From positions 1-38,129 of the IMG/VR virus record IMGVR_UViG_3300021599_000076: 38,129 bases of DNA. The stretch is one strand, 5' to 3'. Numbering within the stretch: the first letter of the stretch is position 1; every line of letters starts with the position of its first letter. This document shows, one piece after another, positions 1 to 38,129 of this stretch. The stretch comes from a virus. Below the pieces are notes generated by a model, which was given only the letters and a program-made list of their open reading frames with translations, was not told the DNA's origin and did not search any database. The position numbers and the translations under genes were made by a program.

Positions 1-91
1 GCAAGTCTAGTAGGAAGAACCAAGAAGGAGTACGAAGATTTCGATGGAGGCTTAACTCCAGAAATGGTTGAGTACTGTAAGGAAGATGTTA
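1..91. repeat. Left copy of the terminal direct repeat (circular closure)
   Basis: These 91 bases are identical to the last 91 bases of the window. The repeat lies inside the DNA polymerase gene, and the reading frame is continuous if the two copies are superimposed. It is therefore most simply the overlap of a circular assembly, as expected for a circularly permuted or concatemer-forming phage genome, and not a functional repeat. Confidence 0.95.
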
Positions 92-1350
92 TTATATGTG
101 GTGAGTTGTATCACTATTTACTCAAGGAGTTGAGTGGTTTTACTCAACAGTCTATTGATCTGGAGCATGAGGTAGCAGGGATTATAGCAAGGCAGGAGAA
201 GCATGGGTTCAAGCTAGATACGATCAAGGCTCAGTGCCTGCTTGGTCAGTGGAAGCGTAGGTTGTCAGACATTGAGGAGGAACTACAAACCATATTCACA
301 CCTATTGTCACTCAAAGGTTTAGCGAGAAAACTGGTAAGCAGTTAAAGGATGATGTCGAGGTGTTCAACCCAGGATCTAGGCAGCAGATTGCAAAGCGCC
401 TGATGGCACTGGGCTGGAAGCCTGAAAAGTTTACTGAGAAAGGACAGGTGATTGTCGATGATTCAGTCTTGGACGGAGTTGATATACCAGAAGCAAAACT
501 TATTGCCGAGTACCTGCTCATTCAGAAACGGGTGGCTCAGGTTGAATCCTGGCTTGAGCATCTATCTGAAGACAGACGGGTTCACGGTAAGGTCATCACC
601 AACGGAGCAGTCACAGGCAGAATGACGCACCACAGCCCTAACATGGCTCAGATCCCTAGCAGTTCCAGTCCTTGGGGCACAGAGTGCAGAGACTGCTGGA
701 CAGTGGATGATGGTAAGGTATTAGTTGGTGCTGATGCATCTAGCCTAGAGTTGAGAATGCTTGCACACTACATGAGAGATGAACAGTATGCTAAAGAAAT
801 CGTTGAAGGTGATATCCACACCAAGAACCAAAATGCAGCAGGTTTGCAGACTAGGGCGCAAGCGAAGACATTCATCTACGCTCTACTATACGGGGCAGGA
901 CCTGCCAAGATCGGGAAGATTGTTGGTGGTTCAGCAGCAGATGGTAAGAAACTCATCGATACTTTTCTTCGGAACACTCCTGCTCTCAAGTCACTTCGAG
1001 AAAAGGTTGAACGCTTATCAGAGAAAGGGACGCTACAAGGTCTTGACGGTAGGCAACTACAGATTCGTTCCGCACACGCAGCACTCAACACGTTACTACA
1101 GAGTGCTGGTGCGATAGTGATGAAACAGGCCCTGGTACTCTTGGACAAGAAGATCAGGCTGCTCAAACTTAATGCAAATTTTGTAGCAAATGTCCACGAT
1201 GAGTGGCAGATAGAGTGTAGTGAGGAGGACGCAGACCTAGTAGGAGAAGCAGCAGTACAGAGTATTATAGAAGCTGGTACAAAGTTGGCACTTCGATGCC
1301 CATTAGATGGTGAATACAAGAAAGGAAAAACATGGGCACACACCCACTAG
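1..1350 (+). CDS. DNA polymerase, family A (C-terminal polymerase part, continues from 37748)
   Basis: Codon 98 onward of the 546-residue polymerase. Polymerase motif A is DASSLELRML (D342 of the full protein), motif B is RAQAKTFIYALLYGAG, and motif C is VHDEW (H496-D497-E498). The nucleotide-selecting position in motif B is Tyr (about residue 390), as in T7, where Tyr weakens discrimination against dideoxynucleotides. The protein is about 160 residues shorter than T7 polymerase, and I see no insertion matching the thioredoxin-binding loop, so processivity probably does not depend on host thioredoxin (inference). A small gene overlaps its 3' end by 19 nt. Confidence 0.95.
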   Translation, partial: ASLVGRTKKEYEDFDGGLTPEMVEYCKEDVIICGELYHYLLKELSGFTQQSIDLEHEVAGIIARQEKHGFKLDTIKAQCLLGQWKRRLSDIEEELQTIFTPIVTQRFSEKTGKQLKDDVEVFNPGSRQQIAKRLMALGWKPEKFTEKGQVIVDDSVLDGVDIPEAKLIAEYLLIQKRVAQVESWLEHLSEDRRVHGKVITNGAVTGRMTHHSPNMAQIPSSSSPWGTECRDCWTVDDGKVLVGADASSLELRMLAHYMRDEQYAKEIVEGDIHTKNQNAAGLQTRAQAKTFIYALLYGAGPAKIGKIVGGSAADGKKLIDTFLRNTPALKSLREKVERLSEKGTLQGLDGRQLQIRSAHAALNTLLQSAGAIVMKQALVLLDKKIRLLKLNANFVANVHDEWQIECSEEDADLVGEAAVQSIIEAGTKLALRCPLDGEYKKGKTWAHTH

Positions 1351-1541
1351 ACAAAGACGATGAATTCTGGACTGACATGGAGGATGTAGTCTTTCTATGC
1401 ATAAAGAAGGACAAAACAATTAACATGAAGACCAGCGTCAAGGATATGGACGAGCTTAAAAGTATCTTCAGCACGGCCTTTATGATGGCTCTGTTTCACG
1501 ATATGAAAAGAAATCCATCAGACCTTGACAAACTTCACTAA
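1332..1541 (+). CDS. Small hypothetical protein (69 aa)
   Basis: Not recognised. It starts with ATG inside the last codons of the DNA polymerase gene, preceded by an AAGGAAAA ribosome site, so it is probably translated by coupling. The protein is acidic at the N-terminus (repeated D and E in the first 20 residues) and predicted helical in its second half. No Cys pair, signal peptide or membrane segment is seen. The sigma70 promoter for the next gene lies over its last codons, marking the end of the transcription unit from the polymerase. A small cytoplasmic accessory protein is the most that can be said. Confidence 0.6.
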   Translation: MGTHPLDKDDEFWTDMEDVVFLCIKKDKTINMKTSVKDMDELKSIFSTAFMMALFHDMKRNPSDLDKLH

Positions 1542-1552
1542 TGTGCTATACT
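1525..1552 (+). promoter_or_regulatory. Sigma70 promoter with extended -10 (TTGACA-16-TATACT)
   Basis: A perfect -35 box TTGACA (1525-1530), a 16-nt spacer and a -10 box TATACT (1547-1552) preceded by TGC, which makes an extended -10. Transcription would start near 1559, just upstream of the AAGGAG ribosome site of the ssDNA-binding protein gene. A TATGTAG heptamer (1556-1562) overlaps the start and also occurs near other promoters here. This is probably an early promoter for the nucleotide and replication genes. Confidence 0.75.
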
Positions 1553-1582
1553 ATTTATGTAGTTTTTAATAAGGAGAAGTAA

Positions 1583-1987
1583 ATGGAAATCAAACCTCTC
1601 AAAGTACAGGCAGATATTATGTGGGCTTTCCTTGATACGCCAAACCAGCTATCAGGTAAGTACCAAGTAGATCTCTGTAACCTGACTAAGAGTGCTGTAG
1701 ATGTATTAAAGTCTATGGGTGTAGAAGTTCGGACTAAAGAAGGTGAACCTGAGAAGGGACAATTCATTACTGCTAAGTCTGTTAACTATCCTATCACTAC
1801 TGTAGACGAGCAAGGTAATCCTATCACTGTTAAGGTTGGTAACGGCAGTAAAGGGATTGCACTACTGAAGCCTTATGAATATTCTTACAAAGGTAAGAAG
1901 GGTGTAGGTGTTGGTATTAACAAGCTGGTAGTTACTGATCTTAAAGTATATGAGGCAGAAGCTACTGTTAACGATGACGTTTTGTAA
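1583..1987 (+). CDS. Single-stranded DNA-binding protein (probable)
   Basis: A 134-residue protein whose central part (GNGSKG, then KPYEYSYKGKKGVGVGI) resembles the OB-fold region of phage ssDNA-binding proteins, where a GNGS turn is followed by a K-G-K-K-G-V-G strand. The C-terminus is short and ends D-D-V-L, a weak form of the acidic tail such proteins use to contact polymerase and helicase. The ATG follows AAGGAG at good spacing, and the gene has its own strong sigma70 promoter, in line with the high amounts of ssDNA-binding protein that replication needs. Position directly after DNA polymerase and before exonuclease supports the role. The family match is from memory of the pattern, so it is moderately firm. 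Confidence 0.75.
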   Translation: MEIKPLKVQADIMWAFLDTPNQLSGKYQVDLCNLTKSAVDVLKSMGVEVRTKEGEPEKGQFITAKSVNYPITTVDEQGNPITVKVGNGSKGIALLKPYEYSYKGKKGVGVGINKLVVTDLKVYEAEATVNDDVL

Positions 1988-2001
1988 GAAAGGATTTAAG
2001 A

Positions 2002-2226
2002 GTGGCTACTAACAAAAAAATTCAGCCTGGGTTTAGTTTAAGTGTATCACCTGTGGAGTCTGTGTTTGAGGTATCTACACCTGGGCTTAGTACTAAACTG
2101 TGGGATGAGACATTCCGCTTCTCTGTCTCTGCTGATGGATCTGTCACTATCAACGACAACGAGTTCAGCAGCAAGAAGCAGGCAGCGCAGGCTCTCGAAA
2201 CTATGGCTGCATTCTTGAAGAAGTAA
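2002..2226 (+). CDS. Small hypothetical protein (74 aa), GTG start
   Basis: Not recognised. The start is GTG at 2002 with AAAGGAT upstream. The protein has a short basic N-terminus, then a beta-rich stretch (W-D-E-T-F-R-F-S-V) and a C-terminal helix rich in Ala and Lys (SSKKQAAQALETMAAFLKK). It sits 14 nt behind the ssDNA-binding protein gene, and its TAA stop shares one base with the ATG of the exonuclease (TAATG), so all three are one unit. A replication accessory role is likely from context only. Confidence 0.65.
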   Translation: MATNKKIQPGFSLSVSPVESVFEVSTPGLSTKLWDETFRFSVSADGSVTINDNEFSSKKQAAQALETMAAFLKK

Positions 2227-2921
2227 TGCTGGCACTCATCGATGCTGACATTGTTTGCTACCGAATTGGATTCGCTTCCGAGGATGTTAGTGAAAAGATA
2301 TGCCTAGCTAGATGTGCTGAGTTTATGGAAGAGTTAGTAATGAAGCCCTGGGTGGGAGACTACCAAGGGTTTCTTACTGGCTCTAACAACTTCAGAAAAG
2401 ATATAGCAGTCACGGCTCCTTATAAAGGTAATCGTACCCAGGCTAAACCAAAACACTACGAGCTAATTAGGGAATACCTAAATAAGGCATGGGGTTGTGA
2501 AGTAATAGAAGGACAGGAAGCTGACGATGCAATCGGAATCAGGGCTTATGAAATGGAAGATGTTGAAGATTACATCATCATGTCCATCGACAAAGACCTT
2601 GATATGATTCGTGGTTGGCATTATAATTTTATTAAGAACACTAAGTACCTAATTAATGACCAAGAAGCTATCAAGCATTTCTATACGCAGATCCTTACTG
2701 GCGATAGGGTTGATAATATTGTTGGTCTAAAAGGTGTAGGTCCTAAGAAGGCAGAGAAGATTCTCCAGGACTGTGTCACCGAGGCCGATATGTACAAAGC
2801 AGTACTAGAAGCATACGACAACGATGAAGAAAGAGTTTTAGAGAACGGACAACTTTTATGGATCAGAAGAAAAGAAAACCAGATTTGGTCTCCAGCCCTT
2901 TGCAGTACATCCAATGGGTAG
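2226..2921 (+). CDS. 5'-3' exonuclease / flap endonuclease (T7 gp6 type)
   Basis: A 231-residue metal-dependent 5'-nuclease. Visible family features in order: D6-A-D8 near the N-terminus, E98-A-D-D101, S-I-D122-K-D124, and T-G-D160-R-V-D163 followed by a helix-hairpin-helix stretch GLKGVGPKKAEKIL (about 167-180) that binds the DNA backbone. The acidic residues form the two-metal site. In T7-like phages this enzyme removes RNA primers and degrades host DNA to recycle nucleotides; the nearby ribonucleotide reductase fits with that supply route. It begins in a TAATG overlap with the preceding gene, and its last 64 nt overlap the next gene. Confidence 0.92.
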   Translation: MLALIDADIVCYRIGFASEDVSEKICLARCAEFMEELVMKPWVGDYQGFLTGSNNFRKDIAVTAPYKGNRTQAKPKHYELIREYLNKAWGCEVIEGQEADDAIGIRAYEMEDVEDYIIMSIDKDLDMIRGWHYNFIKNTKYLINDQEAIKHFYTQILTGDRVDNIVGLKGVGPKKAEKILQDCVTEADMYKAVLEAYDNDEERVLENGQLLWIRRKENQIWSPALCSTSNG

Positions 2922-3214
2922 ATGCGGTAGCAGACTGCGAGTGGCTTGAGAATGTCAAAGCAGAGGTTCACTTGTGTCACACTATTGGATGGGTTATTGA
3001 TGAAACAGATGATGCCTTATGCATTGCTAGTACAGTATCTATGGATAACAGCAACGCCCGTATGCATATACCTAAGCAGTGGATTAAAGTAAGAAAGGAT
3101 GTAGTCTTTGAAGCCGAGCAGCGCCAAGTCCAAAGGAAGACACCTGCAAAAGTGGGTAAGAGATCTAATACTAGCCAAGTTCAACCTGGAGGCAGACGAT
3201 GTACGCTCAGTTAG
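2858..3214 (+). CDS. Hypothetical protein (118 aa) with SH3-like/DUF pattern
   Basis: Function unknown. The middle part has the look of a small beta-barrel regulatory or binding domain common in phage genomes: a hydrophobic strand (TIGWVIDETDD), another (ALCIASTVSM), then IPKQWIKVRKDV. The C-terminal 30 residues are basic and unstructured (K, R, Q, S). The gene starts inside the exonuclease gene (64-nt overlap) with only a weak ribosome site, and its own end overlaps the next gene by about 107 nt. Such long overlaps raise some doubt about the exact ends, but the domain-like middle supports a real protein. Confidence 0.6.
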   Translation: MDQKKRKPDLVSSPLQYIQWVDAVADCEWLENVKAEVHLCHTIGWVIDETDDALCIASTVSMDNSNARMHIPKQWIKVRKDVVFEAEQRQVQRKTPAKVGKRSNTSQVQPGGRRCTLS

Positions 3215-3455
3215 TATGGGCGTGTCGGGGGAAGACTTGCTACTTAGTCCAGCAGCCAGACGGGTCTTACCAATCAGTTTGGAATGCAAGTCCAGAGCAG
3301 CTATCTCAGTATACGGTTATTACGAGCAAGCAAAGGGAAATGCAGGAGGACACGAACCTGTCGTTGTTATTAAACAGAATCGGTCCAGCCCTCTTGTAGT
3401 TGTAGATGCAGAATACTTTTTTAATTTATTAAGGAGATCAAGTGAAAACCTTTAA
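3108..3455 (+). CDS. PD-(D/E)XK-type endonuclease candidate, TTG start
   Basis: A 115-residue protein with the layout of a small PD-(D/E)XK nuclease: a basic N-terminal helix (GRHLQKWVRDLIL), G-E-D43 then L-E59-C-K61 about 15 residues later, followed by a strand-helix pair ending VVVIKQNRSSPLVVV. D43, E59 and K61 would be the catalytic set. Similar phage proteins are annotated as Holliday-junction-resolvase-like or VRR-NUC-like endonucleases. The start codon is TTG at 3108, with AAGGA 9 nt upstream inside the preceding gene. Neighbouring exonuclease and phosphatase genes fit a nucleic-acid-processing role. Catalytic assignment is by pattern only. Confidence 0.65.
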   Translation: MKPSSAKSKGRHLQKWVRDLILAKFNLEADDVRSVSMGVSGEDLLLSPAARRVLPISLECKSRAAISVYGYYEQAKGNAGGHEPVVVIKQNRSSPLVVVDAEYFFNLLRRSSENL

Positions 3456-3762
3456 ATTTACATACGAAGATATTGAATACGAATACCAGTCTGGTTCATG
3501 GCCACAGTCAAGTGTTATCAAAGCAAAGCATCAGTTTGATGATGACATTACTTGGGTTCCTGTGCTATATCAGTTTGCTAAATTCCTTGAGAGTACTGGC
3601 TACGCAGGCGTGGTAGAGAAGGTTAGAGTCGAAGACAAGTATGGATTTCATGCTGACTGTGGCTTTGATACTTACGGCAAGAAAGAAGAAGAAGACGATG
3701 AAATCAAAGTGGGTCTTGATGAGGCAGACGATGATGAGGATCACTACAAAGGAATAAACTGA
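3442..3762 (+). CDS. Acidic hypothetical protein (106 aa), GTG start
   Basis: Not recognised. It starts at GTG 3442 behind a very good AAGGAGAT ribosome site, overlapping the end of the nuclease candidate by 14 nt. The first 75 residues look like a folded alpha/beta domain with many aromatic residues (Y and W). The last 30 are extremely acidic (runs of E and D, ending in DEADDDEDH), which suggests a flexible DNA-mimicking or protein-binding tail. Its TGA stop shares a base with the ATG of the metallophosphatase, so they are translationally coupled. Confidence 0.7.
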   Translation: MKTFKFTYEDIEYEYQSGSWPQSSVIKAKHQFDDDITWVPVLYQFAKFLESTGYAGVVEKVRVEDKYGFHADCGFDTYGKKEEEDDEIKVGLDEADDDEDHYKGIN

Positions 3763-4529
3763 TGACTGTTCATGCCATAATCCCTGACTGTCAGGTCAAG
3801 GACGGTGTTGATCTTAGCTACCTTACCTGGGTAGGAAAGTATCTAGCTGAAAAGAAACCAGATGTAATTGTGCAGATTGGAGACTTTGCTGATATGCCTA
3901 GTTTATCTTCTTATGATGTAGGTAAGAAGAGCTTCGAGGGACGAAGATACAAGACCGATATTGAAGTGACAAACAAGGCAATGCAGATGTTGCTAGCGCC
4001 TATTAAGGAACAGAATGAGAGAGCGAAACGAAATAAGGAACGACAGTATAGACCAAGAATGGTCCTCACTCTCGGAAACCATGAAGAAAGAATTTCCAGG
4101 GCTGTCGAAGGAGACCCTAAACTTGATGGAACTATTAGCCTCAGTGATCTTGGGTACGAATCATATGGTTGGGAGGTTGTGCCATACCTTGAACCTATTG
4201 TTATTGATGGGGTTGTGTACGCTCATTATTTTACTTCTGGCGTTATGGGGCGTCCTGTAACATCTGCTGCTGCGCTGCTATCTAAGAAGCATATGAGTGC
4301 TGTGATGGGCCATGTTCAGAACAGACAGATTGCTTATGCCAATAGAGCAGACGGATCTCAGATCACTGGCCTGTTTAGTGGCTGTTGTTATCTGCATGAT
4401 GAGGACTATCTAGGCAGTCAAGGTAACAAGTACTGGCGAGGTATCTGGATGCTGCATGAAGTCAACAACGGATCATTCGATGAGATGCCAGTCAGTCTAA
4501 ATTACTTGAGGAAAAAGTATGAGCATTGA
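3762..4529 (+). CDS. Calcineurin-like metallophosphoesterase
   Basis: A 255-residue phosphoesterase. The family motifs are in order: I-P-D9-x-Q11 (the usual D-x-H has Gln in place of His), G-D41 in QIGDFAD, G-N106-H107-E108, H155 in YAHY, and G-H184 in MGHVQ. These bind two metal ions and hydrolyse phosphomonoesters or diesters. Phage members of this group often have the D-x-Q variant. The target is unknown; nucleotide processing or DNA-end processing is plausible from the replication context. The gene is coupled upstream by a TGATG overlap and downstream by an 11-nt overlap with the DUF3310 gene. Confidence 0.88.
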   Translation: MTVHAIIPDCQVKDGVDLSYLTWVGKYLAEKKPDVIVQIGDFADMPSLSSYDVGKKSFEGRRYKTDIEVTNKAMQMLLAPIKEQNERAKRNKERQYRPRMVLTLGNHEERISRAVEGDPKLDGTISLSDLGYESYGWEVVPYLEPIVIDGVVYAHYFTSGVMGRPVTSAAALLSKKHMSAVMGHVQNRQIAYANRADGSQITGLFSGCCYLHDEDYLGSQGNKYWRGIWMLHEVNNGSFDEMPVSLNYLRKKYEH

Positions 4530-4842
4530 TAACGCAACACCAGCAGATTGGCACAGAGCTTACTTCAAGAACGCAGAAGACCAAACTCTTGCTGACTACA
4601 TTGAGAAGAAGAAGCCTGCAGCTTCCAGGCAGCATGGTGGCAATCACTACAAAGGTACTGAGATACAGTCCTGGGATGTATTCCTAGATTGGGGATTAGA
4701 TCCTTGGGCCTGTAATGTAATCAAGTATGTGCAGCGTCATCGCAAGAAGGCAGGTAAAGATGATTTGGAGAAGGCTAAACACTATCTTGAATTTATGATT
4801 GAGAACTACGATGCCATTGGTAACAAGTACTACAAGGCTTGA
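4519..4842 (+). CDS. DUF3310 (SaV-like) protein, possible nucleotide kinase-like factor
   Basis: The C-terminal 65 residues carry the DUF3310 pattern: H-Y-K-G-T-E-I-Q-x-W, then a tryptophan-rich D-W-G-L-D, then N-V-I-K-Y-V-Q-R-H with K-A-G-K-D-D-L-E-K-A-x-H-Y-L. This domain is frequent in phages, and I recall it in T7 gp1.7, which phosphorylates dTMP/dGMP, so a role in nucleotide metabolism is possible. The N-terminal 45 residues are a separate charged extension. GAGGAAAAAGT precedes the ATG inside the phosphatase gene. The domain call is firm; the enzymatic role is inference. Confidence 0.85.
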   Translation: MSIDNATPADWHRAYFKNAEDQTLADYIEKKKPAASRQHGGNHYKGTEIQSWDVFLDWGLDPWACNVIKYVQRHRKKAGKDDLEKAKHYLEFMIENYDAIGNKYYKA

Positions 4843-5815
4843 CTGGGCTAACGCAGACAAGGACTATAAGCGAGGACAGAACCTAATCCGTAAAGGTGAC
4901 TGGGCCAATGGCTTTAAGATGCACGAGTTACGCTCACTGCCTGACGCACTCTGGAACAGGTCTGCTAAGTTTCCTGGTGTCAAGACTAGCTTTGACAGAG
5001 CACCTGTATGGATGCCTGGGCAGAGTATTAGAAGCAGGAATGTGATCATCTGGTCAGAGGCTGGCTGGGGAGATATGCTACAGTTCTCTCGGTTCATTCC
5101 TCTGATCAGGCAGATTGCTAGCGGTGTTCACTGCGTCTACCCTGAGAATATCTCTAGTCTGCTAAAGCGCATGGATAAGTCCATACCTTATAGCCACCTG
5201 AGTAGGGAATGTCCTCCAAGTTCCTATCGAGTCAAGATGATGTCTATGCCGTACCTCCTGATGGAGCACGGGCTACTCAAGCCTGAGCCAGTGGATCGCT
5301 GGTATGGGGCTGAGGGAGTCTATCGCAATCCTGCTATAGAGGCTCCTAAGCGTTCTAAACCGCTAGTAGGAATCTTCTACTCCACGGATAACAAGTCCTG
5401 GAACATGGCAGCGAAGCAGATCCCAAAGGATATCGTGGATGAGTTCATAGAGCGCCATCAAGAGGTGGATTGGGTGTCTTTACAGCTTGGTGATGGGTTC
5501 CTAAATAGTCCATTTTGGAACGAAACTGCAGATAAACTTCAGACCCTTGATGCAGTGGTGTCTGTGGATTCAGCAATAGCCCACTGTGCTGCTAGTGTAG
5601 GTGTACGTACTATAAATCTGGTTGGAGATGAGACAATGGCGTGTTGGCGTTGGTATCCAGTCTCAGAGCGTACCTACTGGTATGATAGTATGACTACTGT
5701 CTGGTGGGATAATTACTCAGACTGGGATACTGGATTAGAGAAAGCAATGGATTACCTTGATGTTCCTAAGCCTATTGCAAAAAAACGTGGTAGACCTAAG
5801 AAAAGTGTGGTATAA
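4811..5815 (+). CDS. Glycosyltransferase-like protein (GT-B, heptosyltransferase/TPR-GT type)
   Basis: A 334-residue protein counted from ATG 4811; an in-frame TTG at 4799 is a less likely start. The N-terminal stretch (GQNLIRKGDWANGF...E-L-R) is a TPR-like helix pair. It is followed by V-I-I-W-S-E-A-G-W-G-D-M-L-Q-F-S-R, which is the E-x-G-x-G-D-x-L-Q-F-x-R motif of TPR-linked glycosyltransferases related to ADP-heptosyltransferases. Near the C-terminus, VVSVDSAIAHCAASVG is the donor-side S-x-D-S-x-x-x-H motif of that fold. The acceptor is unknown: a host surface glycan, phage DNA or a virion protein. The very C-terminus is an AT-hook-like KKRGRPKK, unusual for a glycosyltransferase. It overlaps the DUF3310 gene by 32 nt. 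Confidence 0.75.
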   Translation: MPLVTSTTRLDWANADKDYKRGQNLIRKGDWANGFKMHELRSLPDALWNRSAKFPGVKTSFDRAPVWMPGQSIRSRNVIIWSEAGWGDMLQFSRFIPLIRQIASGVHCVYPENISSLLKRMDKSIPYSHLSRECPPSSYRVKMMSMPYLLMEHGLLKPEPVDRWYGAEGVYRNPAIEAPKRSKPLVGIFYSTDNKSWNMAAKQIPKDIVDEFIERHQEVDWVSLQLGDGFLNSPFWNETADKLQTLDAVVSVDSAIAHCAASVGVRTINLVGDETMACWRWYPVSERTYWYDSMTTVWWDNYSDWDTGLEKAMDYLDVPKPIAKKRGRPKKSVV

Positions 5816-5816
5816 T
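5808..5816 (+). promoter_or_regulatory. Candidate extended -10 promoter (TGGTATAAT)
   Basis: A perfect extended -10 (TG, one base, TATAAT) without a recognisable -35 box. It overlaps the stop of the glycosyltransferase-like gene, and the same GTGTGGTATAAT string occurs in the strong promoter before the capsid unit. It would start transcripts near 5822 and serve the ribonucleotide reductase. The TATAAT partly reflects the last codons GTA TAA, so chance is possible. Confidence 0.4.
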
Positions 5817-5818
5817 AT

Positions 5819-5983
5819 ATGACCCTGACATTAGAAGAGATCAAAGAAAGGATGAAACGATGGGATGAACTAACCATCATAGAGGAGTTGTCTCTCCGTT
5901 CTGAGGAAATAGTAGAACGGTTTGAAGATGTAATAGAAGAGAACGCAGATAGATTAGAAAAACTTGTTAACTGGGAAGATTAG
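5819..5983 (+). CDS. Small acidic helical protein (54 aa)
   Basis: Starts MTLTLEEIKERMKRWDEL, three bases after the previous stop, and ends three bases before the reductase ATG. The sequence is almost entirely helical with repeated E and R. The pattern L-x-E-I-x-E-R-x-K-x-x-D-E, then S-E-E-I-V-E-R-F-E-D-x-I-E-E, recurs in small phage proteins of unknown function that I recognise as a family without an assigned role. If transcription starts at the TATAAT immediately upstream, the first ATG would be lost, so this gene would be read only from upstream promoters. Confidence 0.75.
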   Translation: MTLTLEEIKERMKRWDELTIIEELSLRSEEIVERFEDVIEENADRLEKLVNWED

Positions 5984-5986
5984 AAT

Positions 5987-7876
5987 ATGGATTACTACAG
6001 TCAGTTTATTGCAAAGAGTCGTTACAGCCGTTTCCTACCTACCGTCAATCGGCGTGAGCACTGGGAGGAGACAGTCAATCGTTACATGGTGTTCATGTAC
6101 AACCACCTAAAGCAGGCTAAAGATTACACAATGCCTGATGATCTGTACAAACAGATTAAAGATTGTATTGTAAACCTGGAAGTCATGCCTTCAATGCGTG
6201 CTATTATGACTGCAGGCAAGGCGCTAGAGCGTGACAATACTGCTGGCTACAACTGCAGCTATCTGCCCATCGATGATCCTAAAGCATTCGATGAAGCAAT
6301 GTATATTCTTCTGTGTGGTACAGGCGTAGGTTTCTCAGTGGAGCAAAAGTATGTTAATCAATTACCTGAAGTCCCAGATCAGTTGTTTGATTCTGAGACT
6401 GTTATTTCTGTTGCGGATTCGAAAGAAGGATGGGCCAAGGCTTTACGGCAACTCATCGCTCTTCTTTATTCTGGGGAAGTGGCAAGGTATGACTTATCCA
6501 AAATTAGACCTGCAGGAGCAAGGCTCAAAACCTTTGGAGGACGTGCCTCTGGACCTGGACCTCTGGATGAACTTTTTAGATTCACTATTACCAAATTCCG
6601 AGGAGCAGTTGGTAGGAAACTTACGTCAATCGAATGCCATGATCTTCTCTGTAAAATCGGGGAAGTTGTTGTTGTGGGTGGAGTACGAAGGAGTGCAATG
6701 ATATCGCTGTCTGATCTGGAAGATGATCGGATGCGTCATGCTAAATCAGGAGATTGGTGGACACACAATGGACATAGAGCACTTGCTAACAACTCAGCAA
6801 CTTATAATGCTAAGCCAGATATTGGACAGTTTCTCCAAGAATGGACAAGCCTTTACAACAGTCATTCTGGAGAACGAGGAATCTTCTCACGAGCCGCTAG
6901 TAAAAGCCAAGCTACTAAGAATGGTAGACGGGACAGTAACTATGAGTTTGGAACTAATCCATGCTCGGAGATTATACTACGCCCATATCAGTTCTGTAAC
7001 CTCACAGAGGTCGTGGTCCGAGCAGAAGACACCGTAGAGTCCTTGGCTCGTAAGGTACGCATAGCGACTATTTTAGGTACATTCCAGAGCACTCTGACGC
7101 ACTTCCCATATCTGCGTAAGATCTGGCAGAAGAACACTGAGGAGGAGCGTCTGCTTGGTGTGTCCTTGACTGGTATTTTAGATAACAAATGGATGGGAGA
7201 GGTTAGTGACAGCACTGCGAAGGCTCTTGAACAACTGCGGAAAGTTTCTGTTGATACCAATGCTGAGTTTGCAGCTATTCTTAAAGTCCCTCAGTCTGCT
7301 GCGATCACTTGTGTCAAACCTTCTGGTACTGTGTCTCAGCTTGTTAATTCTGCCTCTGGCATTCATACTCGACATAGCCCTTATTATATTCGCAGGGTTC
7401 GAGGCGATAAGAAAGACCCTCTTACGAAGTTTCTGACAGAAGCAGGTATTCCTACTGAGGATTGTGTGATGCGTCCTGATAGCACTGCTGTGTTTTCTTT
7501 CCCAGTGAAAGCACCAGAGAATGCTAGGACTCGTGACCACTTGACTGCTTTGCAACACCTAGACCTGTGGTTGATGTATCAGCGTCACTGGTGTGAGCAT
7601 AAGCCTTCTGTCACTATCTCTGTTAAGGAAGACGAGTGGATGGATGTTGGTGCGTGGGTATGGAGGAACTTTGATGAAATCTCTGGTATATCGTTCCTGC
7701 CTTGGGATGGAGGCACTTATCGCCAAGCTCCTTATGAGGAATGCACTAAAGAGCAGTACGAGGAACTTCTTGCTAAGATGCCTACATCAATTGCATGGGA
7801 TGATCTTAAAGAGGAGGACGACAACGTGGAAGGAGCACAAACATTAGCCTGTGTAGCAGGTCACTGTGAGATTTAA
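5987..7876 (+). CDS. nrdJ: Adenosylcobalamin-dependent (class II) ribonucleotide reductase
   Basis: A 629-residue monomeric class II reductase that makes deoxyribonucleotides from ribonucleotides with coenzyme B12 and no oxygen requirement. Residues match the Lactobacillus leichmannii enzyme layout: C90 in GYNCSY and C337 in QFCNL (the active-site disulfide pair), N324-P-C326-S-E328 (radical Cys and its partners), GTGVGFSVE (111-119) and a C-terminal shuttle pair C622-x4-C627 in the last eight residues. The length is shorter than the roughly 740-residue bacterial enzyme but usual for phage versions. Because it needs only imported or host-made cobalamin, it works in aerobic and anaerobic hosts. 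It lies at the end of the + strand nucleotide cluster, four bases after a small acidic gene. Confidence 0.95.
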   Translation: MDYYSQFIAKSRYSRFLPTVNRREHWEETVNRYMVFMYNHLKQAKDYTMPDDLYKQIKDCIVNLEVMPSMRAIMTAGKALERDNTAGYNCSYLPIDDPKAFDEAMYILLCGTGVGFSVEQKYVNQLPEVPDQLFDSETVISVADSKEGWAKALRQLIALLYSGEVARYDLSKIRPAGARLKTFGGRASGPGPLDELFRFTITKFRGAVGRKLTSIECHDLLCKIGEVVVVGGVRRSAMISLSDLEDDRMRHAKSGDWWTHNGHRALANNSATYNAKPDIGQFLQEWTSLYNSHSGERGIFSRAASKSQATKNGRRDSNYEFGTNPCSEIILRPYQFCNLTEVVVRAEDTVESLARKVRIATILGTFQSTLTHFPYLRKIWQKNTEEERLLGVSLTGILDNKWMGEVSDSTAKALEQLRKVSVDTNAEFAAILKVPQSAAITCVKPSGTVSQLVNSASGIHTRHSPYYIRRVRGDKKDPLTKFLTEAGIPTEDCVMRPDSTAVFSFPVKAPENARTRDHLTALQHLDLWLMYQRHWCEHKPSVTISVKEDEWMDVGAWVWRNFDEISGISFLPWDGGTYRQAPYEECTKEQYEELLAKMPTSIAWDDLKEEDDNVEGAQTLACVAGHCEI

Positions 7877-7877
7877 T

Positions 7878-8000
7878 ATGAATATAGAACTATCTCTTAT
7901 TGCAGGAATAATGCTTGGCTTTGAATACGTTAAAGATGAACGGGATTACAACTATCTTGTTGTAGATATCTTCTTTGCTCGTGTTCTTATAGGCTGGTAG
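7878..8000 (+). CDS. Small hypothetical protein (40 aa), convergent with endolysin
   Basis: An ORF starting MNIELSLIAGIMLGFEY two bases after the reductase stop. It is a 40-residue protein with a hydrophobic N-terminal half, a charged centre (V-K-D-E-R-D-Y) and a hydrophobic end (YLVVDIFFARVLIGW). The pattern L-G-F-E-Y ... Y-x-V-V-D-I-F-x-x-R-x-x-x-x-W recurs in many phage genomes as a tiny conserved protein without known function. Its last 14 bases overlap the 3' end of the endolysin gene on the other strand, so the two transcription arms collide here with no terminator between them. Confidence 0.7.
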   Translation: MNIELSLIAGIMLGFEYVKDERDYNYLVVDIFFARVLIGW

Positions 8001-8469
8001 AGTATAGGGCTTTCTCGTCTTTTCTACGTTTGACTAGACCTGGAAGCTCTTTACCGCCTGCTTTAGTCCACTGCATAAAGGCTTCGGCTGCTCCTTCAAA
8101 GTCACCACGATTGTGTTTCATCCTGATGCTAGAGCGTTGGAGATTGCCGAGGCCAACATTGAAAGAGAAGGAAACGAGGCTGTCAAACCTAGGCTGAGTA
8201 AGATTAGCAGGACACAATCGTAGTACGCCTCGCTCAAACGTAGCCAAGTCTGCTGCGAGGATCTCGTCCACTTCTGCCATTGATAGAATTCTGTCCCATC
8301 CATCAGGAATGGGTAGGTTTTTTCTGTCTTCAAGTTTAACTCCTATATGTGAAGGGTCTATGACATGGCCTACTCCAACAGTCCATAGTAGTGCTGGACA
8401 GCGGTAAGGCCGTGTACGCACACCTTCGTGGTGCTTGATCATGTCAATGACTTCTTTGGGTACTTTCAT
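7987..8469 (-). CDS. Endolysin, GH24 lysozyme (T4 lysozyme family)
   Basis: A 160-residue muramidase that cuts the glycan strands of peptidoglycan at lysis. The catalytic spacing E-8-(D/C)-5-T is exact: E15 in HHEG, C24 in YRCPA, T30 in LLWTVGVGH. Cys instead of Asp at the second position is a known variant of this family. Later conserved parts are RFDSLVSFSFNVG and the W-T-K-A-G-G-K-E-L-P-G-L-x-x-R-R block near the end. There is no signal peptide or SAR segment, so export needs the holin next door. The start codon overlaps the holin stop (ATGA). Confidence 0.95.
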   Translation of the reverse strand: MKVPKEVIDMIKHHEGVRTRPYRCPALLWTVGVGHVIDPSHIGVKLEDRKNLPIPDGWDRILSMAEVDEILAADLATFERGVLRLCPANLTQPRFDSLVSFSFNVGLGNLQRSSIRMKHNRGDFEGAAEAFMQWTKAGGKELPGLVKRRKDEKALYSTSL

Positions 8470-8948
8470 TTCTTAAACGATTGAGTACCAAACCAAAAGG
8501 CAATCACAGATGAGAAGATAATGGCACTATCCTCATCCCAAAGAATTTCCATAGCCTGCTCGAAAGGAACACCAGTCTTCCATGCGTAGAAGAAACCAAA
8601 GATGTTTACAAACAGTAGCATCAGGAACATACCATAAGTAATTAATGGGCGTACCAGAGCACGAATATTAATAACCCACTGTGAAGCGCCTTTACCAATC
8701 TCAATATCATGCGCGTACAGTGCCTGTCGTTCTTGCACAGCAGTTTGCATAGCTACCTGATCTGTCCTAATCTCTTCTATCCTAGCCTGTGCAGCAAAGC
8801 CACGCTCTGCCAGGGCTAGTTCACGCTCTGACTGCATCTTTGCTAATTGTAGTTCATGCGACTTATCAGACTTATCTTGAAAAAAATCTAGGATCTTGGG
8901 CAGACCACCCATTAGAAAGGAAATTAAAGTAGACAGTAGTGTAATCAT
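8466..8948 (-). CDS. Holin, 3TM/GTA-holin type
   Basis: A 160-residue membrane protein matching the holin-of-3TMs pattern (PF11351 type). It has a short hydrophobic N-terminus (1-22), a long charged coiled coil (28-85), a helix after R-P-x-I-T-Y (101-123), then W-x-E-D-S-A-I-I-F-S-S-V-I-A-F-W-F-G (137-154) with the typical Q-S-F-K-K end. The domain is found in gene-transfer-agent holins and many podoviruses. It forms lesions that let the endolysin reach the wall. It is coupled on both sides: TAATG with the gene upstream and ATGA with the endolysin. Confidence 0.85.
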   Translation of the reverse strand: MITLLSTLISFLMGGLPKILDFFQDKSDKSHELQLAKMQSERELALAERGFAAQARIEEIRTDQVAMQTAVQERQALYAHDIEIGKGASQWVINIRALVRPLITYGMFLMLLFVNIFGFFYAWKTGVPFEQAMEILWDEDSAIIFSSVIAFWFGTQSFKK

Positions 8949-9388
8949 TAGATAAGCCCCATCATTTTAAATAAACCATAAACAACTGCTGATGCTATTA
9001 GTATACCAAGCACTTCACGCCTAAACTCCATACGCTTCCTGTAGAACTCATCATTCAATTCTAGGTGCTGTTTACGCATCTGTGTTATTAGTGACTTAAC
9101 CTCAGAGACAGCAGATCTACCATATTCCTGCTCAATCTGTCTATACATCTCTTGCTCTGCGTCCTTGATCTGCCTGATGATCTTGTATTCTTCATAGGCA
9201 TTCATAAACATCATGTCACCACGGCGTTCAATCTGCTGCTGCTTTCTTTTCCAGGCTACACGAGCTTTGGCTTCTTCGTCTAAGAAAGCATTAACTTCAT
9301 TAGCAGTTTCCTTAATCTCTCTGCCAACCTGTACCGCTTCCTTAATCCCTGAGAGAGCAGCCCTAGTGGTTTGTATAGGGTCACTCAT
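8948..9388 (-). CDS. Coiled-coil protein with C-terminal membrane anchor (146 aa)
   Basis: Starts at the ATG at 9388 (MSDPIQTTRAAL), 8 nt inside the end of the internal virion protein gene; the longer frame to 9511 lies within that gene and is not used. The protein is a long charged coiled coil (15-120) ending in one membrane helix (about 126-145, VLGILIASAVVYGLFKMMG). The family MSDP(I/V)QTTRxAL is frequent in podovirus genomes just before the lysis genes, with no assigned function. Topology (cytoplasmic coil, C-tail anchor) would allow a lysis-regulating or ejection-related role; it lacks the N-terminal anchor and periplasmic layout of an i-spanin. Confidence 0.75.
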   Translation of the reverse strand: MSDPIQTTRAALSGIKEAVQVGREIKETANEVNAFLDEEAKARVAWKRKQQQIERRGDMMFMNAYEEYKIIRQIKDAEQEMYRQIEQEYGRSAVSEVKSLITQMRKQHLELNDEFYRKRMEFRREVLGILIASAVVYGLFKMMGLI

Positions 9389-11240
9389 CTTCAACAACAC
9401 CTTTTCCAAGGAGTCGTTGCCTACGGAATTCAACAGCAAAGTCTGGATTACTATTGAGTTGTTCCATGAGTATTTGATTAGTAGCTGCCCTGCGTGACTT
9501 CTCAGCCACACGTTTCATAAGAATATTTTTTACTAGTTTATTTGAGTTTTGGTATATCGGTGTATTAATAAGATTAGATAGCTGCTGGTTTACAATGTCA
9601 CCAGAAACCTTAGCATACTTTTCATATGCAGTAGCATCTAATTCTACATCTCTGATTTTCTTCTCCACTGGTTTAAATGAAAAACCAATATCCTGAATCT
9701 CACGCTGCAACGGAGTCTGTTCAGCATCTCTAGTTGCAATACCAAGCACTCCAGATAAACCATAGGACAAGTTAGGTTTAGGGTTACCAAGTAAGTCCCG
9801 TTTGACAGGTAGGTCCTCACGCAGCCCTGGTATACGAGCCTGTACCGCATCGTCAAAACCACGAATCTCTCTCTGGTATGGGTCAGGAATTCGTGCAAAT
9901 TGTGCAACTGCAGCAGGAACTACAAGGCCAGCAAAGCTATTAATGAAGCTACCACCATAACGCTCAGGATCGTGGACAGCTTGGAGTACTCCAGTAATGC
10001 CTTCTAGGAAGGTTTTTGATGTAAGGTTTTTTGTAATTGCCAGCGTTCCGTCTACGGCTAGCTCCTGTATCTTCCTATCTGCCTTCGGTTTATTATAGTA
10101 GTCACGTAGTGATTCTACAGAGTCAGCAAAGACCCCCATAACCGTAGCCAATGGCTCCACCCTGGCATAGGAATACCAAGTATTTCCAATCTTGACTGAG
10201 TACTCAGGGATATTAGCAGCTATCATAGCCTCTCGCCTGCCTGCGTCCTTGGGGTAGGAACCAGTTAGGTTTCCCTGGGCTACCTGATAGGCAGTCATCG
10301 TAGCCAAACCAGCACCCATCATTGTCCTAGCCAGGGCCTCTTCCTTCTTGCCTTTAAACTGTTTCATAAAGAGGCTAGCTGGAGTATATGACAGAGCGTC
10401 CTTCAGAATATTGATTGGAGTCTTAATAAATGGAGCAATGAAGACAAGCTCAGGATGTTCAGCCCGTAGGCGTAGCATACTATTACCCAACTTACCTAGT
10501 TCAGCCTGGAATGTTTGTGCCTTAGCAAAGTTAAGGATATCACTAGCCAGTGCTGGGCTGATACTACGCAGTTTCTGCTGCCAGTCTAGACTACCGATGT
10601 CAACCTTACGAAGCTGCTGATATACTTCTTCTCGTGTCAGACCGTTAAGCTGTGACTCAGGGATAGCTTTAGCCAGTCTTTCTGCTGAGGCATTAAACTC
10701 CATCCGTCTAAAGATAGCTTTAGAGAATTCATCGATTGCAACAGACGCACGAGTAGGCATCCGTACTACAGCACCAACCTTCTTTTCTAGTTCAGATGAG
10801 TTAGCTGATCCACCGATAGCCTGACGTATCTGATCAATATTAACTTCTGTATCTAGAGGAGTGCCTTTTGTCCAGCCTGCTCTAGCAAATGTAACACCTT
10901 CTGACATTCCCTCGAAGAAGCCACGCAGCATAGAGGCAGACTCTTGCAGACGGACAGAGTTCCCAGGCATAATACCCAGCAAGAATCTTTCCGTGATTGC
11001 TAACGGAGCTTTGACTAAAGCAGACATAGCGTTAACTGCAATAGTACCGACACCAGAGATGTAGGAGTTAACTACAAACTCTGCCACCTTATCCCTGAAT
11101 CGTGGCTCTTTGAGTGTTTGATTAACAAAGTTAGCCTGGGCTTTAGCCTTTTCTCCAGGCAGCATATTTAACTTCTCAAGATCATCCAGACCTTGGAAGA
11201 AAGAATCAATTGCTGCTTTGCATTTCTCATCTACTTTCAA
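9381..11240 (-). CDS. Internal virion / large polyvalent-type protein, C-terminal half
   Basis: A 619-residue largely alpha-helical protein. Residues 45-100 (DKVAEFVVNSYISGVGTIAVNA) match the region of large phage internal virion proteins where a helix precedes S-G-x-x-T-x-x-V-N. Further hydrophobic helices occur around 260-330. In related phages I recall this part as the continuation of the preceding gene's product within one long polypeptide; here it is a separate ORF. The start is TTG at 11240, overlapping the preceding TGA (TTGA), with GGTGGGAGAT upstream as a ribosome site. The likely role is a core or ejection protein released into the host envelope with the DNA. The start codon is less certain than the frame. 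Confidence 0.75.
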   Translation of the reverse strand: MKVDEKCKAAIDSFFQGLDDLEKLNMLPGEKAKAQANFVNQTLKEPRFRDKVAEFVVNSYISGVGTIAVNAMSALVKAPLAITERFLLGIMPGNSVRLQESASMLRGFFEGMSEGVTFARAGWTKGTPLDTEVNIDQIRQAIGGSANSSELEKKVGAVVRMPTRASVAIDEFSKAIFRRMEFNASAERLAKAIPESQLNGLTREEVYQQLRKVDIGSLDWQQKLRSISPALASDILNFAKAQTFQAELGKLGNSMLRLRAEHPELVFIAPFIKTPINILKDALSYTPASLFMKQFKGKKEEALARTMMGAGLATMTAYQVAQGNLTGSYPKDAGRREAMIAANIPEYSVKIGNTWYSYARVEPLATVMGVFADSVESLRDYYNKPKADRKIQELAVDGTLAITKNLTSKTFLEGITGVLQAVHDPERYGGSFINSFAGLVVPAAVAQFARIPDPYQREIRGFDDAVQARIPGLREDLPVKRDLLGNPKPNLSYGLSGVLGIATRDAEQTPLQREIQDIGFSFKPVEKKIRDVELDATAYEKYAKVSGDIVNQQLSNLINTPIYQNSNKLVKNILMKRVAEKSRRAATNQILMEQLNSNPDFAVEFRRQRLLGKGVVEDE

Positions 11241-12814
11241 CAGGATCTCCCACCTAAAAACGGAGTTAGTGTTTTATTTTCTCTAACCAGTTGATTTAAT
11301 CTTTTCTGGTAAGCTAAAGCTCGTCCAAGATTACTAGCGTTGCCCTCGACAGCAGCCAACAGACTAGCCGCCTTACTCATCATGGTCTGGAGCACAGCAT
11401 AACCCTCTTCACTACCACGCTCTTTTGCTATTTTAGCAAGTTCTCTGGCATTTGTCAAGTCATTTATAGCAGCCCTGGTTGCTTTGACAGCGGAGGCTAG
11501 CACTTCAGGAGGAAGGATCTCTTGAACCTTCTTATTGAGCAGAGCCTCGACAGCGATGTCCTCTGGGATAGTCTTCTGTCCTTCTTCAGTAATATCCTGG
11601 AATGTTTTGCCAGTCTGTCTCTCGTACCTAAACCGTCCCTGCAGAGCACCATAGATTTGACCAAGTACTTCTTGGTCCGTATCAGCCTTAGACACCAGTA
11701 CCTTTACATTCTCAAGTCTGTACGGATTGTTAGGATCAACCATACGAGCAAACTGTTCAGGACGAATATTAGCAAACCTAGTGGCAGAGCTTTTTAAGTA
11801 ATCACGATAGTCACCAGTTTTAAATGCTACCTGATCAGCTTCAGCCATAGCCTTGCCAACAGATGTTTCTGACCCACCTTCAATGACAGCCTTATTAACT
11901 GGTGTAGCAGTAGCCTCGTCACTAGACATAAACTTAATCGGTGACGGAGGAGCTTCAAAGATAGGCTTACTAAGTTTAGTAAAGTCTTGTAAGAATCTTT
12001 GCTCTGCCTGAGTGACTAGCTCGCCTTCATTAATACGTGATTGTATTTCAAATGCACGTTTAGCATCATCAGTCAGAGGAGGAATCTGGTCTTCAAAGTC
12101 TCTAAGAAACCGTTGTTCGGCAGGAGTGACAAGATCACCAGTCTCCAACCTGCGCTGAATGTCTAATAAAGTATTAAAGTTCTGTTGAGTAATAATAGGA
12201 GTTGCTTCATCTGTAGCTTCTGTCGCTATGTCCTCTGCAGTCCTGATAGTTGTTGGAGATCCTTCGACTGCTGCAATCTTAGCTGCCTCTCCTTTAGTGA
12301 CTAACTTACCGAGACCTGCTCCAATGGCAGCGCCAAAGCCAGTACCAATAGCAATGTTTTTTAACCTGGAATCACCAAACTCTTCTTCATAGGTAGGCTC
12401 TAATCCACCAGCTACAGCACCTACTGCAGCACCTTGTCTAACAAACTGACCCATTGTCTTAGCACGAGCCAGCGGAATCAAGTTTGTAGGATCAGCAATT
12501 GAACCAGCAAGGACACCAGTGATGGCAGCACCAGTGTTGGTCTCCATCATTGTACGAAACTCTTGCTCTTTCTCTAGGTCTGTCTGGTAGCCAAAGGCAC
12601 GGTTATAAAAATCTAAATCGTTACCAAAAAGCTGAGACAGACCACGCAGAGTAGATGTTACTCCACGCTCAGCACTTCGAGCTAGCGTTTCGCCAGTACC
12701 ATACTCTTGATTAAGAACTAATCTTAAACCAGCATCAGATACAGATCCCCACTGGTTTTCAGTAATCGCTTTTAAATCAGAAGTAGATAAAGATTTCCAG
12801 TCAATGGTAGCCAT
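11237..12814 (-). CDS. Internal virion protein, N-terminal half, with glycine zippers and a tandem repeat
   Basis: A 525-residue protein. Residues 93-175 contain glycine-zipper segments (GAAITGVLAGSIAD, GAAVGAVAGGLE, GTGFGAAIGAGLGKLV) like those of ejected phage proteins that insert into membranes. A 24-residue unit is repeated at about 218-241 and 256-279 (I-Q-x-R-(L/I)-(E/N)-x-G-(D/E)-L-V-T-x-A-E-Q-R-F-L-x-D-F). The remainder is helical. It starts in a TAATG overlap with the gene upstream and ends in a TTGA overlap with the next ORF. Internal core or ejection protein is the best call from context and composition. Confidence 0.75.
   Translation of the reverse strand: MATIDWKSLSTSDLKAITENQWGSVSDAGLRLVLNQEYGTGETLARSAERGVTSTLRGLSQLFGNDLDFYNRAFGYQTDLEKEQEFRTMMETNTGAAITGVLAGSIADPTNLIPLARAKTMGQFVRQGAAVGAVAGGLEPTYEEEFGDSRLKNIAIGTGFGAAIGAGLGKLVTKGEAAKIAAVEGSPTTIRTAEDIATEATDEATPIITQQNFNTLLDIQRRLETGDLVTPAEQRFLRDFEDQIPPLTDDAKRAFEIQSRINEGELVTQAEQRFLQDFTKLSKPIFEAPPSPIKFMSSDEATATPVNKAVIEGGSETSVGKAMAEADQVAFKTGDYRDYLKSSATRFANIRPEQFARMVDPNNPYRLENVKVLVSKADTDQEVLGQIYGALQGRFRYERQTGKTFQDITEEGQKTIPEDIAVEALLNKKVQEILPPEVLASAVKATRAAINDLTNARELAKIAKERGSEEGYAVLQTMMSKAASLLAAVEGNASNLGRALAYQKRLNQLVRENKTLTPFLGGRSC
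11430..11458 (-). promoter_or_regulatory. Candidate internal promoter (TTGACA-17-TAAAAT)
   Basis: On the - strand, TTGACA (11458-11453), a 17-nt spacer and TAAAAT (11435-11430) with TGC before it. It lies within the coding region of the internal virion protein and would give an extra transcript for the second half of the core protein and the lysis genes. It could be chance, because both boxes are also codons. Confidence 0.4.
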
Positions 12815-13608
12815 TAGGGAGAAACTCCAATTACTGGTTCAGGCGCTGAAGGAGAACTTCTTCCTCCACCTTTATTTTTATTTCTTTGTTCATATTCTGC
12901 TCTAGCCCCCGCCAAAGGATCAGTTGCTGCGCCTGGAGTACCGCCACCAATTCCGATAACCCTATTATCTTCTGGGTTAGTTTTGTTAACCGCAATAACT
13001 CCAGTTAAGTTACCAGCAATATCCTTCTGAGGAATAAATGTAAACTTATCTGCATCAAGATTTCTAATCCTAGCTCTTATTTCGTCAATCTGTGCAGTTG
13101 TAAGTTTTTCCTGTCTTTCAAGATTTCTAATCTCAAATTCCAGTTTTTGTTTAGACAGGCCAAGTTGAGCTTCTTGCACTCCAACACCACGCTCTTGTAT
13201 CCCAAGGCCCCGCTCTTGTAATCCAACACGTTGACGCTCAAGACCAAGACGTTCTTGTTCACGCATAGCAGTACGAGCATCCTGGGCAAGCATCATGGCT
13301 TCTCTGCCTGCACCCATAGCCGCAAAGTCTTTTGACATACTAGCCAGTACTGTAGGATCTGTCATATCCATATCGCCATACTTAGCAAGTACACCTTGAA
13401 TCATAGTGGCACGGCGTAGTCTAGGATCTTCAGTAGGAAACAGCGCCTGAGCAGCGTTCTCAATACCTTGTAAACCAGCCTGATACAGAGGAGCAAACAC
13501 ACCAAACTGCTGCCCCTGCTGTGAGATAGCCTGTCTACGAAGTAGATTCTGCTGCTGCTGTGCAGCTAAGATATCCTCTACTGGTGTAAATAAAGATGCA
13601 ATAGCCAT
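12814..13608 (-). CDS. Virion-associated protein with short tandem heptad-like repeats
   Basis: A 264-residue protein. The N-terminal part is helical and Gln/Ala-rich. Around residues 118-155 there are consecutive near-repeats of about seven residues (RVGLQER, GLGIQER, GVGVQEA, QLGLSKQ), which should form an extended coiled or beta-helical rod. The last 40 residues are Gly, Pro and Ser rich and probably disordered. AAGGAAT precedes the ATG. It lies between two probable internal or tail-associated proteins in the late operon, so a virion role is likely. The function within the particle is not known. Confidence 0.7.
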   Translation of the reverse strand: MAIASLFTPVEDILAAQQQQNLLRRQAISQQGQQFGVFAPLYQAGLQGIENAAQALFPTEDPRLRRATMIQGVLAKYGDMDMTDPTVLASMSKDFAAMGAGREAMMLAQDARTAMREQERLGLERQRVGLQERGLGIQERGVGVQEAQLGLSKQKLEFEIRNLERQEKLTTAQIDEIRARIRNLDADKFTFIPQKDIAGNLTGVIAVNKTNPEDNRVIGIGGGTPGAATDPLAGARAEYEQRNKNKGGGRSSPSAPEPVIGVSP

Positions 13609-13620
13609 GTCTATTCCTTA

Positions 13621-14736
13621 TTAATAACCAACGCCTTCAAATAGTGCTGGAGAGTAACCACCACCAAAATAATATGCAGCCTGTCCAGCGCTTAACTGAG
13701 GACCACTATAACCAGCCCCAAACAGGTTTACACCACGAGCCTGAGCGCCTGCAGTTGAGTTCCACCAAGGACTACCCTGACCATATAGTCTATCAAACAT
13801 TGCATTCTGTCTTTGCTGTTGCATATATTGACCGCTGATATTTGATAAACCTTGGGACATCAAAGTAGGGCCAACTAAACTTCCCTGTAGTTGAGTTTGA
13901 GCAGCGCCTAATCCACCTTGTAGAAGAGAGCTAGCACCAGCAGTATTAACATTACGACCACCAAGCTGAGTACCAATCTCAAGAGGCTGTAGAGCAGCGT
14001 TCTCAAGAGATTGAACAGCACCAAACTGAGTCATAAACGGGGCCAACGAAGAGCTTTGTAAACCAAGACGAGTGGACTCAAGATTAGCACCAGTACCAAA
14101 TAGACCAGTACCAAACTGAATCTGACGCTGCGCTAGATTTTCTGCTTCTAATACATCACGAGCGCGTTGTTCTTCTCTAGCACGAGCAAGAGCAAACAAC
14201 TCAGGCTGTCCAGCACCGCCGATATTAACTCCAGCACGACCACGACCAAATGCTGTAGCTGCTAGTCTGTTCTCTTCACGCATCTGCTCAGGTCTGCGTA
14301 CATCCTGAAGCATATTGAATGCACGTTGTCTAGCGGCCTCTGGAGATTCTGCTAGATAACCAGCACCAAGACCAAACAACCTTTGACTAGCAGCTTGTAG
14401 AGGCATTCCAAATTCTCTAGCACCCTCTGCTTCTCCAAGACTTTGACCATACAAAGCAGCTATTCTGTCTTGTAATGCACGAAGCTCAGGAGAGGCTGTG
14501 TAACTAGCGCCAGTTACTATTGGAGTACCATACTGATCAGTACCTGTCTGAAACTGTGAAGTACCAAACCTAGTAGAAATGCCTACTGGCCTGAAGGCAC
14601 TAGCTGAGGCTGCTCTGTTAGCTGCTTCAAGTTGAGCAGCAGCAGATGTTCTTGCGGCTCGTTCAGCAGATCTTCCTGCCATTGAACTTCCAATTAAACC
14701 TGCTCCTGCACCTATAAGTGCTGCTTCAACGCCCAT
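13621..14736 (-). CDS. Ala/Gly-rich virion (ejection-type) protein
   Basis: A 371-residue protein counted from the ATG at 14736, which follows GGAGATAATT; an ATG 12 nt further upstream would place that ribosome site inside the gene. The N-terminus is a glycine-zipper-like hydrophobic helix (VEAALIGAGAGLIGSSMAG), followed by Ala/Arg-rich helices and a C-terminal region rich in Gly, Gln, Phe and Tyr. The beginning resembles DNA-ejection or internal virion proteins of podoviruses. It lies directly downstream of a small GNAT-like gene and upstream of the other core proteins. Confidence 0.7.
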   Translation of the reverse strand: MGVEAALIGAGAGLIGSSMAGRSAERAARTSAAAQLEAANRAASASAFRPVGISTRFGTSQFQTGTDQYGTPIVTGASYTASPELRALQDRIAALYGQSLGEAEGAREFGMPLQAASQRLFGLGAGYLAESPEAARQRAFNMLQDVRRPEQMREENRLAATAFGRGRAGVNIGGAGQPELFALARAREEQRARDVLEAENLAQRQIQFGTGLFGTGANLESTRLGLQSSSLAPFMTQFGAVQSLENAALQPLEIGTQLGGRNVNTAGASSLLQGGLGAAQTQLQGSLVGPTLMSQGLSNISGQYMQQQRQNAMFDRLYGQGSPWWNSTAGAQARGVNLFGAGYSGPQLSAGQAAYYFGGGYSPALFEGVGY

Positions 14737-14738
14737 AA

Positions 14739-15041
14739 TTATCTCCAAACATAAATATCATATTGAGTTTTGTTGTTGCCTTCTATTGATGTTAAATACT
14801 TAAACTTAAACATCCTTAAAAACTTTTCATGTTTTGAATCGTTTGGAGTGTGCAAGGCATAAAGTTCTCTATTCCACTCTTTTGTTAAAACATCAAAAGA
14901 CTTTAATAACTTTTGTTTTACTTTTTTATTCCACTTCTTTAAAATATCACAATGTATAAAAACAAATCCTTGGTCATCTTCTAAGTAAATAATAAAATCA
15001 TCTGTCGTAATTACTGGAGTCTTCAAGCAGTGCGCTTCCAC
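14739..15041 (-). CDS. Small GNAT-like protein (100 aa), GTG start
   Basis: The protein is predicted alpha/beta with an N-terminal strand (F-I-I-Y-L-E-D-D), a basic helix (KKWNKKVKQKLLKSF), then F-L-R-M-F-K-F-K-Y-L near the end. This order resembles the acetyltransferase-fold mini-proteins found next to phage internal virion proteins (T7 gp13 position), but the acetyl-CoA loop is not convincing. Codon choice is clearly more AT-rich than in its neighbours. The GTG start overlaps the end of the collar gene by 19 nt, and the stop lies three bases before the next ATG. Confidence 0.6.
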   Translation of the reverse strand: MEAHCLKTPVITTDDFIIYLEDDQGFVFIHCDILKKWNKKVKQKLLKSFDVLTKEWNRELYALHTPNDSKHEKFLRMFKFKYLTSIEGNNKTQYDIYVWR

Positions 15042-15712
15042 ATATAGACCGTGATATACGGCTGTAGATTAGCATCAGTTCCACTAGAACCTGTGGAGGT
15101 AATAGTAGTTGATACCGAAATTCCTGTTGTATTAGAGTTAGTGGATATTGTTTGAAAAACTTCACCGCCATTATACTGCCCAGCAGAGCCTCCTGCTGAT
15201 GGATTATAGCCTTGAATACCTGACGGAGAGACTCCATGACTATGCCCAGGGTCTGTAACCGAAGATGAAACATCATGGGTATGCGTTACAACTATTGCGT
15301 TTTTAGAACCACCAGTTTCTTCTGCTGTATCAAACAAAGGATCTGAGGCGTTGAAGCCAACCATGACACGACCAGCACCAAAGGCAGTCCATGTACCAAA
15401 TCCTAGAAGTGTCCCCGGGTTTGTATTGTTAGTTGCGTTAATGTAGATTGAGCCTACAGGATACAAAGTTCTAACAGCGTCTGTTACAAAAGCTGTAGTA
15501 GCAAGTTGAGTAGTATTTGTTCCTGAAGCCGCAGTAGGAGCTAGAGGCGTACCAGTAAAGGTAGGACTATTTGTATCTGCCTTAGAAGAAATAGCAGAGG
15601 CAATAGCATTATACTCGGTATCAATTTCTGTACCTTTAATAATCTTGCCTGCGTTACCGCTAGGAAGAGAATCTTTAGCAGCAAAGTTAGTGGCTTTGGT
15701 ATAGTTACTCAT
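15023..15712 (-). CDS. Tail tip protein with collar-type C-terminal domain
   Basis: A 229-residue tail protein. The N-terminal part has a phage fibre pattern (S-P-T-F-T-G-T-P-x-A-P-T-A then T-Q-L-A-T-T-A-F-V). It is followed by YPVGSIYIN and a conserved block LGFGTWTAFGAGRVMVGF, typical of tail collar or short-fibre domains. Two H-x-H motifs (HTH, HSH) may bind iron along a trimeric tip, as in T4 gp37. It ends LQPYITVYMWKRT, the usual end of these proteins. The ATG overlaps the stop of the nozzle gene (ATGA). Confidence 0.8.
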   Translation of the reverse strand: MSNYTKATNFAAKDSLPSGNAGKIIKGTEIDTEYNAIASAISSKADTNSPTFTGTPLAPTAASGTNTTQLATTAFVTDAVRTLYPVGSIYINATNNTNPGTLLGFGTWTAFGAGRVMVGFNASDPLFDTAEETGGSKNAIVVTHTHDVSSSVTDPGHSHGVSPSGIQGYNPSAGGSAGQYNGGEVFQTISTNSNTTGISVSTTITSTGSSGTDANLQPYITVYMWKRTA

Positions 15713-17295
15713 ACTGTTTTTCCTTGTTTAATATACACATCAATACGCTGGATTGAAATTGGGTTACCGTTAATCTCTGCCTCTAATCCGATCTGCATAA
15801 CAGCGCCTGTGCCGCCAGCCTGGATCTTAAATTTGTCCAATACAATACCATCTGAGAATTCAGCAATATTGTACTCACCTATATTATACTCGTAAGCGAT
15901 CGCTGTGTCAAGTTTTTTCGTAAAAGCAAAGAAGTTTTCGTTGTAGTCAAAGCCCCACTTTATAGCTACGTCCTGGTTAGATCCTCCGATAACCACAAAT
16001 CCAACCTGCTTTAGGATTTTTTCTATAGTAGGTTTCTCAAAGTCAAAATAGTTAGTAAAATAGCTAAAGCGGTAATTGACACTGTTATCAGTGTGTCCAA
16101 AGTACTTACCAATATATCCTGGCTTTCCAATGTATAGGTCTTTAGAATTAGTAACCACAAATGACCTAGGTTCAATGTTGGTCCAAGTAGTGACCCTAGC
16201 AGATCCATCCTGCAGAGGTGCTCTCATGTCGAAACAGTAGACAAACTTGGTAGTAGGCAGAGCCAGTAAGTAGAAAGCATCTCTTTCGTAGTAGATAGAC
16301 TTGATATTAATGGCTGTCTCAGACGCTACATTAGTCATTAGATCATCACGAACATTCTTGGAGATATCTCGCATAGGTAGAGACTTCTCCTGAATTACTC
16401 GCTGTAGGCTACGAACACCGCCATCAGACAAGAAGATAATATCAGTACCAGTATTTTGAACAGAATCCCTAGCTACACAACCCACATTAGGAATGTAGTC
16501 AACTAGAGACATAATAGTAACATCGATAGGGTTATTGTAAATAGCAATGTTGTTACGACCAAAGATAATCAAGAAGCCGTTATGAGCCGCCATAGCTACT
16601 ATCTTGTCCGTATTAGGAAAGACAGCGTTTAACGACACTGATCCTGAGTCACCACCTTGGAAATCTGATCCATCCAGTAAACGACTAAAGTAGACTGTCT
16701 GCGGATCTCCTGCAATGTCTGCCATCCATATACGACCATAAGCAGCAAGAGCACAGTTGGGTTTAAAATCAGTAACAGCGTATCCGCTAGGAAGACTACC
16801 TATATCTCCTAGTCGTTGAAATATAAAAGAACCACTAACTTTTCTATACAATAAGGCTTCATGGGCAGCTTGTACTACATAAGCATAAGGCTCTGCAGCA
16901 GTACCATCACCATAAGGCAAAGCAGCGGCTTGCCAATTGTTATCAGTAATAGTGTAAGTAAGGTCTGCTGTGTTAGTAGAGTTACGAACTGCCTTAGTGG
17001 TCATCGTTGTAGTACCGCTAAACAGTTTATTGTTGCCTCCACTGATTAGTTGAGTTGATCCGTTGTCTGTCAATTCAAACATAAACTGAACAGGATTAGC
17101 AGCACCAAGATCTGTATTGACAGCTGTGTTCACTGGTGTCCAGCCTCTACGAGCACCAATACGACCATATCTATCAATAACGCAGTTGTTAGCCTCAAGC
17201 GCAAAGCCTGAAGACAACGATACTGCAGACTCTTGGATGTTTAGTCCAAAGAATCCTGGTGCAGCAATACTAGCGGTTAGCGTCTGAGCAGCCAT
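15709..17295 (-). CDS. Tail nozzle protein (tail tubular protein B-like)
   Basis: A 528-residue protein beginning at the ATG in a TAATG overlap with the adaptor gene; a TTG 15 nt upstream is not needed. The opening GLNIQESAVSLSSGFALEANNCVIDRYG-type pattern (LSSGFALEANN, then G-R-I-G-A-R-R-G-W) is typical of podovirus nozzle proteins. The middle is beta-rich with propeller-like strands, such as YGRIWMADIAG and NIAIYNNP. It would form the hexameric tail tube tip bound to the adaptor ring. A perfect-consensus promoter lies within its coding sequence near the 3' end. Confidence 0.8.
   Translation of the reverse strand: MAAQTLTASIAAPGFFGLNIQESAVSLSSGFALEANNCVIDRYGRIGARRGWTPVNTAVNTDLGAANPVQFMFELTDNGSTQLISGGNNKLFSGTTTMTTKAVRNSTNTADLTYTITDNNWQAAALPYGDGTAAEPYAYVVQAAHEALLYRKVSGSFIFQRLGDIGSLPSGYAVTDFKPNCALAAYGRIWMADIAGDPQTVYFSRLLDGSDFQGGDSGSVSLNAVFPNTDKIVAMAAHNGFLIIFGRNNIAIYNNPIDVTIMSLVDYIPNVGCVARDSVQNTGTDIIFLSDGGVRSLQRVIQEKSLPMRDISKNVRDDLMTNVASETAINIKSIYYERDAFYLLALPTTKFVYCFDMRAPLQDGSARVTTWTNIEPRSFVVTNSKDLYIGKPGYIGKYFGHTDNSVNYRFSYFTNYFDFEKPTIEKILKQVGFVVIGGSNQDVAIKWGFDYNENFFAFTKKLDTAIAYEYNIGEYNIAEFSDGIVLDKFKIQAGGTGAVMQIGLEAEINGNPISIQRIDVYIKQGKTV
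15883..15911 (-). promoter_or_regulatory. Perfect-consensus sigma70 promoter inside the nozzle gene
   Basis: On the - strand, TTGACA (15911-15906), a 17-nt spacer and TATAAT (15888-15883): both boxes and the spacing are ideal. Transcripts would begin near 15876 and cover the tail tip, internal virion proteins, holin and endolysin. The boxes lie in codons for Leu-Asp-Thr and Glu-Tyr-Asn, so selection for promoter function is plausible but unproven. Confidence 0.6.
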
Positions 17296-17951
17296 TAAGT
17301 AGCGTCCCAAATAAATTCATCAGGATATTTGTTTCCTTCGATAGCAATGTGATCTGCTAAAGAGGTCTGATATAGTGCATAAGCCTCTGAACTGGCTAGG
17401 CCACCGTCTTCTCCACGCTCTGCCAAAGCCTTTGCGTAGGCTAGGAAGATGACAGGTTCAGCAGGAACTTTAAGCTGTGTAGAGTTAGCACTTAACTCAT
17501 CCTGCGGCTTAATGATGTTAAAGTTAATTGTGTATACGCCGTTAGGAATAGGATACAAGTCTACCTGTGTATCTCCGTTAGAGTCTACACCGTTGAAGTT
17601 GTAGTAGCGAGGAGCAGACTTCTCAGGCGTATCTACTAGGAACCACTCATCCATCTCCATAGTAGAGGCATTGTTTAGGAACCAGTTGCTGGTGTCGTTA
17701 ATTACATCAAATACACGAAAGCGAATACCAGCACCAGTCATTACATAGTTAAACAGGTCTGTAGATGTAGATACTGTCAAGGTCTCTGACAGAGCATTCC
17801 AGTTGTATGCGTCCTCTACCTGCCTCTTAGCATCGTTAACAAACTTACCGATTAGCTTTGAGTAGGACGTATCAGTAACAGATGTAACTTCGTTCTCACG
17901 CAAACGAATAAGGACATCGTTAACAAGTTGTAAGTAAGTTTTGTTAGCCAT
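17295..17951 (-). CDS. Head-tail adaptor protein (tail tubular protein A/gp4-like)
   Basis: A 218-residue protein with the pattern of podovirus adaptor proteins. The N-terminal helices contain L-V-N-D-V-L-I-R-L-R-E and FVNDAKRQVEDAYNW. A beta domain follows (FRVFDVINDT...) with Y-P-I-P-N-G-V-Y-T-I-N-F, and a C-terminal helix K-A-L-A-E-R-G-E-D-G-G closes it. These proteins form the dodecameric ring under the portal. The TAA stop is shared with the start of the nozzle gene, the usual partner in the tail machine. Confidence 0.85.
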   Translation of the reverse strand: MANKTYLQLVNDVLIRLRENEVTSVTDTSYSKLIGKFVNDAKRQVEDAYNWNALSETLTVSTSTDLFNYVMTGAGIRFRVFDVINDTSNWFLNNASTMEMDEWFLVDTPEKSAPRYYNFNGVDSNGDTQVDLYPIPNGVYTINFNIIKPQDELSANSTQLKVPAEPVIFLAYAKALAERGEDGGLASSEAYALYQTSLADHIAIEGNKYPDEFIWDAT

Positions 17952-18197
17952 TTAACAATCCCATTTCTTTAGTGCTAGTGCCTTACGAGTAGGTCTTCCT
18001 TTACTGTCCTTCATAGGTCCTGGTACACCAGACATCCTAGCGCAGAATGACTTCCGTCTAGCGGCTGCTTTAGGAGACTTCTTAGCCTCTTTAGAAGACA
18101 CTGGAGGCTTTAGATTAGCTCCTTCAGTGCGTTTAAAGTAGGCTCTGCCTTTAGCGTTTAAGCCACCTTCTGAATTCTGATATACTTTCTTTACCAT
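17952..18197 (-). CDS. Small basic conserved phage protein (81 aa)
   Basis: Very basic, with the recognisable block GGLNAKGRAYFKRTEGANLK, then R-R-K-S-F-C-A-R-M-S-G-V-P-G-P-M-K-D and G-R-P-T-R-K-A-L-A-L-K-K-W-D-C at the end. This arrangement occurs in many aquatic phage genomes as a short protein of unknown function, placed in the head-tail gene cluster. The basic charge suggests contact with packaged DNA or a virion role. It overlaps the previous gene by 7 nt and abuts the adaptor gene. Confidence 0.8.
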   Translation of the reverse strand: MVKKVYQNSEGGLNAKGRAYFKRTEGANLKPPVSSKEAKKSPKAAARRKSFCARMSGVPGPMKDSKGRPTRKALALKKWDC

Positions 18198-18385
18198 TTG
18201 ATATTCTTATTAGTAGATATTTGTAAACAACTTCCTTCGTTTTCAAAGCCCTTCTGATACAAGGCTTGACTAGCGTCTTTTAATACCTTTAAGCATTCTT
18301 CTTGCTTATAAAACAGTTCAGTACTTTTCCAGAAGAAACACTGCTCTCCGTTACAGAAAAATATGACTGCAAGAAAGAACTTCAC
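18191..18385 (-). CDS. Small exported or membrane Cys-rich protein (64 aa), GTG start
   Basis: The N-terminus (MKFFLAVIFFCNGEQCFFW) is a short hydrophobic segment like a signal peptide, followed by a soluble part with three more Cys (four spaced residues C11, C16, C31, C53 in all). This suggests a periplasmic disulfide-bonded mini-protein. The GTG start overlaps the stop of the gene upstream as GTGA. Function not known; exclusion of competing phages is one possibility for small envelope proteins, but nothing in the sequence shows it. Confidence 0.6.
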   Translation of the reverse strand: MKFFLAVIFFCNGEQCFFWKSTELFYKQEECLKVLKDASQALYQKGFENEGSCLQISTNKNIKW

Positions 18386-18528
18386 TTTTTCTTAGCGGTC
18401 TTAGCAGACTGTTTAAATGCCTTAGCAGTAGGAGCACCTTTGGTTCCAGGCTTACGCATCTTCTCGCCACTACCTTCTTTGATACGCTTACGCTTGGCCC
18501 AGATGTTGGCGTAGAGTCCTTGTTTCAT
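18382..18528 (-). CDS. Small basic protein (48 aa)
   Basis: An ORF starting MKQGLYANIWAKRKRIKEGS and ending in several Lys. The pattern G-L-Y-x-N-I-x-A-K-R-x-R-I, then S-G-E-K-M-R-K-P-G-x-K-G-A-P-T, is frequent in phages. About a third of the residues are Lys or Arg. It is coupled to both neighbours by ATGA and GTGA overlaps. A DNA-associated virion mini-protein is plausible; the function has not been assigned. Confidence 0.8.
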   Translation of the reverse strand: MKQGLYANIWAKRKRIKEGSGEKMRKPGTKGAPTAKAFKQSAKTAKKK

Positions 18529-18689
18529 TTCTTTTTCTTCTTCTTGGACATACCAGCCATTGACAGACCAATCGCTACTGCTTGTTTCTGCGGATAACCT
18601 TCTTTACGAAGTTTACTGATCTTTGCAGATGCAGCGGCTTGTTTACCTTTTTTAGTATACGGATACTTCTTTCCATCGACCATTGGCAT
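18525..18689 (-). CDS. Small basic protein of the MPMVDGKKYPYT type (54 aa)
   Basis: Begins MPMVDGKKYPYTKKGKQAA, a start seen in many aquatic phage genomes, and ends in a run of six Lys. TAAGGAG gives a strong ribosome site before the ATG. It forms a chain of overlapping tiny basic genes with the next two ORFs, all in the late operon. Role unknown, possibly virion DNA-binding. Confidence 0.8.
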   Translation of the reverse strand: MPMVDGKKYPYTKKGKQAAASAKISKLRKEGYPQKQAVAIGLSMAGMSKKKKKK

Positions 18690-18698
18690 GATTACTCC

Positions 18699-19046
18699 TT
18701 AGTTTTGAAATTGAACTGTTTGCTCAGGCATTAACTCTACTGTAGCTACATAAGTTACAGTGTTTGTGCCTGTATTCTGTACACGAATCTCATCGCCTTC
18801 CTGCAATATTACTTCTGTGTTCCCGTCTAGAAGAATAAAGTCACCTGCTCCTAGGTTCTTACCGCCTACAATAAAATACTCAGTGCTTGTTGAACTATCA
18901 TACCAGTAGACTTTAGGAGTCTCTGTACCAGTAAGACTAATGATATACATCATCTGCCAAAAGCCAGTATTCTTAGTAGGTACAGTAAAAATAGTAACCT
19001 TGGTGGAATTAGTTCTAGTAGCAACTGCTGATACTTTTCTACTCAT
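18699..19046 (-). CDS. Beta-rich virion protein candidate (115 aa)
   Basis: A 115-residue protein made mainly of beta strands (TKVTIFTVPTKNTGFWQM, F-I-V-G-G-K-N-L-G-A-G-D, V-I-L-Q-E-G-D-E-I-R-V). This looks like a jelly-roll or Ig-type decoration domain. The pattern V-P-T-K-N-T-G ... L-Q-E-G-D-E-I-R-V occurs in small phage structural proteins. It starts in an ATGA overlap with the holin-like gene. Decoration or fibre-associated function is inferred from fold and position. Confidence 0.65.
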   Translation of the reverse strand: MSRKVSAVATRTNSTKVTIFTVPTKNTGFWQMMYIISLTGTETPKVYWYDSSTSTEYFIVGGKNLGAGDFILLDGNTEVILQEGDEIRVQNTGTNTVTYVATVELMPEQTVQFQN

Positions 19047-19222
19047 TTTTTACCTAACCATCCTCTAACAGTCTTAGTTTCAAAGATACGAATAGTAGTC
19101 CAGACAATAGTAAACAGTGCTGCAATAGCTGGTAGCCACTGGGCTAGTGTAGCCAATACAGTAAATATAGACAGTGCATCACCTGCTGCTTTTGCTGTCT
19201 CGCTCATGTGTTCGGTTGCCAT
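19043..19222 (-). CDS. Small holin-like membrane protein (59 aa, class II type)
   Basis: An ORF with GGAGATAGT before the ATG. The N-terminal 15 residues are soluble (MATEHMSETAKAAGDAL). Two hydrophobic helices follow (about 17-31 and 32-47: LSIFTVLATLAQWLPAIAA, then LFTIVWTTIRIFETK) and a charged tail. The P-A-I-A-A-L-x-x-I-x-W-T-x-I-R-I-(Y/F)-E pattern is known from class II phage holins related to T7 gp17.5. Together with the 3TM protein beside the endolysin, this gives two holin candidates. It overlaps the following gene by ATGA. Confidence 0.75.
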   Translation of the reverse strand: MATEHMSETAKAAGDALSIFTVLATLAQWLPAIAALFTIVWTTIRIFETKTVRGWLGKK

Positions 19223-19223
19223 A

Positions 19224-19796
19224 CTATCTCCACTTAGGTCCTTCGATCCAGGCTACTAGAGAGTGCCTAGTTCCTTTCGTAATAGGGTTAACTTTATGCA
19301 TCACCAAAGACGGGAAGATAATAGCTGTTCCTTGTGTCTTTAACTGCTTAGGGTCTGGTGCTCCTAGGTACAACGGTTGCATCTCAAACTCACCACCTTC
19401 GTACTCTTCTGGGTCTGTTAGTTGACACACAAAACTTAACTTCCTGTGTGCCTGCCTACCATCATCCCAGTTTACATCGTTATGCCAATTATAATATCCT
19501 TGGTCTTCTGCGTTGTATTCAGTAAACTGTATCTCGTTTAAGAACCTGATATCAGCACCAAAGGCATTATGATTAGCAATATGGAACAGGTTAGTTATTT
19601 CCTCGTACAACCAACCTAGTTCCTTGTTATCTCTGGTGATCCACCTAACCTTGCTTCTACGGACCTTAGTATCTATATTAGATCCTTGGAAGCCTATGAT
19701 TGCGTTTTGTGGTTCAATCTTCTTTGCTTGGTCTACTATCTGCTGGCAGAGGTCTTTAGAGTACCTTTGTTGCCACAGTTGCCACATTCCGTTCAA
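19224..19796 (-). CDS. 2-oxoglutarate/Fe(II)-dependent oxygenase (PKHD / prolyl 4-hydroxylase superfamily)
   Basis: A 190-residue oxygenase with an intact double-stranded beta-helix signature: H105-N-D107 (YNWHNDVNW), the distal iron ligand H167 (SLVMHKV), and R177 in GTRHSLVAW to bind 2-oxoglutarate. The motif R-x-L-S-F-V-C-Q-L-T-D-P-E-E-Y-x-G-G-E-F is the usual family core. Such enzymes hydroxylate Pro, Lys or other residues. The first start in frame is TTG at 19796, overlapping the upstream TGA (TTGA) with AAGGA six bases before; an ATG nine bases later is also possible. It sits inside the tail fibre cluster, a few genes after the collagen-like protein, so a virion substrate is plausible (inference). 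Confidence 0.9.
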   Translation of the reverse strand: MNGMWQLWQQRYSKDLCQQIVDQAKKIEPQNAIIGFQGSNIDTKVRRSKVRWITRDNKELGWLYEEITNLFHIANHNAFGADIRFLNEIQFTEYNAEDQGYYNWHNDVNWDDGRQAHRKLSFVCQLTDPEEYEGGEFEMQPLYLGAPDPKQLKTQGTAIIFPSLVMHKVNPITKGTRHSLVAWIEGPKWR

Positions 19797-20317
19797 TTAT
19801 CTTCCTTGGGCCAGTTTTGGTTACTAACTACAGTGATCAATTCTTCAACACTTGAGCAGGCTGCAATAGATGCCTCTAGGGAGTCACTATAGGCTCTTAC
19901 AGCGGCTCTAAAGGCTAAGGTGGAGGCATCGCATGGCTTGATTCCTTCAGCGGCTCTAACGACCTTCCAATCGCTTCTAGAGAGCAGTGATCCAGCCGTG
20001 TCTTTTGCCTGACTAATCCACTGGCTTTTTAGTCCCTTGGTGACCAGACGCTTATCTGAGTCCACCATCTGCTTGGTTGCTGGATCATAGACCTTGACCC
20101 ACATTGGGTTACCGTCTTGGTCTACCTCTTCACGGTCATTCAGTAGCTTAGGACTACCTACGCCCCAGTAAAAACGCTGATCAAAAAACTCTGGCTCAGG
20201 CGCTTCTGTAATACCAAGGCTTTCCCGCAGAGCAGGGTCACGCAGATGAGGATAGCGAACACCGTCAATGACTTGCTCGTTATCAATTGAGATTGGGTTA
20301 CCGTTTAGTAAAAACAT
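19793..20317 (-). CDS. Tail fibre assembly/chaperone-like protein
   Basis: A 174-residue protein with the pattern of phage fibre-associated proteins: MFLLNGNPI, Y-P-x-L-R-D-P-x-x-R, then a domain P-E-P-E-F-F-D-Q-R-F-Y-W-G and a C-terminal helical part (DWKVVRAAEGIKPCDASTL) resembling DUF4376-type tail assembly segments. It lies directly downstream of the tail fibre gene, the usual place for the fibre chaperone. A good GGAG ribosome site precedes the ATG, and its end is coupled to the oxygenase gene. Confidence 0.75.
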   Translation of the reverse strand: MFLLNGNPISIDNEQVIDGVRYPHLRDPALRESLGITEAPEPEFFDQRFYWGVGSPKLLNDREEVDQDGNPMWVKVYDPATKQMVDSDKRLVTKGLKSQWISQAKDTAGSLLSRSDWKVVRAAEGIKPCDASTLAFRAAVRAYSDSLEASIAACSSVEELITVVSNQNWPKEDN

Positions 20318-20332
20318 TTTATTCTCCGTTAA

Positions 20333-21757
20333 TCATCGGGCCAAACTGTACTTAAAGGGTGATTCTGCGAAGGCGGCGTAGATGTAGGTTGCGCTACTGG
20401 TATTCATTGCGGCTGTTGATTGCCGAACTTTAAACCCATTAGAAAGAATGTCACAAAAAGTATCTCCAGATGTTTCTGCGTCTGATGTGTTTGCAGTAAG
20501 ACCTAAACCAACTACATTGTATGGGTCTCTTGCTGTATCTAACAAACGCCAATTAACACCAGAGGAACTAGATTGTTTCACCAAAAGCCATCTAGGTCTA
20601 AACCCCGTGTAAATAAACGGCCCATCCGTTGACCCATTGCCTGTATACGACCCAAAAGCAGAGTAGCCAGCGACAGCGGCGAAGCAGTAGGCAATTAACG
20701 TGTCTCCGTTTTGCACGAAACTGTTAGTGCTACCAAGCAACGAGGTAGTCATTCCGTTGAAAATTCCAGAACTTGCAGATACGGCATTAGTTGTGTTCAG
20801 TGTTAGATAGTTGTTCTGTGGTGTTGATATGCTTCCGTGATATACGAGCCAGCTATCGGCTGAGTTGGTACGTTTGTATATGACCATCGCAGGTACTACA
20901 CCTAACCCATGCCCAGTCGTCCAAGTCCCACCAACTGCAACATTGGTTACAAACTTAACAATCGAAAACCCAGCCGTGGTATTTGCCCTTACTGTGCTGG
21001 TGATAGTGCCGCTGGTGTTAGTAGCATTAGAGCCGCCTGCGTTCCACCCCCAACCTACATAAGTATAAGGGCTGACATTAGGATGGTTTGATCCGTCCAT
21101 TGTAAAACCGTCAGACGCAAATCCTGTAATAGCAGTATCAGTATTTTCCGCACCGTAATTCCCCGCCTGTGTCGTACTCGTAGCACCTATGGTCGGCGTT
21201 GGGAGGTTAGCGGTACACAATGCCTTAAAGCCTGATGGTGCGGTGTGGGCGAATGGGCGCTGACCGAAGTTGACTACGATATTTACACCAAGAGAATTAT
21301 TTACCGCAAATGCTGGAAAGTATGGGCCGCTAGTCAATCCAGTAAATGCAGTCCCTTGACTTGAATTGTCTTTATAAAAAGTTAGAGTCCCATTGTCTGC
21401 GTCAAACGCAACTCCGATAATATTGTTCGTTGTATATGTTGCACCATAAGCAGAACCAATACCATTGTTATATTTATTTCCATCGCCTTCGTTGTACGAC
21501 CAGCCATATGCATCAGAACCAATATAACTACTTATAGATGCGGCAGAAGTTGTGATTCCACCCATAGCGTTGGCTGTATTTGTTGCATAAAACTCCCAAT
21601 AAAACTTACCTGATGTAATTCCTATCGTTGAACGAATTGTATTCCACGAACCAGTAGTTGTGTTTACTTGGAGATTTCCGTCAACAGTAGATAAGTTTGA
21701 GCCTTTATCCAACGGATTCAGCGTAGCGTAATTCCCACGCACCTCTTTCTGGGTCAT
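20333..21757 (-). CDS. Tail fibre, SPRY-like and C-terminal domains (second part of a split gene)
   Basis: A 474-residue fibre protein. The region 25-170 has the SPRY pattern (GKFYWEFYATNT, then I-G-V-A-F-D-A-D-N-G-T-L-T-F-Y-K-D-N, and YFPAFAVNNS). The remainder is a repeat-rich beta region with GFASDGFT, V-G-W-G-W-N-A-G and a conserved end (AFAESPFKYSLAR). Typical relatives carry a LamG domain upstream in the same protein. Here that part is in a different frame, overlapping by 53 nt, and the proposed ATG has only a weak GGA site. Host-receptor or glycan binding is the likely role. See the finding on the split. Confidence 0.8.
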   Translation of the reverse strand: MTQKEVRGNYATLNPLDKGSNLSTVDGNLQVNTTTGSWNTIRSTIGITSGKFYWEFYATNTANAMGGITTSAASISSYIGSDAYGWSYNEGDGNKYNNGIGSAYGATYTTNNIIGVAFDADNGTLTFYKDNSSQGTAFTGLTSGPYFPAFAVNNSLGVNIVVNFGQRPFAHTAPSGFKALCTANLPTPTIGATSTTQAGNYGAENTDTAITGFASDGFTMDGSNHPNVSPYTYVGWGWNAGGSNATNTSGTITSTVRANTTAGFSIVKFVTNVAVGGTWTTGHGLGVVPAMVIYKRTNSADSWLVYHGSISTPQNNYLTLNTTNAVSASSGIFNGMTTSLLGSTNSFVQNGDTLIAYCFAAVAGYSAFGSYTGNGSTDGPFIYTGFRPRWLLVKQSSSSGVNWRLLDTARDPYNVVGLGLTANTSDAETSGDTFCDILSNGFKVRQSTAAMNTSSATYIYAAFAESPFKYSLAR

Positions 21758-22340
21758 TTAGTCCAAATGAGGATGGCGTTAGGGCTTGACCGTCAATTAA
21801 ATAGTATTCTGTGTAATAAAGATTATTTGGATAAGATGTTCCGTTAAATGTGCCTATGTAATGGGCTGATGTATTATTAATGCTAGTGTTTGTGTTTTGC
21901 GTTATTGCAGTACCAGAAAAAGCACCTTGGTCAACACCGTTTACATATAATTTTGCTCTGTCGGCTGCTGTTGCCTGTGTAGTATCCATAGCAAACACAA
22001 TGTGATACCAAGCAGATGGATCACGAAACACCATAGGCCAATAAAACAAAGTAGTTCCAGCCTCACGAAACAACATACGGTTGTCGTATGTCGCTCCAAA
22101 AGCCCCTGTTCCAGAAATTAACAAACTACTACCATCACCGCCAGCGTTTATTATGTTTGCATTGACCAAGCCTGTACTAATCCCACAAGGTTTGTACCAT
22201 ACAGAAATAGTAAATTTTTGGCGGTTTCCAGCAGAACCGGGGGTTCTATTTAAATAAGGGGTATCCGCAGAGTTAAACCGCAGGCTGCGCTCAATGTTGT
22301 AGCCAGTTACAGGACCGATGCCGACAGGTAAAACAGCCAT
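21705..22340 (-). CDS. Tail fibre, LamG-like lectin domain (first part of a split gene)
   Basis: A 211-residue protein with a concanavalin/LamG-type fold: RSLRFNSADTPYLNRT, then F-T-I-S-V-W-Y-K-P, W-Y-H-I-V-F-A-M-D-T, A-K-L-Y-V-N-G-V-D-Q and Y-Y-L-I-D-G-Q-A-L-T-P-S-S-F-G. In the usual phage arrangement the chain continues after S-S-F-G into an SPRY or fibre domain. Here it stops 18 residues later in a frame different from the next ORF. It begins directly after the stop of the preceding gene. A glycan-binding part of the host-recognition apparatus is likely. Confidence 0.8.
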   Translation of the reverse strand: MAVLPVGIGPVTGYNIERSLRFNSADTPYLNRTPGSAGNRQKFTISVWYKPCGISTGLVNANIINAGGDGSSLLISGTGAFGATYDNRMLFREAGTTLFYWPMVFRDPSAWYHIVFAMDTTQATAADRAKLYVNGVDQGAFSGTAITQNTNTSINNTSAHYIGTFNGTSYPNNLYYTEYYLIDGQALTPSSFGLNDPERGAWELRYAESVG

Positions 22341-22754
22341 TTAGGACAACGCTCCTGAGTTAACGATGTAGACATTCGTACCATTGGAGAAGTATGATAG
22401 CAGATAAGTACCAGAAGCAGACATGGCAGAGAGTGCTCCGCTAACAACTTTTGTAGTAGCTGCTGCAGAGATTGTGTAATTACTGTTGTTGATTAACAAA
22501 ACAAACCCAGACTGACCGCTAGTAATGTTTGTAAAGGTTAGAGTAATGTTACCAGTTGGTGTGCAAGAGAAGTTGTTAGTTACATTCATGTCGAATGAAC
22601 CATCGTTGTCAGTAGTTACAGTACCTCTCTGTGCGCCTGACCAAGTTTGATCAGCATCTAATGCACCCCAGTTAGTTAGTCCAATAAGATCGTCACCAGA
22701 CTGTAACTCTTGTACAGTTGTTCCGTTTAACACCAAAGGATAGCGATTTGCCAT
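22341..22754 (-). CDS. Virion protein with conserved beta domain (137 aa)
   Basis: The chain opens with P-L-V-L-N-G-T-T-V-Q-E-L-Q-S-G-D-D-L, a pattern common to phage fibre-linked proteins. It continues with D-Q-T-W-S-G-A-Q-R-G-T-V-T-T-D-N-D, I-T-L-T-F-T-N-I-T-S-G-Q-S-G and Y-L-L-S-Y-F-S-N-G-T-N-V. It is entirely beta-structured, and in other phages the same domain is often fused to tail or collagen-like proteins. Placement between the collagen-like and the LamG genes supports a tail or capsid fibre role. Exact position in the particle is unknown. Confidence 0.75.
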   Translation of the reverse strand: MANRYPLVLNGTTVQELQSGDDLIGLTNWGALDADQTWSGAQRGTVTTDNDGSFDMNVTNNFSCTPTGNITLTFTNITSGQSGFVLLINNSNYTISAAATTKVVSGALSAMSASGTYLLSYFSNGTNVYIVNSGALS

Positions 22755-22763
22755 TTTTTATCC

Positions 22764-23780
<1,017 letters not shown>

Positions 23781-23830
23781 AATTTATCTCCGTTTAGTTT
23801 TGCTCAGTAGACTTCTTAAATCTACTTAGG

Positions 23831-23861
23831 AAAACTCCCCAAGCCTTGTGAGCCTGGGGAG
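23831..23861 (-). terminator. Rho-independent terminator after the capsid gene
   Basis: On the - strand the stem CTCCCCAGGCT pairs with the complementary AGGCTTGGGGAG (one G-U pair in the middle) around a short loop, followed by TTTT. It lies about 30 nt past the capsid stop. It would end or attenuate transcripts from the strong capsid promoter and lower expression of the fibre genes compared with capsid. Confidence 0.85.
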
Positions 23862-23891
23862 GAGCTACGGTGCTATTAGAGCACTAAGCTA

Positions 23892-25580
23892 TTAGTCAAC
23901 GATCAGAGCTACTGCAGCGTCAGGACGAATCGTCTTAACACCGTACAGCGTATCAGCAGTCATCAGGTCAGCAAGGTACTCTTGCTTGTACTGGGTCTGC
24001 GAACGAACGCCCATCTGCTCAACCAGCGTGAAAGCATCACGATGGAAGAGACCAGCCAGACGCTTGCCAGACTCAGGAGTCGGAGCATTGCTGGAGATGT
24101 ACACTTCGATACCGTACAGGTTACCAACACGACCATTACGGATGGTGTTACCAGCACCAGTCTCACCAGTAAAGGCTTGCTCGGTGTAACGTGCAGTACC
24201 CATTAGTTCGTTACGCAGAACAGGCGGGATGACAAATGCACGACCATCCATCGGCACATCAGCATCGTCCAGATACTGAATAGCTTGACGGAAGCCTAGG
24301 TCACCAAATTTACCTTCCGTAGCAGACACAGAACCGTCATAAGCGATCAGTGCGCCAGTAGAATCGGTAAACGTGAAGGTACGGCTGTTGGTGTAGTCCG
24401 TGCCATCGCCATCACCAATCGACTTAAACAGTGACCAGATGTCGGTATCAACCTGCACACCGAGTGAGTAGCCAGCATCATCCGTATAGAAACGGCGAAG
24501 CGAAGGCAGTGCCTGAACGGTCACGATGTCTTCGATCAAACGGCTGTACTCATAATGCTTGTCGATGCTGACGATAACTTCATCTTCAGTAGCAGCAATC
24601 AGGTTAACCTGAGAGCTAGCAACTTTAGCAGAAGCAGTACCACGAGTGGGCTTAGGAATGTGAACGGTGTCACCTTTCTTACCCTTAAAGTTCATCTTGT
24701 TCACGAGGTTAGCGAGAACCAGTGACTTCTTATAAGCAGCAACAATCTCGTCACTCCAAATCTCAGGAATAAACTTTGCTGCGTATGCTGCTAGAATTTC
24801 GTCTTGCAAAGCATAGTATCGGTCTGGGTCTTCCAATTGTAGTCGGATTAGATCCGCTCTTCGATACACCTTAGAAGAAGTAGGCGCTGCTGAATTAGAA
24901 CCAACATCTACAGTAGCTGCTTTAACCGCTGCCTTTTGTGCTGCCTTAACTTCTGGAGCAGGAACAACAGGCTGTGCTGGTTTAGGTTTAACATAGTCCC
25001 AAGTGTTTAACAGTTCTGCTGCTGAATCATAATCTAAGTTTGCATCTGCTGCTGCGTACAACCTCAGACGAACTGGAGAGGCTTTAACCCACTCCGCAAA
25101 CTCAGGATCAGATACAGTCTGCTGAAACCCAGGAAACTCTTGTTGCAACCTAGCTAATGTCTGCGCCCGTTTAATCTCTAAAGCCTGTTCTTTAGCTTCT
25201 TTGACTGCAGGGTGCTGTTCTACAGCTTTACTTACATACTTCTTTGGATCTTCAAAGAAATCGATCTCGTCTTCTTTTGTGGCTTCAGTTTCTACCTGTT
25301 TAGGTTCGAGTTGTCGCTTAATCAGTTCGTCAGCCAGTTTCCGTACTTCACCAACTTCTTGGGCCTGTCTACCAATTAGCTTTTCAGCCTCTTGGTGCAT
25401 CCTGATAATTTCATCAAGACTCTTGCCTTTGTATTTGGTGGGAACATTCTCTTCAACTGGAGCTTGTTCCTGTACGACTTCTTCTTGAGGTTGCTCAACA
25501 ACTTCTTCTTGCTGAGTCTCTTGAGTAATATCAACTGCGCCTTCTACTACCTCTTCTTGCGATTCGACAATTTCTGCCAC
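23892..25580 (-). CDS. Fused scaffolding protein-major capsid protein
   Basis: A 562-residue single ORF that reads as two phage proteins joined. Residues 1-265 are a scaffold: a very acidic N-terminus (E and Q runs), a coiled-coil helix region (56-150), and at the end the typical scaffold tail R-A-D-L-I-R-L-Q-L-E-D-P-D-R-Y-x-A-L-Q-D (241-260) and EILAAYA. Residues from about 268 are a major capsid protein: AKFIPEIWSDEIVAAYKK, then LVNKMNFKGKKGDTVHIP, P-A-V-R-x and a C-terminal A-V-A-L-I-V. The start is GTG at 25580 after a strong AGGAGG. Codons in the capsid half are more C-ended, as in highly expressed genes. Fusion without the scaffold stop and the first capsid residues suggests a deletion, real or from assembly. 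Confidence 0.9.
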   Translation of the reverse strand: MAEIVESQEEVVEGAVDITQETQQEEVVEQPQEEVVQEQAPVEENVPTKYKGKSLDEIIRMHQEAEKLIGRQAQEVGEVRKLADELIKRQLEPKQVETEATKEDEIDFFEDPKKYVSKAVEQHPAVKEAKEQALEIKRAQTLARLQQEFPGFQQTVSDPEFAEWVKASPVRLRLYAAADANLDYDSAAELLNTWDYVKPKPAQPVVPAPEVKAAQKAAVKAATVDVGSNSAAPTSSKVYRRADLIRLQLEDPDRYYALQDEILAAYAAKFIPEIWSDEIVAAYKKSLVLANLVNKMNFKGKKGDTVHIPKPTRGTASAKVASSQVNLIAATEDEVIVSIDKHYEYSRLIEDIVTVQALPSLRRFYTDDAGYSLGVQVDTDIWSLFKSIGDGDGTDYTNSRTFTFTDSTGALIAYDGSVSATEGKFGDLGFRQAIQYLDDADVPMDGRAFVIPPVLRNELMGTARYTEQAFTGETGAGNTIRNGRVGNLYGIEVYISSNAPTPESGKRLAGLFHRDAFTLVEQMGVRSQTQYKQEYLADLMTADTLYGVKTIRPDAAVALIVD

Positions 25581-25631
25581 ATTATCCTCCTGTCCACAAC
25601 GGATTCTAGGAAATTAAAAATACCTACCGGA

Positions 25632-25865
25632 TCAACTTTCGTTTTTCTTTTGATAGGCTCTTGCTGCTTCTTCGTGCTTTCTAGCCCATTTCTGAGCGGC
25701 TGAAGGAAACGCCCCTGTGAGGCCCTCCAAGCTGATTCTGGGTGACGAGATAATACGAGAAGCCTCATTGTGACAATGTGGGCACTCTATAGAGCGAACC
25801 TCATCATCAACCAATTTCTCACTTACATGGTCTTTCACACATCTAAACTCAAATATCCGCTTCAT
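25632..25865 (-). CDS. FmdB-like zinc ribbon protein (77 aa)
   Basis: Two metal-binding sets C9-x3-H13 and C28-P-H-C31, with the typical frame MKRIFEFRCVKDHV ... I-E-C-P-H-C-H-N-E-A-S-R-I-I-S-S-P. The tail S-L-E-G-L-T-G-A-F-P-S-A-A-Q-K-W is the conserved ending of phage FmdB-type proteins found next to portal and capsid genes. It probably folds around one zinc ion; the exact role in head assembly is unknown. The ATG overlaps the upstream stop by 4 nt, and it lies 51 nt upstream of the capsid GTG. Confidence 0.9.
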   Translation of the reverse strand: MKRIFEFRCVKDHVSEKLVDDEVRSIECPHCHNEASRIISSPRISLEGLTGAFPSAAQKWARKHEEAARAYQKKNES

Positions 25866-26092
25866 CGTGTCAACTCCTCGTAAGCATCCTCAGATGCCTC
25901 CTTGAGTTTAAAGATGAAGTTAAGGATGTCTAACTGTCCTTTAGCGTAGTACAGATCTTCTACGCTATTGCACCTATCTAGGTCCTTGGATACTTCCTCA
26001 ACCTTACGCAGGTCCTCAACTAAGTCCTGCCAGCCTTTGGAAGTCATCATGTCAAACCTAGCCTCATAATAGGCTTGTAATTCTTTGTCCAC
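25862..26092 (-). CDS. Small helical protein (76 aa), GTG start
   Basis: GTG at 26092 behind AGGAG. The protein is mainly helical: YYEARFDMMTSKGWQDLVED, then a second helix with D-L-Y-Y-A-K-G-Q-L-D-I-L-N-F-I-F. The pattern Y-Y-x-x-R-F-D-M-M-x-S-x-G-W recurs in podovirus genomes directly downstream of the portal gene. It is the first gene behind the strong 26166 promoter and overlaps the FmdB-like gene by 4 nt, so it belongs to the capsid unit. Function not known. Confidence 0.75.
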   Translation of the reverse strand: MDKELQAYYEARFDMMTSKGWQDLVEDLRKVEEVSKDLDRCNSVEDLYYAKGQLDILNFIFKLKEASEDAYEELTR

Positions 26093-26142
26093 AGTTTCTC
26101 CTTTTATCTAGGACTGTGTTGCTTTCACACAACAATATAGTT

Positions 26143-26171
26143 ATTATACCACACTTTTAAGTATTTGTCAA
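26143..26171 (-). promoter_or_regulatory. Perfect-consensus sigma70 promoter for the capsid unit
   Basis: On the - strand, TTGACA (26171-26166), a 17-nt spacer and TATAAT (26148-26143) with TGG before it (extended -10). It lies directly behind the portal stop. Transcripts would start near 26136 and carry a short leader with a small hairpin (TGTTG/CAACA) before the AGGAG of the first gene. This explains how capsid protein can be made in much larger amounts than portal. The capsid terminator closes the unit. Confidence 0.85.
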
Positions 26172-26176
26172 GTATT

Positions 26177-28174
26177 TTACTGGACTTTTCGTTTCATCTG
26201 TGCTTCTACAATGTTTTCCTTAGTCTGGATTTCCCGCTCCTTCAGTATCAGGTCAGCCACCTTGACTCGGCGCTCAAACTCCCCTTGGGTGCTTCCATCC
26301 AGGTTATTGGAAGCTGCCTGGAGTACGTCTACCCGCAGCTTCTCAGGCATAAGTTGGGTCTCAACAGCAGTCTTCTGGGCCTTGGCTAGGCTCTCTTGGG
26401 CGTTAGCTTGGCTTTCCTGGGCCTTACCCTGAAGTTCAGCGATCTGGGCCTGCAGAAGAGCTATCTGAGCCTGCTGCTGCATCTGTGCCATCTGTTGTTG
26501 TTCTGGGTTAGGCTGTAACATCTGGTCAAGAGCCGATGCCAACTCCTCTTTATTGGACAGACTGGAGCCTTTTATAATACCCTTTAGTACTAAAGGCAGT
26601 ACAGGACTGTCTGGGCCTAGGGTCTGTAGCAGCCCAATGAACTGCTGCTGCTCGTACTCCCTAGCTACCATACCCAGGGTAGAGGCAGGGACAAAAGTAA
26701 AGTCCTTGCTGGGATAACGTTCTGGGTCAAACTGCATATACCGCACTGCAACCTTCCGAATCAATGGGATTAGGAAGTCATCTTGGAAGTTAATTAGTGC
26801 CTGCTTGTTCTTCTTGATGATGCTGCTCATCGCAAGGCTCATAGAAGCCCCGCCAGCCTCACCTTGAGCTACAGAGCGAGTCATTGCTTGACTGTCTAGC
26901 GTACCAGTAGCCTGTAACATCATAACCTCAAAGCGTTCTGCGGTCTGGATGTTGCCAGCGTCAGTAGAACCAAACTTAAACGGGAATAGAATCTCGTTAG
27001 GATTGCCGTTAGTAAGCAGTGTCTTTCCAGGCTGAACCTTGTAGGACACACCACGAGGCAGTCTAGTAGCATCTGCCGCCATCATAGGGGCCGTAGTCAG
27101 TGCTAAAGAGTCCAGATGACTACGGAGTTGGGCATCAATAGCTTTCTGCATATTGTAGCCCTTCTGCACGGTTCCCATACCAACCAAGCGACCAGCAACC
27201 TTCTCAGGTGTGTAGGTCACAACAGGCCGATCCTTCATCATATAAGGGTTAGCTTCTGCTTTAAGAAGGTATTGTCCGTTACCAATAACAATAACAGCTT
27301 CTACAAGATCAGAATATTTGTCAGCATCACTGTCTTCTGGGAATAGATCAGCTACTTCTCCACCTTCGTTTTCTAAATTCTCAAGGTATTCACGAGGAAC
27401 TAAGCCGTAGTAACGTAAGATACGTACTTTATCGTTTTCATAGAGCGTATCCAACTGGTTTGGCTCAAGAGCATTATCACTATACTCAGGACCAATATTA
27501 ACTTTACGATAGATTCCACTCTCAATCCCCTGCACTACCTTAAACAGGCTGGTATATTCTTCAATAGCAACACCTAAAGCATCATCTACATTGTCGCTAT
27601 TTGGGTCCCATAGGAAGTTACGTGGATGTACCGACTTAACAGGAACAACTACTCTATCTACTTCATTAACTCCAATGGCTGCACCTTGACCATTAGGCAG
27701 CGGCTGCATTGAAGGAATCAACTCAACCTGTGTTTTGACTTGGATTTCAGCTATACCAAGACCAAAAACCTCTGCATTACGGTTGATTTCAGCCCAAGTC
27801 TTGTCTGCTTTGGTCTTTTTTAGGTCTTCGTGCAGTTGCTTCTTGACAAGTTCGACATCAGTCTCGGTTCCAGTTTCGTCCACTGCATTGTCTTTTAGCT
27901 CGAAGAACTCTCCTCGACCAGTGGTAGCCTCCATAATCTCGGAGGTTTTGTTCTCTACCGCCTGTCGGATAGCAGGCGACACAATCTTAGAGCGCTCGGA
28001 CTCACGAGTCTTGTCCTCATCAGACCAAATACCGTAGTAAAGACGCTCGTATTCGTCCCACTGATCTTCGTAGTTGGTGTCTCTATGCTCTCTCCACAAA
28101 TCACACTGAGTTGTTACGAACTGAACTAACTCACGATCTGATTCTGTTACTGGATCTTCTTTGAACTCAGCCAT
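26177..28174 (-). CDS. Portal protein
   Basis: A 665-residue podovirus-type portal, the dodecameric ring at the DNA-entry vertex. Opening pattern: S-D-R-E-L-V-Q-F-V, W-R-E-H-R-D-T-N-Y-E-D-Q-W-D-E-Y-E-R-L-Y-Y-G, then SKIVSPAIRQAVE. Further blocks are F-L-W-D-P-N-S-D-N-V-D, PVVTYTPEKVAGRLVGMG and LTTAPMMAADATRLPRG. The last 90 residues are a Gln-rich coiled coil with repeated A-Q-E-S units, as in the barrel of long portals. The ATG is directly coupled to the zincin-like gene upstream. No terminator follows, so the capsid promoter is embedded in a longer transcript. Confidence 0.92.
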   Translation of the reverse strand: MAEFKEDPVTESDRELVQFVTTQCDLWREHRDTNYEDQWDEYERLYYGIWSDEDKTRESERSKIVSPAIRQAVENKTSEIMEATTGRGEFFELKDNAVDETGTETDVELVKKQLHEDLKKTKADKTWAEINRNAEVFGLGIAEIQVKTQVELIPSMQPLPNGQGAAIGVNEVDRVVVPVKSVHPRNFLWDPNSDNVDDALGVAIEEYTSLFKVVQGIESGIYRKVNIGPEYSDNALEPNQLDTLYENDKVRILRYYGLVPREYLENLENEGGEVADLFPEDSDADKYSDLVEAVIVIGNGQYLLKAEANPYMMKDRPVVTYTPEKVAGRLVGMGTVQKGYNMQKAIDAQLRSHLDSLALTTAPMMAADATRLPRGVSYKVQPGKTLLTNGNPNEILFPFKFGSTDAGNIQTAERFEVMMLQATGTLDSQAMTRSVAQGEAGGASMSLAMSSIIKKNKQALINFQDDFLIPLIRKVAVRYMQFDPERYPSKDFTFVPASTLGMVAREYEQQQFIGLLQTLGPDSPVLPLVLKGIIKGSSLSNKEELASALDQMLQPNPEQQQMAQMQQQAQIALLQAQIAELQGKAQESQANAQESLAKAQKTAVETQLMPEKLRVDVLQAASNNLDGSTQGEFERRVKVADLILKEREIQTKENIVEAQMKRKVQ

Positions 28175-29133
28175 TAGATTGTCCTTTCAATTGGCTCTCT
28201 GTACCGCAAATCATTGATATCCATTACTTCACCACGCATATCGATTGGGTTTCCCTTGTTGTCAGTTAACTGTGGAACAGTAACATTATATTTCTGTGAC
28301 ATGGGGTCTTGTGCTAGACTTTGCAGAAATGTAGTGCCTTTAGTTTTGTCTGTACTCTTCATTCCAACTGCCTTGGCTACTGCATGATATTTAGGTTCTG
28401 CGTAACGAAACGCTACGTTGCGTGCTTCTGCCTCACCAGCTAGGCGCATATATTTGTTAAATGCCTCTTCGACTTCTTTGTCAGAAGGCTGTGCGATATC
28501 TCGAAGGAACTGCTGGCGAGAACCGCCCTGAGAAAAGTTCTCAAACTTTTGCACAGCGTGTTGTGTCTCGTGCAGCAGGTCAGAAACAGCCCCTATAGGA
28601 TCTCCATCGATCATACTGGCGCTATTCAGGTTTAAATCGACCTCTCCAGTCTTTAAGTTAAACCCACCAACTTCTGTTTCTTTACCTCTGTAGAAGTTAA
28701 TTGGCGTATCTGCTAACTCAGGGTAGAACTGGAAAAACAAATCATGCTTAATCAGGTCAGAAGCAAGTACTGGTTGGTTTGGTTTTAGGTCTTCAAACGG
28801 AATCTTTAACTCAGCCTTGGAATCATCAATCTCGTACTTGATTCTGCCTTCTTCATCAAACCAGAATCCAGTCCTAGCCAGGATGTCTTCGTTAGACTGG
28901 CCTCGCTTAAACATATCGTTGGCAAGATTAAGAGACTTCATTGCTCTTTCTTGCTTTTCTGGGTCAAGAGTAGAAGTAAAGGTAGCCAGTCCTCTTGAGC
29001 CACCTACAATCTCCGGCATCATCAACTCAGGAGGCTTGTCCTCAAACTGAAACAGACCTCGTTTCATTCCAGACGAAGCAGCCTCCAACAGGTTGGCTGG
29101 TACTAATCCATCAAATAATCTAGCGATTGCCAT
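28174..29133 (-). CDS. Zincin-like metallopeptidase candidate (LPD23-type) in the head operon
   Basis: A 319-residue protein. The helix L-L-H188-E189-T-Q-H192-A-V-Q-K holds a full HExxH zinc-protease motif; about 42 residues later A-G-E234-A-E236-A-R-N-V could supply the third ligand. This combination (H-E-x-Q-H-A-x-Q ... G-E-x-E-A-R-N) is the pattern of the large polyvalent protein-associated domain 23. The N-terminal 100 residues are a separate domain with a strand-rich charged region. It occupies the site between terminase and portal, where a prohead protease may stand in other phages. Whether it cleaves anything is unproven. It is coupled to the portal gene by a shared base. Confidence 0.8.
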   Translation of the reverse strand: MAIARLFDGLVPANLLEAASSGMKRGLFQFEDKPPELMMPEIVGGSRGLATFTSTLDPEKQERAMKSLNLANDMFKRGQSNEDILARTGFWFDEEGRIKYEIDDSKAELKIPFEDLKPNQPVLASDLIKHDLFFQFYPELADTPINFYRGKETEVGGFNLKTGEVDLNLNSASMIDGDPIGAVSDLLHETQHAVQKFENFSQGGSRQQFLRDIAQPSDKEVEEAFNKYMRLAGEAEARNVAFRYAEPKYHAVAKAVGMKSTDKTKGTTFLQSLAQDPMSQKYNVTVPQLTDNKGNPIDMRGEVMDINDLRYREPIERTI

Positions 29134-29134
29134 A

Positions 29135-30397
29135 TTAGTATCCTGAGATAGGGTCTAGTGCTTCGTATTCTTCTTCTTCAATAAGGTTAGTAAACTCTGT
29201 AACGCCAATTTGATCAATGTAAGCCAGTGCATCAATTAAGTCATCGTGGACCTGTGGATTAGGAAAGTTAAGTAACTGATCCACAAATTGCTTATTCCAC
29301 TCTCCTCTAACTAACTTAATCCTTCCATGCTCGAAGCGTCCCTGCAAAGCCCAAACAATCCGGTCTGTCTTCTTCTTGTTCCCATGAGTGAGGTCTATCA
29401 CTGACAGGAAATAGTTCTTCCTTCTCATCAAGTCTTGTAGGTACGGGAGTACGGCATTCTTGGCCATGCCCCGCTCTATACCTATTAAACGAACATCGTA
29501 ACTTTTTGCTGTTTCTAAGATTCGGTTTGCTGTTTCTTTGATGTCCCATCTACCAGCCACAATAGTGTCTACATACCACCCGTCTTCACAAACCTTGACT
29601 ACAGCAATAGCTGTTTCATCCAGGTTCTTCCTCTTGTTAGCGGCCTGCTTACTTACGTCTTCAAAGCCAGCCAAATCAACAGCGATGTAAAACTGACCGT
29701 CCCCAGGAGTATCATCGCTATCAACATATTTAATCCATTCGTCTTTGAAGAGGTCTGACTGGGCGGCTTCGAAACTAGCAAGGTATTCCTGTCTAAAACT
29801 GAAGGAAGACATTGACTTCTTTGCTGCCTCAATCTCTTTGGGATCAAGCAGCGGATTATCGAAGCTAGTGAAGTGAAAAGACACCCAATCTTCATCTTCT
29901 TCTCTTTGAGCCATCTGATACAACTCATAGAAGTGATTCCTTCCCTTTGGTGTACCAATGAACAGAGCGCCTCCCTTAACATCACTAAGGGCTGGTCTTA
30001 GGATCTGCTCGAACACCTGTGGCTTCATGTCTGCATACTCGTCAATCACGACATACGCTAGACCCACACCACGCATTGTATCTGGACGGTCAGATCCTTT
30101 AAGGTAGATCTTCCTGTCGTTTACTAAAGTTATGACAGCCGTATTCTCGTGTACAGCTTTGATAACCTCGTGACCAAGTTCTTTAAGAACCGACCACATA
30201 ATGTCTTTAGCTTGCTGAAAGGTTGGAGCCACATAGAAGACATCCTTCTCGGTACTCTTTAATGCTTCAATGATGAGGGTCCAAGCAGCGAGACGAGACT
30301 TTCCAAATCTTCGTCCTGCAGCAACCACTTTAAAACGGTGACTATCATTAAATACTTCCGTCTGTTTAGGATGGAGTTCAACCCTTAGATTCGCCAT
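29135..30397 (-). CDS. terL: Terminase large subunit (packaging ATPase and nuclease)
   Basis: A 420-residue motor protein counted from the ATG at 30397, which follows a perfect GGAGG with six bases between. Walker A is G28-R-R-F-G-K-S34, Walker B is V-V-I-D119-E120, and the coupling motif is I-G-T-P-K-G. The nuclease domain shows D241 (YIAVDLAG), E308 (IGIERGM) and D385-D386 (HDDLIDALAY), the RNase-H-like metal set. It cuts concatemeric DNA and pumps it into the prohead. It lies between terS, which it overlaps by 20 nt, and the zincin-like gene. Confidence 0.95.
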   Translation of the reverse strand: MANLRVELHPKQTEVFNDSHRFKVVAAGRRFGKSRLAAWTLIIEALKSTEKDVFYVAPTFQQAKDIMWSVLKELGHEVIKAVHENTAVITLVNDRKIYLKGSDRPDTMRGVGLAYVVIDEYADMKPQVFEQILRPALSDVKGGALFIGTPKGRNHFYELYQMAQREEDEDWVSFHFTSFDNPLLDPKEIEAAKKSMSSFSFRQEYLASFEAAQSDLFKDEWIKYVDSDDTPGDGQFYIAVDLAGFEDVSKQAANKRKNLDETAIAVVKVCEDGWYVDTIVAGRWDIKETANRILETAKSYDVRLIGIERGMAKNAVLPYLQDLMRRKNYFLSVIDLTHGNKKKTDRIVWALQGRFEHGRIKLVRGEWNKQFVDQLLNFPNPQVHDDLIDALAYIDQIGVTEFTNLIEEEEYEALDPISGY

Positions 30398-30788
30398 CGG
30401 GGTCCTCCATATCAATTACTTCATAACCAATCTCTTCAGTTTCCCTGGCAGCTATCTGTGGCGTACCAGTGGTAACTATCTGAACTTGTATGGCATTACT
30501 TCTACCAGTCTTGTCTTTCTCAAAATGACTCAAAGGCAGTAGCCTATCGATACACATCTTGAGACAGGCCACCTGATCCTTGTCTGTGTCATCCATAGCC
30601 TTGCGGAGTACAGTCTCTATGACCTTCTCTCCGCTGGTGGACAGCAGTCGTGCATAAAACTCTTTGATTCTGGCAGCTTCACCTGGAGGTCTACCGACTA
30701 CGCCTCTAGCTTTTTTTGCTAAAATCTCTTCTTTACGGGGTCTGCCACGTTTCCTTTTTACAGGGGACAGAGGTTCAGTGCTAGACAC
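30378..30788 (-). CDS. terS: Terminase small subunit, with AT-hook-like motifs, GTG start
   Basis: A 136-residue protein. The N-terminus has two AT-hook-like motifs: KRKRGRPRK (11-19) and V-G-R-P-P-G, which would hold AT-rich DNA in the minor groove. A helical segment (38-85) follows, and the acidic C-terminus (E-E-I-G-Y-E-V-I-D-M-E-D-P-D) may contact the large subunit. Place and overlap with terL support the call. The start is GTG after AGGAGA. It is the first gene behind the leftward 30992 promoter, with a leader of about 170 nt. The small-subunit call rests more on context than on a recognised fold. Confidence 0.75.
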   Translation of the reverse strand: MSSTEPLSPVKRKRGRPRKEEILAKKARGVVGRPPGEAARIKEFYARLLSTSGEKVIETVLRKAMDDTDKDQVACLKMCIDRLLPLSHFEKDKTGRSNAIQVQIVTTGTPQIAARETEEIGYEVIDMEDPDGESKG

Positions 30789-30968
30789 TAAATTCTCCTC
30801 TACATAATTTCTACATAGCTATGCAGTAGTAATGCATTAGGTATGTAGTAGATGTAACTTCTAAGTAAGACAGAAAATAAATATTAATTATTATTCATAG
30901 TTACCGCTGATACATTGCTTAAGCGATCAACTGCACAGATCTACATAATGTTTTTTACTATGACACCT

Positions 30969-30997
30969 ATTATAGCATATTTTTTAGAAAAAGTCAA
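30969..30997 (-). promoter_or_regulatory. Leftward sigma70 promoter with extended -10 (TTGACT-17-TATAAT)
   Basis: On the - strand, TTGACT (30997-30992), a 17-nt spacer and TATAAT (30974-30969) with TGC directly before it. The start would be near 30962, giving a leader of about 170 nt before terS. A TATGTAG heptamer lies about 15 nt into the transcript. This is the main promoter of the late arm. Confidence 0.8.
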
Positions 30998-31113
30998 GTA
31001 GTTTGTACAAGTTACTACCAAATTTCTCTACCTTTTTGTAGGCAATTGTCCAGATTCTCCTACAATTTTGTAAGTCATTGATTTATAAAGGAAAACCTAT
31101 GGTGGGAATTCAA

Positions 31114-31127
31114 CCCTATTTTGCCCT
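31114..31127. repeat. 14-bp direct repeat, copy 1
   Basis: CCCTATTTTGCCCT, found again 41 bp downstream at 31155-31168. The unit is partly preserved in the sequence between (GCCCTATTTAGGC). Iteron-like spacing (four helical turns) would suit a protein-binding or origin element; there are only two full copies. Confidence 0.7.
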
Positions 31128-31154
31128 ATTTAGGCAAGTTTCCAGCTATTTTAT

Positions 31155-31168
31155 CCCTATTTTGCCCT
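31155..31168. repeat. 14-bp direct repeat, copy 2
   Basis: Exact copy of CCCTATTTTGCCCT from 31114-31127, preceded in both cases by an A/T-rich flank. It lies about 100 bp upstream of the sigma54 promoter. Confidence 0.7.
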
Positions 31169-31247
31169 GTCTTGTGTGTTGTATGGTTCATAACGCAGCC
31201 GTTGTCTGTGTTACCCCCTCCCCCGTGTCTCTAAAATACGACAATTA

Positions 31248-31264
31248 TGCACCAATGCGGTGCT
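31248..31264 (+). promoter_or_regulatory. NtrC-type enhancer dyad
   Basis: TGCACCAATGCGGTGCT: the half-sites TGCACC and GGTGC(A) with five bases between are those of the NtrC consensus TGCACC-N5-GGTGCA, with one end base changed. It ends six bases before the -24 box of the sigma54 promoter, centred about 41 bases before the expected start. This is close compared with most enhancers but within the range of the promoter-proximal weak NtrC sites at glnA. Confidence 0.6.
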
Positions 31265-31270
31265 GCAACA

Positions 31271-31286
31271 TGGCACGATTCTTGCA
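31271..31286 (+). promoter_or_regulatory. Sigma54 (RpoN) promoter
   Basis: TGGCACGATTCTTGCA matches the consensus TGGCACG-N4-TTGCW at every defined position, with the required ten bases between the invariant GG (-24) and GC (-12). The start would be near 31297, giving a leader of about 200 nt for the gene at 31502 and those after it. I found no comparable match elsewhere in the window by reading. Confidence 0.7.
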
Positions 31287-31405
31287 TAGGCAATATCTGT
31301 GCCAATAGTCTAGAGCTATCAAGGACTGTCTAGCGATAGAGAAAAAGTATTTGACATGGACCATATCACCATGCTAAAGCCTAGGCCACCACTGTATAAA
31401 TATAC

Positions 31406-31423
31406 ATTAGGGTTTCCCCTAAT
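31406..31423 (+). other. Leader hairpin 1 (ATTAGGG / CCCTAAT)
   Basis: A 7-bp perfect stem with a TTTC loop in the untranslated leader of the first rightward gene. No U-run follows, so it is not a classic terminator. It may steady the leader or bind a regulator. Confidence 0.5.
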
Positions 31424-31457
31424 TGATTGATGCAATGCACAAGCGTAATATCCACTC

Positions 31458-31483
31458 ATCGCAGGGCAATAGTGCAATGCGAT
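31458..31483 (+). other. Leader hairpin 2 next to the ribosome site
   Basis: ATCGCA pairs with TGCGAT and an inner GCA with TGC, leaving small internal loops and an ATAG loop. It ends eight bases before the GGAGG of the gene at 31502, so it could affect translation of that gene. It resembles no riboswitch that I recognise. Confidence 0.5.
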
Positions 31484-31501
31484 AAACCCTGGAGGTTTCA
31501 A

Positions 31502-31726
31502 ATGTTCGCAGCAATCAAGAAAATGGTGCAAGGCAAGAAAACCCTGGACAAGCGTGGCGGTAGATTCCTTACAGTCTACCTAGGGAATGGCAAGTACAAA
31601 AACGGCAAAGTACTAAAGGCCGGATATCTTAGGACCAAAGTACAGTTAGCGCAAGGCGGGATAACCCTAGTATCTAATCGGAATATTGACCTCGTAGCCA
31701 CTGATCACGAATTAATCAGGGTTTAA
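31502..31726 (+). CDS. First rightward gene: small basic protein (74 aa)
   Basis: The ATG at 31502 follows GGAGG at good spacing; a longer frame that starts at 31427 ignores this site. The protein is rich in Lys and Gly and beta-structured (GGRFLTVYLGNGKYKNGKVL, then TKVQLAQGGITLVSNRN). It resembles small DNA- or RNA-binding barrels, but I do not recognise a family. As the first gene after the sigma54 promoter it is likely expressed early. A strong hairpin follows it. Confidence 0.7.
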   Translation: MFAAIKKMVQGKKTLDKRGGRFLTVYLGNGKYKNGKVLKAGYLRTKVQLAQGGITLVSNRNIDLVATDHELIRV

Positions 31727-31732
31727 ACTAGG

Positions 31733-31776
31733 TGACTAATCCAAGAGGATCTGCTAAGATCCTCTTCAGTTAGTCA
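31733..31776 (+). other. Large two-part hairpin between the first two rightward genes
   Basis: Outer stem TGACTAA/TTAGTCA (7 bp), a three-by-three internal loop, then inner stem AAGAGGATC/GATCCTCTT (9 bp) with a TGCTAA loop. No U-tract follows; seven bases later is the GGAGG of the next gene. This geometry is like an RNase III processing site of T7-type early RNA or a stabilising 3' hairpin, not a terminator. Confidence 0.7.
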
Positions 31777-31791
31777 ATTAGTGGAGGTGCT

Positions 31792-32421
31792 ATGCTGTCT
31801 CGTACTAGTAAACTAGGCTGTCTGTCCTGGTCACTGGAGGCATTCACTACGTGTCATGGGGCGCTTAACCCTGATGGCAGTATTGTTGATGCTTGCCAGG
31901 TATGCTATGCCAGAGGTGGGTTTTATCATATGCCTGATGCTAAGGCATTGCGGGATCGTAATCGTGAAGATTGGAAGTCTAGCGATTGGGTGTCTCGTAT
32001 GGTCAAGGCATTGCAACGCCAAACGCATTTTCGATGGTTCGATTCTGGCGACATTGTATCAGTGCGCCTGGGCGAGAAGATCCTCGAGGTATGCAAAGCC
32101 ACGCCACACGTGCGCCACTGGCTACCGACTAGGACCTATAAATTCGCTAAGTATAGGCCCATTATAGAGGCACTAGAGGCACTGCCGAATGTAGTAGTGC
32201 GTTATAGTAGCGATAGCATTAATGGGGCCACTGTAGAGGCTAAAAATAGCTCTACAATCGTGCCAAACGCTGGCGCTGGTATAGGCCACGAATGCCCTGC
32301 ATATAAGCAAGGCGGGAAGTGTCTAGACTGTCGTGCGTGTTGGGCTAAGGACGTGCCTGTTATCTCGTATCCTTATCATGGGGCAAAGTCTAAGATCATC
32401 AAGATCCTGGCAGTAAAGTGA
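31792..32421 (+). CDS. Gp88-like Cys-rich protein (DUF7227 type)
   Basis: A 209-residue protein with the opening LSRTSKLGCLSWSLEAFTTC, then C35-x2-C38-Y-A-R-G-G, the block F-R-W-F-D-S-G-D-I and H-W-L-P-T-R-T-Y-K-F. The C-terminal part has C-x-A-x(5)-G-K-C-x-x-C-x-x-C-W-A-K-D, with V-V-V-R-Y-S-S-D-S before it. This is the phage Gp88 family pattern. The many conserved Cys suggest a metal or iron-sulfur centre, and the overall layout recalls radical-SAM-like Gp37/Gp68 proteins, but the substrate is unknown. Good GGAGG ribosome site. It probably acts early in the host cell. Confidence 0.8.
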   Translation: MLSRTSKLGCLSWSLEAFTTCHGALNPDGSIVDACQVCYARGGFYHMPDAKALRDRNREDWKSSDWVSRMVKALQRQTHFRWFDSGDIVSVRLGEKILEVCKATPHVRHWLPTRTYKFAKYRPIIEALEALPNVVVRYSSDSINGATVEAKNSSTIVPNAGAGIGHECPAYKQGGKCLDCRACWAKDVPVISYPYHGAKSKIIKILAVK

Positions 32422-32433
32422 GTGCTAACTAAC

Positions 32434-32520
32434 ATGAAAAAAATAGTAGTTGATTGTATTGCAGGGTTATTGTTGACAGTAGTCTATTTTATGCTAGTAT
32501 TCATTGCAGGCACTAACTAG
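32434..32520 (+). CDS. Tiny one-helix membrane protein (28 aa)
   Basis: An ORF with a Lys-rich start (MKKIVVDC), then one hydrophobic helix (IAGLLLTVVYFMLVFIAG) and a short end. It fits between the Gp88-like gene and the next gene. The ribosome site is weak, so translation may depend on upstream reading. A promoter-like sequence lies inside it. It may be a small envelope protein or may not be expressed. Confidence 0.4.
   Translation: MKKIVVDCIAGLLLTVVYFMLVFIAGTN
32473..32500 (+). promoter_or_regulatory. Candidate sigma70 promoter (TTGACA-16-TAGTAT)
   Basis: A full TTGACA (32473-32478), 16 bases, then TAGTAT with TGC before it. It resembles the 1525 promoter in spacer and TGC, but the -10 is weaker. 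It would begin transcripts just in front of the AGGAG of the gene at 32529. Confidence 0.45.
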
Positions 32521-32528
32521 GAGCTATT

Positions 32529-32801
32529 GTGGGTAAATTAGTAGAGCTACAAGGTATCAAGATTTTTACCAAGCTAAACCTTACCGCTGATCATTGGGAA
32601 TTTTATCACATTGATGGCAGGGAAGAGGCGGCAGTATATTTAAATCGAGACGTTGAAAGCTATCTAGAGCGATACGGTCCTACAGATATTACACAAGTGC
32701 TGAAGCCATACAAAAAATGGGGTGCTACAGATTCTGAGGGCTACAATACTCTTGCCTGGGTTCTGGATCAGTTAGGTATAGATTCGGACTTATACGTATA
32801 G
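32529..32801 (+). CDS. Hypothetical protein (90 aa), GTG start
   Basis: Not recognised. GTG at 32529 after AGGAG at good spacing. It is alpha/beta: a beta-rich N-terminal half (LVELQGIKIFTKLNL, DHWEFYHIDG) and a Trp/Tyr-rich C-terminal half (Y-K-K-W-G-A-T-D-S-E-G-Y-N-T-L-A-W). Slightly acidic, no membrane segment. Its neighbours are other small early genes of unknown role, and it ends eight bases before the next ATG. Confidence 0.7.
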   Translation: MGKLVELQGIKIFTKLNLTADHWEFYHIDGREEAAVYLNRDVESYLERYGPTDITQVLKPYKKWGATDSEGYNTLAWVLDQLGIDSDLYV

Positions 32802-32809
32802 GAATTATC

Positions 32810-33187
32810 ATGTCATTGATTGGATTTCAGAAAGCTAATCCTAGGACCTATGAGTGGGAGCGCAGGGATTGTGTAGTACGTGCTAGTAGCATTGCTACTG
32901 GTATACCATATCCAGAAATGCACGCCAAGTATAAGGCCGCAGGCAGGCAGGATCGAAGAGGCACTTCAGTATTTTTAATTTCTGAGGTACTTGACTTTGA
33001 GCAGAGTATTGTGGCAGAATACAGGCATAATGCATGGACTCTCAAAAAGTTTTTGTCTATTTATAACAAGGGCAGATGGGTTATGTGCAATCGCAATCAT
33101 GCATGGGCTGTCATTGATGGCGTAGTGCATGACCAGGGTGAGATTGGTAGTCGGACTAGAGTTTTATGGGCATGGAGGATTAAATAA
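32810..33187 (+). CDS. Papain-like/C39-like cysteine protease candidate (125 aa)
   Basis: The protein has R-R-D-C21-V-V-R-A-S-S-I-A-T-G-I-P-Y at the start of a helix, then TLKKFLSIYNKGRWVMCNRN, with H97-A-W-A-V-I-D103-G-V-V-H-D. Cys, His and Asp in this order and with this setting (N-H-A-W-A-V-x-D-G) are the mark of papain-like folds, including C39-type peptidases, transglutaminases and amidases. A small phage enzyme that modifies a host protein early in infection is possible. AGGA precedes the ATG. The TAA stop overlaps the next ATG (TAATG). Activity is inferred from the motif only. Confidence 0.65.
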   Translation: MSLIGFQKANPRTYEWERRDCVVRASSIATGIPYPEMHAKYKAAGRQDRRGTSVFLISEVLDFEQSIVAEYRHNAWTLKKFLSIYNKGRWVMCNRNHAWAVIDGVVHDQGEIGSRTRVLWAWRIK

Positions 33188-33426
33188 TGTTTACTAATGA
33201 GCTTAAAAAAGGTGACAAAGTTAGATTAGGTAACGGCTGGGATGCTATTATCTGGGACAACAAGAAGGGCGATATTCGCATGGCTGAGGTGCATGGATTC
33301 TTTACAGAGATTGGTAGTGTGTACTCACATGATATCATTGCTAAGTACACAGACTCAGGGTTAGTACCTATTGAACATACCAAGAGCCAGCTTAAACTAC
33401 GAGATCGTATTGTGGAGTTTGGATAA
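33187..33426 (+). CDS. Conserved phage protein with KOW/SH3-like barrel (79 aa)
   Basis: The chain L-K-K-G-D-K-V-R-L-G-N-G-W-D-A-I-I-W-D-N-K-K-G-D-I-R-M-A-E-V-x-G, then E-I-G-S-V-Y-S-H-D-I and P-I-E-H-T-K-S-Q is a pattern known from many phages. The first part looks like a small SH3/KOW barrel, and the whole is probably a binding protein. Function not assigned. TAATG couplings on both sides mean it is translated together with its neighbours. Confidence 0.8.
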   Translation: MFTNELKKGDKVRLGNGWDAIIWDNKKGDIRMAEVHGFFTEIGSVYSHDIIAKYTDSGLVPIEHTKSQLKLRDRIVEFG

Positions 33427-33734
33427 TGATAGGCTATAAATTATTTCGTAAGCGTAAGGATGGCACGCTAGGCCCACTGTTTATTAATCGTAAGCAGCGC
33501 CTTGTTCCTGGTGAGTGGTATGAATACCAGCCTTTCCTGACTCCAGGTTATGCGTTTCGTCCTGGCTGGCACATATGCAGTGAGATGAAAGCGCCACACC
33601 TACGCCAAGGTGGTGATCGTGTCTGGGCTAAGGTAGACTTCGAACCAATGGATAGAATTGAACGTCCAGAATCACAGGGTGGAGTATGGTATCTTGGATC
33701 TTGGATTAAAATATTGGAGGTGTATAATGATTGA
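33426..33734 (+). CDS. Conserved phage protein (102 aa) with RPGWH motif
   Basis: The recognisable blocks are Y-K-L-F-R-K-R-K-D-G-T-L-G-P-L-F-I-N-R, F-R-P-G-W-H-I-C, K-A-P-H-L and G-D-R-V-W-A-K-V-D, then S-Q-G-G-V-W-Y-L. This set occurs in phages and related elements as an alpha/beta domain of unknown function. The conserved His and Cys in the middle might bind metal. It starts in a TAATG overlap with the preceding barrel protein, suggesting the two act together. Confidence 0.8.
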   Translation: MIGYKLFRKRKDGTLGPLFINRKQRLVPGEWYEYQPFLTPGYAFRPGWHICSEMKAPHLRQGGDRVWAKVDFEPMDRIERPESQGGVWYLGSWIKILEVYND

Positions 33735-34014
33735 CAACGAAACAAAAACAACGTACACTCTTGAATTGTACAAGGAAGACAAGCGGTATAACAAAGGACA
33801 TAGGATGGTGTACAAGCAGGACTATAATAATATTACCAAAGAACAAGCTGAAGATATAGCAAATGATTTAGTAGCTGTAGGCATTGGTCATTTTTATAAA
33901 ATCCACTTGACATTTGTTACCAAAAAGAATTTACTATCTGGTATAGAATTTCAAGAGCGTTACGATACACCATACTATTGTTCCCCTTCATCAGAGGCTT
34001 ATTGGAGTTCATAA
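33727..34014 (+). CDS. Hypothetical protein (95 aa)
   Basis: Not recognised. The ATG at 33727 lies eight bases inside the end of the previous gene, with GGAGGTGTATA before it, a strong site; a longer frame to 33658 would ignore it. The protein has a beta-start (T-Y-T-L-E-L-Y-K-E-D), a helix (ITKEQAEDIANDLVAVG) and another strand pair, which is the layout of a small ferredoxin-like domain. The last 20 residues are Tyr and Ser rich. Confidence 0.7.
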   Translation: MIDNETKTTYTLELYKEDKRYNKGHRMVYKQDYNNITKEQAEDIANDLVAVGIGHFYKIHLTFVTKKNLLSGIEFQERYDTPYYCSPSSEAYWSS

Positions 34015-34015
34015 A

Positions 34016-34417
34016 ATGAAGCAGCGTAATTATGTTGCTAAGTATGCACAGACAAGCGGATCAGGTAGACACAAACGAAAGGACAAGTCTATGAGCTATA
34101 AAAATCAGGAAGACTGGGTACACATTGATGATTACAATGATGAGATCCAGAAGTTAGAGGATCGTATCAGCGAACTGGAAACAGTTAATCGCGATATGCG
34201 CGATGATGAGGTCACTGTATTGTCAGACATCATGTTGATCAGGGATCACTACTCTGACTATAGTGATGTCAAGGAAGAGCTAGACTACATCATCAAGGCA
34301 CACGATCATAGCGTAAGACGTAAAGCTCAAGAGTACCTGATGAAGGCGTACCCTAAGCGAACCTGGGGCGAGGACCTGTGGGTAGCAGGAGACTTACTTG
34401 AGCAGCAGATTGTTTGA
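34016..34417 (+). CDS. Coiled-coil protein with basic N-terminus (133 aa)
   Basis: The N-terminal 25 residues (MKQRNYVAKYAQTSGSGRHK) are a short basic motif that appears at the beginning of many small phage proteins (N-Y-V-A-K ... H-K-x-K). A coiled coil (45-62, EIQKLEDRISELETVNRD) and a further helical region with acidic repeats follow. The pattern suggests a nucleic-acid-associated adaptor. It begins one base after the previous stop, with GGAG eight bases before the ATG. Function not known. Confidence 0.7.
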   Translation: MKQRNYVAKYAQTSGSGRHKRKDKSMSYKNQEDWVHIDDYNDEIQKLEDRISELETVNRDMRDDEVTVLSDIMLIRDHYSDYSDVKEELDYIIKAHDHSVRRKAQEYLMKAYPKRTWGEDLWVAGDLLEQQIV

Positions 34418-34420
34418 CCT

Positions 34421-34567
34421 ATGGCTAGTTGGCTGATCGCTGTTATTGGTGTTGTTTATTTGGTGGTGTCAGTTGACCTACTAATTAAGGGACAGACTGG
34501 CCTGGGCATTGCCTTTGCTGGCTATGTCATAGGTAATATTGGACTAGCTATGGAGGCTATGAAATAA
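34421..34567 (+). CDS. Small membrane protein with two helices (48 aa)
   Basis: An ORF starting MASWLIAVIGVVYLVVSVDL. Two hydrophobic segments (4-21 and 27-45) are joined by a short Lys-Gly-Gln loop, with a short M-E-A-M-K end. It starts three bases after the previous stop and ends in TAATG with the next tiny gene. A role in the envelope, such as exclusion or regulation of lysis, would be a guess; the membrane call is firm. Confidence 0.65.
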   Translation: MASWLIAVIGVVYLVVSVDLLIKGQTGLGIAFAGYVIGNIGLAMEAMK

Positions 34568-34647
34568 TGTTGACAACCCTAGTAATCTTTGCTATTGTTG
34601 GCGTGATAGCCATTCTAATTGGCATACATGAGGATCGTAATGACTAA
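34567..34647 (+). CDS. Tiny one-helix membrane protein (26 aa)
   Basis: An ORF of 26 codons in a TAATG overlap with the previous one: one hydrophobic helix (TTLVIFAIVGVIAILIGI) and a charged end H-E-D-R-N-D. It may form a pair with the two-helix protein in front of it. It overlaps the next gene by eight bases. Promoter-like boxes (TTGACA-17-TATTGT) lie in its first codons but are not convincing. Confidence 0.5.
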   Translation: MLTTLVIFAIVGVIAILIGIHEDRND

Positions 34648-34828
34648 ACATAGAGTATCTGGTGTTCCTTATGAGGTAGACCTAATAAACAATTACATGG
34701 ATCTACTTGATCAGAACATTGATAGAGGAGACATGATCGCAGAGCTAGAGCGTGAGAACTTTATGCTCAGGGCCAGGATAGATAGACTAGAGGAAGAGTT
34801 AGGAAGGTATAGAGATGACGGTAAGTAA
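34640..34828 (+). CDS. Small leucine-zipper-like protein (62 aa)
   Basis: The ATG at 34640 has GAGG six bases before it; the longer frame to 34619 lies in the previous gene. The first 30 residues are a short folded start (HRVSGVPYEVDLINNYMDLL). The rest is a regular charged coiled coil (M-I-A-E-L-E-R-E-N-F-M-L-R-A-R-I-D-R-L-E-E-E-L), long enough for a dimer. No DNA-binding residues are seen, so it may be an adaptor. It overlaps the next gene by 14 nt. Confidence 0.65.
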   Translation: MTKHRVSGVPYEVDLINNYMDLLDQNIDRGDMIAELERENFMLRARIDRLEEELGRYRDDGK

Positions 34829-35075
34829 TGAAACTGTAGTACTAAGTACATTAGAAAAACGGAAGGCGGCATTGGCTAAAGCCAGGGCTATAAAGAAAGA
34901 GAACCCAGATCTTATACATCGGAAGACTGTAATTCAGATATGGGAACTGGACAAGAGCAGCCTACGCAAGAGCATCAATGCCAAGTGTTTTGATTGTTCG
35001 AATCACCAGAAGGAAGAGGTAGCTAATTGTACAGTCAAGACTTGCCCATTGTGGGAAGTACGGCCTTGGAAATAG
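34815..35075 (+). CDS. Small zinc-binding phage protein with four-Cys motif (86 aa)
   Basis: A helical basic N-terminal half (TLEKRKAALAKARAIKKEN), then I-N-A-K-C58-F-D-C61-S-N-H and V-A-N-C72-T-V-K-T-C77-P-L-W-x-x-R-P-W-K. The set A-K-C-x-x-C-(x)10-C-x4-C-P-L-W-x-x-R-P is frequent in phage small proteins and should bind zinc. It probably contacts nucleic acid or RNA polymerase, but no role has been proved. Read in overlap with the coiled-coil gene. Confidence 0.8.
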   Translation: MTVSNETVVLSTLEKRKAALAKARAIKKENPDLIHRKTVIQIWELDKSSLRKSINAKCFDCSNHQKEEVANCTVKTCPLWEVRPWK

Positions 35076-35087
35076 GGACAGACTAAG

Positions 35088-35321
35088 ATGAGATGTGTAT
35101 CCTGTAACGCATTGTTGACAGACTTCGAGGCAACACGTAAGTCAGCACTCACTTCTGAGTACATTGACTTCTGTAACCATTGTTTTAGTAGTGTTAGTGA
35201 GTACGTACATACGATTGAGAGGGCAGATTTAGCGCATGATGAACACGAGACAGAAGGTTTTGACGATGTTGATAGTTGTGATCTGGATTCTGTGCTTGAC
35301 ATTGATGACGAACTATGCTAA
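35088..35321 (+). CDS. Small zinc ribbon protein with acidic tail (77 aa)
   Basis: C3-x2-C6 and C29-x2-C32 frame a short ribbon: M-R-C-V-S-C-N-A-L-L-T-D-F-E-A-T-R-K-S, then Y-I-D-F-C-N-H-C-F. This is a recognisable small phage family. The last 25 residues are almost all acidic (D, E), which could mimic DNA or bind a basic protein. The helicase-primase promoter lies over its 3' end. Confidence 0.8.
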   Translation: MRCVSCNALLTDFEATRKSALTSEYIDFCNHCFSSVSEYVHTIERADLAHDEHETEGFDDVDSCDLDSVLDIDDELC

Positions 35322-35324
35322 ACT
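35296..35324 (+). promoter_or_regulatory. Sigma70 promoter for the replication genes (TTGACA-17-TAAACT)
   Basis: TTGACA (35296-35301), 17 bases, TAAACT (35319-35324) with TGC before it. The start would be near 35331, with CTACATA (35329-35335) at the start point. It precedes an AT-rich leader and the genes for the small 54-residue protein, helicase-primase, methyltransferase and polymerase. Confidence 0.65.
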
Positions 35325-35388
35325 ATCTCTACATAGTTACTAAGTAGTAAGATTATTAATAATTATTCTTTAGAAGAAACTAAATAGT

Positions 35389-35553
35389 ATGGATGATCAA
35401 CAACGATTTGAAGCTGAGACAAGCCAAGAAGCAGCCTACTGGTTTACTGTCTGTGACTTTGCTGATCTGTCCCTAAATCATGGGCTAGACAAGATGCTCC
35501 AGGATGTGTTACAATATAGGCAGAAACTTTTGAAAGGAAAGACCAATGGGTGA
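35389..35553 (+). CDS. Small protein before the helicase (54 aa)
   Basis: An ORF starting MDDQQRFEAETSQEAAYWFT. Mostly helical, acidic at the start and basic at the end (Y-R-Q-K-L-L-K-G-K-T). It overlaps the helicase-primase start by eight bases, and the helicase's AAAGGAAA ribosome site lies in its last codons, so the two are coupled. Not recognised. A helicase-loading or regulatory partner is a possibility from position only. Confidence 0.65.
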   Translation: MDDQQRFEAETSQEAAYWFTVCDFADLSLNHGLDKMLQDVLQYRQKLLKGKTNG

Positions 35554-37132
35554 GCAGCTAAAAGCACACCAGCCATGTCCAGATTGTAATAGCTCTGATG
35601 CACTGACGTACTATGACTGGGGTAGCAGGTGTTTCAGTTGTGGTAAAGCTACTAGGTTTAAGCGTGACGAAGAGCCTACACAAACACTAACTAAGGTGAA
35701 TACTAAATTGACCAATGTCCATGAGTTGTCGTATCAGTCTGTTGTAGAAAGGAAGCTAACACGTGACACTTGCATATCATACGGGATTGGCGTTAAAGAC
35801 AATAGCTACTATTTTCCTTACTACTCTGGCGATTCTCTTGTAGCGTTTAAGAAGCGCAATGTATCCGATAAGCGTTTCAGTGTCGAAGGTGACTGGCAGA
35901 AAGGAACCCTGTTCGGTCAGCAATTATTCTCAAAGGGAGGAAAGTATGTCACGATTTGCGAAGGTGAGTTCGATGCTGCGGCAGCGTATCAGATGTTGGG
36001 TTCTAAATATCCTGTGGTCTCTGTTAGGAATGGTGCAGGTAACGCAGCACAAGATATCAAGGCGAATTATGAATGGCTCGACTCCTTCGAAAATATTGTT
36101 ATCTGTTTCGACAATGATGAGGCAGGCAGACTCGCTGCTAGTCAGGTGGCTGAGATCATTGGAACTAAAGCCAAGATATTTAAAGGAACCAAAGACTACA
36201 AGGATGCCTGCGAATACTCACAAGACTCAAAAGACAAAGAGTTCATAGACGCATGGTGGAGAGCAGAACGATACACACCTGATGGAATCATTGACGGTGC
36301 TGGACTATGGGATCTGGTCAATCAGCCTGTCGAGAGGGCAAAGGTTCAGTATCCTTTCACTGGTCTGAATGATCTTACTTACGGTGTGCGAGAAGGCGAA
36401 CTAGTGACGATCACTGCTGGCTCTGGTCTAGGTAAATCACAATTCCTGCGTGAGATTGTGTATCATATCCTGCAGAACACTGATGAGAACATTGGTCTGA
36501 TGTTCCTAGAGGAATCAGTTAAGCGCACAGCCAAGAGCATTATGAGTCTATCAGCGAATAAGCCGCTACATTTACCAGACACAGAGGTGACTGATGAAGA
36601 ACTACGAAACGCATTTAATAACACTCTTGGCACTGGCAGGGTTTTTCTATTTGATCACTTCGGCTCTACTGCTATTGACAATATTATTAACAGAGTTCGC
36701 TATATGGCAAAAGCTCTTGAGTGTAAGTTTATTTTTCTTGATCACGTTTCTATTGTTGTTTCTGCTCAAGACAACGGCGATGAGAGGAAGGCACTAGACG
36801 AGATTATGACCAAGCTACGGATGATCGTGCAGGAGACAGGCATTGCCTTATTCTGTGTCTCTCACCTGAAGCGGCCAGATGGTAAAGGACATGAGGAAGG
36901 TGCAGCTACCAGTCTGAGCGCACTACGAGGCTCAGGATCGATTGGTCAGCTATCTGATATGGTGCTAGGTCTGGAGCGTAACGGACAGTCTGAGGACCTT
37001 AAAGAGCGTCACACCACCAGGGTTCGAGTGCTGAAAAACAGATTCAGTGGATTGACTGGTCCTGCCTGCAGCCTTTACTACGATCGGATCAGTGGGCGCA
37101 TGACAGAAACCTTTGAGGATACATCACTATGA
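35546..37132 (+). CDS. Primase-helicase (T7 gp4-like)
   Basis: A 528-residue bifunctional replication protein. The N-terminal zinc domain has C11-x2-C14 and C29-x2-C32. The Toprim primase domain shows E139 (ICEGEFD) and D189-x-D191 (CFDNDEAG). The DnaB/gp4-type helicase has Walker A G-S-G-L-G-K-S (292-298), E322 (FLEES), Walker B F-I-F-L-D399-H and S-H440-L-K-R. The arginine finger region is S-A-L-R461-G-S-G-S-I. It unwinds the fork and makes primers for the polymerase encoded two genes downstream. Shorter than T7 gp4 (566). The ATG overlaps the preceding gene; its end overlaps the methyltransferase start (ATGA). Confidence 0.95.
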   Translation: MGEQLKAHQPCPDCNSSDALTYYDWGSRCFSCGKATRFKRDEEPTQTLTKVNTKLTNVHELSYQSVVERKLTRDTCISYGIGVKDNSYYFPYYSGDSLVAFKKRNVSDKRFSVEGDWQKGTLFGQQLFSKGGKYVTICEGEFDAAAAYQMLGSKYPVVSVRNGAGNAAQDIKANYEWLDSFENIVICFDNDEAGRLAASQVAEIIGTKAKIFKGTKDYKDACEYSQDSKDKEFIDAWWRAERYTPDGIIDGAGLWDLVNQPVERAKVQYPFTGLNDLTYGVREGELVTITAGSGLGKSQFLREIVYHILQNTDENIGLMFLEESVKRTAKSIMSLSANKPLHLPDTEVTDEELRNAFNNTLGTGRVFLFDHFGSTAIDNIINRVRYMAKALECKFIFLDHVSIVVSAQDNGDERKALDEIMTKLRMIVQETGIALFCVSHLKRPDGKGHEEGAATSLSALRGSGSIGQLSDMVLGLERNGQSEDLKERHTTRVRVLKNRFSGLTGPACSLYYDRISGRMTETFEDTSL

Positions 37133-37764
37133 GCCATCCTGATCAAGCATTTTCAGATAAGACATACTCACAATTTGGTGAGGACTTGATACTACTGAAT
37201 GTATTTGCTAAGTTGGGTATTGAAAGAGGTAGATACTTTGATGTAGGAGCACACCATCCACACAACATCAGCAACACTGCGCTACTATATGAGCGTGGCT
37301 GGCGTGGTGTTTGCATTGAAGCTAATCCTAATCATATAAAAGCATTTGAGGAGGCTAGGCCAGAGGATAATATCCTTAATGTTGGTGTGGGTACTATCAC
37401 TGGTGAGATGACTTTCTACATGATTGATCAGTATTCAGGAAGGAACAGCTTTGATAGGTCAGTGGTTGAGAGGTTTGTAGCAGAGCACCCAGAGTTTAAG
37501 ATCACTGAGCAAAAGTTAGTGCCTGTTGTATCTCTTGAGTCTCTCTTCATACACTTTGGGACACCAGACTTTCTATCAATTGACATTGAGGGATTAGACT
37601 ACGATGTGTTAGCACACTCACTTGTATGGCGCAAGCCAAAGGTTGTTTGTGTAGAGAACCACGGCAAAGAAAGGATGTTCGATGACTTGCTAAAACGCCT
37701 AGGATATGATAAAATATTTAACACAGTAGCTAATGGAATCTACATCTATGAGGATCGCTCTTGA
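37129..37764 (+). CDS. FkbM-type SAM-dependent methyltransferase
   Basis: A 211-residue methyltransferase. SAM-binding motif I is Y-F-D-V-G-A-H-H-P-H-N (36-46), motif II G-V-C-I-E-A-N-P (about 61-68), and the later block is F-L-S-I-D-I-E-G-L-D. The starting S-Q-F-G-E-D and the G-A-x-x-P pattern are those of the FkbM family, which methylates hydroxyl groups of sugars and polyketides. Why it stands between helicase and polymerase is unclear: it could modify a host surface sugar, a nucleotide or the phage's own glycan. It overlaps the genes on both sides (4 nt and 17 nt). Confidence 0.9.
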   Translation: MSHPDQAFSDKTYSQFGEDLILLNVFAKLGIERGRYFDVGAHHPHNISNTALLYERGWRGVCIEANPNHIKAFEEARPEDNILNVGVGTITGEMTFYMIDQYSGRNSFDRSVVERFVAEHPEFKITEQKLVPVVSLESLFIHFGTPDFLSIDIEGLDYDVLAHSLVWRKPKVVCVENHGKERMFDDLLKRLGYDKIFNTVANGIYIYEDRS

Positions 37765-38129
37765 CATTGAAACAAACAAAGCACACAACATTATTTGGTG
37801 CTGCTGCACATACGATTTAGACACAAAGGAAGTTAAGTCATGGACGGAAGCAGGAAACTTCAGAGAGTTTATCAAGAAAGCAACATTGATAGTGGGACAC
37901 AACGGGATCAGCTTCGACTTTCCGATATTGAACAAACACTGGAAGACCTCGATAACAATGTCCCAGGTGCGGGATACACTGGTTATGTCAAGACTATCAA
38001 ATCCGACAAGAGACAAGGGGCACAGCCTTGGGAGCCTAGCAAGTCTAGTAGGAAGAACCAAGAAGGAGTACGAAGATTTCGATGGAGGCTTAACTCCAGA
38101 AATGGTTGAGTACTGTAAGGAAGATGTTA
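37748..38129 (+). CDS. DNA polymerase, family A (N-terminal 3'-5' exonuclease part)
   Basis: This is the start of the replicative DNA polymerase. The gene runs through the window end and continues at position 1, giving a protein of 546 residues. The ATG at 37748 overlaps the end of the FkbM gene by 17 nt. The exonuclease motifs of the DEDDy proofreading family are visible: D6-I-E8 in LALDIET-like context, GHNGISFDFP with D57, and Y122-C-K-E-D126, whose codons lie at 73-87 in the left copy. T7 DNA polymerase shows the same order. The next neighbours upstream are primase-helicase and methyltransferase, so the replication genes are co-transcribed. The family assignment is secure; only the split across the window ends is artificial. 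Confidence 0.95.
   Translation, partial: MRIALDIETNKAHNIIWCCCTYDLDTKEVKSWTEAGNFREFIKKATLIVGHNGISFDFPILNKHWKTSITMSQVRDTLVMSRLSNPTRDKGHSLGSLASLVGRTKKEYEDFDGGLTPEMVEYCKEDV
38039..38129. repeat. Right copy of the terminal direct repeat
   Basis: Exact second copy of positions 1-91. Superimposing the two copies gives a 38,038-bp circle and restores one continuous DNA polymerase gene. The length is typical of an assembler overlap; a true short terminal repeat at a packaging end is possible but less likely, because it falls inside an essential gene. Confidence 0.95.

Follow-up and report, generated by a model that had tools for sequence, protein, structure and literature searches.

A facing pair of sigma54-type promoter elements beside an NtrC-type box: a probable module of a host-regulator site array in a podovirus-like phage

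The window, i.e., the whole stretch of 38,129 nucleotides analysed here, is a 38.1-kb phage record, which is probably a complete circular assembly because its two ends overlap by 91 bp. The phage is podovirus-like. It encodes a family-A DNA polymerase, a T7-type primase-helicase, a Gp2.5-like protein and a B12-type ribonucleotide reductase, as well as terminase, portal, major head protein and internal virion proteins. The biggest non-coding stretch, 30789-31502 (714 bp), separates the leftward terminase and structural genes from the rightward genes and, as originally stated, is the sole large intergenic region of the window. The features located in and around it are collected in Table 1. For the candidate terminase small subunit, a family match was not found. 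Among the proteins scanned, a set that leaves some small ORFs outside, no phage-encoded sigma54 activator or RNA polymerase was detected. The window has no Rfam match, and its RNA folding is somewhat better than that of shuffles (z -2.6).

Some further elements were observed nearby. A terminator-like 26-nt inverted repeat with a 4-nt loop (31727-31782) lies in the gap between the first early gene and a second one, which codes for a GP88-family protein (PF17338; 31792-32421). Direct repeats, TTCAACCCTATTTTGCCCT at 31109-31127 and TTTATCCCTATTTTGCCCT at 31150-31168, are kept in the aligned relatives of the terminase family and are possible origin or regulatory repeats. Concerning the host, a terminase search of bacterial genome contigs gave no match, and a search of 399 genomes belonging to the same order as a Comamonadaceae MAG yielded matches of no more than 34-40%; the GC content of 44% is by itself insufficient to decide the host.

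Table 1. Features in and around the main divergent non-coding region (positions of the window).
Feature	Position	Strand	Remarks
Terminase large subunit gene	29135..30415	-	
Putative terminase small subunit gene	30378..30788	-	leftward operon; assigned from its position adjoining terL
Sigma70-like promoter, TTGACT-17-TATAAT, extended -10	30969..30997	-	directed toward the terminase genes; kept in aligned relatives
C-rich tract CCCCCTCCCCC	31214..31224	.	46 bp left of the facing pair
NtrC-type box TGCACC-N5-GGTGCT, TGCACCAATGCGGTGCT	31248..31264	.	six bases upstream of the rightward arm; centre at -41 of the rightward start
Sigma54 -24/-12 element TGGCACGATTCTTGCA, rightward arm	31271..31286	+	GG-N10-GC spacing; kept in family; predicted start 31297
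4-bp centre separating the two sigma54 arms	31286..31289	.	3-7 bp strongly preferred across phages
Second sigma54 -24/-12 element TTGGCACAGATATTGCC, leftward arm	31289..31305	-	kept in family; predicted start 31278
Diverged counterpart (ATGGACCATATCACCATGCT) of NtrC box ATGCACCATATCAGTGCTAC in L007, L018 and L065	31356..31375	.	from alignment with relatives
LexA-like palindrome ACTGTATAAATATACAT	31391..31407	.	inner 14-mer TGTATAAATATACA also found unchanged in Vibrio phage VCPH and the T5 injection-stop region
First rightward gene	31503..31726	+	74 aa, no assigned function

The original prediction described an RpoN-consensus site with GG-N10-GC spacing, an NtrC-type box six bases before it, and a promoter facing the rightward arm of the genome. 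Site and box are both present. The strict core of the site, TGGCACGATTCTTGC (31271-31285, plus strand), agrees with the sigma54 sequence rule (YTGGCACGRNNNTTGCW, GG-N10-GC). The description of its direction holds for one arm only: a second element, which had been missed, points left, and its core TGGCACAGATATTGC (31290-31304, minus strand) opposes the first one across 4 bp. With the C of GC reckoned as -12, the two predicted starts fall on opposite strands, 19 bp apart. When the whole window was scored, by means of strict consensus patterns, TGGCAYRN4TTGC matched only at the two facing arms, and the box at 31248 was the only NtrC match. The published NtrC box of 17 bp reads (T)GCA(CC)AnnnT(GG)TGC(A) (PMC8743547), and the copy in the window departs from it twice (inner T to C, last A to T). 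It is nearer to the rightward start than the usual -80 to -150, and falls inside the stretch that would be transcribed from the predicted minus-arm start.

It had also been argued that both sites would hardly occur together by chance. In good agreement with this, 20,000 dinucleotide shuffles of the 714-bp region yielded a strict sigma54 site in 49 cases, an NtrC box in 49, i.e., a probability of approximately 0.25% for each, and both in a single case. These consensuses were picked after the match was seen, and conservation is therefore the stronger evidence. Together with the LexA-like palindrome, the two sigma54 arms and the NtrC box make up an array of several kinds of regulator boxes within the non-coding region, with Fur boxes occurring in sister phages; a DnaA box was not found in 30701-31502. 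The C-rich tract to the left is a possible cos or packaging site. In other phages it is approximately 15-fold enriched near sigma54 sites (52 occurrences near such sites, in 48 loci, e.g., L152, L156 and L323).

For the comparison with related phages, 80 family loci were fetched by their terminase alone. The facing pair (dyad) occurs in 26 sequences with enough upstream DNA, the window included, and these provide 21 distinct arms. Left free in the comparison at position 1 and at positions 4-11, all 21 read GGYAYR-N4-TTGC: GG, A and TTGC are invariant, and variation is confined to C/T at positions 4 and 6, A/G at position 7 and the open N4, with A instead of T at position 1 in one arm. The degeneracy of sigma54 promoters is TGGYAYR-N4-TTGC, and in this form both arms are kept. 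A 98% identical relative (L060) carries three changed bases in the minus arm, all at places where the consensus is open. Enhancer-site distances in relatives range from -63 to -150, compared with -41 in the window, and some sites are tandem, e.g., NtrC boxes at -83/-106 or -108 in L007, L018 and L065. L019 and its relatives have a third sigma54 site approximately 55 bp before a start codon, with NtrC-like half-sites between this site and the dyad, and single sigma54 sites approximately 50 bp before a start codon are found in L019 and L102.

The array is not retained throughout the family. The clade with 69-71% terminase identity (L067-L081) has no sigma54 element. In L006, L015, L016, L023 and L033, a Fur-type box stands in place of the dyad, while most of them retain the NtrC box. 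L002, whose terminase is 100% identical to that of the window, carries Fur and GTGAGTGCTYAC-type palindromes instead, and has neither a sigma54 nor an NtrC site. Loss of both sites in close relatives, with the rest of the region conserved, had been named as grounds against the original prediction, and L002 comes close to this situation. By itself, nitrogen sensing is not constant across the group. Two further observations concern the family. The spacer GATTC belongs to the right-facing arm in some lineages and to the left-facing arm in others (L007, L018, L036, the window and others), a pattern that would fit inversion or re-copying of the dyad core. On the contig IMGVR_UViG_3300046779_000201 (46360 bp; L003 and L056), the terminase large subunit is present twice, in differing versions that are 94% and 91% identical to that of the window, which we read as a chimera or a tandem phage.

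The dyad is by no means restricted to this family. With a centre of 3-4 bp, we counted at least 120 in viral contigs versus 9 in 257 Gb of bacterial and archaeal genomes, and most of these 9 may be chance matches or phage contigs. A dyad whose -24/-12 spacer is one base shorter does not occur at all in the same collection of viral contigs. In three locus sets, the N4 spacer alone is enriched (28, 410 and 426 sites versus 0-9 for any other spacer), so that the -24/-12 spacing proves to be strict. When positions 6 and 7 were left free, 77 of 80 among the matches listed were already in the Y-R set, and the flanks that the pattern leaves free obey the known rule, i.e., Y at -1, R at 8 and W at 16. 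The centre was scanned freely at 0-30 bp and distinct dyads were counted per gap: there are 14, 23, 20, 16 and 25 at 3, 4, 5, 6 and 7 bp, 3 at 8 bp, and approximately one per length up to 30 bp. By shared proteins, 118 dyad loci, the window among them, form one cluster of related phages, and the remainder falls into many small groups. The loci are related and most of them were fetched by the motif itself, and hence the weight is carried by the motif-independent tests, namely the terminase-fetched arms, the free positions 6 and 7, and the shortened spacer.

Several loci depart from a single dyad in a gap. Two to four tandem dyads 42-54 bp apart are found in some of them, and a 223-kb contig has three separate dyads. 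Dyads also occur far from terminase genes and in unrelated phages. In a Comamonadaceae MAG, an inovirus-like contig has a sigma54 dyad adjoining its Zot gene (L204, 2645-2677); the assemblies of the dyad-bearing MAG contigs L200, L204 and L207 include a sigma54 gene. In L247 (2068-2167) and L113 (2755-2836), sigma54 sites are direct repeats exactly 18 bp apart, adjoined by a Fur-type box and a GTTAGTGAGTGCTCAC-type palindrome. In L104, L126 and L245, repeated CTGCCA-N3-TGGCAG palindromes accompany a sigma54 site in many intergenic regions (36 near, 7 far). Terminase-related isolates of other dyad phages, i.e., Rhodoferax P26218, Methylophilales Venkman, Caulobacter GB2A, pelagiphage HTVC106P and the Manatee Spring records, lack such arrays.

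Other host-regulator boxes gather around the sigma54 sites. Within 300 bp, 44 NtrC boxes (GCACY-N5-RGTGC) were counted, versus 3, 2 and 2 when the same halves are set at N4, N6 and N7, and their density is 19-fold that elsewhere. Fur boxes are 15-fold denser near sigma54 sites, LexA-type CTGT-N8-ACAG occurs 12 times versus 1-2 times at other spacings, and GTGAGTGCTCAC-type palindromes 6 times versus 0. In a blind palindrome count, the NtrC and Fur boxes came out among the highest-ranking words. In L132, NtrC boxes flank the sigma54 sites on both sides, accompanied by a Fur box.

Two simple readings of the palindromic outline were rejected. At positions 6-9 the two arms pair with each other less often than shuffled pairs do (0.42 versus 0.55, 0.41 versus 0.53, 0.22 versus 0.32 and 0.22 versus 0.30, all outside the 95% range). 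Since the arms avoid pairing with each other, the element is neither a hairpin or RNA element nor a simple homodimer operator; judged by their sequences, the two arms behave as separate sigma54 sites set face to face.

We consider the feature to be one module of an array of host master-regulator sites in the main divergent non-coding region, with a probability of about 0.6. The module would consist of the facing pair of sigma54 (RpoN) -24/-12 elements and the neighbouring NtrC box. It is regarded as one module of a swappable array because close relatives have Fur boxes in place of the dyad and modules are replaced, from one relative to the next, by Fur, NtrC or LexA-like boxes, and because T5 and Vibrio T5-like isolates carry comparable arrays. 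From the sequence rules we infer that host sigma54 holoenzyme and NtrC bind the array.

Which action follows from such binding is a matter of weighing several proposals. Our tentative preference, with the best geometry among them, is a divergent promoter that responds to the state of the host, and we place it slightly ahead of a role as a sponge or in DNA entry. Either arm would be usable, one reading into the early genes and the other toward the terminase and structural side, from starts 19 bp apart. Activation would come from a host enhancer-binding protein, e.g., phosphorylated NtrC, and the sigma54 pair would supplement the sigma70-type promoter by which the late side is served constitutively. 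Dyads lie in divergent gaps far more often than in convergent ones (200 versus 29), the predicted separation of the starts is inside the 7-25 bp range reported for bidirectional promoters (PMC10268837), and relatives have tandem NtrC boxes as far upstream as an enhancer would be. On the other side, single sigma54 sites in co-directional gaps are oriented 33 along and 42 against the gene direction, or 19 along and 11 against with ORFs of 150 aa or more, both by crude ORF calls; the NtrC box of the window is too near for a classical enhancer; the late side already has a strong sigma70-like promoter of its own; and sister phages manage without the dyad. The early promoter reading host nitrogen, as originally envisaged, thus stands in part. 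Its regulators, sigma54 and NtrC, are well supported by the sequence rules, the N5-only spacing of NtrC boxes and the tandem boxes 80-110 bp upstream in relatives, whereas a dedicated early promoter that senses nitrogen is not established, given the opposed arms, the box at -41, single sites without a clear gene-direction bias and the loss of both sites in L002.

An array of this kind could also act as a sponge, titrating scarce host regulators (sigma54, NtrC) as phage copies rise, and shutting down sigma54-dependent host functions such as pili, flagella, phage-shock and nitrogen genes. Sigma54 is present at about a hundred copies per cell. Sites are often multiplied, as in the tandem dyads and the 18-bp direct repeats, single sites show no clear orientation bias, and the facing layout is nearly absent from bacterial chromosomes. 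However, with 3-7 bp between them, the two arms of a dyad cannot bind holoenzyme at the same time, and the layout would therefore waste sponge capacity; the window has a single dyad, and Fur, which is abundant in cells, is an unlikely target. On balance we regard titration as somewhat less likely than the promoter. Still less probable in our view is a function in DNA entry or anchoring, where host DNA-binding proteins on the array would pause, hold or ratchet the incoming genome, in the manner suggested for the injection-stop region of T5. The boxes within that region, the confinement of strict matches to the T5 terminal repeats, the clustering of all VCPH sigma54 sites beside A2-A3 and the 14-mer shared by the LexA-like boxes of T5 and the window are in line with it. 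On the other hand, T5 has no sigma54 site in this region, the ends of the window's phage are not placed in a circular record with a 91-bp overlap, and a protein bound in the cytoplasm could block back-sliding but would not obviously halt entry.

The dyad adjoins terS/terL in the window's family, is palindromic in outline, occurs in tandem copies and has a C-rich tract close by, which would suit an operator, packaging (terminase small subunit) or replication site of a phage-encoded dimeric protein that merely resembles sigma54 sites. This explanation is very improbable, in view of the exact fit to the sigma54 degeneracy, a centre that varies between 3 and 7 bp, and arms that are less alike at positions 6-9 than expected by chance. 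Dyads lie far from terminase genes, in the 223-kb contig with its three copies and in the inovirus-like contig, and occur in unrelated phages; a packaging site as the sole explanation was rejected for this reason. Consensus hunting over a genome yields matches, and the sites are absent from the 69-71% clade, as a chance match would allow. Conservation and the collection-wide controls oppose it, and with the spacer control, which refutes a chance match, its probability is negligible.

Comparable clusters are present in isolates. In Vibrio phage VCPH (120.5 kb), all six strict sigma54 sites fall in a single 2.9-kb stretch next to A2-A3, at 116852-119765, and in Vibrio phage D260 all eight lie within 105215-109691 of 117 kb; LexA and DnaA boxes are found beside the clusters of both. 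Pseudomonas phage SYP has a dyad, and only some of its sites are clustered. The annotated injection-stop region of T5 (9140-10149, i.e., L352 2641-3650) contains a perfect LexA box TACTGTATAAATATACAGTA, repeated AAATGAGAATCATT Fur-type boxes and a DnaA box TTATCCACA, and no sigma54 or NtrC site. Over the T5 genome, strict LexA, Fur and DnaA matches all fall in the terminal repeats, i.e., the first-entering DNA and its right-end copy.

These cases suggest, at somewhat less than even odds, a general and overlooked class of phage cis-elements: modular arrays of host master-regulator sites (facing sigma54 dyads, NtrC, Fur, LexA, DnaA) that unrelated phages, T5 included, carry in their main non-coding region or in the DNA that enters first. 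Close relatives would swap modules, and each phage would thereby read or sequester the regulators found in its own host niche. In a literature search from which subscription journals were mostly absent, no report of such phage arrays was found. Phages are usually seen as users of sigma70, or as suppliers of a polymerase or sigma factor of their own. In the present case, a single strict sigma54 layout, amid NtrC, Fur and LexA boxes, is common among phages, while bacterial chromosomes almost entirely lack it. If these arrays are bound, lytic phages would gain direct input from the nitrogen, iron and DNA-damage state of the host, or a means to drain its regulators.

The T5 injection-stop region has been described only in terms of repeats, palindromes and DnaA boxes thought to contact host components (PMC13250531). 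Long unexplained, it gains testable content from its LexA, Fur and DnaA boxes. Like the main intergenic region of the window, it is a long non-coding region dense with host-regulator boxes, including the common 14-mer. They differ in that T5 has no sigma54 or NtrC site, while the window belongs to a 38-kb podovirus-like phage without a DnaA box and with ends that are not placed. In cyanophages, Pho-box/PhoB and NtcA-type sites are cis-acting sites through which the phage makes use of a host nutrient regulator, one regulator controlling a nutrient gene, whereas here the sites form swappable arrays in the main control region. Sigma54 -24/-12 promoters with NtrC enhancers, of the glnAp2 type, follow the same sequence rules including the Y/Y/R degeneracy, and several relatives have tandem NtrC boxes 80-150 bp upstream; the phage elements differ in facing each other 3-7 bp apart, often in tandem, and the NtrC box of the window lies close by (-41). 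In bidirectional sigma70 promoters, opposed starts are 7-25 bp apart, with 18 bp as the commonest distance (PMC10268837), which is close to the 19 bp predicted here; their symmetry, however, is that of one -10 element, whereas the symmetry of the facing pair is made up of two full sigma54 sites, which would depend on an enhancer.
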